From NCBI GenBank assembly GCA_002706365.1, contig PALM01000017.1:62001-126000 (forward strand): a DNA stretch of 64,000 nt, read 5' to 3'. A program made the translations under genes and the position numbers. This stretch comes from Flavobacteriales bacterium. GTDB taxonomy: Bacteria; Bacteroidota; Bacteroidia; Flavobacteriales_E; Vicingaceae. Positions 1-64,000 of this stretch are shown in pieces (positions within the stretch are counted from its first letter, which is position 1; every line of letters begins with the position of its first letter). The notes beneath the pieces are model-generated. The model was not told where the DNA came from. It searched no databases and was given only the letters and a program-made list of their open reading frames with translations.

Positions 1-769
1 CGTAGCTAACATAATATTTTCCTTTTTCAAGGGACTCTACATCAGCCTTAGCTCCAAAACCTTTTTTCACAATCACACCATAACGATCGTAGATCTCATA
101 AAGGGTTTCTCCCCCATTGAATTCGATCGCATCTTTCACTTTTTCATCTGCCAAAGTGATCTCACCAACGGATGAAGTGTAAGTGGCCTCATCTGAATAG
201 CGTGGCTTTCCACTAAAATCAACTTGCTTGACCCTAGCCTTGTTCTCTCCGGAATGTGGAGTGATCTTATAAGAGTAAGTATGTGTTCCAGGAGTTCCTA
301 TTCCTTTTACTTCTCCAACCTTCACCCATTTGTTCCAGCGGAATTGCTCAACAATATAATCCAAAGAACCAGTTTCATTGTCGGTAGTCCAATTCAAGAC
401 CCCTTCATCATTGAAATTAATGGCTTTGGTATCAAAAGTACTTTTAGGTTTAAGGACCTCAGGATTCAAAACCTCAGGCTTACAATCATCTTTATGCTTG
501 ATGTTGATCACCACTTTCTGACCAAGTTTAAGGTCGTGATTTCCAAAATCAATCTCAAAGGCAGATTGGTTAACCTCATCAGGGGATAATTTCCCGTTTA
601 TGGTTACCTCAAATACACAGAATCCAACTCCGGCACCACCGAAAGGATTCTTAACAAAGAGATTCTTGCCCATATACTTTCCCTCCAAAACGATCATGCC
701 AGCAAATAGGCCATTTACGCTAAGGATCAAAGAAAGAACCAGAAGGAATTTCAAGTGCTTCATTTTCAT
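1..769 (-). CDS. Secreted protein with Fn3-like region (3' end outside window)
   Basis: An open frame of 256 codons runs off the left edge. It begins with a signal peptide (MKMKHLKFLLVLSLILS, then a small-residue cleavage region near NGLFAG). The first ATG is at 769 and a second in-frame ATG lies at 763; an AGGAG-like stretch sits about 10 bases upstream. The middle third (WTTDNETGSLDYIVEQF) resembles a fibronectin type III-like beta sandwich, and the end (GGETLYEIYDRYG, then LEKGKYYVSY) looks like the short C-terminal tail of many Bacteroidota exported proteins, so only a few residues are probably missing. No enzyme motif is visible. It has its own promoter-like box (838-845) and is separate from the cyclase gene upstream. 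Function is unknown; export is inferred from the signal peptide. Confidence 0.75.
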   Translation of the reverse strand, partial: MKMKHLKFLLVLSLILSVNGLFAGMIVLEGKYMGKNLFVKNPFGGAGVGFCVFEVTINGKLSPDEVNQSAFEIDFGNHDLKLGQKVVINIKHKDDCKPEVLNPEVLKPKSTFDTKAINFNDEGVLNWTTDNETGSLDYIVEQFRWNKWVKVGEVKGIGTPGTHTYSYKITPHSGENKARVKQVDFSGKPRYSDEATYTSSVGEITLADEKVKDAIEFNGGETLYEIYDRYGVIVKKGFGAKADVESLEKGKYYVSY

Positions 770-837
770 AATTTTCGCTCCTGAAACTTGCATTTCAAGA
801 GAATTCCCTGTGCTTTTTGGTACCGTCTAAAGGTATT

Positions 838-845
838 CAAATATA
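838..845 (-). promoter_or_regulatory. Bacteroidota -7 box TATATTTG
   Basis: On the minus strand this reads TATATTTG, a perfect match to the TAnnTTTG element of Bacteroidetes promoters, about 70 bases before the ATG at 769. The nearest upstream TTG is only 14 bases away, shorter than the usual 17-23 spacing, so the -33 part is weak. Confidence 0.4.
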
Positions 846-848
846 ACA

Positions 849-873
849 CTCTAAATTAACAATTTCTTTAGAG
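849..873. repeat. Inverted repeat between cyclase gene end and next promoter
   Basis: The arms CTCTAAA (849-855) and TTTAGAG (867-873) pair perfectly over 7 bases around an 11-base loop. It lies after the stop of the cyclase gene and directly upstream of the TATATTTG box. There is no clean T-run after it, so it could be a weak terminator or an operator. Confidence 0.35.
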
Positions 874-895
874 GACTGTAATAATCGTGCCGAAG

Positions 896-2458
896 CTACG
901 ACGCAGTCTCAATTTCTTCAAGTTTCTGTTTTAGCTCTTCTATACGTTTTCGCTTCTCTGGACCTCTTCTTTTTCTAGACGATTCAGTGAAATATTTATG
1001 GGCTCCCAAAAAGCCAATATTCATCTCTATCCATTTTTTTGGATCATCTTCTAGCTTGCCAAACTCCATTAATTCCCTTCTCAATGTTTCCGCTATCGGA
1101 TAGAAATCATTCCTTCCCAAATAATCCAAGTCAGAATCGCACATGATCTCTTCTAAATGATTGCTTGGATTCTGAGGAATTTTGGTGGCTTCGATCAATT
1201 CGATCACTTGTGCGATCTGCTCTTCAGTATATCCAAAGTTTGGCAACATCTCTTTAGCGAGATTAGCTCCAATTGGCTCATTCGACTCGTAAGAGTGGAT
1301 AAATCCCGCATCGTGGAAAAGCGCCGCAGTTTTAAGTAGATATAGATCTTCCCCTTGAACGCCTTCCCAAAGTGCTATGCGCTCTACAGATTCGCAGACA
1401 TCCATTGTATGATGGATACCGTGATAATAAAGGCCTTTTGGAAGATCCCCACTCAATCTTTTTACAATGTACTTTTCCGCATTGCGGTAATTGATATTGG
1501 AGTATAACTTCAGGTTTACATAATGCCAAAAGGCATCATTTGGCCTAATCCCATCCTCTTCAATTGATAGCTCTGGCTTGATCCCATGCACGAAATACAT
1601 ATCGATCTCACCCTTATGCTTGGCTTTGATCTTTCCTCGATATTCCGTTTCAAAGAATTCATCAATCGCCTCATAAGTAGTCTCGGAGATATTCACCTTT
1701 CCAATTTCTCCACTAGACTCCATGGTGTTGGCGATGTTTACTGTATCACCCCAAATATCATAGGCAAATCGCTTGATCCCTACCACCCCGGCAATCAGAT
1801 TCCCAGTATGTAGCCCGATCCTTATTTCCCAAGGACTCTGACCTTGTTCTTCCTTCACTTTCTTGATCTCCTGCATATAACGCTGGATCTCAAGTGCTGC
1901 TAGGGTAGTGTCTATTGGATTACTCTTATTTCGAATGGGAACACCACCAGCTGCCATATAGGAGTCACCGATGGTTTTGATCTTCTCTACATTGTATTTA
2001 TTTACGATCTCATCAAACTTGACGAAATAGCTATCGAGCTCTGCAACAAGTTCTTCAGGTTCAAAATTCTCGGCATGCTTGGTAAATCCTTTGAAGTCGG
2101 TGAACATTACAGTTACCTGTCGGTAGTTTCTCGCCTTGGCCTTCCCCTTGTTCTTAAGCTCATCCGCCATTTCTCTTGGCAGGATATTGAGAAGCAATTT
2201 TTCAGTCTTCTCCTTCTCCTCTTCGAGCATTTTCTTCTGGCGTTCTACCTGACCTTTTTGCTTAATGATCTCAATGGTTCTCTGCTTAACCTGACTTTCA
2301 AGTAGGTCTTTTTGCTCGTATACCTTTCTGAGCTTATCGCGATAGATGAAATAGAAGATCACCAGGATCAATAGTACAACCACTATGCTGATCCACCAAT
2401 AATCTGGAAGCTGTCCAGATTCTCCGAGTATTTGCAATATGATTGTGTAGATCTTCAA
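896..2458 (-). CDS. Membrane class III nucleotidyl cyclase fused to HD domain
   Basis: A 520-aa protein. Residues 21-39 form one membrane helix, followed by a coiled coil to about residue 90, the LLLNILP signature common before cyclase domains, a class III cyclase domain (about 110-290) and a C-terminal HD phosphohydrolase domain (about 345-480). Both metal-binding aspartates are visible (FTDFKGFT and KTIGDSYMA), with the Lys and Asp that usually select adenine (EKIKTIGD, YDIWGD). The usual transition-state Arg of the VNxAxR motif is Thr here (VNIANTMES). HD residues are visible as YHGIHHTMD and LFHDAGF. No ATG precedes the membrane helix; the only reasonable start is the TTG at 2458, 9 bases after the stop of the OmpA gene. 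It is probably the last gene of the surface-fibre operon. cAMP production is inferred, and the missing Arg leaves activity uncertain. Confidence 0.85.
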   Translation of the reverse strand: MKIYTIILQILGESGQLPDYWWISIVVVLLILVIFYFIYRDKLRKVYEQKDLLESQVKQRTIEIIKQKGQVERQKKMLEEEKEKTEKLLLNILPREMADELKNKGKAKARNYRQVTVMFTDFKGFTKHAENFEPEELVAELDSYFVKFDEIVNKYNVEKIKTIGDSYMAAGGVPIRNKSNPIDTTLAALEIQRYMQEIKKVKEEQGQSPWEIRIGLHTGNLIAGVVGIKRFAYDIWGDTVNIANTMESSGEIGKVNISETTYEAIDEFFETEYRGKIKAKHKGEIDMYFVHGIKPELSIEEDGIRPNDAFWHYVNLKLYSNINYRNAEKYIVKRLSGDLPKGLYYHGIHHTMDVCESVERIALWEGVQGEDLYLLKTAALFHDAGFIHSYESNEPIGANLAKEMLPNFGYTEEQIAQVIELIEATKIPQNPSNHLEEIMCDSDLDYLGRNDFYPIAETLRRELMEFGKLEDDPKKWIEMNIGFLGAHKYFTESSRKRRGPEKRKRIEELKQKLEEIETAS

Positions 2459-2467
2459 AAAAAGATT

Positions 2468-5400
2468 TTATTGACTTTGAGCTATCCTGATCTCTGATCT
2501 TCGGTTTAGTCGGTGATCGCTATTACCGCAATCTTTCTTCTCACAATCAACAATAGGTTTAGTTTCTCCAAACCATTTCTCAATAATGCGATCGGCACTA
2601 ACTCCATTGGCTATCAAGTATTGAGCTACTGCTTGAGTTCTGAATTTTGATAGCAACTCATTATAACTTTCAGGTCCTCTTTGGTCAGTATAAGAGCTAA
2701 TCTCTATCTTAAACTTATCATTGCCAAATAGCTTAATGAAGTCTTTGAGATTTGATTCAGACTCTGAGTTAATCGTCGCATTATCAAAGGCAAAGAAGAC
2801 TACCAATTTCTCAGAATCCTCAACGCTTTTATACACAGTTGTAGTATTCTTCAAAGAGCTCTTCATCTTATCTAATTCCTCTTCACTTTTAGCAACTGGT
2901 TCTTTGTCTAATGCTTCTTCTCCTTCCGGCAACTTATTTTCAATGAAGCCTAGAGGAGAGTATACAAATACTTTTCCTTCCTTTTTGATCTTGGTTGATG
3001 TTACCTTTTTCTCATCATCTATTGTAACCATGGTGTAGCTTTCATTCTCTTCTTCATTTTCCAATTTGAAGATGTAATTCTGCTCGGGATCCAGTTTTTT
3101 GAAAACGAACCTACCTTCATTATCGATTATAGCACTCTCCAATAAGGTACCGCCTTCATCGTAGATGTAGATCTTCTCATTCTTACCAAAATCACCTGGA
3201 AGATCTTTAAAGATCTGACCCTCAACCTCATGCGAGAATTGTTCTTCTAACAATTTAGCTTCTTCAATTTCAAGTGGCTTGAACTGAGCGACTTGATGTG
3301 TGAGTTTTTCGTATTTGAAACCCTCTTCTTCACTAAGGAATGCCTTTTCAATGATATTCTCATTCTCATCGATCAATACCATGGTATAATCGTTCGCCTT
3401 TCTGTCTAAAGTGAAGCTGTAATGCTCATCCGGATTCAATTTTTCGAACTTGAATTTCCCTCTTTCATCAGTCTTTACAGAATCTCTTAGTATACCATCC
3501 TCACCAATAAGAAATACCGTGACCCCTTTCATATCTTCTTTCTCATCAACAGAGTAAAGTTGCCCTTCAAGTGCCACCTCTCTTGGTATAAGGCGCTTTC
3601 TTCTTTCAGCTTCAACCTCGTATTCATCATATGGTAGCGACTGGAAATCATAGCTTCCATTGCTGATCATATTGATCAAATAAAGTGGAGACCCATCTTC
3701 TCTAACTAGATACAGCAAGGCATCATCTTTCATATCTCCATCAAGAGATGGGATTTTCAAGAAGTAATGCTTGTCGTACTCCAATAAGTTATACTGGAAT
3801 TCCCCTTTATCATTCGTCACCACAGTAGTGATCAAACTATCATTCTTATCGTAGATCTCAACTAAAGTATTCTTAACCGGATCTCCTTTGTACTCCAAAC
3901 GACCAATCATAGAAGTATAGCCCTTATTCTTGGCTTCTTCAATCTTATCGCTAGCATCAATGGTAGGTGCAATACTGACCATGCCATCTTTATCCATCTT
4001 TTCTACATTGTAAACCCTTTCGTTTTCATTGATGAATGCGATATTCAATTCAGTATCTACTTCTTTTACCTTGATCAAGTAGTCTTCACTAGGAGGTAGC
4101 CTGGTAAACTCAAATTTTCCTTCGGCATCAGTTAAGGTAGAGTCTATAAGCATGCCGGCATTATCAGTAAGATAGACCTTAACGCCCTCTTTAACATCCC
4201 CAGGAAGTTTATCAAATACCTGCCCGCTGAATTCCATCTCATTCAACTCAAGGTCATCAATGGCTTTTAATTCTTGGATTTCTATAATCTCATCAGTAGG
4301 AAGTGCTGTAAGCTGGAAGTCGCCCGCATCGATCTTTTGAATCGATTGTACTTTTTCTCCTTCCTCATCCGTAATGAACAAACGACTGTTTTCTACAAGT
4401 TCAGGCTCATCAGATTCGATCTTGATCATGTAATTCTCCTGATAAGCAAGGTTTTTAAAGACGAACTTACCTTCATCATCGGTATAAGCTTCTCCAATTA
4501 CAGAATCATTCTCATTGACTAGCAATACTTTGGTTCCTTTTACCCCAACGCCGGCATTTTCTACTAATCCTTTAACCTCAATGTTATTGTTGTACTTAAT
4601 GAATCCGTAAATATCATCTAAGCCTTTACCACCTTCACGATTAGAAGCATAATAGCCGCTAGTGTCTGAATCATAATAGATCCCAAAATCATCTCTGTTC
4701 GAGTTGATCGGACTTTTCAAGTTTTCAGGTTCTGTCCATCCTGTATCTGTTAGGTTGGAAATATAGATATCTAATTCTCCATAGCCTGGATATCCATTTG
4801 AAGAGAAATAGAACTCATCCCCTCTTAAATATGGGAAGAGTTCATTCTTCACTGTGTTGATCCTTGGACCTAAGTTCTCTGGCTCACTCCATTTTCCATC
4901 TACAATTCTACTTACATAGATATCCAAACCACCCAATCCTCCTGGCATATCAGAAGCGAAATAGAGGGTATTCCCATTGTCGGCATAATGCGCATAGCCT
5001 ACTGAGTATTCATCGCTATTGTAAGGGAAAGCCTTGAAGTTCTTCCATCTGTCCTTATCCGCATCATAATCCCCTTCAAAAAGCTTCAATTGGTTGATAA
5101 AGTCCTTACCTCTATCTTCACTTGCTACACGTGTAAGCATTACACGATCTTGTTGTGCGTTAATTGTGATAGGGCCGTCATTGTATGAAGAAACTAGTCT
5201 TCCATATACCTCTTGAAAGTCATTTTTCTTCTTTCTGAGTTTAACGGTATCCATCTCGTAGATCGATAAGAAACCCTGTTGGTTGTAATTGGTCTCTTCA
5301 TTTATTGTTAAGCTCTCTTCTCTATCAGATGCAATGTAGATGCGATCCCTGAAAAGGATTGCACCATATTCGTTCGCCTTGGTATTCATCCAATCCATTC

Positions 5401-5866
5401 GAACTGAACGAAATACTCTTCTTTCTCGATCCCACTTTTCAATTTGATCGAGAGATTGAAGCATCAGCTTACTTAGGAAGCTGGAGTCTTCCAACTCCTG
5501 GAATTTTATGAATTGCTGCTTAGCTCTTTCGAGTTTACCATTCGATTTAAGCACCTGTCCATAGTAAAGGTAATCTTCAGCTTGAGCTGAGTCTGAATTG
5601 ACCACCAGAGTGTAATACAATTCGGCATTTTGATAGTCTTTAACCTTACGAAAGGAAGCTGCGAGGTATTTTAATGGGGTGTAGGCATTTTGATTCTCTC
5701 TGACCTCTTCTTTAAGAAGGCTAATGGCGTCTGTGTAAAATTGATAGTTGTATTTATCAATAGCTCTCTTCAGACGTTTACTTTGAGAAGATGCATTGAA
5801 AGATATCGCAAGAACTGCAAACAGCAGTACAGCGCGACTGATATAAATGTGGTAACTTCTCAACAT
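2468..5866 (-). CDS. PorE-like OmpA protein: TPR, propeller, five beta-sandwich repeats, OmpA domain
   Basis: About 1132 aa when started at the ATG at 5866, which gives a good signal peptide (residues 1-27); an upstream in-frame TTG at 5890 is less likely. In order: TPR helices (about 30-110), a Tol-like WD40/PD40 propeller (about 165-420, with strands such as LYFASDMPGG and FYFSSNGYPGYGELDIY), five carboxypeptidase-regulatory/SpaA-like repeats starting near residues 425, 547, 650, 763 and 880 (each with a DxxGxFxFxxL core), and an OmpA peptidoglycan-binding domain (about 1015-1132, YTDQRGPESYNELLSKFR and NRRSEI). The architecture resembles the T9SS component PorE and the OmpA proteins encoded next to PorP/SprF paralogues. 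It probably anchors the partner outer-membrane complex to peptidoglycan. One regulatory-like domain is usual; five are notable. It follows the PorP gene by 27 bases. Confidence 0.85.
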   Translation of the reverse strand: MLRSYHIYISRAVLLFAVLAISFNASSQSKRLKRAIDKYNYQFYTDAISLLKEEVRENQNAYTPLKYLAASFRKVKDYQNAELYYTLVVNSDSAQAEDYLYYGQVLKSNGKLERAKQQFIKFQELEDSSFLSKLMLQSLDQIEKWDRERRVFRSVRMDWMNTKANEYGAILFRDRIYIASDREESLTINEETNYNQQGFLSIYEMDTVKLRKKKNDFQEVYGRLVSSYNDGPITINAQQDRVMLTRVASEDRGKDFINQLKLFEGDYDADKDRWKNFKAFPYNSDEYSVGYAHYADNGNTLYFASDMPGGLGGLDIYVSRIVDGKWSEPENLGPRINTVKNELFPYLRGDEFYFSSNGYPGYGELDIYISNLTDTGWTEPENLKSPINSNRDDFGIYYDSDTSGYYASNREGGKGLDDIYGFIKYNNNIEVKGLVENAGVGVKGTKVLLVNENDSVIGEAYTDDEGKFVFKNLAYQENYMIKIESDEPELVENSRLFITDEEGEKVQSIQKIDAGDFQLTALPTDEIIEIQELKAIDDLELNEMEFSGQVFDKLPGDVKEGVKVYLTDNAGMLIDSTLTDAEGKFEFTRLPPSEDYLIKVKEVDTELNIAFINENERVYNVEKMDKDGMVSIAPTIDASDKIEEAKNKGYTSMIGRLEYKGDPVKNTLVEIYDKNDSLITTVVTNDKGEFQYNLLEYDKHYFLKIPSLDGDMKDDALLYLVREDGSPLYLINMISNGSYDFQSLPYDEYEVEAERRKRLIPREVALEGQLYSVDEKEDMKGVTVFLIGEDGILRDSVKTDERGKFKFEKLNPDEHYSFTLDRKANDYTMVLIDENENIIEKAFLSEEEGFKYEKLTHQVAQFKPLEIEEAKLLEEQFSHEVEGQIFKDLPGDFGKNEKIYIYDEGGTLLESAIIDNEGRFVFKKLDPEQNYIFKLENEEENESYTMVTIDDEKKVTSTKIKKEGKVFVYSPLGFIENKLPEGEEALDKEPVAKSEEELDKMKSSLKNTTTVYKSVEDSEKLVVFFAFDNATINSESESNLKDFIKLFGNDKFKIEISSYTDQRGPESYNELLSKFRTQAVAQYLIANGVSADRIIEKWFGETKPIVDCEKKDCGNSDHRLNRRSEIRIAQSQ

Positions 5867-5893
5867 TTTTCTATTCCTATCCTTCTTCAATCC

Positions 5894-6820
5894 TTAAAAA
5901 TACCTTGGCGAGACCATCCTAGATCTCAGAATATTAACGTCATAGCCAATAAATACCTCGTGCGAACCTGAGTTACCTTGTCTTAAAGTCGTGGTAGCAA
6001 TATCGTAAGAATATCCAACTCTTAGTGATTTATCGATATGGTATTCTGAAACAAATACTACTCCGTACCCTCTTCTATAAGATGCACCAAGCCACAAACG
6101 GTTATTTATAAAGAAGCTGGCATTCAGATCAAAGAATGCCGGCTGGTCTATTGCAAGCCTTATTAGTGTTGAAGGTTTGAAGACTAAATTACGATTGATC
6201 TTGAAAGCTCTACCTCCTACTAAGATCATTTGTGCATTTTGTCGCACTGTACTTTCAATATTCACATTGTCTGCTTGCACACCAATTCTACCGTGATTCA
6301 AATGGCTTAGCTCCATTCCAATGTAGTTGTACTTATCGTTATAGTACATTCCAAAATCAAATGATGGAGTCCAGTAAGACTCTCTGCCTTCATTCAATGC
6401 ATAACCTCCGGATTCTCTATAATCGATCTTCGACCAATCAAAAGTGTAGTTGTAAATGCTCGCTCTTAATCCAAATCCTAGCTTCCCTCTCCCCGCTCTA
6501 ATTTTATAGGAGTAAATACCTGAAGCTGCAATGGTATTCTTTGGACCTAATCGATCGTTCATCATTTGGAAACCAAAACCCATATTCTTTCTCCTACTTG
6601 GTGAGTGTATGGCAAAGGATTGAGTAGTTGGCGCGCCATTGAAGCCTACCCATTGCGATCGGTGTACCCCAACCATACTCAACATTCCTCTTGTACCGGC
6701 ATAGGCGGGATTGACCAATATAGGGTTGAAATAATATTGGTTGAATTGAGGCGCATACTGAGCTTTTAGGCCAAGTGGTACCAGCAAAAAGAAGGACAAT
6801 ATGTAGATCAGCTTCTTCAT
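5894..6820 (-). CDS. PorP/SprF-family outer membrane protein
   Basis: A 308-aa outer-membrane beta-barrel protein with a signal peptide ending at LGLKAQ and the family's characteristic start (QFNQYYFNPILVNPAYAGTRG) and HRSQWVGFNGAPTTQ segment. Length and layout are typical of PorP/SprF. These proteins sit at the outer membrane in type IX secretion and, in known cases, work with a neighbouring cargo that carries a type B C-terminal domain. That arrangement is present here: the type B CTD gene ends 1 base upstream and a PorE-like gene follows. It is one of what are usually several paralogues per genome, so I do not assign the core porP name. Confidence 0.92.
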   Translation of the reverse strand: MKKLIYILSFFLLVPLGLKAQYAPQFNQYYFNPILVNPAYAGTRGMLSMVGVHRSQWVGFNGAPTTQSFAIHSPSRRKNMGFGFQMMNDRLGPKNTIAASGIYSYKIRAGRGKLGFGLRASIYNYTFDWSKIDYRESGGYALNEGRESYWTPSFDFGMYYNDKYNYIGMELSHLNHGRIGVQADNVNIESTVRQNAQMILVGGRAFKINRNLVFKPSTLIRLAIDQPAFFDLNASFFINNRLWLGASYRRGYGVVFVSEYHIDKSLRVGYSYDIATTTLRQGNSGSHEVFIGYDVNILRSRMVSPRYF

Positions 6821-6821
6821 C

Positions 6822-7601
6822 CTATCTTGTTAATTCAATCCAACCTTTTTCAATTCCATCATCAGACTCGAACATATAGAAGTAAGTGTCTGCTGGAAGG
6901 TCATTACCGCTTAGGTTATTCCCATCCCAAAAGGTGTTGTTATTATCGTAATTCGATCCTTCCCAGACTAAATTGCCAAGTCTATTGAATATCCTCACTT
7001 CATTATCCGGGACCAATTCCACATTCTCTATGAACCAGCTATCATTGATGCCATCATTATTTGGCGTAATACCGCTGTAGAACTTAAGCAAACATGGATT
7101 TGGATCAATTAGTCCAATGGTGAAGGTCACAGGCTGACTGCTACAGCCATCGCTAGAAACAACCTGAACGCTGTAATCTCCAGCAAGGAGACCAACTGTG
7201 CTAAAGGTATCAGCAGGATTGAATCCGGCACTCCAGTTTACAGTATAAGGCCCCTGACACCCATTTATATTTGATATAAAACCTCTACCATCTCGCTTTC
7301 CTGCGCAAGTCGCATCTTGTACACTTACATCAAAAGAGATCAAGCTACTTGAGTCGAGAAATTGCTCAAATCCCTGAGTGAGGATAGTATTGGCCGACTG
7401 AACAGTAGTAACCACAGGCTCTCCAACGGTATAGGAAACCTTTAGCGATGAGTTCTGGGCTTCACTTCCACCTGAACTTACCACTTCTCTTTCCTTTTGC
7501 ACTTGCGCTTGAATTGCATGCACTAAAAAAAAGCAAAAGAGCAGTAATCCAATTCTAGAATACTGCTTTAAAAGTCTCGATATGTCTATATACCTACGCA
7601 T
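6822..7601 (-). CDS. SprB-repeat protein with gliding-motility type B C-terminal domain
   Basis: A 259-aa exported protein. Residues 1-32 are a signal peptide. Residues 33-95 carry a region common in Bacteroidota surface proteins (YTVGEPVVTTVQS, LTQGFEQ). Residues about 95-165 are one SprB-type repeat (CQGPYTVNWSAG, LAGDYSVQVVSSDGCSS). Residues about 170-259 are the CHU_C/type B sorting domain, with the signature TPNNDGINDSWFIENVE, then RIFNRLGNLVWEG and LPADTYFYMFE. Such domains target proteins for export by the T9SS and pair with a PorP/SprF partner, encoded immediately downstream. Cargo proteins of this type are often thousands of residues long; this one is almost only the sorting module, so it may serve as an adaptor for the huge coiled-coil protein encoded 28 bases upstream (inference). 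Confidence 0.88.
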   Translation of the reverse strand: MRRYIDISRLLKQYSRIGLLLFCFFLVHAIQAQVQKEREVVSSGGSEAQNSSLKVSYTVGEPVVTTVQSANTILTQGFEQFLDSSSLISFDVSVQDATCAGKRDGRGFISNINGCQGPYTVNWSAGFNPADTFSTVGLLAGDYSVQVVSSDGCSSQPVTFTIGLIDPNPCLLKFYSGITPNNDGINDSWFIENVELVPDNEVRIFNRLGNLVWEGSNYDNNNTFWDGNNLSGNDLPADTYFYMFESDDGIEKGWIELTR

Positions 7602-7629
7602 TTATATATCTAATGCAATCGCCTATATC

Positions 7630-10600
7630 TTATTTCAAATAGAGTATACATCTATATGCTTCAGAATTAACGGGGTTTTCGGTTGCATAAGCTGTGGCAG
7701 CTCCATTCCCCGCTTTACCCACATTGTTAATCTCGGTGTTTTCAACCCATTCCCAATTATCCGTTTCCCCAACAAGGAATGCAATACTTACTGCACCAAA
7801 CCACTCTGCTCTAGTAGGCAGCTTATAACCAGCTGCCATACAGGTAGTTGCAGCTACATACCAACTTGCTGCTGCTCTCTCATTGGTTTCTACACAGAAC
7901 CTTCCGTTGATATTGGTCATACCAGCAGGACAGGTAGCGGTATCTAAGAATGAACGCCATTGAGTTCCATCATAGCCTCTAAAATCATTATTCCTATACT
8001 CTATCATTCCTTCTACAGGAGTAAGTTGAGCGGTATCAACTCTGATTGCTCCCGCAACGTCCAATTTTGCGGTAGGATCTGTATCTACAGGAATACCAAC
8101 ACCCACATCTCCTCTATCTCTCTCCACGATCAAGCCAACAACAGTCTCCTGATCTCCTAGAATTTGGAACCAATTACCAGTTCCTGAAGCATCGCTTCTA
8201 TACCTCAAGGTGAAATTATTACCCTGACCATTCTCTTCAAATACGATCTGTGAGCCGTCTTGATTGTTGAGGTTTTCGATTCTTAACTCTGCAAAGCCAC
8301 CGTCTATATCTTCTGCAATATGAAACTTAGAGTCCGGCGTAGTGGTACCTAATCCTATTCTAAGGTTCGTGGTATCCAAATAGAAATCATCGAAGAAGCT
8401 GAGTGTATCTATATTCTTCCAGAATGCCAATCTCAGCGACTTACTAGTATCAACTACTACATCTGGTGATGTAAGCGGACTTAGATCCGTAATTATAGTT
8501 CCACCTGCATCTGTGACTTCCAGATCTGTTCCGTTTAGTATAACTGTAGCGTTCAATTCATTGCTTGAAGAGGTATCATTATCCAATACAATGTGTTGGT
8601 TGAGGTCTGTGCGAATGGCAGTTATGGAGTCTGCATTATTTGTAGAATCAGCTGCAAATCTCACTTGTAAGGAATCCAACTCTCTTCTATTGAAGTTGAT
8701 ATCGGTACGATGAACTACCAAACTATCTCTATTCGTATTGATGTCGGATCGGTGAACAACTATGCTATCGCGATTGGTGTTGATATCAGTTCTATGCACA
8801 ACTAGGCTATCGCGATTGGTGTTGATGTCGCTTCGATGAACTACCAAACTATCTCTGTTGGTGTTGATATCAGATCGATGTACAACTAAACTGTCTCGAT
8901 TTGTATTGATATCAGAACGATGAACAACTAGGCTATCGCGATTGGTATTAATGTCAGATCGGTGCACCACTAAACTATCTCTGTTTGTATTGATATCATT
9001 GCGATGTACTACCAAACTATCGCGATTCGTATTAATGTCGGATCGGTGAACTACTAAGCTATCTCTGTTGGTGTTAATATCAGATCGATGCACTACCAAA
9101 CTATCTCGATTGGTATTGATATCAGTACGATGCACCACAAGGCTATCCCTATTAATGAGGAGATCCGTTCTATTCTGATTGATATCGACTCTATGAGCGA
9201 TCAATGTATCTGAATTCAATGTAGAATCTGCCAAGTATCTCGTCTCTAGATCACCAAGATCAGATCTGTTATTCAAGATATCATTTCGCAATGCGATTAT
9301 ACTATCCGCATTGTCGGTAGAGTCAGCCAAATATCTAGTACGCAAGTCCAGTATCTCAAAGCGATGTCGAGCGAGACTGTCGGCATTATCAGTTGAATCT
9401 GCCAAATAACGAGCTCTTTGGTTCAATATCTCAAAACGATGTCTGGCTAAACTATCCGCATTAGCGGTAGAATCGGCAAGGTATCTTGCACGCTGGTTTA
9501 GTATTTCGAAACGCAGACGAGCCAAACTATCGGCATTATCTGTTGAATCAGCTAAATATCGTGTACGTAGATTCAATATCTCGAATCTATGTCTTGCCAA
9601 ACTATCTGCAACTCTTGCAGAATCAGAAACATACCTAGTACGCAATTGATTAATCTCAGCTCGATGTCTGATTAAACTATCCGTGTTTGCAGTGGAATCA
9701 TTAAGGTAACGGATTCTCAGTTGATTGAATTCCGCTCTTTGGTCGGCTAAACTATCTGCATTCCTAGTAGAATCAGCTAAATATCGTGTGCGTAGATTCA
9801 ATATTTCAAAGCGATGTCGAGCCAAACTATCCGCATTAGCAGTGGAATCGGCCAAATATCTCGCGCGTTGATTGAGAATTTCAAATCGATGTCTCGCTAA
9901 ACTATCTGCATTGTCTGTTGAATCCGCTAAATATCGTGTACGTAGATTCAAAATCTCAAAACGATGACGTGCCAAACTATCCGCATTGTCAGTAGAATCA
10001 TTGAGATAGCGAATTCTCAATTGGTTGAATTCTGCCCTTTGATCCGCTAAGCTATCCGCATTCCTTGTAGAATCTGCCAAGTATCGTACTCTCAATTGAT
10101 TGAACTCAGACCTTTGATCGGCCAAACTATCTGCTACTCTTGCTGAATCAGCCAAATATCTAGAACGCAAATTCAAGATCTCGAAGCGATGACGTGCCAA
10201 GCTATCCGCATTAGCAGTGGAATCTGCCAGATATCTCGCGCGTTGATTGAGAATTTCAAATCGATGTCTCGCTAAACTATCTGCATTGTCTGTTGAATCC
10301 GCTAAATATCGTGCACGTAGATTCAAGATCTCAAAACGATGACGAGCCAAGCTATCCGCATTGTCTGTAGAATCATTGAGATAGCGAATTCTCAATTGGT
10401 TGAATTCTGCCCTTTGATTGGCCAAACTATCAGCCACCCTTGCTGAATCAGCTAGGTAACGCCCACGTAGTTGATTGAACTCAAGGCGATGTCTAACTAA
10501 ACTGTCTCTATTGATAAGAATATCTGTTCTGTTTTGGTTGATATCTATTCGATGAGCCGCCAAAGAGTCAGCATTCAATGTCGAATCTGCAACATATCTG

Positions 10601-12624
10601 CTCTCTAGATCTGATAGATTTGTTCTATTCTGGTTGATATCTGTACGATGCACAACTAAACTATCTCTATTGATGAGAATGTCTGTTCTATTCTGATTAA
10701 TGTCGATTCGATGAGCTCCTAGACTATCCCTATTCAGATTAATATCTGTACGGAGATCTGTTAGTGTGTCTTGAATTACACCTACATCTGTTCTGATTTG
10801 ATTGATATCAGTTCGGTGTACGATCAAACTATCTCTATTAATCCCAATCTCAGTTCTATTTTGATTGATATCGGTTCGATGAACTACCAATGAATCTCTA
10901 TTGTCTGAGATATCTGATCTGTTCTGATTGATATCCGTTCTCAGCACGGGAAGGGTATCATTGATGATCCCAATATCTGTTCGATTTTGATTGATGTCGT
11001 TGCGATGAACCACCAATGAATCTCGATTATCTGAGATATCTGATCTGTTCTGATTGATATCATTACGCTGATTGGTTAGTGAATCCAATATGTATTGAAT
11101 ACTAACTCCCGCACCATTCTCAATAAGAATGCTATCGCCAGCTGCATTAATGCTTAAATCTTGTTCATCTGTATTAATGCTAGGTAATACACTCAGATCT
11201 ACAGTATAGGTTCCCCCAGAATCTACCAGTTCCAGCACGGTTCCGGTTAAAGTGAAACTATTCACCAACTCATTTACTTCAGAGGTGTCTTTGTAAATCA
11301 CGTTTACAAGGTTCAAGTCAGCTCTTAAGGAAGCTATACTGTCTGCATTAGCAATAGAATCAGCTACATAACGGGCTTCAACATTTCCAATTGAATCAAG
11401 TAGATATTTAATACTTATTCCAGATCCATCCTCTATTAGGATGCTATCTCTAGCTGGGTTCAAAAGCAAATTCTGATCATCTGGTCCAATCAAAGAACTC
11501 AAGTCGGTAAAGAAGGTTCCTCCGGAATCAGTTACTTCCAGGGTGGTGCCATTTAAAACAATGCTATTGATCAATTCATTTGAAGAAGATGTATCATTAT
11601 CGTCGATTAGATGTTGATTCAAATCGGCTCGAATACTTGTAATACTATCAGTCATTCGCGCTGAATCAGCCACCAATCTGATCTCGAGATCTGAAATTGC
11701 ATCGATCAGAGAATCTCTTTTTCCTCTACCCAGTGTATCAAGATCTACAGATGTGCGCAAACTGCCTTGCTGATATAGCTCCAAGACTGCATTATTCAAC
11801 ACCAAACTATCTACAAGCTCATTTACATTGGAAGTATCTGCTCCTCTGAGAATAATATCGAAACTATTCCCATTGGCATAGAAGGCTCTGAGTGTGGTAT
11901 CGTTGATTCCACTTAGCGAATCAAGTCCCAAAATTGGCATTAAAGGCACTGCAGAAGGGTTTACTCCCGTAAGGAAAAGTGTATCATTCGAAATGCTAAG
12001 CTGTTGATCTTCCGGAAAGATCAAATCATCCACTGAAATACCTCCTGCTCCTGTGATCAGTATCGAGTCCTGCGCAGCATTAACGAAAATGCCCTGGAGC
12101 TCATTTGTATCCGATAGGTCGCCAGTATTTACAATGCTATCGTTATTAAATACCTGTATGCCGGCTCCAGATTTAAAAATGTTTCCTGAACGTTTCGCGT
12201 ATAGAGCGTAAGGCACTGAAATCAACTGAGTATTGCTCAGTAACTCATATGATCCATTATACTCAACTTCTACCCTAAGGTAGTGCGCATCTGCACCCCA
12301 ATCAATATCACTAAAGGTAGCCTTTGCGCCTGTGCCTAGATTTTGTCCACCACCAATTACGGCGCTAAAGAGACCAAAATCGTTGGTAGTTATCGACATA
12401 AAATACTCTTCCTCATATTCCAATGTCCCATTTGGGGCTCCTGAAATAATGGCAAAACGCACATTGATCATGGTTTGGGATAGTACATTCCCATTTACAT
12501 CTCTTACAACTGCCTGATAATTAATGCCTTCGGGCGCCTGAGCAAAGGCAGGAATACTTAAGAGAAACAATAAAATGCCTAGCAGAAATGAGGGCAAAAG
12601 AATCTTGTAGAACCTTACGGTCAT
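7630..12624 (-). CDS. Giant repeat coiled-coil fibre-like surface protein
   Basis: About 1664 aa from the ATG at 12624, which gives a clear signal peptide (residues 1-29, SIPAFAQ); an upstream frame extension has no support. The N-terminal domain (PEGINYQAVVRD, SVPYALYAKR) is widespread in Bacteroidota fibre-like proteins. Three short beta modules of the form NELxxSxxLxGTxLEVxDSGG follow. A long helical region spans about 517-1310, containing sixteen 25-residue repeats (711-1110) and ten 14-residue repeats (1166-1305). A fourth beta module and a tail-fibre-like beta region follow. The last ~110 residues contain four cysteines and AASWYVAATTCMAAGYKLPT, which resembles FGE-sulfatase/C-type-lectin-like folds. 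No recognisable T9SS C-terminal domain is present, so the export route is unclear; the next gene carries one. A role as an adhesin or surface filament is inferred. Confidence 0.85.
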   Translation of the reverse strand: MTVRFYKILLPSFLLGILLFLLSIPAFAQAPEGINYQAVVRDVNGNVLSQTMINVRFAIISGAPNGTLEYEEEYFMSITTNDFGLFSAVIGGGQNLGTGAKATFSDIDWGADAHYLRVEVEYNGSYELLSNTQLISVPYALYAKRSGNIFKSGAGIQVFNNDSIVNTGDLSDTNELQGIFVNAAQDSILITGAGGISVDDLIFPEDQQLSISNDTLFLTGVNPSAVPLMPILGLDSLSGINDTTLRAFYANGNSFDIILRGADTSNVNELVDSLVLNNAVLELYQQGSLRTSVDLDTLGRGKRDSLIDAISDLEIRLVADSARMTDSITSIRADLNQHLIDDNDTSSSNELINSIVLNGTTLEVTDSGGTFFTDLSSLIGPDDQNLLLNPARDSILIEDGSGISIKYLLDSIGNVEARYVADSIANADSIASLRADLNLVNVIYKDTSEVNELVNSFTLTGTVLELVDSGGTYTVDLSVLPSINTDEQDLSINAAGDSILIENGAGVSIQYILDSLTNQRNDINQNRSDISDNRDSLVVHRNDINQNRTDIGIINDTLPVLRTDINQNRSDISDNRDSLVVHRTDINQNRTEIGINRDSLIVHRTDINQIRTDVGVIQDTLTDLRTDINLNRDSLGAHRIDINQNRTDILINRDSLVVHRTDINQNRTNLSDLESRYVADSTLNADSLAAHRIDINQNRTDILINRDSLVRHRLEFNQLRGRYLADSARVADSLANQRAEFNQLRIRYLNDSTDNADSLARHRFEILNLRARYLADSTDNADSLARHRFEILNQRARYLADSTANADSLARHRFEILNLRSRYLADSARVADSLADQRSEFNQLRVRYLADSTRNADSLADQRAEFNQLRIRYLNDSTDNADSLARHRFEILNLRTRYLADSTDNADSLARHRFEILNQRARYLADSTANADSLARHRFEILNLRTRYLADSTRNADSLADQRAEFNQLRIRYLNDSTANTDSLIRHRAEINQLRTRYVSDSARVADSLARHRFEILNLRTRYLADSTDNADSLARLRFEILNQRARYLADSTANADSLARHRFEILNQRARYLADSTDNADSLARHRFEILDLRTRYLADSTDNADSIIALRNDILNNRSDLGDLETRYLADSTLNSDTLIAHRVDINQNRTDLLINRDSLVVHRTDINTNRDSLVVHRSDINTNRDSLVVHRSDINTNRDSLVVHRNDINTNRDSLVVHRSDINTNRDSLVVHRSDINTNRDSLVVHRSDINTNRDSLVVHRSDINTNRDSLVVHRTDINTNRDSIVVHRSDINTNRDSLVVHRTDINFNRRELDSLQVRFAADSTNNADSITAIRTDLNQHIVLDNDTSSSNELNATVILNGTDLEVTDAGGTIITDLSPLTSPDVVVDTSKSLRLAFWKNIDTLSFFDDFYLDTTNLRIGLGTTTPDSKFHIAEDIDGGFAELRIENLNNQDGSQIVFEENGQGNNFTLRYRSDASGTGNWFQILGDQETVVGLIVERDRGDVGVGIPVDTDPTAKLDVAGAIRVDTAQLTPVEGMIEYRNNDFRGYDGTQWRSFLDTATCPAGMTNINGRFCVETNERAAASWYVAATTCMAAGYKLPTRAEWFGAVSIAFLVGETDNWEWVENTEINNVGKAGNGAATAYATENPVNSEAYRCILYLK
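8710..9129 (-). repeat. Ten tandem 42-bp units coding a 14-residue coiled-coil repeat
   Basis: Read on the minus strand, ten consecutive units encode R[TSN]DINTNRDS[LI]VVH. Fourteen residues make two heptads, with hydrophobic Ile and Leu seven residues apart and Asn-rich positions between. Amino acids are almost invariant (only T/S/N at position 2 and one Leu to Ile), while codons differ freely between units. Confidence 0.95.
9295..10494 (-). repeat. Sixteen tandem 75-bp units coding a 25-residue repeat
   Basis: Sixteen consecutive units on the minus strand encode variants of RHRFEILNLRxRYLADSTxN followed by ADSLA. Two unit classes alternate irregularly (RHRFEILN and DQRAEFNQ types). Twenty-five residues equals 14 plus 11, i.e. 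two heptads and one hendecad, or seven helical turns. This is consistent with a coiled coil that has regular stutters. Confidence 0.93.
9831..10418 (-). repeat. Recent five-unit duplication inside the 75-bp array
   Basis: Segments 9831-10043 and 10206-10418 are offset by exactly 375 bases (five units of 75) and differ at only about seven of 213 positions by eye, much closer than other unit pairs. This points to a recent unequal crossover or replication slippage that lengthened the array. Confidence 0.85.
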
Positions 12625-12703
12625 TTGAATTGGTGTTTGATTGATATTTTGTACGTTCTTAATCAACTTTTGTTGCAAAGCTCAATCAATGAGCATTTTA
12701 ACC

Positions 12704-13933
12704 TTAATTGCTTTTGTAAATCCAGCTTGCAGGGTCTAGCTTGTTCATCACCTTCCAGATCTCCAAATGCATCTGAGACGCATTCTCTTCTTGATCATCC
12801 ACCAATACTCCTAAACTCTGCTTGGTATCTACTTCATCTCCCGCACTCACAAATACTTCTTTGAAGTACGAGTAGACAGTGAAATAGTCTCCATGACTGA
12901 TCATCACTACCTTTCCTTCTCTTGGAATTATGATTACCCTACTCACTTTCCCTTTGTAAATAGCCCTTCCCATATTCCCCTTTTTAGTGGAAATATCGAT
13001 ACCATTGTTCTGGACTTTCACTCCCTTCAAGGTGGGATGCGGATGCTCTCCAAATTCTGCTGTGATCACCCCTTCCCCAACTGGCCAGGGTAATTTTCCT
13101 TTATTTTCTGCAAATGAGTTCGATAAAGCCTGAGCTTCTGGAGTCATTGGGAAACCTTTCTCACTCTTACCCGCTTTCTTTGCGGCTTCTCTAGCACGAC
13201 GGATCTCTTCGGCTATGATCTTTTCAATGGCCTTATTGATCTGCTCTGCTGCCTCGCGTTTTTGTTGCAGGTCTTTCTTCAGCTTCTGCTCTTTTCCTTT
13301 GAGCGAGTTGACTACCTCTTCCTTCTTGTTCTTTTCGCTGCTTAACTCATTTCGCTCGAGCAATTTGGCCTTCAGCAATCCTTCTTTTGATTTTTTGATT
13401 GCAGTGAGCAAATTGATCTTGGAATCTATTAATTCTTGTTGTGCACTGATCCTCTCAGCTTGCGACTTGCGATAAGCTGAGTATTGCTGGAAATATTTTA
13501 GGCGTTTAAACGCTTGATAGAAGTTTTCCGATGAAAGGATGAACATCAATCGATCGTAATCATCTCTGTTGCGGTATGCGAAGTTGATCATCTTGGCGTA
13601 CTCTTCCTTGAGCTCTTCAATTTCATTCTCCAAGGTGTCAATAGATGCTGACAATAACTCAATGGTGTCTTCTACCATTGCAATCTCAGCTTCCATAGTA
13701 TTGATCAATTCCTCTCTACTGCTGATCTGTTTGTCGATCTGACGCAGTTGATTAAGGGAAGTATTCTTCGACTTCTCAGTTTCTGAAAGTAGTTTATTAG
13801 TGTATTCGATCTCCTTTTGAAGTTGCTTCTTCTTCTCTTGGAGGTCTTTTTTGCTTTGAGCCAGTGAGGCGACCGGCAGAGCTAGTAATATGAATAATAA
13901 AAAGATGAGCGAATTAGTAGAGTATCTGCTCAT
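12704..13933 (-). CDS. EnvC-like protein with coiled coil and degenerate LytM (M23) domain
   Basis: A 409-aa protein with a signal peptide (1-26, LPVASLAQ), a long charged coiled coil (about 27-250) and a C-terminal LytM/M23 fold (about 285-405). The metal-binding motifs are altered: HxxxD reads NNGID, so His is replaced by Asn, and HLH reads QMHLEIW, so the first His is Gln. It is therefore probably not a peptidase. This matches EnvC-type activators, which open the active site of N-acetylmuramyl-L-alanine amidases during cell separation. The start ATG at 13933 overlaps the end of the DUF4292 gene by 20 bases, suggesting co-translation. Confidence 0.88.
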   Translation of the reverse strand: MSRYSTNSLIFLLFILLALPVASLAQSKKDLQEKKKQLQKEIEYTNKLLSETEKSKNTSLNQLRQIDKQISSREELINTMEAEIAMVEDTIELLSASIDTLENEIEELKEEYAKMINFAYRNRDDYDRLMFILSSENFYQAFKRLKYFQQYSAYRKSQAERISAQQELIDSKINLLTAIKKSKEGLLKAKLLERNELSSEKNKKEEVVNSLKGKEQKLKKDLQQKREAAEQINKAIEKIIAEEIRRAREAAKKAGKSEKGFPMTPEAQALSNSFAENKGKLPWPVGEGVITAEFGEHPHPTLKGVKVQNNGIDISTKKGNMGRAIYKGKVSRVIIIPREGKVVMISHGDYFTVYSYFKEVFVSAGDEVDTKQSLGVLVDDQEENASQMHLEIWKVMNKLDPASWIYKSN

Positions 13934-14747
13934 ATTTGGATGAAATATTGAATGAGAATTTCAATGCTTGATTCAAAGATACACGGGAATATTGAATTTC
14001 GACGATAGCGGGGGTCTTCGACTGAACCTCAAAATGCAGGTATTCCGGTATTTGCTGGTCTTCCACGGTCATGAAGTTCTTGTATTCACCCAAAATAAAG
14101 CGGTCTGCTGATAGGTCGGAGAGCAAGAACTTGTCAATCTTAAAATTCTCTTGATTGATCCATAAGCTAACCACCTCATCCTTCTGCTTCTCAATCTTTT
14201 TGGGCTTTTCGTCGGCTTTTTTGGCTTTACTTTTCTTCAAATTCCCCAGATAATAGTCTTCTTTATCGATTGAAAACTTGATTTTTTCGTCCAATTCAAA
14301 GGCTATAGAATTTCCTAACAATATGGCCTGTAAAACTTCGTACTCGAAATCGACATTGAATCTTTGGTTGATATAAGCGTAATTCCCAATGAAATACTGC
14401 TTTTCAAGGCGATTGATCACCTTAACTGTATCTGTAGTAATAAGCACTCTACCCAACTCAATTCCAAAAAGTGGGGTAATAGAGATCCAAATTGCCGAAT
14501 CTTTTTTGATTCGAATGTTGGACTTAAAGGTCTGTTTATTACCCCCTTGTCGGAGTGTAATTACCGCTTTGGCCGAGAATGTATCAAATTCGAACTCATT
14601 CTGCTTTATTTGATCGATCAGATACTCCGTTTTCTTACCTTCTAAAGAGCTGCGTTTTGCTTTCTCTGATGATTTGCACGACCAAAGAGCCGTAATCATT
14701 AGCAGAAACAGAAGATATTGAGTTGTCTTATTCGTAGTACTTCCCAT
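13914..14747 (-). CDS. DUF4292 lipoprotein
   Basis: A 277-aa lipoprotein with a lipobox ending at Cys24 (ITALWSC). The sequence fits the DUF4292 family of Bacteroidota: an early FSAKAVITLRQGGNKQTFKS strand pair, then WISITPLFGIELGRVLI and a lysine-rich insert near residue 170. The family is thought to have a LolA/LolB-like half-barrel fold and may bind lipid or lipoprotein, but its role is not established. It overlaps the TPR lipoprotein gene upstream and the EnvC-like gene downstream by 20 bases each, so the three form an envelope-biogenesis unit. The order TPR lipoprotein, DUF4292, EnvC-like is one I recall as common in this phylum. Confidence 0.82.
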   Translation of the reverse strand: MGSTTNKTTQYLLFLLMITALWSCKSSEKAKRSSLEGKKTEYLIDQIKQNEFEFDTFSAKAVITLRQGGNKQTFKSNIRIKKDSAIWISITPLFGIELGRVLITTDTVKVINRLEKQYFIGNYAYINQRFNVDFEYEVLQAILLGNSIAFELDEKIKFSIDKEDYYLGNLKKSKAKKADEKPKKIEKQKDEVVSLWINQENFKIDKFLLSDLSADRFILGEYKNFMTVEDQQIPEYLHFEVQSKTPAIVEIQYSRVSLNQALKFSFNISSKYEQILY

Positions 14748-16458
14748 CCTGGATCTTACGTTCTATCTGATCTGAGGCTCCTCCAGCTTCTTTGGCCTTC
14801 TTCCAAAACACTACAGCCTCTTCATTCTTGTCTAGCTTATAGAGTATATCTCCCTTATGCTCCAATAAAGTGGCGCTTGCATTTCTATCCGAATCAATGG
14901 CTTTATTAATCCACTCCAAAGCGCTTTTATATTCTCCCAACTGAAAAAGGATCCATGCATAAGTATCTTGAAATGATGCTTGTCCGGGAGATATTTGGTT
15001 GGACTTCAACGACATCTCTTTAGCCTTCTCCAATTTCTCTTTTCTAAGCGAAAGGTAATAGCTATAGTTATTCAATACATAAATATTGTTGGGGTCTAGC
15101 TTGAGTGCCATCTCGTAATTCTGATCCGAAACCTCATGCTTTTCCAGCTCGTGGTAGATATCACCTAAACTAGAATAGAACTGACTTTTCAATGCTTGAT
15201 TATCGATAACCAGATCTTTCCCCAATTCTAAATATTCAACGGCATCATCATAACGTTTGGCTTCATATAAGCCCAAGCCATAAATGAAATAAAGGCTCGG
15301 TTGATTGGGGAATAGATCAATGGAACGAGGTGCATAATCCAAGAGTAGATCTGTCTGCTTGGTTTCAGACAAGATGATGAGCATTTGATTCCAAACAGGG
15401 AATCTGCTGCTGTCTAAGCTGATGGTTTTTCGGTATGCATCTACAGCCTCTTCATTTCGATCTGCAAAATAGAGGAAGTCGGCCAGTAAAGCATATGATT
15501 TGGCATTCTTGGGATGTGCTTCTGCAGCCAATTGTGCCAACTCTATTGCCTCATTCAATTCCTCTTTTTGATTCTCTGCAATTTGGTAGTTCGACAACAA
15601 GAACTTTACTTTCTCGTCTATATTCAAACTCTCTGCTCTGAAGGCCAGCTTGATATTCTTCAAATAAGTCTCCTTATCGCCTGTGCTCTTCGCCAGCTTA
15701 GCAAGTGACAGATATAATTTTGCTTCATCTACATCAAGCGATTTCATTCGCTCCAATACCTCAATAGCTTCAGCTTCTCTTTCGTTGGAGATGTAGATAT
15801 TGGCCAATATCCCGTAGTACTCCGGATTCCTCGGAAACTCTTCGATCAATGCTTCGATCTCTGCCGCTGCTTTATCTACATCGTTTAGGGAAAGATAGAT
15901 CCGTTGTTTAATGAATGATATCTCTTCGCTTACTCCAATATCATCCTCTATCAAATTGAGGTATTTGATTCCCTCTTCAGCTTCTCCTTGATTGAGTAAT
16001 AGCTTTGATAGCTCATACTTCAATTCCAATTTGGAGGGATTGTCTTCTACGAGCTCCTTGAACAATTGAATCGCCTCCTCAGTCTTTCCCTGGTTTTCAA
16101 GGAAGGTAGCATAAGAGAGCTTGTACCAGTAATTCTCAGAATCCAAATCATTGGCAATCTTGAATTCTTCGAATGCACCTTGATTATCCCCAACCGCATT
16201 ATATACAAGACCCAACTCATAATGCGCCGCTGCACTATTTGGATCTATGCGAATAGCTTGCTGATACAAGGCTATTGCCTTCTCATAATTCCCGAGGATC
16301 TTTTCCTTGGATGCATCGATGTACAGCCTGCCGAAGTTTACCTTATCCTTTTCATGCAGCTCCTTCTTCTCTAAAGATTTAGCACTACTTATCTCTTCCC
16401 CACTTTTGCAGGAAAACAGCATGAATAGCCCTAGAAGCAGATAAATGGATCTTGGCAT
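14728..16458 (-). CDS. TPR-repeat lipoprotein
   Basis: About 576 aa from the ATG at 16458. This start gives a lipoprotein signal (MPRSIYLLLGLFMLFSC, Cys17) and avoids the overlap with the nucleotidyltransferase gene that an upstream start would cause. After the lipidated Cys the protein is almost entirely tetratricopeptide repeats (for example YEKAIALYQQAIRIDPNSAA and NIYVLNNYSYYLSLRKEK). Such proteins are scaffolds for protein complexes; no catalytic motif is seen. The position next to DUF4292 and EnvC-like genes suggests a role at the envelope. Its partner cannot be determined from sequence. Confidence 0.85.
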   Translation of the reverse strand: MPRSIYLLLGLFMLFSCKSGEEISSAKSLEKKELHEKDKVNFGRLYIDASKEKILGNYEKAIALYQQAIRIDPNSAAAHYELGLVYNAVGDNQGAFEEFKIANDLDSENYWYKLSYATFLENQGKTEEAIQLFKELVEDNPSKLELKYELSKLLLNQGEAEEGIKYLNLIEDDIGVSEEISFIKQRIYLSLNDVDKAAAEIEALIEEFPRNPEYYGILANIYISNEREAEAIEVLERMKSLDVDEAKLYLSLAKLAKSTGDKETYLKNIKLAFRAESLNIDEKVKFLLSNYQIAENQKEELNEAIELAQLAAEAHPKNAKSYALLADFLYFADRNEEAVDAYRKTISLDSSRFPVWNQMLIILSETKQTDLLLDYAPRSIDLFPNQPSLYFIYGLGLYEAKRYDDAVEYLELGKDLVIDNQALKSQFYSSLGDIYHELEKHEVSDQNYEMALKLDPNNIYVLNNYSYYLSLRKEKLEKAKEMSLKSNQISPGQASFQDTYAWILFQLGEYKSALEWINKAIDSDRNASATLLEHKGDILYKLDKNEEAVVFWKKAKEAGGASDQIERKIQDGKYYE

Positions 16459-16463
16459 ATAGT

Positions 16464-17468
16464 TTATTCGCTGATCTGATTGTAGTCGCCAACACTCCAC
16501 TCTCTGGCTTCAATGCTGAGCTTACTGTGATTTCCGATCATGCTATTTGATGCTTGCAATCCCGAAATCTCGGTGCTCTCTTGAATGATGGAATTCGAAA
16601 CTCTACTATCTGTGATCTTTGTCCCATTACCTATGGAAACATGTGGACCAACAACAGAGTTCTCAAGTACTACATCATCCCCCACAAAACATGGTGGAAT
16701 GATCACAGAATTATTGAGTTTGGCCGAATCAGATACAATCTTTTCGTCCTTAATAAACTCTAAAACACGTTGATTGGTGTGGACTGTCGCATTTTTGTTT
16801 CCGCAATCTAACCATTCGATCACCGTTCCGGGAGCAAAACGACTGCCGGCTTTGCGCATTCTTTGCAAACCATCGGTAATCTGGTACTCTCCTTTATCCA
16901 TGATCTTATTATCCAATAGATACTGAAGATTCTCCCTCAGATATGCTCCATCTTTGAAATAATAGATTCCAATAATTGCCAGGTCAGAAACGAACTCTTC
17001 AGGCTTCTCTACAAAATCAGTGATGTATCCTTCGTCATCCAATTGCACAACGCCGAAAGCCGATGGATCTTCCACTCTTTGCACCCAAATAATGCCGTCT
17101 TTCTCTTCATCCAATTTGAAATCAGCTCTGAAAAGGGTGTCGGCAAAGGCAACAATCGTTTTTCCATCTAGCATTTCTTTGGCACACATTATGGCATGTG
17201 CTGTTCCCAAAGCTTCTTCCTGATGAAAGATTCTACCCTTAGCTCCTAGACTTTCTGCTACTTTGATGAGAGAGTCTTCAACTTCCTTTCCAAAATCGCC
17301 AATGATGAATCCAATTTCATCAATTTGCTCATCACAGACATTGGCAATGTCTTCAACCAAGCGCTGAACAATTGGTTTGCCTGCGATTGGCAAAAGTGGT
17401 TTTGGAATAGTGAGGGTATGAGGCCTCATTCGTTTTCCTATGCCCGCCATGGGTACAACGATCTTCAT
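16464..17468 (-). CDS. Sugar-1-phosphate nucleotidyltransferase
   Basis: A 334-aa enzyme of the RfbA/GlmU-like NTP transferase family. The N-terminal Rossmann-like domain carries the nucleotide-binding signature (MAGIGKRMRPHTLTIPKPLL) and an acidic metal site (FADTLF). The C-terminal region (about 235-325) looks like a left-handed beta helix (VVLENSVVGPHVSIGNGTKI), as in bifunctional or allosteric members. It joins an NTP and a sugar-1-phosphate to make an activated sugar for glycan synthesis. The exact sugar cannot be read from the sequence; glucose-1-phosphate with dTTP or UTP is most likely. It lies between dut and the TPR lipoprotein gene in one direction. Confidence 0.85.
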   Translation of the reverse strand: MKIVVPMAGIGKRMRPHTLTIPKPLLPIAGKPIVQRLVEDIANVCDEQIDEIGFIIGDFGKEVEDSLIKVAESLGAKGRIFHQEEALGTAHAIMCAKEMLDGKTIVAFADTLFRADFKLDEEKDGIIWVQRVEDPSAFGVVQLDDEGYITDFVEKPEEFVSDLAIIGIYYFKDGAYLRENLQYLLDNKIMDKGEYQITDGLQRMRKAGSRFAPGTVIEWLDCGNKNATVHTNQRVLEFIKDEKIVSDSAKLNNSVIIPPCFVGDDVVLENSVVGPHVSIGNGTKITDSRVSNSIIQESTEISGLQASNSMIGNHSKLSIEAREWSVGDYNQISE

Positions 17469-17492
17469 AAATCTATCTGCTTTTTATCTTAA

Positions 17493-17927
17493 TTACTCTT
17501 TTCCTGTACTTCCAAATCCGCCGGCACCTCTTGAGGTCTCTTCTAGCTCTTCTACTTCTACCCACTCTGCTTGCTCATGAGCTGCAATTACCAATTGGGC
17601 AATTCGTTCTCCATTTTGTATGCGAAATGCATCCTTTGACAAGTTTGCCAAGATCACTTTGATCTCCCCTCTATAGTCGGCATCAATCGTTCCCGGTGAA
17701 TTCAATACGCTAATTCCATGCTTCAAAGCCAATCCACTTCTTGGTCTAACTTGTGCTTCATATCCTACAGGAATCTCCATAAATAAACCTGTTGGGATCA
17801 AGACCCTCTCCATACTTTCGATTACTACATCTTCTTCCAGATTAGCTCTAAGGTCAACACCGGCTGATGCTGGGGTTGCATATTGAGGTAATGAATGTTG
17901 TGATTGATTGACGATTTTTATCTTCAT
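17493..17927 (-). CDS. dut: dUTP diphosphatase (dUTPase)
   Basis: About 144 aa starting at the ATG at 17927 (MKIKIVNQS), the normal length for trimeric dUTPase; a longer frame begins inside the flippase gene and is not needed. All five family motifs are visible: [43 protein letters not shown] and the P-loop-like C-terminal [10 protein letters not shown]. It hydrolyses dUTP to dUMP and pyrophosphate, keeping uracil out of DNA and supplying dTMP synthesis. It lies 17 bases after the end of the flippase gene. Confidence 0.96.
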
Positions 17928-17944
17928 AGAAATGCTTTTGGAAG

Positions 17945-19432
17945 CTACGAAATTATGGCTTTTTTGGGTTTTTCTAAAGCCCATGCGAGGCCGGCAAATA
18001 ATAGAATTATCAAGGCCTTAAGACCATAATCCACTGCAGTTGAAAAGTCGGGGATCAAATACTCAAAAAGCAGATGTAAAACCAAGGCTAATAGTAGGTA
18101 GAAGATCACCTTCTTCAATTGGTAAGGAACCTTGTAGTACTTGCGACCGATCATATAGGAAAGCACAGACATGCTGAAATAGCAAATCAGCGTAGCCCAG
18201 GCAGAACCTACATATCCAAAGATCGGGATCCACCAGAGGTTGAGTATTATGGTGATCACTGCACCAAAACCGGCGATCAAGGCGCCATATCTTGTCATGC
18301 CATTCAGCTTATACCAGACAGATAAATTGTAGAATATTCCCAAGAAGATATTTGCCAATAACAGAATAGGAACGATGTGTAAGCCCACCCAGTATTCTTC
18401 ATTGGCTAAAAAGTGCTTGAGAATATCTAAGTAGAACATCACTACAAGGAAGATCAAGGCACAGGTGATCACGAAGTAGTTCATGATCTTAGCATAGGTC
18501 TTAGGTGCTTCCTCATCTTTGGATTGGGCAAAGAAGAATGGTTCTGCAGCATAGCGAAAAGCCTGAATAAATAGGCTAATAATAATCGAAAGTTTATAGC
18601 AAGCTCCGTAAATACCCACGGTTGCAATGGCTCCTTCAACTCCCAAATCATCAATAAGCAATCGCTTCAAAAGGATCTTATCTGCATTCTCATTCACAAT
18701 GATCGCAAGACTTGAAAGTAAAAGTGGACTCCCATAGATCAGCATATCGCGCCACATTCTGGTATCAAATACCATTTTGATCTTCGCCAATTGAGGAGAT
18801 AGTAAGATGAATTTGATCAATGAAGCGAATAAATTGGCTAGGAAAACATATCCCACTCCGATCTCGGGCGAATAGAACCAATCGAGCAAGAGATTATCCG
18901 CTCCAGACTCATAGGCAGGCATACAATAGCCAACCCAAAATACATTAAGCCCTATGTTCACCAATATCGAGGAAAGGTTTACAGCTGCAAAGCGCATAGC
19001 CTTTCCTTCAATTCGCAGTCTGGCAAGTGGAATTGAGGATATGGCATCAAGGCCCACAATGAATGCAAACCAGATCACATACTCTTGATTGTCTGGGTAT
19101 TCCAACCAATTGGCAATTGATTGAGAGAATGAGCCAGAGAGGACCCAAAAGATCAGGGTGCTGCCAAAAAGAGAGAAGAGAACAGTTGAGTAGACATTCG
19201 AATGCTTATAGTCTCCTTTTGATTGAAAGCGGAAATAAGCCGTTTCCATTCCGTAGGTCAAGAAGACTACCAAAAAGGCCACATAGGCATACATTTCGGT
19301 GATTACCCCAAAACGTTCTGGAAGAAAAACAGCCGTATGAAGCGGCACCAATAAATAGTTCAGGAGTCGCCCAATGATACTGGGCAAACCGTAAATTGCC
19401 GTCTGACCGGCTAGCTTATTGATGGCTCTCAA
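17945..19432 (-). CDS. MOP-superfamily polysaccharide flippase (Wzx/MurJ-like)
   Basis: A 495-aa integral membrane protein with about 12-14 hydrophobic helices. It belongs to the polysaccharide biosynthesis (MviN/Wzx) group: the conserved N-terminus reads [20 protein letters not shown] and the loops carry [13 protein letters not shown]. Members move lipid-linked oligosaccharides across the inner membrane. The frame upstream is closed by a stop only two codons before the TTG at 19432 and the next ATG is about 46 codons inside, after the conserved N-terminus, so TTG is the likely start. It could be an O-antigen, lipid II or other lipid-glycan flippase; a second flippase is encoded at 39097. Confidence 0.88.
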
Positions 19433-19451
19433 AACTCAGCTCAGAGGTGAA

Positions 19452-20228
19452 CTATTCACCTGAAAAATTGGGTTTACGTTTAGAAAGGAATGCGTCTGTT
19501 CCTTCTTTAAAATCAGCGGTTAAAAAACAATCTGCAAACTCTTCGATTTCCTTTTCAAATCCATTGACTTTATCAGAATAACCTGCATTGATCGTACGAA
19601 TTGCCGCAGCTATTGCAGTAGGAGAATTCTTCATCATTTGCTGAGCAATTTGCTTGCACTTATCCATCAATTCATCTTGTTCTACCACATGATTCACCAA
19701 TCCGATCTCTTTAGCTTCAGCTGCGCTGATCATTCCAGCAGTGCTGATCAATTCAAATGCCTTACCCTTGCCGGCCAGTTGGGCTAGGCGCTGAGTTCCG
19801 CCGTATCCTGGAATCACTCCAAGGCTAACTTCAGGCAGTCCCATTTTGGCATTGGTGCTCGCTACACGAATATGACAAGACATGGCTAGCTCCAATCCTC
19901 CACCAAGTGCAAAACCGTTCACTGCGGCAATTACCGGCTTTTGAGTATTCTCCACTAGATCAAATAAAGTGGTATGCCCACTTTGCGAAAGTGCCTTCGC
20001 TTCATCTCGATCGTATTTGTAGAATTCAGCAATGTCTGCTCCTGCAACAAATGCCTTTTCACCCGCTCCTCGAATCACGATTACTGCTACCTCTTTATCT
20101 GCCGCAGCCGTTTTAACCGCTTCACTTAGTTCGGCAATGGTTTCACGATTTAATGCATTGAGTTTATCAGGTCTGTTGATCGTAATGATCTGTAGTCTTT
20201 CTTCTTTTTCGATGAGTAGGTTCGACAT
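19452..20228 (-). CDS. Enoyl-CoA hydratase/isomerase (crotonase) family protein
   Basis: A 258-aa crotonase-fold enzyme. The oxyanion-hole and substrate motifs (AGADIAEFY, NGFALGGGLELAMSC) are intact. Both glutamates used by true hydratases can be identified, one in GLPEVSLGVIPGYGG and one in GKAFELI. It most likely hydrates trans-2-enoyl-CoA to 3-hydroxyacyl-CoA in fatty-acid oxidation or a related pathway. Start at ATG 20228. It lies between the flippase and the histidine kinase genes with no related pathway genes nearby, so its specific substrate is unclear. Confidence 0.92.
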   Translation of the reverse strand: MSNLLIEKEERLQIITINRPDKLNALNRETIAELSEAVKTAAADKEVAVIVIRGAGEKAFVAGADIAEFYKYDRDEAKALSQSGHTTLFDLVENTQKPVIAAVNGFALGGGLELAMSCHIRVASTNAKMGLPEVSLGVIPGYGGTQRLAQLAGKGKAFELISTAGMISAAEAKEIGLVNHVVEQDELMDKCKQIAQQMMKNSPTAIAAAIRTINAGYSDKVNGFEKEIEEFADCFLTADFKEGTDAFLSKRKPNFSGE

Positions 20229-20258
20229 AGATATGCTGTTTTGAACAAAGGTAGTTTT

Positions 20259-23200
20259 TTAGCTTATGGGAAAGTACAAAGTAAAGCTGCTTCCTTCACC
20301 GACTTTTGAACGCATTTCAACCTTTCCTCCCATTTGCTCCATTGAACGTTTTACAATTGCAAGCCCCATACCCGTTCCTGAGGACTTAGTGGTAAAGCTA
20401 GGCTCAAAGATATGGGCTGCTTGATCTTCACTTATGCCTTTGCCTTCATCTTTAACTTCAACACAAAGCATGTCTTCCCCTTTCTCTGATCGGTAAATCC
20501 GGATCCAGATCTTAGCTTCTTCTTCATTTTCATATGCTTGAACGGAATTCTTGATAAGGTTATTGAATACTCTAAGCACTAGATCCCGATCTGCTAAGAC
20601 TTCTAACCCTTTTAACTCCTCGGCAATTTCAAAATGCACTTCTGCTTGATCGATGTATAGGTGTGCCACCTCCTTTGCAATTGGGGTGATCAAGAGCGAC
20701 TTCAATTCTTTATCAGGGAATTTGGCAAAGCTTGAAAAGGCTTCTGCAATTGCTGTGAGCGACTCTATTTGGGAGATCAATGTCTCGCTTGTCTTCTGGA
20801 TCTTGGCTTTAATATCTCCATCTTTAGAATCGGCTGAACGCTGCAAATGTTGTATGCTCAACTTCATTGGGGTGAGTGGATTCTTGATCTCATGGGCTAT
20901 CTGTTTAGCCATTTCACGCCAGGCCGATTCTCTTTCAGTTTTTGCCAATTCCTCTGCGCTTTGCCCAAGCTCTATGGCAATTCGATTATACTCCTGAACA
21001 AGCTCCCCGATCTCATCTTCAGATTGCCAATCTATGAGCTCAGTTTCTCCTCCCAATTTCAATCCACTAATGTGTCTGCGAATCATCAACAATGGTCTTG
21101 AGATCTGGTTGATCAATAGAATTGACACCAAAAGCGAAAAGGTAAAGATGATCACATAGATGTTGATGGTAGGCACCAAGAAGGCCGCTATCTCTTCCTC
21201 CAATGCTTCTTGTCGGGCAAAATAAGGCAGATTCAAATATGCCAAAAGCTCATTGTTCTGATTCTTGAATGGCACATATGCCGATAGGAAGTTGAGCTCT
21301 CCGATGCTCTCTGCTTGAACCCATTTCGATTTATTAGAAATCACCAATTCGGAATAGGCAATTGGATTCATACGACTGCTCTTCAGATCCTGCTGATAAA
21401 GTTCAGGTCGAGAACTGGCGTATAAATTTCCATCTGCATCGTAAAGATTGATATCTGTGTAGAATACATTTGAAAACTTGATCAGTAGACCCGTGAGATA
21501 GGCTTTTGAATCTTCATCCAAAATGTCTCTACTTCCTACTTTTTGATAAAGCTCAAGACTCACCGACCTCAATTTTTCTTCAATTGCCTTTGCATTCTTC
21601 TCTTCATACTGTCGTTTGATGTAGTAAGTTGTTCCTGCTAAAAAGAGAAGTAATGCGGTGAGCAAACTGGCACTGACCAATAATCTGATCTTGGTTGAGA
21701 AATCAGTAATGATCAATCTTTGAGCATAAGGGAATGAACGCAAACTGAATGAGAGTATCAGAAAAAGCAAACCAAAGAGGATCAAGAGGTAGGTAATGCG
21801 ACTCATATAGTCCACAGCACTAACTTTTTCTTTTGATAGCACTATGGTAATGTTATCGTTCTTTCGCAAGGCGGTATTCTCATAATTACCTTCTTCATAG
21901 CTGAAGATCGTAGAGTCTGAAAGTTTTTCGAAGTGTGGTTCAAGCGTGTAAATTCGATCTCCACTACTGTTGATAAGCTCACCCATAAAATAGATCGCAT
22001 TGGAATACTCATCGAGCTTGCGATGCAGTTGAAGGTCCTCTTGATTTAAGAATAGTTCAGGATATCCAAGTTCTTCAGAGAAGTAATCGCGAGACAATTC
22101 CAAATACAATCGATAATTCCCTTCTCCTTCGAGTTCAACCTCACCTATATAGTCAATTCTTCCCGCCATATTGCTAAGCTGAAAGAGGTTTATAGAGGAT
22201 ATTTGATCACCTTCAGTATAGATCCGATCTTGAAAATAGATGTAGCAGTTCTGATTGAATTGATTAGGCCCCACAAGTAGGGAATCATCCTCAGAGCATA
22301 TGGTAAAACTCAAGCGATACCTATCCCAATATCCATTGAAATATTTTGACCTAAGATAATTCTGATAGGCATCTCTCTCAGACCATCGGTCATCGATAAA
22401 AGAGCGCAAACTGTCGTCTGTTCTAAGTTCAGTTTGGATCTCTTGAAAGAGATATTCCAATAAGGGATCCCTTTCCTCCGCTAACTTCAAGAGGATCAAC
22501 TCTCGATTAGAGTTTTCTTTCTCCATCACTAAGCGATCCATCATTGAATTGCAAAGAATAGAGATCAGCAAAATGCCCAAGAATGGGTAGAGTAGCTCTG
22601 CTCTTTTCTTAAATTGAAGACTCAATAGGTAGATCAAAAACAAACCAATTATCAAGGTATAGACCTCTGAATATCTTTCTGCTTCACACCAACTGATGAG
22701 AAATGCAATACCAAAGGATATGATCATTATCAGGTATGCCTTCCATGAACTATCGAATGCCTTTAAATTTCGAATGAGCACCTTAAGCCAGATCAAGAGC
22801 GACATGAAGATCAAGCCAAAGGCCAACAAGCTAGAGAAACTGGGTAGACTGAGCTTGAAGATATTCTCGAGCTCAAAACTGTATTGAGAATTGATGATCA
22901 CATCTGCAATCAACCTCATCCCAAAGATCGAAGCACTTATGTAAATGATCAGCGTTACTAAGAACACAATTTTTGAAGTGTAGGCTTTTAGAATTACCGC
23001 CAATTGGTAAGAAATGATGAGTAAGAGACAAGCATGTAGCAACAAATCGCCAGTAGAAGGAAAAATCGCTGAAAGCGAAAAGGCGGAAGGATCAAAGAGA
23101 TCAAGGGTCCTCCAATTCAATGGATCGAATGAAAAGAATATCCAACGAATAAGTATGGATATTAGAATGATCAATGCAGCCTGATTGCTCTTACTCAGCT

Positions 23201-23840
23201 TTAGAGCATAAAGCAAGCCGTGTATGATCCCAATCAAGCCTAAAGCAAATAGTATGAGTTGCAATAGATCTAGAAGCCAATCGCGGTTTTGATCTGCGCT
23301 TTGAGTAGACCAATTTAGCTGAGTTTGCTGGCTATCGAGCTCATTGTTCAGATGATCCTGATAAGGCATCCAATCCTCATCGATCTGATTGGGCAAATAA
23401 GGATTTTGATATGGGTAGCTGCTTGCAATCCGCTCCAATATGATAAAATGAAGTCCTTGAATCTCGCTTTTTTGCTTTAAGTGCAGAGAAGTAGAGGTAG
23501 AAACAAAGTTGGATTCATCCAAAAGAAGCTCTCGATCAAGAGCTGTTTCATCTTCCGACCAATATTCTATGGCCGTATCGCTGAGGATGAAATATGATAG
23601 TCCTTCCTCCTCAAACTTCGAATACCAAAAATCTGAACTTTCTGCTAGGGTACTGTCTTGCCAAGCCTTTGTGAGCTTCTCCAGCTCTGCTTGAAGGAGT
23701 GATTGCTCACTCTTTAGAAATCGCTTGAAGTCGGCTTGATCAAGCTGTTGAATTGCACTATTACCCTGCTCCCAAAAAAGGGAAAACAAGAAAAAGATGG
23801 CACTAATGAAATAGAATAAGCGACGAAATGTCTGGGCCAT
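20259..23840 (-). CDS. NtrY-like sensor histidine kinase
   Basis: About 1193 aa from the ATG at 23840 (MAQTFRRLFYFIS); an upstream TTG is less likely. Layout: an N-terminal helix and periplasmic segment, a block of about seven to eight membrane helices (about residues 200-490), a large extracytoplasmic region, further membrane helices, a HAMP linker (around NQISRPLLMIRRH), a HisKA domain with the H-box HEIKNPLTPMKLS and a HATPase domain (NLIKNSVQAY, DEGKGISEDQ, GTGMGLAIVKRSM). The HEIKNPLTP box is typical of NtrY-like kinases. It should autophosphorylate on that His and pass phosphate to a response regulator, but no regulator gene is nearby. The multi-helix sensor part gives no hint of the signal. 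Confidence 0.9.
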   Translation of the reverse strand: MAQTFRRLFYFISAIFFLFSLFWEQGNSAIQQLDQADFKRFLKSEQSLLQAELEKLTKAWQDSTLAESSDFWYSKFEEEGLSYFILSDTAIEYWSEDETALDRELLLDESNFVSTSTSLHLKQKSEIQGLHFIILERIASSYPYQNPYLPNQIDEDWMPYQDHLNNELDSQQTQLNWSTQSADQNRDWLLDLLQLILFALGLIGIIHGLLYALKLSKSNQAALIILISILIRWIFFSFDPLNWRTLDLFDPSAFSLSAIFPSTGDLLLHACLLLIISYQLAVILKAYTSKIVFLVTLIIYISASIFGMRLIADVIINSQYSFELENIFKLSLPSFSSLLAFGLIFMSLLIWLKVLIRNLKAFDSSWKAYLIMIISFGIAFLISWCEAERYSEVYTLIIGLFLIYLLSLQFKKRAELLYPFLGILLISILCNSMMDRLVMEKENSNRELILLKLAEERDPLLEYLFQEIQTELRTDDSLRSFIDDRWSERDAYQNYLRSKYFNGYWDRYRLSFTICSEDDSLLVGPNQFNQNCYIYFQDRIYTEGDQISSINLFQLSNMAGRIDYIGEVELEGEGNYRLYLELSRDYFSEELGYPELFLNQEDLQLHRKLDEYSNAIYFMGELINSSGDRIYTLEPHFEKLSDSTIFSYEEGNYENTALRKNDNITIVLSKEKVSAVDYMSRITYLLILFGLLFLILSFSLRSFPYAQRLIITDFSTKIRLLVSASLLTALLLFLAGTTYYIKRQYEEKNAKAIEEKLRSVSLELYQKVGSRDILDEDSKAYLTGLLIKFSNVFYTDINLYDADGNLYASSRPELYQQDLKSSRMNPIAYSELVISNKSKWVQAESIGELNFLSAYVPFKNQNNELLAYLNLPYFARQEALEEEIAAFLVPTINIYVIIFTFSLLVSILLINQISRPLLMIRRHISGLKLGGETELIDWQSEDEIGELVQEYNRIAIELGQSAEELAKTERESAWREMAKQIAHEIKNPLTPMKLSIQHLQRSADSKDGDIKAKIQKTSETLISQIESLTAIAEAFSSFAKFPDKELKSLLITPIAKEVAHLYIDQAEVHFEIAEELKGLEVLADRDLVLRVFNNLIKNSVQAYENEEEAKIWIRIYRSEKGEDMLCVEVKDEGKGISEDQAAHIFEPSFTTKSSGTGMGLAIVKRSMEQMGGKVEMRSKVGEGSSFTLYFPIS

Positions 23841-23918
23841 ATTGAGACAGGGCAATTTTTATGCCTATCCAAAAATAGCTATTCTAAACTTTCAGTAAGA
23901 AGAATTAATGCTTCGGAA

Positions 23919-24809
23919 TTAGCCGTTAAGTGCTTCAGCACCACCAACGATCTCTAAGATCTCATTGGTAATAGAAGCCTGACGAGCTTTGTTGTATACC
24001 AATTTAAGGTCACCGATAAGCTCAGTAGCATTATCTGTGGCTTTATGCATAGCAGTCATACGAGCACCGTGCTCAGAAGCATAAGAATCCAAAATAGCTT
24101 TATAAAGCTGGATCTTTAGCGACTTAGGTAGCAATTCTCCAATGATAAACTCCTTAGAAGGTTCGAAGATGTAATCCGACTTAGCTTGTTCTGCTTCTGC
24201 TTCCTCAGCTGTTGGTGGCACTACCGGTAGATATTGCTCACTCACAACTCTCTGAACAGCGGCATTCACAAACTGATTGTAGATCAATTCAACTCTGTCG
24301 AACTGCTTATAAGTAAATGAGTTCATTACCTTCTGTGCTACCTCTGCAACATTCTCGAATGTAAGATCATCGAAAAGTTGATCAAGGTGACCGGGAAGAG
24401 TGGTTCCTTTGATATTGTGCTCGGTCTTCTTAAAGAAATCATCTGCTTTCTTACCAATAGCAAGAACGGTTACGTCCTTATCAGCAAAGTCCTCAGCAAT
24501 TAGTCTTCTGGTTTCTTTGATGATATTGGCGTTAAAGGCTCCAGCCAAACCACGGTTAGAAGTAATAGGAATCAATAGAACTCTCTCTACTTCTCTGTTT
24601 TGGGTATAAGAACCTTCTTCCATATCAGCTGCGGCTTCACTCAAATTCATTAGCAACTCCCTAAGCTTATTTGCATAAGGACGCATTTGAGTGATCGCAT
24701 CTTGAGCTCTTCTCAGCTTGGCAGCAGATACCATTTTCATGGCAGATGTAATCTGCCTGGTAGAGCTTACCGAACTAATCCGACTACGTATTTCCTTTAA
24801 GTTGGCCAT
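23919..24809 (-). CDS. atpG: ATP synthase F1 gamma subunit
   Basis: A 296-aa gamma subunit, the central rotor shaft linking the c-ring to the catalytic head. The N-terminal helix (MANLKEIRSRISSVSSTRQI, then KMVSAAKLRRAQ) and C-terminal helix (ARQASITNEILEIVGGAEAL) are both conserved. A short charged insert (EEAEAEQAKSDY) around residue 205 is usual in Bacteroidota. It is the last gene of the atpB-E-F-H-A-G unit and begins 15 bases after atpA. Confidence 0.97.
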   Translation of the reverse strand: MANLKEIRSRISSVSSTRQITSAMKMVSAAKLRRAQDAITQMRPYANKLRELLMNLSEAAADMEEGSYTQNREVERVLLIPITSNRGLAGAFNANIIKETRRLIAEDFADKDVTVLAIGKKADDFFKKTEHNIKGTTLPGHLDQLFDDLTFENVAEVAQKVMNSFTYKQFDRVELIYNQFVNAAVQRVVSEQYLPVVPPTAEEAEAEQAKSDYIFEPSKEFIIGELLPKSLKIQLYKAILDSYASEHGARMTAMHKATDNATELIGDLKLVYNKARQASITNEILEIVGGAEALNG

Positions 24810-24824
24810 TTATTAGCGCTTTTC

Positions 24825-26411
24825 TTACTTAGAAGTTTTGTAAGCAGCTGTTAAGTCAGCAGCTACTTTTTCCAATACTGATGTCTCAGCATCAGTGTAA
24901 TTTCCAGCTTTCAATGAATCAAGTGTATCTCTGTGCTTAGCGTTCATGAATTCCAAGAATTCCGCTTCGAACTTCTTCACTTGATTAACAGGTACATTTC
25001 TCAACAAACCTTTAGTTCCTAGGTAGATGATCGCAACTTGATCTTCTACAGACATCGGTGAGTTTTGAGCTTGCTTCAAGATCTCCACGTTTCTAGCACC
25101 TTTATCTAGTACAGATTTAGTAGCTGCATCAAGGTCGGAACCGAATTTGGCAAATGCCTCAAGTTCACGATACTGAGCCTGGTCAAGCTTCAATGTACCG
25201 GCAACTTTCTTCATCGACTTGATCTGAGCAGAACCACCCACACGTGATACAGAGATACCAACGTTGATCGCCGGACGAACACCTGAAAGGAATAAGTTCG
25301 ACTCCAGGAAGATCTGACCATCAGTAATCGAAATTACGTTGGTTGGAATATAAGCAGATACGTCACCCGCCTGAGTTTCAATGATCGGAAGTGCAGTGAT
25401 CGATCCACCACCCTTTACTTTATCTTTCAATGAATCTGGCAAATCATTCATTTGAGATGCGATGGTATCATCGTTGATCACTTTCGCAGCTCTCTCCAAC
25501 AATCTTGAGTGAAGGTAGAATACATCACCAGGATATGCCTCACGTCCCGGAGGTCTTCTCAATAAAAGTGATACCTCACGGTAAGCAACAGCTTGCTTAG
25601 ACAAGTCATCAAAGATGATCAATGCTGGGCGACCAGTATCTCTGAAGTACTCAGCGATAGCTGCTCCTGTAAATGGAGCGTAGAACTGCATTGGAGCAGG
25701 ATCAGAAGCGTTTGCCGCAACGATGGTAGTGTAGGCCATTGCGCCTGCATCTTCCAAAGTCTTCACGATACCGGCAACTGTAGAACCTTTTTGTCCGATC
25801 GCTACATAAACACAGTATACAGGCTCACCTCTGTCGTAAAATTCTTTTTGATTGATAATGGTATCGATCGCCACTGTAGTCTTACCAGTCTGACGGTCGC
25901 CAATGATCAACTCACGCTGGCCTCTTCCGATAGGGATCATAGAGTCGATCGCTTTGATTCCAGTTTGAAGTGGTTCGTTTACCGGCTGACGGTAAATTAC
26001 ACCAGGTGCTTTTCTTTCAATCGGCATTTCGAAGGTTTCACCCTCAATAGCTCCTTTACCATCGATTGGGTTACCCAAGGTATCCACTACACGACCTAGC
26101 ATTCCTTCACCTACATTCACAGATGCAATTCTACCGGTACGCTTTACTGTATCACCTTCTTTTACTTTGTTAGAAGAACCGAGCAATACGGCACCAACAT
26201 TATCCTCTTCAAGGTTAAGTACGATACCCATCAAACCATTATCGAATTCGATCAGCTCACCTGATTGAACCTGAGACATACCATAGATACGGGCGATACC
26301 ATCACCTACCTGTAGTACTGATCCCACTTCTTCTAGATCCGCTGCCGACTTTACTCCGGCTAATTGGTCTTTTAATATTGCAGATACTTCTGCTGGATTC
26401 ACTTCAGCCAT
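24825..26411 (-). CDS. atpA: ATP synthase F1 alpha subunit
   Basis: A 528-aa non-catalytic nucleotide-binding subunit of F1. The P-loop is intact ([13 protein letters not shown]), as are the Walker B region ([20 protein letters not shown]) and the catalytic Arg segment near [15 protein letters not shown]. The length is normal. It starts 18 bases after atpH. The partner beta subunit (atpD) is not in this window and must lie elsewhere, as is common in this phylum. Confidence 0.98.
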
Positions 26412-26429
26412 TTTTGAAAAATTTTGCTT

Positions 26430-26972
26430 TTATGCGTGTATTAATTCTTGTTTAATGTCTTGTAGTTTGCGTTTGATACTACCATCGATCTGTTTGTCTT
26501 CGATGCGCAGGATCAATCCGCCAATCAAATCTTCGTCAACTGTCTCTACCAAATTCACAGATTTGAAATCGTAGTTCTTGTCGATGAAATTCAACACTTC
26601 TTTGCGCTGGGCATCATTCAGCTTAGTAGCTGTGCTCAAATGCACCTTGGCAATATTGTGTTCGATATTATATTGTCTGATAAACTCCTCGCAGATGACT
26701 TCCAAAAGACCTTCTCTCTTTTGGTCGGCAATCTGCATGATGAATCTCAAGCTCAGATCATTGATCTTAGACTTGAAGATCTTATCTAGGATTACTTTTT
26801 TCTTATCGATCTTGATGAGAGGACTATTGAGAAAATTGCTCAATTCTTCGCTTTCGCGGATGGCATTCAAGATGCCCTCTACATCAGCCTTCAATTCGTC
26901 AAGAAGAGATTTCTCCTTGGCAATTTGCATGAAGGATTTTGCGTATCTAACTGCGGCTCGATGTCCTTTCAT
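26430..26972 (-). CDS. atpH: ATP synthase F1 delta subunit
   Basis: A 180-aa delta/OSCP subunit, part of the peripheral stalk joining F1 to the b subunits. The family N-terminus (AVRYAKSFMQIAKEKSLLDE) and C-terminal motif (DEDLIGGLILRIEDKQIDGS) are clear. It lies between atpF and atpA in the usual order. Confidence 0.95.
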   Translation of the reverse strand: MKGHRAAVRYAKSFMQIAKEKSLLDELKADVEGILNAIRESEELSNFLNSPLIKIDKKKVILDKIFKSKINDLSLRFIMQIADQKREGLLEVICEEFIRQYNIEHNIAKVHLSTATKLNDAQRKEVLNFIDKNYDFKSVNLVETVDEDLIGGLILRIEDKQIDGSIKRKLQDIKQELIHA

Positions 26973-26989
26973 CTCCTCTGTTTAAGTCT

Positions 26990-27478
26990 TTAGTTAAGCT
27001 TTGCTTCTTTCAAAGTAGATTCGATGATCTCCTTTTGCTTTCCTTCATTGGAAAGTTTCTCTCTAATGATCTTTTCAGCGATATCAAGAGAAAGCTCAGC
27101 AATATGACTTTTAATTTCATTCATTGCAGATGCTTTTTCAGAGCGGATGCTCTCTTTAGCAGATGCAATCATTTTCTCTCCTTCTTCCTTGGCCTTTTCT
27201 TTAGCCTCAGTGATCATCTTCTCTTTGGCATCTCTAGCCGACTTGATGATCTCATCTCTTTCCATTCTAGCTTCCTGAAGCAATTTCTCATTGTCTTCTT
27301 TAAGCTCTCTCATCAATTCCTTTGCCTTATCGGCATCTTCCAAAGCTTGAGAAATTGACTCTTCTCTTTCTCTGATCGAGTTCAGAATTGGCTTCCAGGC
27401 AAATTTTGCCAGAAGAAAAACAACCACCAAAAATGCAATGGTAGTCCAAATGACGGTTCCTAAACTAACTGATAACAT
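26990..27478 (-). CDS. atpF: ATP synthase F0 b subunit
   Basis: A 162-aa subunit with one N-terminal membrane helix (WTTIAFLVVVFLLAKFAWKP) followed by a long charged helix that forms the peripheral stalk. The AKFAWKPI turn after the membrane segment is a family signature. It is separated from atpE by a strong stem-loop (27502-27535). Confidence 0.96.
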   Translation of the reverse strand: MLSVSLGTVIWTTIAFLVVVFLLAKFAWKPILNSIREREESISQALEDADKAKELMRELKEDNEKLLQEARMERDEIIKSARDAKEKMITEAKEKAKEEGEKMIASAKESIRSEKASAMNEIKSHIAELSLDIAEKIIREKLSNEGKQKEIIESTLKEAKLN

Positions 27479-27501
27479 ATCTTTCTATTTATAGAATTTT
27501 G

Positions 27502-27535
27502 AAAGGGGTCTCAGCCAACCGCTGAGACCCTTTCT
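27502..27535 (-). promoter_or_regulatory. Stem-loop in atpE-atpF intercistronic space
   Basis: The arms 27502-27516 and 27522-27535 pair over 14 bases with one bulged G and a 5-base loop. No T-run follows on the minus strand, so this is not a standard terminator. It may stop 3' decay, mark a processing site or attenuate transcription, helping to give more c subunit than b subunit (inference). Confidence 0.7.
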
Positions 27536-27545
27536 AATCTTATTG

Positions 27546-27791
27546 TTAGCCTAGTACGACCAACAGACAAACGATTACTGCGAAAAGTGCAACACCTTCC
27601 ACAAGAGCAGCAGCTACAATCATGTTAGCTCTGATGTCACCAGTAGACTCAGGCTGACGAGCCATAGACTCCAAAGCAGAAGCACCGATCTTACCGATAC
27701 CCATACCTGCTCCGATTGCTGCAACACCTGCACCTAGTCCGGCATAACCGGCAGCAGCTGCAACTTCTAGTAATACTGTCAATAAATCCAT
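27546..27791 (-). CDS. atpE: ATP synthase F0 c subunit
   Basis: An 81-aa two-helix hairpin that forms the rotor ring. The first helix is Gly/Ala-rich (GVAAIGAGMGIGKIG), the polar loop is ARQPES, and the second helix carries the proton-binding Glu65 (AAALVEGVAL). The absence of the extra Gln and Ser/Thr ligands of sodium-type rings suggests proton coupling. It is flanked by atpB and atpF and followed by a stem-loop. Confidence 0.97.
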   Translation of the reverse strand: MDLLTVLLEVAAAAGYAGLGAGVAAIGAGMGIGKIGASALESMARQPESTGDIRANMIVAAALVEGVALFAVIVCLLVVLG

Positions 27792-27826
27792 TTTTATATA
27801 TGTTTAATTAATAAATAGATTACAAA

Positions 27827-28948
27827 TTAATGATGAGCCTCCTCAACGGCTGCTCCAAAATATAGGGCTGCTAGCAACGTAAATACATAAGCCTGTAAGA
27901 AGGCTACTAGAAGCTCAATGAAGTTCATGAAGATCATGAACAAAGTAGATCCAATACCTACTCCATAACCTGCTCCTGCCGACTGCTCTCCAAAGATGAA
28001 GATCAGCGCCACAAAAGCAAGGATAATAATGTGTCCTGCGGTAATGTTCGCAGTTAAACGAACCATCAAAACCAATGGCTTAATGAATAGTCCGGCAATT
28101 TCGATCGGTACTAAGATCAATTTGATCGGAATAGGCACATTTGGTGGCCATAAGATATGCACCCAATAAGGCTTTTTACCGTTGATGGTAGTTATGATAA
28201 AGACAATGGTTGCCAATACCATAGTTACACTCAAAGTTCCTGTAATATTCATTCCTCCTAAAAATGGGATCAGACCCAAAAGGTTAGAGATCCAGATAAA
28301 GAAGAATATGCTCAATAAAAAGGGTACGAATTTATCGGCTTTGCCTTTCCCTATAGAAGGAATAGCAACCTCATCTCTCACGAAAAGAATAAGTGGTTCC
28401 ATGAATGCCTGAAATCCTTTTGGTGCAGTGCGCCCTCTTTTCTTATATGCTTTAGCAACCGAGAAAAAGATCAAGAACATGATCAAGGCAGTAAGGAAGA
28501 TACCGGCTACGTTCTTGGTGATCGACATATCAAGAGCGACTGCTTGGTTTTTAGCATCTCCATTCTCATCTAACTCTAATCCTTCACCTTTAAGATAGAT
28601 GTGTTCGTGAAAAAGGATATAATCTCCATGCTCATAATAATGAGCTGAAGAAGTAGAGTCTATTTCTAAAGATTCTTCATTGTGATAGAAATGAGAAGAT
28701 GAGAAGACATCCCATCCTTCTTCTGTCTTTATGATTACTGGAAGGTAAATTGCAAAATCGCCAATGATGTGAATCTCATGAGCATCGCTGATGTGATGCA
28801 TGATCATTTCACCGGCATTGAACTTTCCTTCTCCACCTGATGCCATTACCGACTGAGAACTCAGACCCAAAATGGCGGTCATCATGAAGGCAAGAACAAC
28901 TCTAAAAAGCTTGGTTTTCGTGGGATTTGCGCTTGAAACTACAGTCAA
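27827..28948 (-). CDS. atpB: ATP synthase F0 a subunit
   Basis: A 373-aa stator subunit of the proton channel. The essential Arg is in LMVRLTANITAGHI, in the penultimate helix block. As in other Bacteroidota, a signal peptide and a ~100-residue His/Glu-rich extracytoplasmic segment precede the five to six membrane helices. The start is notable: the first in-frame ATG (residue 22) would remove the positively charged part of the signal peptide (KTKLFR). The TTG at 28948, just inside a good promoter, gives a complete signal sequence, so I choose TTG. It is the first gene of the atpB-G unit. Confidence 0.93.
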   Translation of the reverse strand: MTVVSSANPTKTKLFRVVLAFMMTAILGLSSQSVMASGGEGKFNAGEMIMHHISDAHEIHIIGDFAIYLPVIIKTEEGWDVFSSSHFYHNEESLEIDSTSSAHYYEHGDYILFHEHIYLKGEGLELDENGDAKNQAVALDMSITKNVAGIFLTALIMFLIFFSVAKAYKKRGRTAPKGFQAFMEPLILFVRDEVAIPSIGKGKADKFVPFLLSIFFFIWISNLLGLIPFLGGMNITGTLSVTMVLATIVFIITTINGKKPYWVHILWPPNVPIPIKLILVPIEIAGLFIKPLVLMVRLTANITAGHIIILAFVALIFIFGEQSAGAGYGVGIGSTLFMIFMNFIELLVAFLQAYVFTLLAALYFGAAVEEAHH

Positions 28949-28973
28949 TTTTCTGGTCTTAGAAATTCGACCG

Positions 28974-29003
28974 CAAAAGTAGAGAATAAAAAAGAAAATT
29001 GAA
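28974..29003 (-). promoter_or_regulatory. Promoter of the atpB-G operon
   Basis: On the minus strand a perfect TAnnTTTG box, TACTTTTG (28974-28981), follows a TTC (one mismatch from TTG) by 19 bases. It lies between the terminator at 29015-29030 and the TTG start of atpB, giving a leader of about 20 bases. Confidence 0.6.
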
Positions 29004-29014
29004 ACTAAAAAAAT

Positions 29015-29030
29015 GGGCTTTTTTTAGCCC
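29015..29030 (-). terminator. Rho-independent terminator of the bactofilin-atpZ unit
   Basis: On the minus strand GGGCT, six A and AGCCC form a hairpin followed by ATTTTTTT. It sits just after the AtpI-like gene and just before the atpB promoter, separating the two units. Confidence 0.75.
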
Positions 29031-29038
29031 GTAGAATA

Positions 29039-29410
29039 CTACTGCTTCTTCAGCTGGGAAAAGATATAATAAGTGTTCAATGAGGTATATAGCAAATAGA
29101 GGTATAGAAAGGAGAGTGCAAATGGAATTTTTATAGCTGGAAAACTATAGAGTACTATTAAAAGTAGCGTAAGTGAGATGAAAAGTTTTGCCGCCATTGT
29201 TCCCATAAATGAAGTGACAAATGATTGTGGTCTTCCTGCGATCTTCTTTGAAAGAATGCGGTATATAAATAGGGTGGTAAGTGGGAAGTATAGATATAAT
29301 CCCCACATCCACTGATTCCATTCAAAACCCAAAGATTGGAAGATAAAGTAATGAGCAACTAAACTGATCAATGAAATCAATAGAAATGCTATATAGAAAG
29401 TTACTTTCAT
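29039..29410 (-). CDS. AtpI-like small membrane protein
   Basis: A 123-aa protein that is nearly all hydrophobic, with about four membrane helices (for example FYIAFLLISLISLVAHYFIF and SLTLLLIVLYSF). No catalytic motif is seen. Small four-helix proteins are commonly encoded just before atpB (AtpI-type), where they are thought to help c-ring assembly or magnesium supply. Position is the main argument here. Its ATG overlaps the stop of atpZ by 4 bases, so the two are translationally coupled. Confidence 0.7.
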   Translation of the reverse strand: MKVTFYIAFLLISLISLVAHYFIFQSLGFEWNQWMWGLYLYFPLTTLFIYRILSKKIAGRPQSFVTSFMGTMAAKLFISLTLLLIVLYSFPAIKIPFALSFLYLYLLYTSLNTYYIFSQLKKQ

Positions 29411-29634
29411 TTATTTAGATCTCGAATAGTCAAATACATGGCTACTGCCACAGAAGCCAAAGATAATACAAGGGTAAACCAAGGGGTAGAATTTTGAAGC
29501 TTTTCATCCAAATGTATACCTCCAAAAACACCACACAGAATGATCACCGTCATTTGGGTGGCCATGCCTGTGAATCTTAAGAACTGATTAGGCTGATTTT
29601 TCTTTTGGCTCTTCTTTTTCTCCTTTTCCTTCAT
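29407..29634 (-). CDS. atpZ: AtpZ/AtpI-family ATP synthase accessory protein
   Basis: A 75-aa protein with a very lysine-rich N-terminus (KEKEKKKSQKK) and two membrane helices (MTVIILCGVFGGIHLDEKL and WFTLVLSLASVAVAMYLTI). The GVFGG-x-x-LDE signature matches the AtpZ/AtpI group encoded beside F0 genes. I keep the ATG at 29634 because FLRFTGMATQ belongs to the conserved start; a shorter start at residue 24 would lose it. This makes the gene overlap bactofilin by 47 bases in another frame. Confidence 0.82.
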   Translation of the reverse strand: MKEKEKKKSQKKNQPNQFLRFTGMATQMTVIILCGVFGGIHLDEKLQNSTPWFTLVLSLASVAVAMYLTIRDLNK

Positions 29635-29989
29635 CTATGCCTTTGATCACTGCACCCATTTTACAATTACCTGAGAAATTTGCTCCCGGTTCAATTTGCA
29701 ATTTATTGGTGCTGATCTCACCCACTAAATTAGCAGTTGTTTTTAGACTGAGTAGTTCGTTAACTGCGATATTAACTTTAACTCCACCAGAAATTGTTGC
29801 ATTAGCACATTTGATAGTTCCTTCAACTACTCCTTGCTCACCTACAACTACTTTGCCTTCAGAAATCAAATTTCCAACTAGCTTCCCGTCGATACGAATA
29901 TCTCCATTGCAACGGATGTCGCCTTTGATCTCTGTACCGCTTCTGATAATGTTTATTGAATTGTCTGTTTCGTTGGTAATACGTGCCAT
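29588..29989 (-). CDS. Bactofilin
   Basis: A 133-aa polymer-forming cytoskeletal protein (DUF583). The beta-helix core has regular Gly-rich turns (IKGDIRCNGDIRIDGKLVGN, EGTIKCANATISGGVKV) and short charged unstructured ends. Bactofilins polymerise without nucleotides and scaffold cell-wall or envelope enzymes. The C-terminal charged tail is encoded by the same bases as the start of atpZ. It is the first gene of a three-gene unit with atpZ and the AtpI-like gene and has a TAACTTTG box upstream. Confidence 0.92.
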   Translation of the reverse strand: MARITNETDNSINIIRSGTEIKGDIRCNGDIRIDGKLVGNLISEGKVVVGEQGVVEGTIKCANATISGGVKVNIAVNELLSLKTTANLVGEISTNKLQIEPGANFSGNCKMGAVIKGIDEGKGEKEEPKEKSA

Positions 29990-30030
29990 CTTAAATCATT
30001 TATGTGTTAGATAACGAAGCTTTGTCGCCC

Positions 30031-30038
30031 CAAAGTTA
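30031..30038 (-). promoter_or_regulatory. -7 box TAACTTTG before bactofilin
   Basis: A perfect TAnnTTTG match on the minus strand, about 40 bases before the bactofilin ATG. No TTG is present at the usual -33 spacing, so only the -7 element is supported. Confidence 0.4.
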
Positions 30039-30069
30039 TGATTATCTTCTATATTGTTTAATATCAGAG

Positions 30070-32661
30070 CTAAGTAGGGTACTTATCAGAGAAAAACTCC
30101 AAATAATCATCCTCCTTCTTAGTTTTGAATAGAATCTTGAAATTTTCGTTTGAAATCAGATAATCCTTCCCTCCTTCTTGCTTAGCCGGAAGTGAGATCT
30201 CAAGCTGATTGCGAATTGCTCTCAAATAGCGCATAGCCTGTTTCTCATCCGAAAATGTTCTGATCAGAAACAATTTCTTCCCTGTAATAGTGGTAGTGGT
30301 AAACTCTAGATTGCCCTCTCGGAAAAACTCCTTATTGAAATTCGATATTTTGATCTTCAGATCATTCGCTTTTGCACTATTGATAGGAAGTGATAACACA
30401 TACATGTGTTTATCCATTGGGTTGTAATCGAATTGAGGCTTTTCAGATTTCGGTTGAACTGTTCCAGATTGATTGAGCAAGCGAAGAATTTCCTCTGCCT
30501 GCTTTTTCACTTCAGTATTAGGATGATCTGCAACTACAGCTTCAAGTGCATCTCTAAATTCTTCCTTAGATGATGTGTAGCCTATCGCTTTTGCTTTTAA
30601 AAAATCAAATTGCGGCTCAAGATGATTGATCTTAAAGACACTTTCGGCCTTATTGCAACTTTCGATCACATCGGCATACAATTCATACTTATAAAGGCGA
30701 TATGTGGATTCATAAAAGTCTTCCACCTTTTCTTTGCTTTCCTTAGATTCTTTATTGTAGTCTGGATTCTTGATCAAATAGGCGTACTCGCTAAATGGAT
30801 GATTGTTCAACACCCATTCTTTTTCCACATTGGCTTTTTCCTGATCATCTACCAAAAGGTAGATTCTATATAATTGGTAGTGAGCAGGTAAATTATATCT
30901 TGATGTGTCGTATTCCACAGTGATCCTCTTGAAAGCTTGCTCGGCATTTTTATAATCCTCAAAACTCTCTTTGAAGATAGTCCCCACATTGAACAAGGCC
31001 TCAATCACTTTGCCATTCGCCTGCAGCCTGTCTCTCAGATCCACTGGAATGTCTTTCATATAGAACTCTGGATCATAGATCTCATTATCCTCTTCATTTG
31101 TGGCCACTGAGCCTCCAGCATTGGTTCCTGCTTGTTGATCTATTTCAGTAGGCGCAATATTCTTGGAAGCCCTCCTCCAATCATCTGCAAGCTGGCGCTC
31201 TCCCCAAATCCTTTTAAAATCCGTTCTACCGAGTGCCAAGGTGGTTTGATTGTAGAAATACCATTCTCCTTTTCTTCCGCTGTTGTTGTTTTGGACTATA
31301 GCCGACTGCTCTCTTTCGGCCTGAGCAAGCTCCAGAGCACGCAATTCTTGTTGTCTTTTTCGCTCTTCTTCCGCTTTTAGCTCTTTTATGAGCTCTTTGA
31401 CTTTCTTTTCTCTTTCTTTTTCACTTAATCCGCCCAAGGCAAGCAAACTGTCTTGTCTTTTAATGATCTTCAAGTTCTTCACCAGATCTTGCAAACTTTC
31501 ATTCTTTTCGTCGGCATCGTAATATTCAGGATGATCCTCTGGCAGATATTGCAATGTGCTATCATAGAATAATTGAGCTTTCAAATAATCAGGCTGCTCA
31601 AAATGTATATCGGCTAATTTGAGATATGAAAGCGCCTTCTGCTTTTGATTACTCACAGAAAACTTCACCGACTTCTTCAGATAGTCTATTGCTTGCGGTT
31701 CATTATCCTCTTTAAGCGAAATTTCAGCTAGGGCGTAATAGATCTGATCTCGAAATTCTTCATTCTTCTTATCGCGAAGCATTTTCTTCATTTCCTTCTT
31801 GATGTCATCTGCATTGCTAGCAGTTATATCCAAAGAGATCGCCCTGCGAATCTTAGCATTGAAACGCATGGTGTAATCAGGTTTCAATTTCAATACAGAG
31901 GTATAGTATTGAGTGGCGGAAGAATACTCTCTCCGATCTTGATAGATCTGAGCTAGAATAAAGGTATATCTGCGTTTATCATCTTTATCTTCCACAAATC
32001 GGATCGCAGTTTCAAGCCTTTCTATCACTTTATCAAGATCCTTATCTTTCTGCAAAAAGAGCTCAGCAGCAGTAGCATTGATCTCTCCCCAAGTTGGCTT
32101 TGGAATCTTGTTCTGCTCATCTTCTGCTATATCTAGGAATTCTTCTGCTTTATCCCATTCCCGCATTTCAATATAGGTCTTGATCAGCCAGTTCAATCCC
32201 TGATATCTTTCCGGATCCCTTTTATATGCTTGATATGTATAAAGGAAAGTTTCTTCGCCTAATTCATGCTGCATCTTATAGAACCTGGCCTTCCCAATGA
32301 GAAAGTAACTGTCATTTATCCATTTAACATGCTCTTCCTTCCTTAGATACATGGAATGTCGCTCAATTACCTCTGAACATTTATCGATCACCCTATCCAT
32401 TTCAGGATACATCTGTTGCGACTTCTGTTCATCGGGATAGATGAATATGGGCAGCACTTGAGAGTAGTCATATACATAAGCATCCTTCAGTTTCTGCTCA
32501 TTCTCCTTGATGATCTCCTTGGCATTGAAGTAGCCGTTGTATCTGGCAGTGGTATTGTGATAGGCACGCGAAATCATCGTACTCTTCTTCCTTGAACAGG
32601 AAGAATAGACGATCATCGCTAAAAGAATTAGCGAAATATATAGATTCGGCCTTCTAAGCAC
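30070..32661 (-). CDS. porW: PorW/SprE T9SS and gliding lipoprotein
   Basis: About 863 aa from a GTG start at 32661, which gives a textbook lipoprotein signal (LRRPNLYISLILLAMIVYSSC, Cys22). A TTG further up (32715) makes the signal too long and the next ATG (32616) makes it too short. After the Cys comes the strongly conserved SprE/PorW segment (YHNTTARYNGYFNAKEII, then YDYSQVLPIF), followed by many TPR repeats and a basic C-terminal part. SprE is required for gliding and type IX secretion in Flavobacterium johnsoniae, and PorW for T9SS in Porphyromonas gingivalis, where it is thought to link PorK/N rings to the translocon. Divergent from the M23 gene. Confidence 0.93.
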   Translation of the reverse strand: MLRRPNLYISLILLAMIVYSSCSRKKSTMISRAYHNTTARYNGYFNAKEIIKENEQKLKDAYVYDYSQVLPIFIYPDEQKSQQMYPEMDRVIDKCSEVIERHSMYLRKEEHVKWINDSYFLIGKARFYKMQHELGEETFLYTYQAYKRDPERYQGLNWLIKTYIEMREWDKAEEFLDIAEDEQNKIPKPTWGEINATAAELFLQKDKDLDKVIERLETAIRFVEDKDDKRRYTFILAQIYQDRREYSSATQYYTSVLKLKPDYTMRFNAKIRRAISLDITASNADDIKKEMKKMLRDKKNEEFRDQIYYALAEISLKEDNEPQAIDYLKKSVKFSVSNQKQKALSYLKLADIHFEQPDYLKAQLFYDSTLQYLPEDHPEYYDADEKNESLQDLVKNLKIIKRQDSLLALGGLSEKEREKKVKELIKELKAEEERKRQQELRALELAQAEREQSAIVQNNNSGRKGEWYFYNQTTLALGRTDFKRIWGERQLADDWRRASKNIAPTEIDQQAGTNAGGSVATNEEDNEIYDPEFYMKDIPVDLRDRLQANGKVIEALFNVGTIFKESFEDYKNAEQAFKRITVEYDTSRYNLPAHYQLYRIYLLVDDQEKANVEKEWVLNNHPFSEYAYLIKNPDYNKESKESKEKVEDFYESTYRLYKYELYADVIESCNKAESVFKINHLEPQFDFLKAKAIGYTSSKEEFRDALEAVVADHPNTEVKKQAEEILRLLNQSGTVQPKSEKPQFDYNPMDKHMYVLSLPINSAKANDLKIKISNFNKEFFREGNLEFTTTTITGKKLFLIRTFSDEKQAMRYLRAIRNQLEISLPAKQEGGKDYLISNENFKILFKTKKEDDYLEFFSDKYPT

Positions 32662-32793
32662 GGCAATTAAACTAAAAACGGAGCTAATTAGTATGCAGTT
32701 CCGTTGAATTGGCAAAGTTAATTAAAGATGAGGGGCTGAACATCCAAAAGTATGGCTGTATAATTTCGGATATTTGAACTTTGAATTCTACGA

Positions 32794-33681
32794 ATGGAAG
32801 AAGAGAAGAAAAAAAGTCAGATCCTCAAAAAGCTCAAGAGCAAGTATCGCCTTGTGATACTTAATGATGCCTCTTTTGAAGAGAAGTTCTCTTACCGACT
32901 TTCCCCTTTGAACATCTTTACTCTTCTTATTAGCTTAACGGTTGTGATCATTCTTATCGTTGCAGGAATTATCGTTTTTACTCCTCTGCGTGAATCCATC
33001 CCGGGATACACCGATGTGAATTTGAGAAAAGACCTTACTGAAATGGTTCTCAAAACTGATTCCCTGGAAAGAGAATTGAGACTCAATCAGAAATACCTCA
33101 ACAATGTGCAGGCGGTATTAATGGGTGAAGAGCCTGAAGCCATCGAAGAGGATAGTGCGATCGACAGCGAAGACCTGCCTCAAAGCGCAAATCAAAATGA
33201 TCCAATCTTTGAAAAATCGGTTGAGGATTCTCTGCTCCGCGACTATGTGGAAAGGGAAGATTCTTACTCTCTAGATCTTTCAAGTAATAAAAGAATTAGA
33301 GCTGTTGACAGATTATTCTTCTTTACTCCTTTGGAGGGAACAGTAACTCAGAATTATGATTTAAGTCAGGAGCACTATGGTATCGACATTGTAGCTCCGA
33401 AAAATGAGGCTGTCAAGGCAGTTTTGAGAGGGACAGTGATATTCGCCGAGTGGACAGTTGAGACTGGCTATGTGATCCAAATCCAACATATAGGTAACCT
33501 CAGCTCCATCTACAAGCACAATTCAGTCTTATTGAAACAAGTTGGCGATCAGGTAAAAGCAGGTGAAGCAATTGCCATTGTAGGAAATACCGGAGAGTTC
33601 TCTTCTGGCCCTCACTTGCATTTCGAGCTTTGGCAAGAAGGCGTATCTCTCGATCCATCGAAATTTATCAACTTTAATTGA
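32794..33681 (+). CDS. Membrane-anchored M23 peptidase with intact zinc site
   Basis: A 295-aa protein: a cytoplasmic N-terminus, one membrane helix (about 37-62), a short coiled coil, an acidic linker, and an M23/LytM domain (about 175-295). All zinc and catalytic residues are present: His194 and Asp198 in EHYGIDI, His242 in IYKHN, and His274/His276 in GPHLHFELW. It should cut peptide cross-links in peptidoglycan. The start is ATG 32794, divergent from porW with a 132-base intergenic space. It overlaps the GH3 gene by one base (TGATG), so the two are translationally coupled. Confidence 0.9.
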   Translation: MEEEKKKSQILKKLKSKYRLVILNDASFEEKFSYRLSPLNIFTLLISLTVVIILIVAGIIVFTPLRESIPGYTDVNLRKDLTEMVLKTDSLERELRLNQKYLNNVQAVLMGEEPEAIEEDSAIDSEDLPQSANQNDPIFEKSVEDSLLRDYVEREDSYSLDLSSNKRIRAVDRLFFFTPLEGTVTQNYDLSQEHYGIDIVAPKNEAVKAVLRGTVIFAEWTVETGYVIQIQHIGNLSSIYKHNSVLLKQVGDQVKAGEAIAIVGNTGEFSSGPHLHFELWQEGVSLDPSKFINFN

Positions 33682-35177
33682 TGAGCATTAAAGAGCTTGC
33701 CGGAAGAATCTTTGCCAGTCTGATCTACCGAAGAACCAATTCCTGGAAATCAGACGCCATCGCAACTCAAAAAAGAACTTTTGAGAGCCTTATTAAAATG
33801 GCCTCCAATACTGCTTTTGGCAAGGATCACGACTTCAAAAACATAAATAGCTATACCGATTTTCAAGATCGAGTTCCCCTACGTGACTATGAAGGATTAA
33901 AGCCTTATATAGAAAGAATGGTAGCTGGAGAAGAGGATATTCTATGGCCTGGGAAACCTACTTATCTGAGTAAAACCAGCGGTACTACTTCGGGTGCAAA
34001 ATACATTCCCCTAACTAAAGAGTCGCTCCCTTATCACATCAAAGCTGCAAGAGATGCAATTCTGCATTATGTATATCATTCCGGAAAGTCTTCCTTTATC
34101 AATGGTAAGATGATCTTCTTACAGGGAAGTCCGGAATTGGATAAGTCGAAAGCTATTCCCACCGGAAGACTAAGTGGAATTGTTGCTCATTACGTGCCAG
34201 CCTATCTTCAAGCAAACCGTTTGCCCTCATTTGAAACCAACTGCATAGATGATTGGGAAAAGAAAGTTGATGCCATAGTAGATGAAACCATTGATCAAAA
34301 AATGGCTGTGATCAGTGGCATTCCTCCCTGGGTGCAAATGTATTTTGAACGCCTTATCCAAAAGAGTGGAAAGCAAAATATCGCTGAAATATTTCCCGAT
34401 TTTTCACTCTTCATTTATGGTGGTGTGAACTACAAACCCTATGAAGGTGCAATGCGAAAACTGATTGGCAAATCAGTAGATTCCATTGAGCTATACCCAG
34501 CTTCTGAGGGCTTTATTGCTTATCAAGACAATTACAAAGAGGAAGGCATGTTGCTTCTTCTGAATTCGGGAATCTTTTATGAGTTTGTGCCTCTTGATAA
34601 GCTGGGAAAAGAGAATCCAAAGCGTTTGACCATCGAAGAGGTTGAGTTGGGTGTGAATTACCTTCTCATCTTAAGTACCAATGCCGGTTTATGGGGATAC
34701 AACATTGGCGACACCATAAAATTTGTCTCATTAGAGCCTTATAGAATCATCGTAAGCGGGCGAGTAAAGCACTATACTTCTGCTTTTGGAGAACATGTGA
34801 TTGCTGAAGAGGTTGAAAAAGCCATTAGCTATGTCATTGAAAAAACAAATTCAGAAGTGGGTGAGTTCCATTTGGCACCAGAGGTAAACCCCAAGGATGG
34901 AGAGCTACCATATCACGAATGGCTTATTGAATTCAATTCTGCTCCTTCTGATTTAGATGCTTTTACAAAGCTTCTCAATGATAAGATGTGTGAGCTCAAC
35001 TCATACTACAGGGATCTTATAGAAGGAAAGATCTTACAGCCTCTAAAACTAACTGCAGTCCCCAAAGGGGCATTCAATGATTATATGAGATCAAAAGGGA
35101 AGTTAGGTGGCCAAAATAAATTGCCTAGACTGGCAAACGATCGCAATTTAGCCGATGAACTGCTAAAGCTTATTTAG
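33681..35177 (+). CDS. GH3-family adenylate-forming enzyme
   Basis: About 498 aa starting at the ATG at 33681; a TTG three bases earlier is not needed. Motifs of the GH3 family are visible: the phosphate-binding loop SKTSGTTSGAKYIPLT, YPASEGFIAYQ and GLWGYNIGDTIKF. Plant GH3 enzymes adenylate an acid such as auxin or jasmonate and join it to an amino acid. Bacteroidota members are common but their substrates are unknown. Coupling to the M23 peptidase gene is by a one-base overlap. Its stop overlaps the stop of the opposite-strand sugar transferase gene by 4 bases. Confidence 0.9.
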   Translation: MSIKELAGRIFASLIYRRTNSWKSDAIATQKRTFESLIKMASNTAFGKDHDFKNINSYTDFQDRVPLRDYEGLKPYIERMVAGEEDILWPGKPTYLSKTSGTTSGAKYIPLTKESLPYHIKAARDAILHYVYHSGKSSFINGKMIFLQGSPELDKSKAIPTGRLSGIVAHYVPAYLQANRLPSFETNCIDDWEKKVDAIVDETIDQKMAVISGIPPWVQMYFERLIQKSGKQNIAEIFPDFSLFIYGGVNYKPYEGAMRKLIGKSVDSIELYPASEGFIAYQDNYKEEGMLLLLNSGIFYEFVPLDKLGKENPKRLTIEEVELGVNYLLILSTNAGLWGYNIGDTIKFVSLEPYRIIVSGRVKHYTSAFGEHVIAEEVEKAISYVIEKTNSEVGEFHLAPEVNPKDGELPYHEWLIEFNSAPSDLDAFTKLLNDKMCELNSYYRDLIEGKILQPLKLTAVPKGAFNDYMRSKGKLGGQNKLPRLANDRNLADELLKLI

Positions 35178-36529
35178 CGGTGGTCTTCAAAGATGGTGAG
35201 CACCGTTTTTAGTATGATCTTCACATCAAATCTCAAGGTCCAGTTATTCACATAGAAACGATCCAAGCGAATCCTATTCGCCAATAAATAATGATCGTCT
35301 ATCTCTCCTCTATAACCTTTCACTTGGGCTAAACCTGTAATTCCCGGTCTAATGGCATGTCTTTGCATAAAGTTCCCTACCAGCTCCTTGTATTCTTGAG
35401 TGTGCTTTACCATGTGAGGCCGTGGACCTACAATACTCATTTCACCTTTCAATACATTGATGAATTGGGGCAGCTCGTCTAGTGAAGTTTTCCTAAGGAT
35501 TCTACCGATCCTGGTAATTCTAGGATCATTCTGAGTAGCCTGAACATTATCTGCATCCTTATTCAATTTCATGCTTCTGAACTTGTAGCATTTGAAGATC
35601 TTATTGTTTCTACCAGATCTATCCTGCTTGAAAAAGACGGGGAAACCGGAATCGATCACAATCAAAATAGCGAGGATTGGAAAGAGCCAACTGAAGATCA
35701 ATATAAAGACCAAAAGAGTGAAAACCAGATCAAACAATCGCTTTACGGAAGCATTATAGGGGTCGTCGAGTGGAGTTGATGAGATCTTAAAGACAGTAGT
35801 TTGATTGTACTTTACATTTTCGATGTTCCTTGCACTGAGCTTCGTCCAATCCATTACAAATCTCAGTCGTATGAAATGCTCATCACAATAAGTGCTCAAT
35901 TGCTCAACCTTCTCAGTGTCCAAAATTGAAAGCGGAATATAGAGTTCTGTGATCTTGTTTTGCTCTTCGATCCTGTCTAATTCAGATAACAAAGACTCCT
36001 TATAAGGAAGTTCGATCAATTGTTGGAATTCAGCAGAGATATTGCGCTCGAAAACCTCAGTCACTTCTCTTAAGTCGCCATCTCCAGAAACCACTATAAT
36101 GGCATTCTTTGAAGAAGTTCGTTTGAGATACTTCCTGTAGAGGAGGGTGACAATTCTTCTGCCAACAAAGAGCAATACTCCAAAGCTGATATGAGAGAAG
36201 AGCAGGAATAATCGAGAGTAATAGGTTTTGATCAAGCCATTGAAAGCTACAGTGATCAAGAGTTGAAGTAATACTGAAGCGGTAACCACCAGAAAGTAGC
36301 GACTGCTACTTGAGAAATTCTCCAATTGATAGATCTTCTGCCAAGAGGAGATGAACAACCAAGCAACATTCACAAAGAATAGCAGGCCCAAATAGTTGCT
36401 ATCTGCGAAAGTAAATGAAGATTCATTGTAGAATCTCAAGAACAGCCCAAAGAAGAAAGAGATATTTAGGCAGAGTAAGTCAGATACCCTAAAATATTGC
36501 GCTAAATAATATTGGTGGTTCTTGTACAA
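35174..36529 (-). CDS. Polyprenyl-phosphate sugar-1-phosphate transferase (WbaP type)
   Basis: A 451-aa protein with four N-terminal membrane helices, a soluble middle domain (VVSGDGDLREV) and the C-terminal sugar-phosphate transferase domain starting with a membrane-inserting helix (KRLFDLVFTLLVFILIFSWL). Catalytic signatures are KFRSMKLNKDAD, RKTSLDELPQF, GEMSIVGPRP and RPGITGLAQVKG. It attaches the first sugar phosphate to undecaprenyl phosphate on the cytoplasmic face to start a polysaccharide repeat. No ATG exists near the N-terminus; a TTG at 36529, three bases after an in-frame stop of the previous gene, keeps the conserved first helix and is the likely start. Confidence 0.93.
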   Translation of the reverse strand: MYKNHQYYLAQYFRVSDLLCLNISFFFGLFLRFYNESSFTFADSNYLGLLFFVNVAWLFISSWQKIYQLENFSSSSRYFLVVTASVLLQLLITVAFNGLIKTYYSRLFLLFSHISFGVLLFVGRRIVTLLYRKYLKRTSSKNAIIVVSGDGDLREVTEVFERNISAEFQQLIELPYKESLLSELDRIEEQNKITELYIPLSILDTEKVEQLSTYCDEHFIRLRFVMDWTKLSARNIENVKYNQTTVFKISSTPLDDPYNASVKRLFDLVFTLLVFILIFSWLFPILAILIVIDSGFPVFFKQDRSGRNNKIFKCYKFRSMKLNKDADNVQATQNDPRITRIGRILRKTSLDELPQFINVLKGEMSIVGPRPHMVKHTQEYKELVGNFMQRHAIRPGITGLAQVKGYRGEIDDHYLLANRIRLDRFYVNNWTLRFDVKIILKTVLTIFEDHR

Positions 36530-36532
36530 GTC

Positions 36533-37633
36533 TTAGCCTTTCTCCCCGACTAAATTAGCAAATAAGTCATCATAGCTATTGATGATCTGCGACCAGGAAT
36601 ATTTGCTCTCTACTTTCTCTATATTTTTCTTGATAGCCACAGCCTTAGATTCCTTAGCAATATCCTCTTTCAATAGGCTCAGTAATTGACTGTCGTTATT
36701 AAAATAGGATGCATCTTCTCCAAGTATCGCCTTATTGAACACATTGTCATGAGCGATTATATAAGCGGATGCTGCCATTGCTTCCAAAAGTGAAGGATTG
36801 GTACCACCAACAGAATGGCCATGGAAATAAATTGAAGAATAGTATCTCAAATTATTCAGCTTTTCGAAATCATAGATGCCCTCCATAAATCTAATTGCGG
36901 GATTTGCATCGAACTGCTTTTTCAAATAGCCCCCAAATTTATTGTCGGTTCTTCCCACCACCAACAATGGCATTGGATCATCTAATTGATCGTAGGCTTT
37001 GAGAATGGTCTCTACATTATTCTCAGGTTCCATTCGCGCAATTAGCAGAGCAAAATTCCCTGCTTCCACGCCATATTCTTTCAATGCTTCTGCATTGGGG
37101 TTAACAAAAACCTCAGCACCATAAGGGATATAAGTTGAATCTAAGTGATACTTATCCTTGAGATAAGTCTGTATCCCAATTGAGTCTGCGACTAAGTGAT
37201 GACTTGAACGAGCGGCCCACTTCTCTGCTTGCTTTAGAAATTGTTGAACCGGCTTGCTGTACTTGCTCCTTTTCCATTCTAATCCATCCATATTGGTCAC
37301 AATGAAAGAAGCTTTGGGCATTAAGCTACTCCATACCGAGCTGCTGGTGTATCCCAACTGAAGAAGGATATCAAAATCCCTTTTGCGACTGTCCATTATA
37401 CAATTGAAGTCGTAGATGAACTGTCCGGCCGTTCCTACTTTATGCTCAGGATCATTCACATGAATAATGTGCGCTCCTTTATAGGTCTTCTCCTGATAGG
37501 GATGGTTGTGACTATTGTAGACGTAAACCTCCCTGCCCTTCTCTACCAAGCCTCCGGCAAGATAATCGGCAAACTGTTCAAAGCCCCCATAATTATTTGG
37601 AATACCTCTAGTTCCCAGTATGCCTATCTTCAT
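36533..37633 (-). CDS. DUF1972-type glycosyltransferase
   Basis: About 366 aa from the ATG at 37633. The N-terminus (GTRGIPNNYGGFEQFADYL) marks the DUF1972 group of GT-B glycosyltransferases, often annotated as rhamnosyltransferases in O-antigen clusters. The C-terminal nucleotide-sugar site appears as HGHSVGGTNPSLLEAMA. It likely adds a sugar during repeat-unit assembly; donor and acceptor cannot be told from sequence. It overlaps the end of the O-antigen ligase gene by 26 bases and is followed by the sugar transferase. Confidence 0.88.
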   Translation of the reverse strand: MKIGILGTRGIPNNYGGFEQFADYLAGGLVEKGREVYVYNSHNHPYQEKTYKGAHIIHVNDPEHKVGTAGQFIYDFNCIMDSRKRDFDILLQLGYTSSSVWSSLMPKASFIVTNMDGLEWKRSKYSKPVQQFLKQAEKWAARSSHHLVADSIGIQTYLKDKYHLDSTYIPYGAEVFVNPNAEALKEYGVEAGNFALLIARMEPENNVETILKAYDQLDDPMPLLVVGRTDNKFGGYLKKQFDANPAIRFMEGIYDFEKLNNLRYYSSIYFHGHSVGGTNPSLLEAMAASAYIIAHDNVFNKAILGEDASYFNNDSQLLSLLKEDIAKESKAVAIKKNIEKVESKYSWSQIINSYDDLFANLVGEKG

Positions 37634-38900
37634 TTTCAATGGTGTTTTTTAGTGCAGGTAGAAGACAAAGAAAGAACATCACGAAGACGATTACCTTGTT
37701 TCGCTCTAATATAGATTCTGTGAGTTGAAAAATGACAGTTGCGGTAAGAAAAACCAGAAGCAGATAATTCCCTTGTTTGATAGCCAGCCCAAAGAGAGAG
37801 AGATAGATAATAAGATACAGCAGAAGGCCTACAATTCCCAATTCTACAACTGTTTGAATGAACTGATTATGGAGGTTATAGTCCCTATATGGCCCCATAC
37901 CGACCTCATTATACCTTTGGTTCATTATTCCTCTTCGGTCGGCCGGACTAAGACCAATGAGTAGTCTGTCTCTTTCTATTAATTCATCCATGCCTAAATA
38001 CCACAATGTAATTCTCAAGGAAGTACCATTGTATTTTAGATTGTCGTTGACCCCTATCTCTCCTCCTGATCTGATGATCTCAAAATTCTCCATACCCGAT
38101 CCACTTGAAAGTTCAGCCATTCTGTTCTTCACAGCATCCATTTGCAATGCAGAAATAAGAATGATCACGGAGGCGATCAAAAAAATCAGAACCTCCTTTA
38201 ATCTCAATCCTTTTTGAAAGAATCTTCTGGCCAGGATCATCAAGCTAAAAAAGATCGTAACTATACTCACATTCTTACTTGCGCAGAAGAGCAAGCCTAC
38301 AAATGATATCACTAATAAGATGATCAAAAGTAGCTTATGAGTTCTAGAGAGTTCAGAATTATTCAACTCATAGACAACAATCAAGATCGAGAGGAATAGG
38401 AAATAAGAGAAAAAAACTGCGTGTGCATTGAATGGCGCGGTGAAGTCGTGGTAGGTTAACCAACTGCCTTCTGTGAAATAATGTAAAGCAGAATTTATAA
38501 GAAGGTAGATAATCGATACAGCGATCGAAACATAAAACACCCTGAGAATTAACCATAGTCGCTTCACCAAAGAATTTGCATTGAACAATACCAATGGAAA
38601 AACCAGCAAACTCAGTTTGCTTTCTATGGCTTTGATACCACTGGAAAGGTCTTCAGAATAGCTTAGTGAGAGTAAGTGCCACAAAAAGAAGAGAATGAAT
38701 GAGCTTAACGACCACTTCTCCCACTTATTCATTTGATTGAATCTCCAACGATTCTCACCTACAAAGATGCTTCCTAACCAAAAGAGAACCATCAATACGA
38801 TCCAGGGATTGGAAATCTTGTAGCTAAATGGGAATGTAGCTGCAATTCCAATTACTGAAAACAAAAAGCCCTTATCGGCAACCACCTTTACACCTTTCAT
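37608..38900 (-). CDS. O-antigen ligase/polymerase family membrane protein
   Basis: A 430-aa protein with about 10-12 membrane helices and a large extracytoplasmic loop (about residues 260-350), the layout of WaaL/Wzy proteins. The loop ends with the NLHNQFIQTVVELGIVG segment containing the conserved His-Asn of the O-antigen ligase family. It would join or polymerise lipid-linked glycan on the periplasmic side. First gene of the minus arm of the polysaccharide cluster, with a TACTTTTG box about 60 bases upstream. Ligase and polymerase cannot be separated by sequence alone. Confidence 0.85.
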   Translation of the reverse strand: MKGVKVVADKGFLFSVIGIAATFPFSYKISNPWIVLMVLFWLGSIFVGENRWRFNQMNKWEKWSLSSFILFFLWHLLSLSYSEDLSSGIKAIESKLSLLVFPLVLFNANSLVKRLWLILRVFYVSIAVSIIYLLINSALHYFTEGSWLTYHDFTAPFNAHAVFFSYFLFLSILIVVYELNNSELSRTHKLLLIILLVISFVGLLFCASKNVSIVTIFFSLMILARRFFQKGLRLKEVLIFLIASVIILISALQMDAVKNRMAELSSGSGMENFEIIRSGGEIGVNDNLKYNGTSLRITLWYLGMDELIERDRLLIGLSPADRRGIMNQRYNEVGMGPYRDYNLHNQFIQTVVELGIVGLLLYLIIYLSLFGLAIKQGNYLLLVFLTATVIFQLTESILERNKVIVFVMFFLCLLPALKNTIENEDRHTGN

Positions 38901-38958
38901 CCAATCACATTAAATATCATAAGATATGTCTCTTTTATCCTTTGGGTAGAAACTGGCC

Positions 38959-38966
38959 CAAAAGTA
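38959..38966 (-). promoter_or_regulatory. -7 box of the minus-arm polysaccharide operon
   Basis: A perfect TAnnTTTG (TACTTTTG) on the minus strand, with TTA 21 bases upstream as a weak -33 element. It precedes the ligase/polymerase gene start at 38900. Confidence 0.45.
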
Positions 38967-39029
38967 AAAGGAATTCAATTGATTATATAATCCCCATGGT
39001 GCTTTTAATAGGGAAAGCAAGCTTAGGCA

Positions 39030-39062
39030 TTGAATACGAAGCTAACAATGGGCTTACATTTG
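39030..39062 (+). promoter_or_regulatory. Promoter of the plus-arm polysaccharide operon
   Basis: TTG (39030-39032), 22 bases of spacer, then a perfect TAnnTTTG box TACATTTG (39055-39062), 34 bases before the flippase ATG. It faces away from the promoter at 38959, so both arms start from one 196-base intergenic space. Confidence 0.55.
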
Positions 39063-39096
39063 CCAATCGTTCCACTTGAGGAATTGGAATTAAGAT

Positions 39097-40407
39097 ATGA
39101 TCAAGCACCTTATCAATAAAGTTGGCAGAGAGCTATTGGGTAATTCCATGTGGCTTCTTATAGATAAGATCTTCAGATTGGCATTGGGCCTTTTTGTAAG
39201 TGTGATCGTTGCTAGATACCTAGGTGCTGAGAGAGTAGGTATTTGGAATTACGCATTAGCCATCTTCGCATTCTTTTCTTTCTTCCCTTCTCTAGGACTG
39301 GAATATATTGCCCCGAGAGAATTCGTAAAAGAAGACCGCAAAGCGGGTGAGATGATCAGCACCATCTGGATTTTGAAAATTCTCGGTGGAAGTCTTGGGG
39401 TATTATTCGCCTTGATAATCATGTCCATTATCAAAGGACCTTCTGATCCAATTATCTTCTTGATTTTCATAGTTACAAGTGGATTCTTATTTCAATCCTT
39501 TGATGTAATTGACTACTATTTTCAATCAAAGCTTTCTCAAAAACGCTCTGTAATTGCAAGGATGATTGCCTTTGCAGTTATCGCCACCTACAAGTCGATC
39601 TTGGTATACAAAGGAGCCGACCTTGTATGGTTTGTAGCTTCTTCCACATTTGAATTTTTCATTGCCGCTATTGGATTGACCATCGCTTTTTGGTCATGGA
39701 GTGAAAAGCCGCCGCTATTTAAATTTAACTGGAGTCTTGCTAAATCCCTTTTGAAAGATTCCCTTCCCTTCTCTGCTTCAGCCATATTGCTATTGATCTA
39801 TTATAGGGTGGATCAAATCATGGTAACAGAGATGCTAGGTGAAGCTGAAAATGGGATATACTCCATTACCGTGAAATTCTTCGAATACTTCATGGTTTTA
39901 CCCTATGTACTTGTATCTTCTTTCTACCCTGTGATAAGCAAATCTTACCACGAAGATGAAACAAAATTCAAGGCTGGATTGAAGCAATTGTATAGCCTCC
40001 TGACTTATTTAGCTATTGCTGCAATTTTGGGTTTATGGTTTTTAGGTCCGTGGGTTATGGAATTCCTCTATGGAGATGAATTTAAAGGTTCGGGAGAAGC
40101 ACTTCAAATCATAAGCCTATCTATTTATCCAGTATTTCTTGGGATTGCAAGTGGTAACTACTTAATAATCAGGAATAAAAAAAGATTTACATTCATTAGA
40201 AGCTTTGCGGGCTTAGTCATCAACATAATCCTAAACTTTTCATTTATCCCAATTATGGGAATAGAGGGTGCTGCATGGGCTTCATTGGTGTCTAATTGTG
40301 TATCGACATTCATGATCATTTTTATTAAAGACAATCACAATCATCTACAGCTTTTCCTTTCGCCATTTAATGTGAAGTCAATTCGCAGATTCTTCAAATA
40401 CGAATAA
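39097..40407 (+). CDS. Wzx-type polysaccharide flippase
   Basis: A 436-aa membrane protein of the MOP superfamily with about 12 helices. The early motif WLLIDKIFRLALGLFVSVIV followed by ARYLGAERVGIWNYALA is typical of O-antigen flippases, and YYRVDQIMVTEMLG is a conserved loop. It should move the lipid-linked repeat unit across the inner membrane for the neighbouring glycosyltransferases and ligase. First gene of the plus arm, about 37 bases before the next gene. Confidence 0.9.
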   Translation: MIKHLINKVGRELLGNSMWLLIDKIFRLALGLFVSVIVARYLGAERVGIWNYALAIFAFFSFFPSLGLEYIAPREFVKEDRKAGEMISTIWILKILGGSLGVLFALIIMSIIKGPSDPIIFLIFIVTSGFLFQSFDVIDYYFQSKLSQKRSVIARMIAFAVIATYKSILVYKGADLVWFVASSTFEFFIAAIGLTIAFWSWSEKPPLFKFNWSLAKSLLKDSLPFSASAILLLIYYRVDQIMVTEMLGEAENGIYSITVKFFEYFMVLPYVLVSSFYPVISKSYHEDETKFKAGLKQLYSLLTYLAIAAILGLWFLGPWVMEFLYGDEFKGSGEALQIISLSIYPVFLGIASGNYLIIRNKKRFTFIRSFAGLVINIILNFSFIPIMGIEGAAWASLVSNCVSTFMIIFIKDNHNHLQLFLSPFNVKSIRRFFKYE

Positions 40408-40444
40408 GCCCATCTACTAATAAAAAGCTTGTTACTTTTAAACT

Positions 40445-41107
40445 ATGAGTCGTTATAACAGTCGATCACAAAGAATCATCAAAAGATTTCTACCTAATTC
40501 GATGAAGGAAGACTATCAAAAAAGAATTGATGAGTCTACCATTAGAAAATGGGAAAAGCAAGGTAGGCCGCTACCTCCTCCACATATAGCCAAGGTTAGG
40601 ACTATTGCGAAAAAGCAAGCTGAAAGTGGATATCGCACTCTAGTTGAAAGTGGCACTTTTATGGGAGATATGATCGACGCTCAAATGAAGAACTTCGATA
40701 AGATATATTCTATTGAGCTCAGTGATGAACTATTTCAAAAAGCCGTTGAAAAATATAGAGGAAATGAGAAAGTTCATTTGCTGAATGGAGATAGTGGGAA
40801 AGTACTTCGAGATCTCATCCCAAATTTGAAAGAGCCGGCAATTTTTTGGTTAGACGGACATTATTCAGGTGGAATTACGGCAAAAGGAGAAAAGATCTGT
40901 CCGGTCTATGCCGAGCTTGATGCGATCCTAAAATCCGACTTAGCTCATATGATCTTGATCGATGATGCCAGACTGTTTGTAGGTGAAGACGACTATCCTA
41001 CCATTGAGGAATTGAAGTCCTATTTGAACAAGTCAGATCGGAATCATTCATTTGAAAAAGAGGATGACACGATCATCCTAAAAAGAATAGATGAAAGCGC
41101 TGCTTAA
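40445..41107 (+). CDS. Class I methyltransferase-like protein
   Basis: A 220-aa protein with a Rossmann-type SAM-binding pattern: LVESGTFMGDMI (motif I region), YSIELSDELF (acidic residue after strand 2) and IFWLDGHYSGG. It resembles FkbM/Methyltransf_24-like proteins found in glycan clusters. The motif I glycine pattern is looser than in typical methyltransferases, so it could be a non-catalytic relative or a different Rossmann enzyme. Context suggests modification of a sugar or lipid carrier. It overlaps the next gene by 17 bases. Confidence 0.65.
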   Translation: MSRYNSRSQRIIKRFLPNSMKEDYQKRIDESTIRKWEKQGRPLPPPHIAKVRTIAKKQAESGYRTLVESGTFMGDMIDAQMKNFDKIYSIELSDELFQKAVEKYRGNEKVHLLNGDSGKVLRDLIPNLKEPAIFWLDGHYSGGITAKGEKICPVYAELDAILKSDLAHMILIDDARLFVGEDDYPTIEELKSYLNKSDRNHSFEKEDDTIILKRIDESAA

Positions 41108-42044
41108 AAAACTCCTCGCTCATTTCAATTTGCATCTGGAATCTAAATGGGCCAGTAATCAAAATAGCTTGCGAGAAAAGATTCTCAGTGAGCTCTTTCT
41201 AGCAAAGAATCGATCTCAATTCACTGAAAAGAGCTGCTCGATCATTTGCTTTTCAAAAGACCGCCCTCTACAATTGGATGCCTTGCTCTATAGCATGAAG
41301 AAAATGATCGATGACTTCGATGATCTTTCCATCCAAGTATTGTATTATGCTTCCAATGAGGACTTCAAAGCAGGATATCGAAAATTGATCGATATGGAAT
41401 ACTGTGCTCATGTAAAGTTCAAGGAGGAAAACAATTTCAAGGAAGATCTATTGAATACTATTTCAGATCTCAAAAGTTCGCAAATCCTATTTCTGGTTGA
41501 TGATATCTTCTTCAAGAATGAGTTGAATTGGTCTGCTTTCACATCGATCGATCTCGATGAATTCATTCCTTCTCTTCGTCATGGAAATCACCTTAGTTAC
41601 GCATATACAGTGCAGAAAGAGCAAGCATTGCCAAGCTTTGAAAAAATTGGCCAAATGATAAGTTGGGACTGGTCCAAGGGAGAGTTAAATTGGAATTATC
41701 CGCTATCGCTTGATGGACATCTATTTAAAACTGCGGAGATCCAAACTCTTTTTCAGCATCTTGATTATAAGGCTCCAAACTCTCTGGAGCAATCAATGCA
41801 GTTACTGAAAGACGTATTTGCGCAGCGCAAAGGAATCGCATATGAAACATCTATCATTGTGAATAATCCTGCGAATAAAGTGCAAAATGAGAATCCCAAT
41901 TTTCACGGAGAAGCAGACAATGTCACTTTAAATCAAGCCTGGCTAGATGATTATAGATTTGATTTTGACGCTTATAAAGGGCTTAGAAATCAAAGTGTTC
42001 ATGAATTGGTAGAAATGAAGCTGATCAAAGATGAGCGCAGATAG
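41091..42044 (+). CDS. Putative GT-A-like glycosyltransferase, unusual
   Basis: A 317-aa protein that does not match an obvious named family. A GT-A-like pattern is visible: SIICFSKDRPLQLDALLYSM at the nucleotide-binding start and ILFLVDDIFF, which could be the metal-binding acidic pair. HGEADN and WLDDYRFD near the end are other conserved-looking clusters. No membrane helix. It is embedded between the methyltransferase-like gene and a GT2 gene with 17- and 14-base overlaps, so it is clearly part of the polysaccharide operon. Glycosyltransferase function is inferred from pattern and context. Confidence 0.6.
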   Translation: MKALLKKLLAHFNLHLESKWASNQNSLREKILSELFLAKNRSQFTEKSCSIICFSKDRPLQLDALLYSMKKMIDDFDDLSIQVLYYASNEDFKAGYRKLIDMEYCAHVKFKEENNFKEDLLNTISDLKSSQILFLVDDIFFKNELNWSAFTSIDLDEFIPSLRHGNHLSYAYTVQKEQALPSFEKIGQMISWDWSKGELNWNYPLSLDGHLFKTAEIQTLFQHLDYKAPNSLEQSMQLLKDVFAQRKGIAYETSIIVNNPANKVQNENPNFHGEADNVTLNQAWLDDYRFDFDAYKGLRNQSVHELVEMKLIKDERR

Positions 42045-43059
42045 TCCTTTAGTTTCTGTAATCATGGCGGCATATAATGCCGAGGCCTATATTGAAAAAG
42101 CCATTCTCTCCATACTGGATCAGTCTTTTAGTGATTGGGAGTTAATCATTATTGACGATAAGTCCAAAGACAGCACCGCTGAAATTGCCAAAGCATTTGC
42201 AGAAAAAGATGACCGCATCAAATTGATTGCTCAAGAAAAAAATAGCGGAGTTGTAAGTAGCAGGAATTTGGGTCTTCAAACATCAAAAGGGAAATACATA
42301 GCTATACTGGATAGTGATGACATTGCCCTTCCCGATAGATTCAAAATTCAAGTGGACTTCTTGGAAGCGAATCCAGATTTCATCTTATTGGGTGGTGCTT
42401 GCCATGAGATCGATTCAGAAGGTAAGCTTCTCAATAAAATCGAAAGGATTATTCCCAATGAGCAGTTGTCGCCCTTGTTGTTGTTCACCAATTACTTCAT
42501 AAACTCAACTGTGATGATGCGTAAAGCTGCTCTTGATGGACAATTGTATCGGGAGGAATTTCAGCTTTCACAAGACTATGAACTATTTTGCCGCCTAAGC
42601 ACAAAAGGTGGGTTGGCAAATTTGAATACACCTCTCGTTTACTATCGAATACACGATAAGAATAGCAGTGGCAATTCAGAAAAGCTCAGGGCCGCAGAAA
42701 ATAAAATTCGTAGAAGTCAGCTGACTAAGCTAGGTATCGACGCTACTGAAGAAGAGCTTAAGCTTCACTCAAAGCTCCCTGAAGGGCCGTTTCCTAAAAC
42801 AATTGAGGAACTGCGTAAAGTTGAAGCCTGGCTAATCAAGATCATGAAGCATAATGAAGAAAGTAGAGTATACCAAAAAAGTACTCTAGGTGAATTGATT
42901 AAGCTGTTCTTCATGCGAAGCTGCGAGCGTTCTGGACTTGGAATTAAAGCAGTTCGATTTTATTATCAATCTATTCTTTCAGGGAAATTCTGGTCAAAGC
43001 CAATAGGAAACCTCATCTTTATCATGAAAACACTCTATCGTTCTTATGCAGGAGCTTGA
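42031..43059 (+). CDS. GT2 glycosyltransferase
   Basis: A 342-aa GT-A enzyme of family GT2. The nucleotide-sugar site starts at SVIMAAYNAEAYIEKAI, with WELIIIDDKSKDST, and the metal-binding AILDSDDIALPDR motif follows. SQDYELFCRL is the usual ED-type catalytic region. A C-terminal extension of about 90 residues is basic and may be membrane-associated. It overlaps its neighbours by 14 bases on each side. Confidence 0.92.
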   Translation: MSADSPLVSVIMAAYNAEAYIEKAILSILDQSFSDWELIIIDDKSKDSTAEIAKAFAEKDDRIKLIAQEKNSGVVSSRNLGLQTSKGKYIAILDSDDIALPDRFKIQVDFLEANPDFILLGGACHEIDSEGKLLNKIERIIPNEQLSPLLLFTNYFINSTVMMRKAALDGQLYREEFQLSQDYELFCRLSTKGGLANLNTPLVYYRIHDKNSSGNSEKLRAAENKIRRSQLTKLGIDATEEELKLHSKLPEGPFPKTIEELRKVEAWLIKIMKHNEESRVYQKSTLGELIKLFFMRSCERSGLGIKAVRFYYQSILSGKFWSKPIGNLIFIMKTLYRSYAGA

Positions 43060-43846
43060 AATAAGTGTAATCATTCCCGTTTACAATAGCGGGAAGTATC
43101 TAGAGGAAACTTTAGATTCACTAAGAGCGCAAAGCTTCAAAGGTTTTGAGGTTTTGATCATCGACAATGGCTCTGATGAAGAAGAAACCATTGCAGTACT
43201 AAAGCAATGTGAAAAAGATCATAGGGTTTTTCGATCCGAGCATGCCAATCTTTCTTTGGCAAGAAATCTTGGGATAGAAAAAGCCCAGGGAAAGTATATT
43301 CTTCCATTGGACTCTGATGATAAGATCAGTCCATCTTTTATGGAAAAATGTCTGACATTAATGAAGTCGGATCCCAACTGCAAAGTAGTAAGAACAATGG
43401 TTGAGCTATTTGGTAAGAAAAGTGGGAAGATGAGCTTTGGCGATTTTTCCTTTGGTCTATTGCTCGCCAGAAATCAAATGGTTGTCACTTCCCTTTTCAA
43501 GAGAGAAGATGCCTTGGCAATTGGAGGTTTCGATAAGAATTTCAATCGCGCATTTGAAGATTGGGAGTTTTGGATCAACTTATTAAAAGATGGAGGTAAG
43601 GTATTAACTGTAAATGAAGCTCTATTCCATTATAGAATTCGAAAAGGAAGCAGGAACAACAGCCTGAGAAATGAAGAGCTATCTCAAGCTAGAAGAATGA
43701 TTTGGGAAAAACACAAAGACCTTTATTCAAAACACTTTGTAGATCCAAAAGAGTGCTTCGAATATAAATTGATCACTGACAGTAGATCCTATAAATTGGG
43801 AAAACTACTCACCTCCCCTTTTCGATCATTAAGGTTGATGCCATGA
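43046..43846 (+). CDS. GT2 glycosyltransferase
   Basis: A 266-aa GT2 enzyme: SVIIPVYNSGKYLEETLDSL, then FEVLIIDNGSDEEE and the LPLDSDDKISPSF metal site; FEDWEFWINLLKDG carries the catalytic acidic residues. It differs from the preceding enzyme in length and acceptor region, so it probably adds a different sugar. It overlaps the following gene by 4 bases (ATGA). Confidence 0.92.
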   Translation: MQELEISVIIPVYNSGKYLEETLDSLRAQSFKGFEVLIIDNGSDEEETIAVLKQCEKDHRVFRSEHANLSLARNLGIEKAQGKYILPLDSDDKISPSFMEKCLTLMKSDPNCKVVRTMVELFGKKSGKMSFGDFSFGLLLARNQMVVTSLFKREDALAIGGFDKNFNRAFEDWEFWINLLKDGGKVLTVNEALFHYRIRKGSRNNSLRNEELSQARRMIWEKHKDLYSKHFVDPKECFEYKLITDSRSYKLGKLLTSPFRSLRLMP

Positions 43847-44655
43847 TTACCGAGCCTAGGATTGCTGCACTTATGGTGATTTACAATGAGAAGATCGCCA
43901 ATGCCAAAAGTTATCAGAGTCTCTTGAAATCTCTTCCACCTAAAGATGTGTTGATCTACGACAATAGTCCTACTGCACAAGACTGTCCAGACGGATTCCA
44001 TTATGTTCACAATAAACTGAATCCCGGAGTTAGCACCGCATACAATTACGCCGCATATTGGGCAGAGGAGAATCACTATACTCATCTTCTGCTTTTAGAT
44101 AGCGACAGCATCTTCCCAGAAGAAGCAATGCAGAAATATATTAATGCAGCCACACATCATCCGGAACATTTGATCCTAGCAGAGGTAATTGCATCCGGAA
44201 AAGTGATCTCTCCCTTCTGGTTCAAATGGGGAAAAAGCTGGTACGGAGACGACATCCCAAATGGAAAGCTAAGCTTCGACAACAAAGCCGCTATCAATTC
44301 CGCTATGCTTATTCCGATTAGTCAGTTCAAAAAATCTGGAGGTTACGATGAGAAGATTCCTTTAGACTGGAGCGATATTGCTTTTTGCCGAAAACTAAGT
44401 CGATTAAAGATTGCTGCTCAAAAGATTCCATTGAGGGTAAGCCACGACCTTTCTGAGTCTGGAATGAGTTCTTTTGAATCTGCAAAATTTAGATTCAAGA
44501 CCTACATGATTGGAGTTAAAAGAATGCCCACAAAGCATATTCTTGAAGATTTCCTTATACTTAGTTGGGCCAAGTTTAAGGCGTTTAAACTATGTTTGAG
44601 ATACAAAAGCCTTTGGTTCCTGGTACATTACCTTCGAAAACTATTCTATGCATAG
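43843..44655 (+). CDS. GT2-like rhamnosyltransferase-type glycosyltransferase
   Basis: A 270-aa GT-A protein resembling rhamnosyltransferases: IAALMVIYNEKIANAKSY at the start, DVLIYDNSPT, PGVSTAYNYAA and LLLDSDSIFPEEAM as the metal-binding region, and PLDWSDIAFCRKL near the catalytic site. The donor sugar is uncertain. It overlaps both neighbouring genes (4 and 8 bases). Confidence 0.87.
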   Translation: MITEPRIAALMVIYNEKIANAKSYQSLLKSLPPKDVLIYDNSPTAQDCPDGFHYVHNKLNPGVSTAYNYAAYWAEENHYTHLLLLDSDSIFPEEAMQKYINAATHHPEHLILAEVIASGKVISPFWFKWGKSWYGDDIPNGKLSFDNKAAINSAMLIPISQFKKSGGYDEKIPLDWSDIAFCRKLSRLKIAAQKIPLRVSHDLSESGMSSFESAKFRFKTYMIGVKRMPTKHILEDFLILSWAKFKAFKLCLRYKSLWFLVHYLRKLFYA

Positions 44656-45466
44656 CGATACGGTCCAAATTCTGCTCTCAACATATAATGGAGAAGAGTA
44701 CGTTTCTGAGCAGATAGAGAGCATCTTAGCTCAAGACTATGACGATTGGACCCTACTTGTTAGAGATGATCAATCAAGCGATAGAACGCCTGCTATTCTA
44801 AAAGAATACTCAGAAAAGTATTCAGATAAGATTCAACTAATTGATTCTGAGAAAAACTTGGGCTCAACAGGTAGTTTTATGAAGTTGATCGAGATTTCTA
44901 CTGCTGATTATATCATGCTCTCTGATCAAGATGATGTGTGGCATCCTCAAAAAGTGAGGCGAAGCTTGAATAGATTGAAAGAAATAGAAAAAAGGAACAA
45001 ATTGGCCCTAGTCTATACTGATATGGAAGTGGTAGACAAGGACCTTTCTACCATCAATACCTCATTTCTCAAACATCATCATTTGAAATCTGAATGGAGT
45101 AAAAGCGCCTATTCTGTTTTCGCTCAAAGCATGGCAGCTGGCTGCTGTATGATCTTCACCGGAACTCTTAGGGACCGCCTGCACCCGGTAGATTCCAAAC
45201 TGTTCCAACACGATCATTGGCTTTTGATGCATGCCGCATATTATGGTGAGGTGAGTTTTTTGGATTGGAACAGCTTAAAGTATCGCCAGCATGATGCCAA
45301 TAGCATCGGCTCTCATGGTGTATCCCGACTGTATTTCTTTAATAAGCTCTTTTCTATCTCTCAGTTGATCAAAAGGTGGAAGTACATCCGTTTGCATTTT
45401 CGCCCCTCTCCAAACTTTTTCAAGATCATGTTTGCAAAGCTCAATCTCAACCTAAAGCGGATGTAA
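44648..45466 (+). CDS. GT2 glycosyltransferase
   Basis: A 272-aa GT2 enzyme, last of the plus arm. Motifs: ILLSTYNGEEYVSEQIESIL, WTLLVRDDQSSDRTP, ADYIMLSDQDDVWHPQKV (metal site, SDQDDVW) and QHDHWLLMHAAYYG. The SDQDDVW form is typical of rhamnosyltransferase-like GT2 proteins in O-antigen clusters. After it the strand continues with a new unit at 45555. Confidence 0.92.
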   Translation: MHSDTVQILLSTYNGEEYVSEQIESILAQDYDDWTLLVRDDQSSDRTPAILKEYSEKYSDKIQLIDSEKNLGSTGSFMKLIEISTADYIMLSDQDDVWHPQKVRRSLNRLKEIEKRNKLALVYTDMEVVDKDLSTINTSFLKHHHLKSEWSKSAYSVFAQSMAAGCCMIFTGTLRDRLHPVDSKLFQHDHWLLMHAAYYGEVSFLDWNSLKYRQHDANSIGSHGVSRLYFFNKLFSISQLIKRWKYIRLHFRPSPNFFKIMFAKLNLNLKRM

Positions 45467-45554
45467 TAATTGAGCGCTTGATATAGTTTAGTTTGGAATA
45501 GCCTTTGCATGCCCGTATTAGATAACGTAATCTTACTCTGTATTTACACCCTTT

Positions 45555-46769
45555 ATGATTCATAGTAAAAGCACATATTCGCTCCTTTTGAGTTTCTTCT
45601 TTCTTCTTTTCACTTCAATGAGTTATTCCCAGAGCCAGGAATCTCAATCTCATCAAATTGAAATGGGAAAGATCAAAAAGAAGAATGAAGATGTAGTGGA
45701 TCTTGCTATCACAAATACTACTGATGAAGCGATCTTTTTATTGAATTATCAATGCGAGCGTCCGATGCGATTCTTAGCCAACCAACCTTACATTGCTTCA
45801 GGCCAGACCGCAGTTTACAGAATCAAAGTAAATCCCAGAGAAGAAGGGGAGTTTGAAGAGCGTTTGCAATTGTATTTCAATCACAGTGAAACGCCTTTTA
45901 TTTTCTATTTACGAGGAGATGTGATCGAAGTACCGGTGAACGACTTGCAAAAATGTCCTTCTTTCAAAGATCTTCCTTCTAAAAGAGAATTGGTGCGAAA
46001 TCAAAGAAGAGCTCAAGGTAATATTCAAGAATTTGCCATCACTTTAGGAGAGGATAAAGTAGTAGAAGAAATAGCGACAATTGAAGAGGAGCAAGAAGAT
46101 ACTGTTGCCACAGCTGTTGCAGTAGTTCCTGCTGTAATCCCAGCCGTAGTTGAAGATACCACCCCTCAGAATGCTACTCCTGCTCCAGTTGTTAAAGACA
46201 GTCTGCTCGGAGAAGAGTATTTACCTAACAATATCATTTTCCTGATCGATGTATCTTCTTCTATGGAAGAGGAAGGTCGCTTCGATCTGCTAAAAATTAG
46301 TCTCTATGAATTACTCAAGCCATTACGTTCGGTTGATTACCTCAGCATGATCTCCTTTGATGCTGAAGCTGAACTTCTGCTCGCTCCTACCTCATCAATT
46401 GAAAAGGAGAGAATTGAGGAGCGTATTCGAGCATTGAAATCGGGTGGTAGCACCAATGCGGTAAAGGGAATCGACCTCGCATTGAAAACTGCTTATGAGA
46501 GTTTCATAGAAGGAGGGAATAACGAGATCTATCTGGTATCAGATGGAGAGTTCTATTTGGGAAAGTACAATTATAAGAGTCGTCGTAAAATCGAAGAAGC
46601 TGCAGCCAAAGGGATACGAATCTCTGTATTGGCGGTAAAAAGTGAAAGAGAAAGTAGAAAGTCCTTAAAGGAAATTGTAAGTCTGGGTGGAGGTGAATTG
46701 ATCCGACTAGAAAGGTCGGGAGATAAAAACAGTATTCTAGAAGCAGTTAAAGAGAATTCGCTTCGATAA
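45555..46769 (+). CDS. Secreted VWA-domain protein with N-terminal DUF1573-like domain
   Basis: A 404-aa protein with a signal peptide (1-26, MSYSQ), an immunoglobulin-like DUF1573/HYDIN-type domain (about 35-120, ITNTTDEAIFLLNYQCERP), an acidic and Ala/Val/Pro-rich linker, and a von Willebrand factor A domain (about 225-400). The MIDAS metal site is complete: DVSSSM, the Thr in GGSTNAVKG and the Asp in VSDGEF. VWA domains bind protein partners through the metal ion. It has no obvious sorting domain, so it is probably periplasmic. Its stop codon abuts that of the small opposite-strand gene. Confidence 0.88.
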   Translation: MIHSKSTYSLLLSFFFLLFTSMSYSQSQESQSHQIEMGKIKKKNEDVVDLAITNTTDEAIFLLNYQCERPMRFLANQPYIASGQTAVYRIKVNPREEGEFEERLQLYFNHSETPFIFYLRGDVIEVPVNDLQKCPSFKDLPSKRELVRNQRRAQGNIQEFAITLGEDKVVEEIATIEEEQEDTVATAVAVVPAVIPAVVEDTTPQNATPAPVVKDSLLGEEYLPNNIIFLIDVSSSMEEEGRFDLLKISLYELLKPLRSVDYLSMISFDAEAELLLAPTSSIEKERIEERIRALKSGGSTNAVKGIDLALKTAYESFIEGGNNEIYLVSDGEFYLGKYNYKSRRKIEEAAAKGIRISVLAVKSERESRKSLKEIVSLGGGELIRLERSGDKNSILEAVKENSLR

Positions 46770-46940
46770 TTATTTTCCTAATAAATGTTGATTGCTAAGA
46801 TAAAGTCCTTGATTGGGCTTTTGACCGAAAGTGTCTTTTTCATTTTCTTTGAACTCTTGAATAAAGACCACGGTAACTGCCAGAGAAAATACTATTGCAC
46901 AAGAAACAATCAGACGCAATGTGTGGTTTTGTGGTTTCAT
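46770..46940 (-). CDS. Probable 56-aa single-pass membrane microprotein
   Basis: The minus strand holds an ATG-to-TAA frame of 56 residues: a short basic start (MKPQNHTLRL), one strong membrane helix (LIVSCAIVFSLAVTVVFI) and a polar tail (QEFKENEKDTFGQKPNQG, ending LLGK). This pattern is unlikely by chance, and the frame fills most of an otherwise empty 270-base space. The stop abuts the stop of the VWA gene. An AT-rich stretch about 40 bases upstream could hold a promoter but has no perfect box. Function is unknown. The plus-strand frame here (46785-47012) has no signal or family features. Confidence 0.5.
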   Translation of the reverse strand: MKPQNHTLRLIVSCAIVFSLAVTVVFIQEFKENEKDTFGQKPNQGLYLSNQHLLGK

Positions 46941-47039
46941 CTTAATGGTGGTAGATGTTTAAGCGGGGCTAAATTATTTATAAATGCCCATTCGCAAATT
47001 TGTATACGGTGATTTTAGGATTAAGGTTTAGTTAAAAGA

Positions 47040-48209
47040 ATGGAAAGTCAGCAAAAGAGAAATATTGCCATATTGGGTTCAACAGGATCTATTGGTTGTC
47101 AAGCCCTAGAGGTAATTGAAGCAAACCCTGATCGTTTTACGGTTGAAGTCTTGAGTGCCTACTCAAGTGCTGACAAATTGATCGAACAAGCTTTGAAGTT
47201 CAAGCCTAATTGTGTGGTAATTGGGGATGAAGAGCAGTACAAAAAAGTATCTGAAGCGCTTTGGAAAGCAGATATCAAATGCTATGCTGGCTTAGAGGCT
47301 CTTACGCAAGTAGTTGAGATGGAGGAGATCGATATGGTCTTAACTGCAGTAGTTGGAGCTGTTGGTTTAGAACCAACATTAGCCGCAATTCGCGCCGGAA
47401 AACCAATTGCTTTAGCCAATAAAGAAACACTTGTAGTTGCAGGCGAATTGATCATGCAAGAAGCAGCCAAAAGAAGAGTGCCTATCATTCCTGTTGATTC
47501 AGAGCATTCTGCCATTTTCCAGTGCCTGGTAGGAGAAGCCATCAACCCTATAGAGAAGATCATCTTAACCGCTTCTGGAGGTCCTTTCAGAGGCTTTAGC
47601 AAAGATCAATTGCAAAAGGTAAGTCTGGCCGATGCGCTTAAGCATCCCAATTGGGAAATGGGTGCCAAGATCACCATAGATTCAGCTAGCATGATGAACA
47701 AAGGCCTTGAAGTGATTGAGGCCAAATGGCTATTTCAATTAGAGCCTTCACAGATCGAAGTGATCGTTCATCCCGAGTCTATTGTGCATTCAATCGTTCA
47801 ATTCAATGATGGTAGTATGAAAGCTCAAATGGGCTTGCCAGATATGAAACTGCCTATTCAATATGCTATGGCTTATCCGGAAAGATTAGATTCTAACTTT
47901 CCCAGATTCGATTTTGCCAAATACGCCACTTTGAACTTCGAAAAAGCAGATGAAGATGTGTTTTTGAACCTCAAACTCGCATTTGAAGCATTGGAAATTG
48001 GCGGAACAGCTCCTTGTATACTCAATGCTGCCAATGAGATCACCAATCGTGCATTCCGAGAAGAGAAAATTAGCTTCATCGAGATTGCAGAGCACAATCA
48101 GGCGATCATGGAAAGCAGTAAGGTCATTCAGAAGGCAAGTCTTGAAGATTATCTGGAAATCGATAAGCAAACACGCCGAATGGCCAAAGAACGCCTGAAA
48201 ATCAACTAA
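47040..48209 (+). CDS. dxr: 1-deoxy-D-xylulose 5-phosphate reductoisomerase
   Basis: A 389-aa enzyme of the MEP isoprenoid pathway. It rearranges and reduces DXP to 2-C-methyl-D-erythritol 4-phosphate with NADPH. Motifs: NADPH loop GSTGSIGCQALEVIE, active-site DSEHSAIFQCL and SGGPFRG, and HPNWEMGAKITIDSASMMNK, which includes the flexible loop and metal ligands. The length is normal. rseP follows 65 bases later, a common pairing of dxr with rseP in bacteria; here a TACTTTTG box between them suggests rseP also has its own promoter. Confidence 0.98.
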   Translation: MESQQKRNIAILGSTGSIGCQALEVIEANPDRFTVEVLSAYSSADKLIEQALKFKPNCVVIGDEEQYKKVSEALWKADIKCYAGLEALTQVVEMEEIDMVLTAVVGAVGLEPTLAAIRAGKPIALANKETLVVAGELIMQEAAKRRVPIIPVDSEHSAIFQCLVGEAINPIEKIILTASGGPFRGFSKDQLQKVSLADALKHPNWEMGAKITIDSASMMNKGLEVIEAKWLFQLEPSQIEVIVHPESIVHSIVQFNDGSMKAQMGLPDMKLPIQYAMAYPERLDSNFPRFDFAKYATLNFEKADEDVFLNLKLAFEALEIGGTAPCILNAANEITNRAFREEKISFIEIAEHNQAIMESSKVIQKASLEDYLEIDKQTRRMAKERLKIN

Positions 48210-48250
48210 ATCTTAGGATTTTTTAGCTAAAACTATCCTAGCTTAATCCT

Positions 48251-48258
48251 TACTTTTG
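48251..48258 (+). promoter_or_regulatory. -7 box TACTTTTG before rseP
   Basis: A perfect TAnnTTTG match 16 bases before the rseP ATG. No TTG lies at normal -33 spacing. If active, the leader would be about 10 bases or less. Confidence 0.35.
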
Positions 48259-48274
48259 TGGCTTAAATTTTTGC

Positions 48275-49591
48275 ATGGAAATCTTAATCAAAGCAGCTCA
48301 ATTAATTCTCAGTCTATCGATCCTTGTGGTACTTCATGAGCTGGGTCACTTCATTCCTGCTAAGCTTTTTAAAACTAGAGTAGAAAAGTTCTACCTATTC
48401 TTCGATCCTTGGTTTTCTCTATTCAAGTTTAAAAAAGGCGAAACGGAATATGGTGTGGGATGGCTTCCTCTTGGTGGATATGTGAAGATTTCCGGTATGA
48501 TCGACGAGTCTATGGACAAGGAGCAAATGAAACAGCCTCCACAACCATGGGAATTCAGATCTAAGCCAGCTTGGCAAAGATTGATCATAATGATCGGCGG
48601 TGTTACGGTAAATGTGATTCTGGGTATTTTGATCTACATCATGGTGCTCTACGTTTGGGGAACACAGTATATTCCAACTGATCAACTTAAATACGGGATT
48701 TATGCAGATTCTGTAGCCACTGAGATCGGACTTCAAAGTGGCGATAAGATCCTGACCGTTGGAGGTGAGAAAGTTGAGAAGTTCAATGAGATCCCATTGA
48801 AGATATTATTGGAAGATGCTCGCAGCATTAAAGTAGATCGTGCTGGTGTAGAAGAAGAGATTAAAATTCCAAATGAAGTTGTTGCCGGAATGATCAAAAC
48901 GCAGGATGCATTTATGGAGCCTGCTGTTATTCCAGAAGTAGATTCGGTTTATGGCAAGCCTGCCAAAGATGCTGGAATCCAAGTCAAAGACAGGCTAATT
49001 GCTATCAATGGAGAAGCTACCCCTTATTTCCAAGATGTAGTAAAAGCACTTCAGAAACAAAAAGGAGAAAGTATTGAATTGATTGTACTTCGCAATGGAG
49101 AAGAAGTAGAATTGAATGCCACAGTGAGCGATCAAGGCACATTGGGTTTTGCAATTACTCCGATAGATGAGCAAATCACATTTGCCACTCAGAAATACGG
49201 ACTGGTAGAGTCTGTTCCTGCTGGTATAAATAAAGCCTATAGCTCTTTCGACAACTACATCAAGCAGATCAAATTGATCTTTAAGCCTGAAACTGAGGCT
49301 TATAAATCGCTAGGTGGGTTTATCACCATAGGAAAGGCATTTAGTCCAACTTGGGACTGGCAGAAATTCTGGAGCTTCACAGCTTTCCTTTCAATCATAC
49401 TTGCTATAATGAACATCCTTCCAATACCTGCACTGGATGGGGGTCATGTGATGTTCCTGATCTTTGAGTTGATCACTGGTCGCAAGCCCAATGAGAAAGT
49501 TTTAGAGTATGCTCAAATTGCGGGTATTGTCATTCTATTGGCGCTAATGGTTTTGGCGAACGGTAATGATATCATGCGATTGTTGCAGTAG
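48275..49591 (+). CDS. rseP: RseP-family M50 site-2 intramembrane protease
   Basis: A 438-aa zinc protease in the inner membrane. The HELGH zinc motif is in the first helix (VLHELGHFIPAKL), the second part of the site is NILPIPALDGGHVMF in the C-terminal helix block, and two PDZ-like domains lie between (about 125-300). The GVGWLPLGGYVKISG segment is typical. In other bacteria RseP cuts anti-sigma factors and leftover signal peptides. No anti-sigma factor is encoded nearby. Confidence 0.95.
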   Translation: MEILIKAAQLILSLSILVVLHELGHFIPAKLFKTRVEKFYLFFDPWFSLFKFKKGETEYGVGWLPLGGYVKISGMIDESMDKEQMKQPPQPWEFRSKPAWQRLIIMIGGVTVNVILGILIYIMVLYVWGTQYIPTDQLKYGIYADSVATEIGLQSGDKILTVGGEKVEKFNEIPLKILLEDARSIKVDRAGVEEEIKIPNEVVAGMIKTQDAFMEPAVIPEVDSVYGKPAKDAGIQVKDRLIAINGEATPYFQDVVKALQKQKGESIELIVLRNGEEVELNATVSDQGTLGFAITPIDEQITFATQKYGLVESVPAGINKAYSSFDNYIKQIKLIFKPETEAYKSLGGFITIGKAFSPTWDWQKFWSFTAFLSIILAIMNILPIPALDGGHVMFLIFELITGRKPNEKVLEYAQIAGIVILLALMVLANGNDIMRLLQ

Positions 49592-49655
49592 TTTGTTAAC
49601 AAAGCGCTGTTTTTAAGTCGCTCTACCCTCTCATTCCCTCACTTTTTTATGGACT

Positions 49656-49663
49656 TACTTTTG
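49656..49663 (+). promoter_or_regulatory. -7 box TACTTTTG before unknown secreted protein gene
   Basis: A perfect TAnnTTTG match 14 bases before the ATG at 49678. As with rseP, the predicted leader would be very short. No clear -33 TTG is seen. Confidence 0.35.
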
Positions 49664-49677
49664 GGAAAAGCCCAAAT

Positions 49678-50523
49678 ATGAGACCATTAATACTCCTTAT
49701 CTGCATTTTGATCAGTCAGCTTGGATTAGCTCAGCATTCCACCCTGCGATTTTTCGATGAGCCCTTTGGATTGGACCAGCAATCGATCTTGGTGGTGCCA
49801 TTTGAAGAGAAGATGTATCTCTCTGATGTGAATTCAGAGATAGCCAAAGCAAATCAACTCAGTACTGCTCAAATTATCAGTCGATTCTCAAATGCGATGG
49901 ATCAGAGTATTTACTACGCTTTCAAGGACCGTTGTCAGGTAACCAATTTCAGAAACTTCGATGACGATAGTGCCTCTTCCGACCTCACTTATGTCTATCA
50001 AAATGTAGACTTGGAATACGTACTGGTCAAGAAAGAAGTAAAAACAAAAGGCGGCATACAATCGCTTACTAAGAAATTCAGCAAGAAGGATAAAGCTTCA
50101 GACAAATACGATAGAGGAGGACTATCAGATGGTCAGGTGGTTACTAAGAGCGACGAAAGAGAGCGCTATATGAAAGCCGTAGTCAATGATCAGGCGATGT
50201 TAGACAGTATGAACCAACGCTTTGGCAACAACTTCATCCTTTTTCTAAACGAGCTCGACTTCAAAAATGATTATACCGATGCATTGGCAATGCAGAGGAT
50301 GGAGTACCAAAGGGAGCTGAAAGTACACTTCACACTTTACAATAAAGAAGGAGAGCTATTAGCCACTGGTGTGTCTAGAACCATGGTTCCTTCCACAGAA
50401 AATAACATAAATGAAATCACCTCAAAATACTTCCCTATTTTGGCTAAAAATATATTTGAGGCTCTCTTCCCGGCTGAAGATGAGGAAACCTCTGAAGCTA
50501 AAGTGAAGCTACAATGGAAGTAA
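49678..50523 (+). CDS. Secreted protein of unknown function
   Basis: A 281-aa protein with a signal peptide (1-18, ending LGLAQ). The mature part begins STLRFFDEPF and has regions such as ILVVPFEEKMYLSDVNSEIA and FILFLNELDFKNDY. A lysine-rich low-complexity stretch lies near residue 125. No catalytic signature is recognised. Position between rseP and a cation/proton antiporter, and a 10-base overlap with the antiporter gene, suggests shared transcription but not function. Probably periplasmic. Confidence 0.75.
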   Translation: MRPLILLICILISQLGLAQHSTLRFFDEPFGLDQQSILVVPFEEKMYLSDVNSEIAKANQLSTAQIISRFSNAMDQSIYYAFKDRCQVTNFRNFDDDSASSDLTYVYQNVDLEYVLVKKEVKTKGGIQSLTKKFSKKDKASDKYDRGGLSDGQVVTKSDERERYMKAVVNDQAMLDSMNQRFGNNFILFLNELDFKNDYTDALAMQRMEYQRELKVHFTLYNKEGELLATGVSRTMVPSTENNINEITSKYFPILAKNIFEALFPAEDEETSEAKVKLQWK

Positions 50524-51821
50524 TTGGCCCTTATACCGCAATAATTGCGGTTAGCTTAATCATTATCATTTCTTATTTCTTCAACATCATATCGAAGAAA
50601 ACGAATATTCCTTCGGTGCTGATGTTGATTGCCTTGGGCATTGGTCTAAAGCAAGGAATGAACATGCTGAATATGTCGGCAGGTGATCAGCTTTTTAATC
50701 TTCTAGAGGTTCTTGGGATAGTTGGATTGATCATGATCGTACTTGAAGCTGCCTTGGATCTCAAATTAAGCAGCGACAAATGGCCTATCATTTGGAAATC
50801 GTTCAGTCTTGCCCTTCTCTCGCTAATTCTCACTGCTTTGGCATCTGCCTGGATCCTTCATCAGTTCATCATTGATGATTTTTACAGCGCAATTGTCTAT
50901 GCGGTACCTCTTTCCATTATGAGCAGTGCCATTATTATTCCTTCAGTAGGTGGGCTATCGGAGCTCAAACGTGAATTCATGGTATATGAGGGCACATTCT
51001 CAGATATACTGGGAATTATGGTCTTTTACTTCCTATTGGGGAATGCTGGAGTAGAGAGTGGACAAACCGTAGCGGTGAATGTATTCTCCAATATCTCCAT
51101 TACGGTCTTGCTCTCTATTGGAATCAGCTATGCCTTGGTACTCATCTTCCAAAACATGACCTCACAGGTGAAACTTTTCATGTTGATCGCAGTACTTCTG
51201 ATCCTTTATTCAGTGGGTAAGCTTTTCCATCTCTCATCTTTGGTGATCATCCTTGTGTTTGGTCTTGTGCTTAACAATTATCAGATCTTTTTTAGGGGGT
51301 TTGCTAGAAAATGGATCGATAAAGTAAAGATCAATGAAGTGCTTGACGATTTTCACCTTGTCACTATTGAGTCTGCTTTTGTGGTGAGAACCTTCTTCTT
51401 CGTCCTCTTTGGTATTAGTATTACACTAAGCAGCTTGTACAATTTCCAAGTAGCATTAATTAGTGTTGCCCTTATCGCAGCTCTCTATGCAATTCGATTT
51501 GTAATGGTGAAGATCTTTGTGCAGAAGGATATATTCCCTCAAGTGTTTTTGAGTCCGCGAGGCCTGATTACCATCTTGCTTTTCTTCGCAATACCCGATG
51601 AGTTCAAAGACCCCAATTTCGATTCTGGAATTCTGCTTTATGTGATCATAATCAGCTGTATCATAATGGCTTTGGCTCTTGTAATGAGTGGTAAAAAAGT
51701 CATTCCAATGGAAGAAATTACCTTTCTTTATGGTCAGAAAGATGATAGCGAAGAAAACCCAATAAAAGAATCGGAAACAGAAAATGGAAAAGAGCAGGTC
51801 AATCCTAAGCCAATGGATTAA
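50514..51821 (+). CDS. Cation:proton antiporter (CPA family)
   Basis: A 435-aa membrane protein with about 12 helices, of the sodium or potassium/proton antiporter type. The fifth-sixth helix region (YEGTFSDILGIMVFYFLL) includes the SD-x-x-G pair expected at the ion site of CPA proteins. SPRGLITILLFFAIP near the C-terminus is a family signature. A short acidic cytoplasmic tail follows. It exchanges a monovalent cation for protons in pH or salt homeostasis. It overlaps the preceding gene by 10 bases and the next by 38. Confidence 0.85.
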   Translation: MEVIGPYTAIIAVSLIIIISYFFNIISKKTNIPSVLMLIALGIGLKQGMNMLNMSAGDQLFNLLEVLGIVGLIMIVLEAALDLKLSSDKWPIIWKSFSLALLSLILTALASAWILHQFIIDDFYSAIVYAVPLSIMSSAIIIPSVGGLSELKREFMVYEGTFSDILGIMVFYFLLGNAGVESGQTVAVNVFSNISITVLLSIGISYALVLIFQNMTSQVKLFMLIAVLLILYSVGKLFHLSSLVIILVFGLVLNNYQIFFRGFARKWIDKVKINEVLDDFHLVTIESAFVVRTFFFVLFGISITLSSLYNFQVALISVALIAALYAIRFVMVKIFVQKDIFPQVFLSPRGLITILLFFAIPDEFKDPNFDSGILLYVIIISCIIMALALVMSGKKVIPMEEITFLYGQKDDSEENPIKESETENGKEQVNPKPMD

Positions 51822-53124
51822 GAACATAGGTTTTAAAGTTCTCACACTCACACTCACATTTTCTTCCCTTTCTCTTCTCGCTCAAATAAAATCGGGTCCT
51901 ATGCTCGGTTATAAAGCTCTGCGCGAAGTTGCAGTTTGGGTTCAGATGGACTCAAGTATGGAGGTTCGGTTCACTTATCATCCTAAAGGTGATGCGGCCA
52001 ATTTCCAAAGCAAAAGTCAGATCTCAAATCCTGAAAAAGCCAATACTCTTACCTTCATTGCTAGTGGTCTTGATGTAGGAAGCACCTATGAGTATAAGTT
52101 AGTTGATGCCAATTATAAGCTGCTCGACAAAGGCGAGTTTAGCACTCAAGAACAATGGCAATACAGAAAGGATCCTCCAAACTTTTCATTCTTGATAGGT
52201 AGCTGTACCTATGTGAATGATACTGCATATGATCGTCCTGGTGAGCCTTACGGAAAAGGTTTGGAGATATTCTCAGCTATGCTTGAAAAAGATGCTGAAG
52301 CTATGCTGTGGTTAGGTGATAACATCTATTTGAGACCGGCAGATTGGGATAGTAGAAGTGGAATATATTATCGTTACTCACATTATAAATCTCAGCCTGC
52401 ACTTCAAGAATTCTGGAAGAATTTTCATCATTATGCTATATGGGATGATCATGATTATGGTCCGAACGATGCCAATAGAAGCTTCGTGAATAAGGATATC
52501 ACATTGGAAGCTTTCAAAGACTTTTGGGCTAATCCCAATTATGGATTGAACTCAAATGCAGAGGGGATTACAGGAATGTTTTCTTACAATGATGTGGATT
52601 TCTTCCTCTTGGACAATCGCAGCTTTCGAACACCGAATGAAAGGGAGAGCGGAGAACGCTTTATCCTTGGAGATGAGCAGATCGCATGGCTTATAGATGC
52701 ATTGGTAAGTAGCAAAGCACGCTTTAAGATCGTGGCAGTTGGAGGGCAACTACTCAATACTGCGGCTTTGTACGAGAACCACTCGACCTTTGCCGAAGAA
52801 CGGCAAAAGATCATTGAATTGATCGAAGAAGAGCAGATTAAGAATGTGGTTTTTCTAAGTGGTGATCGACATAAGACTGAGCTCAGCAAGTATGTTGGAG
52901 AAAATGATTTTACCATCTACGACTTCACCTCATCTCCGCTTAGCTCTACCTCATACAATTCAATTGAGGAGCCTAATACATTAAGAGTAGAGGGCACACA
53001 TTATGGGGAGCAAAATTTTGGGATGCTGACTTTTGAAGGTAGCTGGAAAGAAAGGGTATTGGTACTGCAGACTTTCGACAAGAATGGAGAGTTGATTTGG
53101 ACTCATAAGATCAAAGCAAAATAG
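51784..53124 (+). CDS. PhoD-like phosphatase
   Basis: A 446-aa exported metallophosphatase with a signal peptide (1-34, SLSLLAQ), an N-terminal beta domain and a PhoD metallophosphoesterase domain. Metal-binding motifs: SFLIGSCTY, MLWLGDNIY, AIWDDHDYGPND and VFLSGDRHKTEL. PhoD enzymes hydrolyse phosphate mono- and diesters, often under phosphate limitation. The start lies 38 bases inside the antiporter gene but gives a complete signal peptide. No Pho box could be identified. Confidence 0.92.
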   Translation: MEKSRSILSQWIKNIGFKVLTLTLTFSSLSLLAQIKSGPMLGYKALREVAVWVQMDSSMEVRFTYHPKGDAANFQSKSQISNPEKANTLTFIASGLDVGSTYEYKLVDANYKLLDKGEFSTQEQWQYRKDPPNFSFLIGSCTYVNDTAYDRPGEPYGKGLEIFSAMLEKDAEAMLWLGDNIYLRPADWDSRSGIYYRYSHYKSQPALQEFWKNFHHYAIWDDHDYGPNDANRSFVNKDITLEAFKDFWANPNYGLNSNAEGITGMFSYNDVDFFLLDNRSFRTPNERESGERFILGDEQIAWLIDALVSSKARFKIVAVGGQLLNTAALYENHSTFAEERQKIIELIEEEQIKNVVFLSGDRHKTELSKYVGENDFTIYDFTSSPLSSTSYNSIEEPNTLRVEGTHYGEQNFGMLTFEGSWKERVLVLQTFDKNGELIWTHKIKAK

Positions 53125-53130
53125 CTGATC

Positions 53131-53568
53131 TTAAAATATCTCGATCAATCTGATAGTACTCTCTACTTGATCCTTATTGATCACGATTGCAGCATCATCG
53201 AATTTGGGTAGGCCTGTAAAAAGACTCTTATTACCTGAGAAGCCAAAAGGCTCAATGGGTATACCCACAAAATTCTTGTCTAGATCTTTATTGTCGTTCA
53301 CATCGTGAATTAGAGACACTGCATATTTTCCTGGAGGCAGATTTGAGAAGATCAAAGTAGGGTTTGAATCTATAACTCTAACTTCAGCAGAAGCAAAGGC
53401 GCTCTTTGGATTATCTGGAAAGCCAACCTCAGTATTGAATAAAAGAGCTGAAATAGTACCTTCTGCTTTCTTTAAGCCATCAACTTTTATGATGATACTT
53501 CCTCTCTTCTCAAATGAATTTGAATGAAGTCCGGCTAATATCAATACTATGGTAAAGAGATATTTCAT
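53131..53568 (-). CDS. DUF2141 secreted protein
   Basis: About 145 aa from the ATG at 53568 (MKYLFTIVLILAGL); the longer frame uses TTG and adds little. After the signal peptide the DUF2141 pattern is clear: GSIIIKVDGLKKAEGTISA, NLPPGKYAVSLIHDVNDNKD and GIPIEPFGFSGN. The family has an immunoglobulin-like fold of unknown function. Convergent with the PhoD gene with only 6 bases between stops. Confidence 0.88.
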   Translation of the reverse strand: MKYLFTIVLILAGLHSNSFEKRGSIIIKVDGLKKAEGTISALLFNTEVGFPDNPKSAFASAEVRVIDSNPTLIFSNLPPGKYAVSLIHDVNDNKDLDKNFVGIPIEPFGFSGNKSLFTGLPKFDDAAIVINKDQVESTIRLIEIF

Positions 53569-53588
53569 CAGCCGCAAAAATAAGCAGT

Positions 53589-54281
53589 CTAGCTAAAGTA
53601 TTTACTATTCCACTCCTCAGTACTGAAGTTTTCACGCATGGTAAACACAAGCATGCATGCTAATCCACAGATACCTATGAAACTATGGACTACTAGAAAA
53701 ATGAAAACATCGAATGATGGGGTTGGTACTGCCCAGGAGAAAACAACAGCAAGTGCCGCTAAGAACCAGAACATACTCATGAAATTCCTCATGGGAAATG
53801 CAAGCAAGGCGCGCAATGCGGATATCTCACCTCCCCATTTGTGAATGAAGTAGAAGCGATTGTTCTTCAGGGGTAGCATTAATATTGGGTCTGAATCCTT
53901 ATCCGTTAAGCGAAACAGTTCTTTTGGTGCAATGATCTTAAAGCCATTCAATTGCACGCCAAATTCAGTCTCTAACTTTTTAATCTTCTGGATTGCCGCA
54001 TAGGGTATCTCTCCCTTGAAATGTTTGCTATCTAGGAATCTTAATCGATACTTGATACAAAGCTTCTCTATTTGATCAATGGAAAAGATCTGTTCTTGAT
54101 CTAACAAACTCTCGTCGATCGACAGTCCATTCGAACCATTTTCTATCGATTCAATAATCCGTTTTTCGTGCTGTTCTTCGTTCTGAAGAATTCCCTCTAC
54201 CTCTTCAAGGATTGATTCAGAAGGATGTTTCTTCTGAATTTTAATGAGCTGCTCGTGTAAGTCTACTGTGTTGATTTTCAT
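53589..54281 (-). CDS. Membrane protein of unknown function
   Basis: About 230 aa from the ATG at 54281 (MKINTVDLHEQ); a TTG four codons earlier is possible. The first 150 residues are soluble and charged (KKHPSESILEEVEGIL); then two membrane helices near the C-terminus (FWFLAALAVVFSWAVP and FIFLVVHSFIGICGLACMLV). DSDPILMLPLKNNRFYFIHK is the most conserved-looking part. No known family is recognised. It lies 20 bases upstream of the DUF2141 gene on the same strand. Confidence 0.7.
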   Translation of the reverse strand: MKINTVDLHEQLIKIQKKHPSESILEEVEGILQNEEQHEKRIIESIENGSNGLSIDESLLDQEQIFSIDQIEKLCIKYRLRFLDSKHFKGEIPYAAIQKIKKLETEFGVQLNGFKIIAPKELFRLTDKDSDPILMLPLKNNRFYFIHKWGGEISALRALLAFPMRNFMSMFWFLAALAVVFSWAVPTPSFDVFIFLVVHSFIGICGLACMLVFTMRENFSTEEWNSKYFS

Positions 54282-54377
54282 ACCAAATTTCAAATGTGAA
54301 AAATTTGAGGTGGCTTATGCCAATTTGGTGTGGTTGTTTGGAATTCATAAAGTTAACGAAGAAAGTCGAAATATGTT

Positions 54378-55625
54378 TTAAGCCCTACTAAGCTCAAACA
54401 ATGATATCTCTGGCAGTATGCCAAACCTTCCCGGATAGCCAATGTAACCAAAGCCTCGATTTACGTAGAGGTTTTGAACTCCTTCACGATACAAACCTGC
54501 CCACTCTTCATAGAAATACTGAACTGGACTCCATTTAAAGCCAGGGATCTCCACTCCGAATTGCATTCCATGAGTATGCCCTGAAAGCGTTACGTCTATC
54601 CATGGATATTTTTTAAGTACCTCTGCTCTCCAATGTGAAGGATCGTGCGAAAGCAAAATAGTGGGTAATTCCTTTTCCACTCCTCTGCTAGCCAAATCTA
54701 GGTCACCATATTTTGGGAATCTTCCTTTGGCGCTCCAATTCTCAATTCCCAATACATTAATTGCAGAGTCTTTAAATTCAATTCTCCTATTCTCATTATT
54801 GAGCAATTGCCATCCCATATCCGCATGCACTTGCATCAGATCTTCCAGATTCTTTTTCTTGTCGTCCTCAGTTTCCCAGGATACATAATCTCCATAGTCG
54901 TGATTCCCCAATGTAGAATAAATACCCAATGGTGCTTCTAGCTCGGCAAACAACTCTTTCCAATTGTCCATCTCGCTGGCTTTATTATTTACCAGATCTC
55001 CAGTGAACACAATTAGGTCTGCCGCCTCGGCCTTGATCATTTCAATACCCTGACGAACGCCATCCTTACTCCAAAAACTTCCCGAGTGAATATCGGATAG
55101 TTGAATGATCTTAAGTCCTTCAAGACTATTAGGAAGGTCTTTAATTGGGAGTTTTACTTTGCGAATGCGGTAGTTATGAGCACCATTCACAATACCCCAA
55201 ACCATAGAAATTACAGGTGCAGCTGCTACTACAACACCTAAAGATGTAATGAACTTAGAGCGACTTATTCCGTTCTCTCCTACTTTAATATCAGGACCGG
55301 CGAGTTTCCATGCCAACCATTGAGCTCCTCTCATTAAATCTGTCACCAATAAGAAAACAGAAAGGATACTTTTGAATAGATAGTTGGTAAAGATGAAAGA
55401 CAGAATAAAAGTGCGACCATGTTTCCCAAAGAGTTCTGGATTTCCAAAATGGTAGAAAAGAAAAGACAGTAGAACCAAAGATGTATAAGACCAATAGATG
55501 ATCTTCACCCAATTTTGAACCCCAGCCGAGGACTTTGAAGTAAGTTCTCGAAAAGCTTGAAAAGCATACCACTCAATCAAAATGAAGATGAGCAGCATGA
55601 TGATGACGAAAAATATTTTATTCAT
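54378..55625 (-). CDS. Membrane-anchored calcineurin-type metallophosphoesterase
   Basis: A 415-aa protein. The first 150 residues hold four to five membrane helices, then an SRSKFITSLG segment with a further hydrophobic stretch, and then the phosphoesterase domain (about 165-415). Metal-site motifs: IQLSDIHSGSF, IVFTGDLVNN, TLGNHDYGDY, LLSHDPSHW and LSGHTHGMQFG. It resembles YaeI/YkuE-type enzymes, some of which act on lipid-linked pyrophosphates such as UDP-diacylglucosamine. The real substrate is unknown. The catalytic domain probably faces the periplasm. Confidence 0.9.
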   Translation of the reverse strand: MNKIFFVIIMLLIFILIEWYAFQAFRELTSKSSAGVQNWVKIIYWSYTSLVLLSFLFYHFGNPELFGKHGRTFILSFIFTNYLFKSILSVFLLVTDLMRGAQWLAWKLAGPDIKVGENGISRSKFITSLGVVVAAAPVISMVWGIVNGAHNYRIRKVKLPIKDLPNSLEGLKIIQLSDIHSGSFWSKDGVRQGIEMIKAEAADLIVFTGDLVNNKASEMDNWKELFAELEAPLGIYSTLGNHDYGDYVSWETEDDKKKNLEDLMQVHADMGWQLLNNENRRIEFKDSAINVLGIENWSAKGRFPKYGDLDLASRGVEKELPTILLSHDPSHWRAEVLKKYPWIDVTLSGHTHGMQFGVEIPGFKWSPVQYFYEEWAGLYREGVQNLYVNRGFGYIGYPGRFGILPEISLFELSRA

Positions 55626-55705
55626 ATGTGAGAGTAAACAATAGGCTTAACGTTCTGTTTTTCAGAAATATTCTATTTTTAGCCCAACCAAAATAAGATT
55701 AAAAC

Positions 55706-56527
55706 ATGGAAAATTTAGATCAGTATTTAAGCCAAGGTCAAGACTTGGTTGTAGAGTATGGCGCTCAACTTATAGGTGCCATAATAACCCTTATAATTGG
55801 ACTTTGGGTTCTTAAAGGAATCAATCGAGGCTTTGCTCGACTTCTCGATAAAAGAGATATAGACCCTTCTTTGGTGCCTTTTCTTAAAGGGCTGGTTTCC
55901 ACCTCACTAAGAATCTTCCTCTTCATTGCCGTTCTGGGAATGTTGGGAATTGAAATGACCTCCTTCATTGCTATTCTTGGTGCTGCCGGTTTAGCAGTTG
56001 GTATGGCATTATCAGGAACCCTTTCAAATTTTGCCGGTGGTGTGATCATTTTGATCTTAAAACCTTTCAAAGTGGGAGACTTTATAGAGGCTCAAGGATA
56101 TAGTGGCAGCGTTAATGCCATTCAGATCTTTTATACCGTTTTAAAGACACCAGATAATAAGACCATTATTATTCCAAATGGACCCTTGTCTACAGGTTCA
56201 TTGATCAATTATTCAACAGAGCCTCAGAGAAGAGTTGATTGGTCAGTAGGTATTGGCTATGGAGACGATATTGAGAAGGCACGTAAGATCCTCTTAGACA
56301 TTCTTGAGAATGATAGTCGCATAAAGAAGGATCCTCCTATATTCATCAAAGTAGAAGCTTTAGCTGATTCTTCGGTGAATTTGGCTACAAGGGTTTGGGT
56401 TGACGCTCCCGATTTTTGGGATGTGAAAATGGAGACTCTTGAAAAGATCTACAATGAATTCAATGCTAAAGGCATTAACATTCCATTCCCTCAAATGGAT
56501 GTTCATGTTCATAAAGAAAACGCCTAA
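55706..56527 (+). CDS. Small-conductance mechanosensitive channel (MscS family)
   Basis: A 273-aa MscS channel of standard short length: three membrane helices (about 20-120), with the pore helix in GAAGLAVGMALSGTLSNFAGG. The beta domain follows (PFKVGDFIEAQGYSGSVNAI and IIIPNGPLSTGSLINYS), then the C-terminal domain. It releases solutes during osmotic downshock. Divergent from the metallophosphoesterase gene with an 80-base space; the next gene follows by 18 bases. Confidence 0.95.
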   Translation: MENLDQYLSQGQDLVVEYGAQLIGAIITLIIGLWVLKGINRGFARLLDKRDIDPSLVPFLKGLVSTSLRIFLFIAVLGMLGIEMTSFIAILGAAGLAVGMALSGTLSNFAGGVIILILKPFKVGDFIEAQGYSGSVNAIQIFYTVLKTPDNKTIIIPNGPLSTGSLINYSTEPQRRVDWSVGIGYGDDIEKARKILLDILENDSRIKKDPPIFIKVEALADSSVNLATRVWVDAPDFWDVKMETLEKIYNEFNAKGINIPFPQMDVHVHKENA

Positions 56528-56545
56528 CCTCCCTTGAAAATAACT

Positions 56546-57565
56546 ATGAAATCTATTGCCATGATTAGACAATTTGCCTCCCTTTTAATTATTCTTTCGC
56601 TTACAGTTTTCGGTCTTAATGCTCAGGTCACTGATGCAGAAGAAGATCTAAGAACTCAGTCTTCTGATACGACTGAAGGATGGAAAACTGGAGGAGTTGT
56701 TGGAGCAAATTTTACTCAAGTTTCATTAACCAATTGGGCAGCGGGCGGTCAGAATTCCGTTTCACTAAACGGCTTATTAAACCTCTTTGCGAATTACAAG
56801 AAGGGTAAGAGCAGTTGGGATAACGTTTTAAACCTCACCTATGGCGAATCTAAACTAGGAGGTAGTGATTGGATCAAGTCGGATGATCGTATCCTTTTCA
56901 ACTCTAAATACGGAAGAAAAGCAACTGAACATTGGTATTATGCGGCCCTTGTTGATTTCAAATCGCAATTTGCTCCGGGATATACTACTGCTGAGGAAAT
57001 CGACAAGATCTCAGACTTCTTGGCTCCAGGTTATCTTCTAGGTTCCGCGGGTATGGATTACAAGCGAGGGGATAAGCTGTCTGCTTTCTTTTCTCCCTTA
57101 ACGGCAAAGTTGACCATCGTTAATAATCAGCAATTGGCTGATCAAGGTGCTTTTGGGGTAGAAGGTGCAGAATATGCAGGAGATAATCCAGATAGCACTA
57201 AATTGAACGATGGAGAGAATACGAGATTGGAAATAGGTGGTTATTTCCGTTTGATGTATAAAACTGAATTGGCTAAGAATGTTAGCTTTCAAACCAATTT
57301 GGATCTCTTTTCAAATTATGCTGACAACCCACATAACATAGATGTAAACTGGGATAACTTACTGAGTCTTAAAGTGAATGACTTTTTGACTACTACGATT
57401 ACTACATCATTGATCTATGATGATGATATCGATATAACAGAAACCAATGACAATGGTGATCCGAAACTTAATGAAGAGGGAAATCCAATTGTAGGACCCC
57501 GAACTCAATTCAAATATGTAATTGCTGTTGGACTTCAATATAAGTTTGGAGCAAAGAAAGATTAA
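56546..57565 (+). CDS. DUF3078 outer-membrane-like protein
   Basis: About 339 aa from the ATG at 56546, which gives a signal peptide (1-27, FGLNAQ); a TTG four codons earlier is less likely. The family signature GWKTGGVVGANFTQVSLTNW and AAGGQNSVSLNG, then alternating beta strands and a C-terminal aromatic-ended strand (GLQYKFGAKKD), fit DUF3078, predicted to be an outer-membrane beta barrel. The function is unknown. Transcription ends at the strong hairpin at 57593-57622. Confidence 0.87.
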   Translation: MKSIAMIRQFASLLIILSLTVFGLNAQVTDAEEDLRTQSSDTTEGWKTGGVVGANFTQVSLTNWAAGGQNSVSLNGLLNLFANYKKGKSSWDNVLNLTYGESKLGGSDWIKSDDRILFNSKYGRKATEHWYYAALVDFKSQFAPGYTTAEEIDKISDFLAPGYLLGSAGMDYKRGDKLSAFFSPLTAKLTIVNNQQLADQGAFGVEGAEYAGDNPDSTKLNDGENTRLEIGGYFRLMYKTELAKNVSFQTNLDLFSNYADNPHNIDVNWDNLLSLKVNDFLTTTITTSLIYDDDIDITETNDNGDPKLNEEGNPIVGPRTQFKYVIAVGLQYKFGAKKD

Positions 57566-57592
57566 GGTGCTCATTAGATAAGACGAGAAATT

Positions 57593-57622
57593 AAAAAGGG
57601 CGCTAATCTTAGCGCCCTTTTT
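57593..57622. terminator. Bidirectional Rho-independent terminator
   Basis: A perfect 12-bp stem (arms 57593-57604 and 57611-57622, core AGGGCGCT/AGCGCCCT) with a 6-base loop. It has A-runs on the left and T-runs on the right, so it can stop transcription from both the DUF3078 gene and the convergent redoxin gene. Confidence 0.93.
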
Positions 57623-57642
57623 AAGTTTATCTAGTTGATTTC

Positions 57643-58275
57643 CTAAAGCTTAACTCTTTTGATACTACAGCCTATCGCTTTTGTATCATTTGGGTCGATC
57701 TCTTTACCTGCCCTAAGATTCAATAGAGCATTGTTCAAATATGCCGTTTTAACTTCCGACTTGCTTTTATGATTGTCGTCGATTGCACCCTCATAAACCA
57801 AATTCATATTACTATCGAAGAGAAATACGTGTGGAGTTGTTTTCGCTCCAAAAGCATTAGCCAGCTCAGAGTTGCGATCAAGCAAATATGGGATGTCTGG
57901 ATATCCTTTCTCATTCGCATGTTCTCTCATTGCTTCCATTGAATCGTCGCCTTCGCGTTTTGCTTCATTTGAATTGATCAAAGCAAAACCAACTCCTGTT
58001 TTAGCGGCAATTTGAGATATCTCTGGATATCTGTCTTCCCAGGCTATTACAAAAGGACAAGTATTACAAGAAAAGATTACCAACAAACCATTATTCTTTG
58101 AAAGATCCTCTAGTTTGTATTCCATCCCATCAGTTGATGTCATTTGGTATTCCAGCATTGGAGCAGTGGTTCCAATGGGAAGTGTTTCATATTCTTCTCC
58201 ACCCTTATTCGCAGTGAAGGAAAACGCTAAGATCGAAAGCGCTGTAATAGATAATATAAAGCCTATTCTTTTCAT
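57643..58275 (-). CDS. Exported thioredoxin-fold protein (redoxin)
   Basis: A 210-aa protein with a signal peptide (1-20, FSFTANKG) and an AhpC/TSA-redoxin fold. The active-site pair is CNTCPF (about residues 75-78), followed by TGVGFALINSNEAKREGDDS and TTPHVFLFD with the cis-proline. It belongs to the group of Bacteroidota thioredoxin-family proteins often annotated as redoxin domain or peroxiredoxin-like. It probably acts as a periplasmic thiol oxidoreductase; the electron partner is unknown. Confidence 0.9.
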   Translation of the reverse strand: MKRIGFILSITALSILAFSFTANKGGEEYETLPIGTTAPMLEYQMTSTDGMEYKLEDLSKNNGLLVIFSCNTCPFVIAWEDRYPEISQIAAKTGVGFALINSNEAKREGDDSMEAMREHANEKGYPDIPYLLDRNSELANAFGAKTTPHVFLFDSNMNLVYEGAIDDNHKSKSEVKTAYLNNALLNLRAGKEIDPNDTKAIGCSIKRVKL

Positions 58276-58414
58276 GATTCTAAAATTTTTGAAGGTTAAA
58301 GGTACTTAGAACAATAATTGTTCATCTTCACAAAATGATAATTGGTCAATAACCGACTTAAGAAGTCTAAAAGGAGAGTTTTTTCTACCTTCGCGCCTTC
58401 AATTGCCTAGCTAA

Positions 58415-59608
58415 ATGGCTAAACAGTCAATTCTGTTCATCAGTACCCAATTGCCTTACCCTCCAAAGAGTGGTGGAACCATTAAATCGTGGAATTATAT
58501 TTCACATTTAACAAAGCAGTTTGATGTAGGCCTAGCTTGTTTTCTAAAAGAGGATGACAATAGTCATCTGGCTGAATTTAAAACTAAGCTTCAGCTAAAG
58601 GATTGCCTTACTGAGTCTTTGAATATGCCTCGGAATATCTTCAGTTTAGTAGGCAGCTATCTCTTTTCAAATTCTTTGAACCTGTATCGCAATCGATCTG
58701 CTTCATTTAGATCGAAAGTCAATGAACTGTCGGTAAACTATGATATGATCTTGATCGATCATTATGAAATGTTTCAATATGTTCCTGCGAATTATTCAGG
58801 TAAAGTCATTGTTCATACTCACAATGCGGAGTTCGCTTTATGGCAAAGAATGGCAGAACTGAGTGCCAACCCTTTGATCAAGCTGGCCTTGAATATGGAG
58901 TCGAGAAGAGTGAAAAATTACGAGAGCAAGATCTTCCGAAAAGCAGACTTGGTTTATGCAACTCCTTCGGATATAGAGTCTTTTAAAGAGGCCGGCATAA
59001 ACTCAGAAAAGTTTGCTAAAACCTACCATTTGGGCAATGAAGAGTTGCTCTACCTTCCGGCTATAGAGTATGAGCAAACTGAAAAGAGTTTAGTCTTCAT
59101 GGGAACATTAAGCTGGGAGCCAAATATTGATGGTCTGCTTTGGTTTATTGAAGAAGTATATCCTAGCATTATAGAAAAACACCCCGATCTAAAGCTCTAT
59201 GTATTGGGTAAGCAAAGTGATGATCGTCTATCAAAACTCAGCAGGGACTATTCCGGCATTCACTTATGTGGTTTTATAGAGGATATTGATCAGTATCTCA
59301 GAAAAAGTCGTGTCTTCATTGCCCCTTTGCGCTTTGGTAGCGGCATGAAAGTAAAGGTCTTGGAGGGAATGTATCGCGGTTTACCTATGGTAACCACAGA
59401 GGTGGGAGCAGAAGGTCTCGAGGTAAAGAATGAGCAGCATATGATCATTACCGATGATGCCACTGAGTATGCCAAATCTTGTATCCGACTTATAGAGGAC
59501 AAAGATTTATGGATGAGGCTAAGTGAATCTAGTCGCAAACTAGCAAGTGACAAATACACCTGGGAGCCATTGTTCAAAGAGATGGATGAGGCTTTAGGAA
59601 AGCTTTAG
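58415..59608 (+). CDS. GT4-type glycosyltransferase
   Basis: A 397-aa GT-B glycosyltransferase. The N-terminal domain starts FISTQLPYPPKSGGTIKSW; the C-terminal nucleotide-sugar domain has SLVFMGTLSWEPNIDGLLWF, IHLCGFIEDIDQYL and PLRFGSGMKVKVLEGMY with the conserved Glu. This pattern is typical of exopolysaccharide enzymes related to sugar transferase PEP-CTERM/EpsH-associated GT4. It stands apart from the main cluster at 35-45 kb. Convergent with the barrel gene, 4 bases between stops. Confidence 0.9.
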   Translation: MAKQSILFISTQLPYPPKSGGTIKSWNYISHLTKQFDVGLACFLKEDDNSHLAEFKTKLQLKDCLTESLNMPRNIFSLVGSYLFSNSLNLYRNRSASFRSKVNELSVNYDMILIDHYEMFQYVPANYSGKVIVHTHNAEFALWQRMAELSANPLIKLALNMESRRVKNYESKIFRKADLVYATPSDIESFKEAGINSEKFAKTYHLGNEELLYLPAIEYEQTEKSLVFMGTLSWEPNIDGLLWFIEEVYPSIIEKHPDLKLYVLGKQSDDRLSKLSRDYSGIHLCGFIEDIDQYLRKSRVFIAPLRFGSGMKVKVLEGMYRGLPMVTTEVGAEGLEVKNEQHMIITDDATEYAKSCIRLIEDKDLWMRLSESSRKLASDKYTWEPLFKEMDEALGKL

Positions 59609-59612
59609 GATC

Positions 59613-60260
59613 CTACTTGTTTCCTCCTATTGTCAATCCGATCTTAAAAGCGAGATAGCTGTTTTTAAAATCAGTAACCACAGGAACTCTGCTGGTAGTA
59701 GTTCCATTAACATCCTCTACCCTAAGCGTGGTATACTCAGCTCTAGAATCATCTACTATGTGATAATCGAGAATAAAAATGAACATCCCTATTTCCAAAC
59801 CAGCCCTAGGAAAATAGCCAAATGCAGGATCTGGTGAAATTGTTTCCGAATAGCGGGTTTCAGCAGTAGGGTTTTGAATACTAACTTCTGTGACTGTTTC
59901 AATTTTAAACTCACCTGGAAGATAATAGCCTGCTCCAATACCAATAAATGGTCTCACTTTCCCAGCAGATAAGTAAACATGCATCACCCCAGAAACAGAG
60001 CCGATCACAGAAGCATCAAGTTCCACATCTGTTAACTCTTGTTCTGTATCCAATTCTCTAGTAAAGGAAACTACTTCGCCTCGAAGATAGAAGGCCACAT
60101 GTTCATTCAATTGAAAGCCGGGCTCAATAGCTAATCCAATACCAAATTCCCCTTCTGCAGCCTGAATTCCACCGGCATTAAAATTTAGTTTGAGCCCTTG
60201 AGCAAAAAGTCCTGTGCTGAGAAAAGTAAGCCCAATGAAAAGGCAAAAATATTTTTTCAT
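59613..60260 (-). CDS. Outer-membrane beta-barrel protein
   Basis: A 215-aa protein with a signal peptide (1-20, STGLFAQ) and a short series of amphipathic beta strands with Gly-rich turns (LKLNFNAGGIQAAEGEF, PFIGIGAGYYLPGE, YFPRAGLEIGMF), ending in an aromatic/hydrophobic strand (LAFKIGLTIGGNK). This is the PorT/OmpW-like eight-stranded barrel type common in Bacteroidota. The function is unknown. The nearest upstream gene on this strand is 48 bases away. Confidence 0.82.
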   Translation of the reverse strand: MKKYFCLFIGLTFLSTGLFAQGLKLNFNAGGIQAAEGEFGIGLAIEPGFQLNEHVAFYLRGEVVSFTRELDTEQELTDVELDASVIGSVSGVMHVYLSAGKVRPFIGIGAGYYLPGEFKIETVTEVSIQNPTAETRYSETISPDPAFGYFPRAGLEIGMFIFILDYHIVDDSRAEYTTLRVEDVNGTTTSRVPVVTDFKNSYLAFKIGLTIGGNK

Positions 60261-60308
60261 TCTAATGGTTGTTAGTGCGTTACAAGTATAGAAAGAAAAA
60301 TCGTGGAC

Positions 60309-61850
60309 TTAAAGAGGAATATTTCCATGCTTCTTTTTTGGAAGCGTGTCGACTTTATTCTCGAGCATTTTGAATGCAGAAATCAATCTTTCTCTTGTTT
60401 GGTCGGGACGGAGAACCTCATCTATATAGCCTCTTGCCGCTGCATTATAAGGATTGGCGAACATCTCTGCATATTCGGCTTCTTTCTCCTTCAATTTGGC
60501 CTCTGGATCCTTAGCTTCTTTGATCTCCTTCTTAAAGATGATCTCAGCAGCTCCCTTGGCTCCCATCACAGCGATCTCTGCTGATGGCCAGGCGAAGTTC
60601 ATATCCGCTCCGATATGCTTGGAGTTCATCACATCATATGCCCCGCCATATGCCTTTCTCGTAATAACAGTTACTCTTGGCACTGTAGCTTCGCTAAAGG
60701 CATAAAGCAATTTGGCTCCATTGGTAATAATGGCGTTCCATTCTTGATCCGTTCCCGGAAGGAATCCAGGCACATCTTCAAATACCAATAATGGAATATT
60801 GAAGCAATCGCAAAAACGCACGAATCGCGCTCCTTTTGTAGAGCTATTGATATCCAAAACTCCGGCTAAGAAGGCAGGTTGGTTAGCAACTATCCCAATG
60901 GATCTACCCCCTAATCTTGCAAATCCAACAACGATGTTTTCGGCAAAGTCCTTATGTACCTCATGGAAGCTATCCCCATCAACTGTTTCACTGATCACAT
61001 CGCGGATATCATAAGGTTGATTAGGGTTTTCCGGTAGGATCTCATTTAGTTTAGAACGACTTTCATCTGTGCTTTCATAAGGAAGTTTTGGCGCTTCCTC
61101 TTCACAGTTTTGAGGGATGTATGAAAGCAGCCTTTTCAAGCCATTGATACATTCGATCTCATTTGCATAAGTGAAGTGAGTCACTCCTGATTTTGTCGAG
61201 TGAGCCGAAGCACCACCTAATTCTTCAGAGCTCACTTCTTCATGCGTTACGGTCTTCACCACATTCGGACCGGTAACAAACATGTATGAAGTGTTCTCAA
61301 CCATCATAATGAAGTCTGTAAGAGCTGGAGAGTATACTGCTCCACCGGCACAAGGCCCCATAATTGCAGAAAGTTGAGGTATCACACCACTTGCAAGAGT
61401 ATTTCTGTAGAAGATATCCGCATATCCTCCAAGCGAAACTACTCCTTCTTGAATTCTAGCGCCTCCAGAATCATTCAATCCAATCAATGGTGCTCCGTTC
61501 TTTGTGGCTAAATCCATGATCTTCACGATCTTTTCAGCATGTGCTTCAGCCAATGAACCACCCATAACAGTAAAGTCCTGTGCGAAGATGTATGTCAACC
61601 GTCCATTGATCTCTCCATATCCAGTAACCACACCATCACCCAATGGCTTATTCTTATCCAGCCCAAAATTGTTGCTTCTATGGGTAACCATCATTCCAAT
61701 TTCTTGGAATGTTCCCTCGTCCATTAAAAAGTGAATCCTTTCTCTTGCAGTAAGCTTATTCTTGGCATGTTGGGCTTCAACTCTTTTTTGCCCTCCTCCT
61801 TCTTTAGCCTTCTCGATTTTCTCGGATAATTCTTTGAATTTCTCTTCCAT
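60309..61850 (-). CDS. pccB: Acyl-CoA carboxylase beta subunit (propionyl-CoA type)
   Basis: A 513-aa carboxyltransferase of the PccB/MmdA family. It moves CO2 from biotin to an acyl-CoA, most likely propionyl-CoA. The two crotonase-like halves are clear: [20 protein letters not shown] with [16 protein letters not shown] in the first, and [14 protein letters not shown] with [20 protein letters not shown] in the second. The biotin carboxylase/carrier subunit is not encoded next to it. Methylmalonyl-CoA decarboxylase alpha is a close relative, so the exact substrate is not certain. Confidence 0.9.
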
Positions 61851-61874
61851 GAATTGTCTTTTTCTATAGTATTG

Positions 61875-61903
61875 CGAAAATAAGCATTAAGCGGCTTCTC
61901 CAA
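61875..61903 (-). promoter_or_regulatory. Promoter candidate of acyl-CoA carboxylase gene
   Basis: On the minus strand TTG (61901-61903), 18 bases, then TATTTTCG (one mismatch to TAnnTTTG). It lies about 25 bases before the ATG in the divergent space shared with the carbonic anhydrase gene. Confidence 0.45.
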
Positions 61904-62000
61904 TTTTAGACGCCCTTCATACGCTACCCAAATTCATTAATAGAATTTATGGAGAGAGCAAAAATAGTTTATACTTTTAACGCTCTAAAAAAACGAGAGA

Positions 62001-62627
62001 ATGGACGTAAAGAAGATATTTGAAAACAATCAAAAGTGGGTAAGTGAAAAGCTGAATATCGATGAAAACTATTTTGAGAATTTAGCTAAGGGGCAAACCC
62101 CTGAATTTCTTTACATAGGCTGTTCTGATAGTAGAGTAAGTGCAGAGGATATGATGGGCGCAAACCCTGGCGATATATTCGTGCACAGAAATATAGCCAA
62201 TGTGGTTTCCAATTTGGATTTGAGCTCGATGTCTGTGATCAACTATGCAGTTAAATTTCTAAAGGTGAATCACATTGTTGTTTGTGGTCACTATTACTGC
62301 GGTGGAGTGAAGGCGGCAATGGAGCCGCAAGATCTCGGTATTCTGAACCCTTGGTTAAGAAATATCAGAGATGTCTACCGTATTCACAGAGCTGAGTTGA
62401 ATTCCATTCAAGATGAAGAAGCGAAGTACAAGCGCTTAGTTGAGTTGAACGTTAGAGAGCAATGTGTGAATGTGTTGAAGGCTGCTGAAGTACAACTGGC
62501 AGTTAGAGAAAGAGACTTGCAAGTTCACGGCTGGGTATTCGATGTAAGTACAGGAAAGATTATCGACTTAGGTCTAGACATGGATAATATACTTTCCGGT
62601 ATTACTGAGATCTATAAGTTGAAATAG
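62001..62627 (+). CDS. Beta-class carbonic anhydrase
   Basis: A 208-aa zinc enzyme that interconverts CO2 and bicarbonate. Zinc ligands are visible as CSDSR (Cys, with the Asp-Arg dyad) and HxxC in VVCGHYYCGGVKAAM. HRNIANVV is also typical. The length is normal. It lies divergent from the biotin-dependent carboxylase gene, which uses bicarbonate via its partner subunit; supply of substrate is a plausible link (inference). Confidence 0.95.
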   Translation: MDVKKIFENNQKWVSEKLNIDENYFENLAKGQTPEFLYIGCSDSRVSAEDMMGANPGDIFVHRNIANVVSNLDLSSMSVINYAVKFLKVNHIVVCGHYYCGGVKAAMEPQDLGILNPWLRNIRDVYRIHRAELNSIQDEEAKYKRLVELNVREQCVNVLKAAEVQLAVRERDLQVHGWVFDVSTGKIIDLGLDMDNILSGITEIYKLK

Positions 62628-62643
62628 TCAACTTTTGACTATT
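62623..62643. repeat. Perfect hairpin spanning both stop codons of two convergent genes
   Basis: AATAGTCAA (62623-62631) and TTGACTATT (62635-62643) pair over 9 bases around a 3-base loop. The left arm contains the carbonic anhydrase TAG and the right arm the YebC gene TAG on the other strand. There is no T-run, so it is a weak 3' end element at best. Confidence 0.75.
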
Positions 62644-63397
62644 CTTCCATAGCCTCGGCTAGCTCGTCGGTCATTTCCATATTGTGGTAGACGTTATTTA
62701 CATCATCGTCTTCCTCAAACTTCTCAATGATATTCAAGACTTTCTTGCCATCTTCAAACTCTACTTCTGAAGTAGTTTTTGGAATGCGCTGCAGTTCCTG
62801 ACTTTCAGCTTCTATGCCAAGCTCTTCTAGCTTCTTTTGCATATTGCCAAAGTCTTCGAATGAGGTATAGATCGTAACAAACTCTTCGTCTTTTTCTACA
62901 TCTTCTGCACCACCATCGATAAGTTCCATCTCGAACTCATCCATATCCTTGCCTTCTAATGCGGATACAGGAATTGTAAAAACACCCTTGCGGTCAAATA
63001 TGAATTCTAGGGAGCCATTTGTCCCAAGGCTTCCTCCGTATTTGGTGAATATGGCTCTCACATTAGATACGGTCCTATTGATGTTATCTGTTGTGGCTTC
63101 CACAAAAAGCGCAATGCCGGCCGGCCCATAACCTTCATAAGTAACTTCAGCGTAGTTCTCACTATCCTTATCAGATGCCTTTTTAATCGCGCGATTGATA
63201 TTATCCTTGGGCATGTTTACCCCTTTGGCATTAGCGATAGCCAATCTCAATCTCGGATTTGAATCTGGGTCTGGGTTACCTCCCTCTTTAACTGCAATAG
63301 CAATCTCCTTTAGGATGCGCGTAAAGACTTTCGCTCTCTTCGCATCTTGCGCACCTTTTCTTCTTTTAATATTTGCCCATTTACTATGTCCGGCCAT
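62639..63397 (-). CDS. yebC: YebC/PmpR-family DNA-binding transcriptional regulator
   Basis: A 252-aa protein of the YebC/TACO1 family. The conserved N-terminus is MAGHSKWANIKRRKGAQDAK, followed by NPRLRLAIANAKGVNMPKDN and YEGYGPAGIALFVE. Members were described as transcriptional regulators, and more recent work links the family to relief of ribosome stalling at proline stretches. Either role fits. The C-terminus is strongly acidic. It is convergent with the carbonic anhydrase gene. Confidence 0.95.
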   Translation of the reverse strand: MAGHSKWANIKRRKGAQDAKRAKVFTRILKEIAIAVKEGGNPDPDSNPRLRLAIANAKGVNMPKDNINRAIKKASDKDSENYAEVTYEGYGPAGIALFVEATTDNINRTVSNVRAIFTKYGGSLGTNGSLEFIFDRKGVFTIPVSALEGKDMDEFEMELIDGGAEDVEKDEEFVTIYTSFEDFGNMQKKLEELGIEAESQELQRIPKTTSEVEFEDGKKVLNIIEKFEEDDDVNNVYHNMEMTDELAEAMEE

Positions 63398-63478
63398 AAT
63401 CCTGAAATTTAGGAAGCCAAAGATAAGGATTCATCGAATTTTGTGAATGCATACTATTTGTGCTAAGCACATAAAAAA

Positions 63479-63500
63479 AGCCATCCCTTACGAGATGGCT
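63479..63500 (-). terminator. Rho-independent terminator of the barrel gene
   Basis: On the minus strand AGCCATC, an 8-base loop and GATGGCT form a 7-bp hairpin followed directly by a run of seven T. It lies just after the stop of the gene at 63529. Confidence 0.85.
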
Positions 63501-63528
63501 CACCTGAGCAATACAGTTTAATCAAACG

Positions 63529-64000
63529 TTAGAAATGTACAAGAGATACTCCAACAGTAAAAGGATACAGCTCAGGTCCGCGGTCTTCTTCAAATAGCGG
63601 TGTTAGGCTATAAGTGGCAAATAGGGTAAAGTTTCCATATCCTATTCTGCCCATCAAGCTGAACCTGAAAGGGTTGGTATTGAAATCTTCTCTAACTTTC
63701 GTTTTGATCTCTTCTCCATCCAATTCAAAGACTTGCTTTGTTTTTGACCCTAAAGTATAGCTTACCATTCCACCTACTGCAAGATGGAAAGAATGTGCAG
63801 CATCTTTACCGATATTGGTCTCAAACATAATTGGCAAATTGATCATCTCCATCTTGAAGAGGTTCTTTTCAAATCCGTTCGAATCCGGAATTCCAATGGT
63901 TGAATCCTGGAAATTTGCTACGGTAAAATCTCTTGAGAGGCTGAATTTATTGAACTCGAAGCCCATTCCAATAGTAATTCCAAACTTCTCTTTTGCAATT
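63529..64000 (-). CDS. Outer-membrane beta-barrel protein (PorT-like), 5' end outside window
   Basis: The frame runs open to the right edge. The ATG at 63966 is internal, since the codons before it (AKEKFGITIG) continue the same beta-strand pattern. The visible ~156 residues show alternating strands and Gly/aromatic turns (GFEFNKFSLSRDF, LAVGGMVSYTLGSK, RFSLMGRIGYGNFTLFATYS) and a C-terminal strand ending VGVSLVHF, with a terminal Phe as recognised by the BAM complex. This fits a PorT-type outer-membrane barrel domain. The function is unknown. Confidence 0.8.
   Translation of the reverse strand, partial: IAKEKFGITIGMGFEFNKFSLSRDFTVANFQDSTIGIPDSNGFEKNLFKMEMINLPIMFETNIGKDAAHSFHLAVGGMVSYTLGSKTKQVFELDGEEIKTKVREDFNTNPFRFSLMGRIGYGNFTLFATYSLTPLFEEDRGPELYPFTVGVSLVHF

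Follow-up and report, generated by a model that had tools for sequence, protein, structure and literature searches.

A candidate trimeric surface fiber with a long polar-core coiled-coil stalk, encoded beside CHU_C, PorP and PorE-like genes in a Flavobacteriales bacterium

The window considered here is the whole stretch of DNA that was analyzed, 64,000 nucleotides in length, and the genes of interest follow one another on its minus strand. The fiber gene (7630..12678, from the ORF call) encodes 1682 amino acids when counted from a TTG codon, although inspection of the translation favors the ATG at 12624 (residue 19), immediately ahead of a signal peptide, as the start codon. Downstream on the same strand, after gaps of 28, 1 and 3 bases, come a small type-B (CHU_C) T9SS protein of 259 amino acids (6822..7601; Pfam CHU_C, 79.5 bits against a cut-off of 27), a PorP/SprF-family outer-membrane shuttle (5894..6820; Pfam PorP_SprF, 215 bits against a cut-off of 22.3), and a PorE-like protein of 1140 amino acids (2468..5890), which was recognized through domain matches. 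In this last protein several CarboxypepD_reg-type repeats stand ahead of a C-terminal OmpA domain.

The fiber protein opens with a Sec signal peptide (MTVRFYKILLPSFLLGILLFLLSIPAFA-Q; 12541..12624), inferred by eye from the sequence and carrying no lipobox cysteine. This is followed by a beta domain (12181..12540) modeled by AlphaFold2 at a pLDDT of about 60-84, and then by a mixed region (11062..12180) in which, to judge from the sequence and a low-confidence AlphaFold2 model, short coiled-coil pieces are interspersed with beta elements. A long repetitive rod occupies the middle of the protein. Beyond it lie a beta-rich shaft (7933..8643), whose RIGLGTTTPDSKFHI motif appears tail-fiber-like by eye, and a C-type-lectin-like tip domain (residues 1583-1682; 7633..7932).

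Both ends of the protein weakly resemble parts of the mosaic adhesive trimer (MAT) fibers of Bdellovibrio bacteriovorus (PMC10769870; NCBIfam NF053851). The N-terminal domain aligns with positions 2-88 of the 162 in the NCBIfam model Bdello_MAT_N at 39.1 bits (E 6e-10), which is below the curated cut-off of 60, and six other proteins from relatives or from the same genome match at 24-47 bits, all likewise below that cut-off. For the tip, the first Foldseek match is the C-terminal domain of the MAT protein Bd2740, a C-type-lectin tip (8oks; probability 0.99, TMt 0.58, and a weak E of 0.22), with C-type lectins next, and a profile built from nine tips also lists 8oks at an equally weak E of 0.22. 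These matches are weak singly, but they come from opposite ends of the protein and jointly point to a MAT-type fiber. Further likenesses are the tail-fiber-like shaft and the occurrence of members with and without Peptidase_S74. In contrast, PMC10769870 describes trimeric beta-prism fibers, and the term "coiled coil" is absent from its text, whereas the protein described here has a coiled-coil stalk of 800 residues, belongs to a Bacteroidota host, and is linked to T9SS anchoring genes. A second MAT_N-like protein, 434 amino acids long and carrying a Peptidase_S74 chaperone domain close to the C-terminal end, is encoded elsewhere in the same genome (L030:6857-8158, G000:C42). The tip type also occurs in proteins of Stappia (L044:7298-10507) and Candidatus Omnitrophota (L042:9608-10516), suggesting a widely shared binding module.

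Other origins for the two ends were considered. No reverse transcriptase match was found in the genome that would indicate a diversity-generating retroelement acting on the lectin-like tip, and the search for a phage source of the tip gave no viral relative. The head region has neither a phage match nor a PHROG; Foldseek returned nothing below an E of 0.001 for it against the PDB and only low TM-scores against viral models. One orthologous fiber, of 2234 amino acids (L029:8483-15184, from G008), carries STVGGG/ASG repeats that look like a YadA head by eye, an identity that was set aside because Pfam gave it no support.

The setting of the fiber gene is conserved. Where relatives of the locus are named, they are Bacteroidia/Flavobacteriales metagenome bins. 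In relatives the small CHU_C protein is kept at this place with 41-60% identity, the fiber ranges from 646 to 2234 amino acids where the gene is complete, and extra fiber genes, several with Peptidase_S74, have been inserted. The N-terminal domain is present in 36 of the 41 genomes searched, and a PorP gene lies downstream of the MAT_N gene on the same strand within 18 kb in at least 16 of these 36 (about 2.9 expected) and within 6.5 kb in at least 15 (about 1.1 expected), the observed counts being lower bounds and the expected ones the product of a rough calculation.

The three genes directly downstream of the fiber resemble a trio for which a complex has been shown in P. gingivalis, PG1035-PorP-PorE (PMC9143113), and another has been proposed as static and wall-anchored, Fjoh_3952-3951-3950 (PMC12618676). 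As in the PG1035/PorP/PorE anchor, genes for a type-B C-terminal domain and for PorP/SprF occur together. The present PorE-like protein exceeds the PorE of those complexes in length and falls below the cut-off of the PorE equivalog model (276 bits against 600), and a fiber is not described as a component in the passages of these two papers considered here. Profile scans of the fiber itself gave no CHU_C or Por_Secre_tail match (type A/type B C-terminal domain); the type-B domain resides in the next gene. A tentative proposal, which we hold somewhat short of probable, is that the fiber is held by this CHU_C/PorP/PorE-like anchor through a contact with the CHU_C protein.

Gene neighborhood by itself is no demonstration of binding. 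A quite plausible alternative, compatible with the same stalk model though we would not bet on it, is that the surface fiber is independent of the CHU_C, PorP and PorE-like genes and that their proximity is due only to a common regulon or to a site that tolerates insertions. Bdellovibrio MAT fibers are displayed on the surface by way of a partner that is not identified in PMC10769870, and in several genomes with MAT_N genes, as for many MAT_N genes of relatives, no nearby PorP appears among the matches listed. Set against this, the same-strand order is kept in at least 16 genomes despite great variation in the length and content of the fiber.

The rod proved longer and more continuous than first described. 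An initial annotation had reported sixteen 25-residue units followed by ten 14-residue units at 8710-10494; both arrays are real, in that order and with exact spacings of 25 and 14, but their coordinates differ slightly. The 25-residue units (RYLADSTDNADSLARHRFEILNLRA type, residues 740-1139) span 10461..9262 and the 14-residue units (DINTNRDSLVVHRS type, residues 1186-1325) span 9123..8704. The two arrays are not directly adjacent, since a linker of 46 residues (1140-1185; 9124..9261) separates them, and that annotation had also missed the 21-residue units of three heptads that precede the 25-residue array (residues 540-739; 10462..11061), together with the single 32-residue spacing among them (residue 680 to 712). 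A short coiled-coil end traced by the register walk (residues 1326-1345; 8644..8703) completes the rod, which comprises about 800 residues instead of the roughly 600 first estimated and would measure about 119 nm if continuously helical, at 0.1485 nm per residue.

Every unit length (21, 32, 25, 14) equals 7n or 7n+4, and the register analysis that had been suggested as a check yields one unbroken register. Walked from residue 541 to 1340, this register comprises 104 layers spaced by 7 or 11 residues, and it crosses the linker unchanged by heptads and one hendecad. A blind chain search of the rod with the same two steps recovers 105 consecutive layers, compared with a longest chain of 12 layers among 500 shuffled sequences and with 27 layers when 11 is swapped for 8, 9, 10, 12 or 13. 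Each 25-residue unit divides as 7+7+11, and its best hydrophobic period is 3.572 (25/7), with a power of 4.95, where shuffles reach 1.52 at most; both the proposed 11+14 division and the regular stutter are borne out by this hendecad, which recurs every 25 residues. In the 14- and 21-residue zones the polar d positions keep a simple hydrophobic power spectrum from rising above that of shuffles, and the register there relies on continuity and the chain search.

Position a of the rod is mostly Ile or Leu, with some Ser, Phe and Val, while position d holds Asn in 42 layers, His in 29, Leu in 19, Gln in 8, Ile in 3 and Val in 3. Asn, His and Gln thus total 79 layers, with a longest run of 26 polar d layers. 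Arg occupies position e in 81 layers, and the rod as a whole lacks lysine and contains 119 Arg, 123 Asp plus Glu, six Gly and one Pro. The expectation of Asn and Arg at core positions was right as to Asn, but Arg sits at e and the second core residue is His. Similarly, the 14-residue zone, which had been called a canonical coiled coil, does consist of heptads (7+7, with core pairs Ile-Asn and Leu-His) but is not canonical, given that every d is Asn or His. Some 40 heptads, in which d is mostly a repeated NNH, occur in a genome of the same genus (G001).

Judged by its residues, the core shows the polar "N@d" pattern known from the stalks of trimeric adhesins. It combines heptads and hendecads with a hydrophobic a and with Asn, His or Gln at d, and the UspA1 stalk likewise has Ile, Val or Leu at a, Asn, His or Gln at d, hendecad insertions and a long, extended form (6qp4, 2qih); His@d, Gln layers and hendecads are also reported in the UspA1 paper (PMC6839023). 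The 26 polar d layers in a row compare with eight N@d layers reported for UspA1 in 2qih. Unlike a trimeric autotransporter adhesin (type Vc), the fiber shows no C-terminal YadA-type anchor in a Pfam scan and ends instead in its lectin-like tip; the orientation is reversed, with the binding tip C-terminal and the presumed cell end N-terminal. A Pfam MHC_II_beta match within the rod (31.7 bits, above cut-off) was rejected, as no stretch passes alone and the match sits in the repeats, and weak matches to SMC, an ATP phosphoribosyltransferase subunit, SsaO and PHROG head/tail families were attributed to coiled-coil or composition noise.

Solved structures give the same indication. When the zones were searched singly against the PDB by sequence, the 21-residue zone matched the UspA1 stalk 6qp4 (E 0.0055) and the 14-residue zone matched UspA1 2qih (weakly, E 0.24), these being the only matches of either zone and agreeing with the likeness to trimeric fiber stalks noted at the outset; a search with the whole rod additionally gave a designed protein, 8v3b (E 0.0068). 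In the 6qp4 alignment, with UspA1 residue numbers counted by us from Leu337, two units place their Asn at Asn347 and Asn375 and a His aligns with Asn382, all three of which are d-layer residues that coordinate chloride in UspA1 (PMC6839023). Single-chain AlphaFold2 models are of low confidence (mean pLDDT 50.4 and 44.0). They show long helices for the 21/25-residue zone and regular beta strands of about 12 residues for the 14-residue zone (pLDDT about 65-72), and neither contains the folded helical bundle that had been raised as the outcome adverse to an extended rod.

These strands invite a reading in which the stalk has two architectures, a coiled coil in the 21/25-residue zone and a beta-solenoid or other beta rod in the ten 14-residue units, whose richness in Ile, Val, Thr, Asn and Asp and whose Val-Val at the exposed b and c positions would suit it. 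We regard this as unlikely. Removing one heptad from a 21-residue unit gives a 14-residue unit, the register is unbroken between the two kinds, and 7-residue insertions and deletions are natural in coiled coils. The one PDB match of these units, although weak, is to a coiled-coil stalk, and AlphaFold2 is reported to misfold near-perfect repeats into unrealistic beta-solenoids (PMC11795689), so that the beta drawing is probably a known artifact. Because of this reported tendency and because the register continues, a helix is tentatively favored for the 14-residue zone.

The repeats also bear on the history of the stalk. At the protein level the 14-residue units are 95% identical, yet their synonymous codons match at 0.441, no more than chance (0.39-0.43 expected from random draws). 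In 119 comparisons, adjacent 14-residue units share codons at 0.345 where 0.43 would be expected, a slight deficit that is no more than suggestive. The corresponding array of the congener G001 (L021:8058-9998) gives 0.490 against 0.458 expected and has a different unit wording, ADSITVHR as compared with RDSLVVHR. Near-random codon matching in nearly identical units implies that the arrays are old or codon-diversified and under strong amino-acid selection. In both congeners the constraint extends to exposed positions of the units as well. The 25-residue array (9262-10461) includes a 375-base super-repeat of five units with an 83-base exact copy, and this duplication is more recent than the rest of the array. 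Assembly collapse seems an unlikely source of the repeat counts, as no exact repeat in the DNA of the rod exceeds 83 bases, a length that short reads could resolve. Literature searches on codon-scrambled adhesin repeats and on T9SS-linked trimeric fibers found nothing useful.

Taken together, we assign a probability of roughly 0.68 to the reading that the protein is a trimeric surface fiber with MAT-like ends and with the repeats as its stalk. A dimeric or otherwise non-trimeric coiled coil, for instance a periplasmic tether, is improbable, for although chain number is not given by sequence alone and the protein has weak SMC-type matches, such a tether is opposed by the signal peptide, the MAT-like N-domain, the tail-fiber-like shaft and the lectin-like tip, and the N@d pattern matches a trimeric stalk, Asn@d chloride layers being described as recurring in trimeric coiled coils (PMC12933892).

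If the trimeric fiber is correct, three copies of the protein would intertwine as a parallel coiled coil about 800 residues and about 119 nm long, in which a hendecad stutter recurs every 25 residues through the middle zone. Since a is Ile or Leu and d is mostly Asn, His or Gln, ions or water would be expected inside the core, between the helices, as in UspA1. Such weakly stabilized cores might keep the chain open during export and zip up outside. The MAT-like N-terminal domain would lie at the cell end, and the C-type-lectin-like tip might bind a glycan or protein on another surface. The fiber could then dock on the small CHU_C protein, which would bind PorP through its type-B C-terminal domain; PorP in turn would bind the periplasmic, peptidoglycan-bound PorE-like protein, and the outcome would be a static, wall-rooted adhesin.

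The locus therefore suggests a static adhesive fiber related to the prey-sensing fibers of Bdellovibrio. The stalk, if the model is right, would be an extreme natural polar-core trimeric coiled coil and could serve as a test case for the folding and ion binding of such cores. The larger result is its setting, in which a MAT-like fiber with a polar-core stalk like that of trimeric autotransporter adhesins is found at a conserved, T9SS-linked locus. More speculatively, small type-B CHU_C proteins of Bacteroidota may serve as docking caps that seat MAT-like trimeric fibers on PorP-PorE, making static, wall-rooted, long-range T9SS adhesins, with codon-scrambled repeat arrays determining how long the stalk is. 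If these readings hold, PG1035-type proteins, whose function is reported as unknown, would gain a role; a candidate cell anchor would be available for such fibers, a point left open by the Bdellovibrio work; and, with the N-domain in 36 of 41 genomes, relatives of the Bdellovibrio prey-recognition fibers would be common in Bacteroidota.
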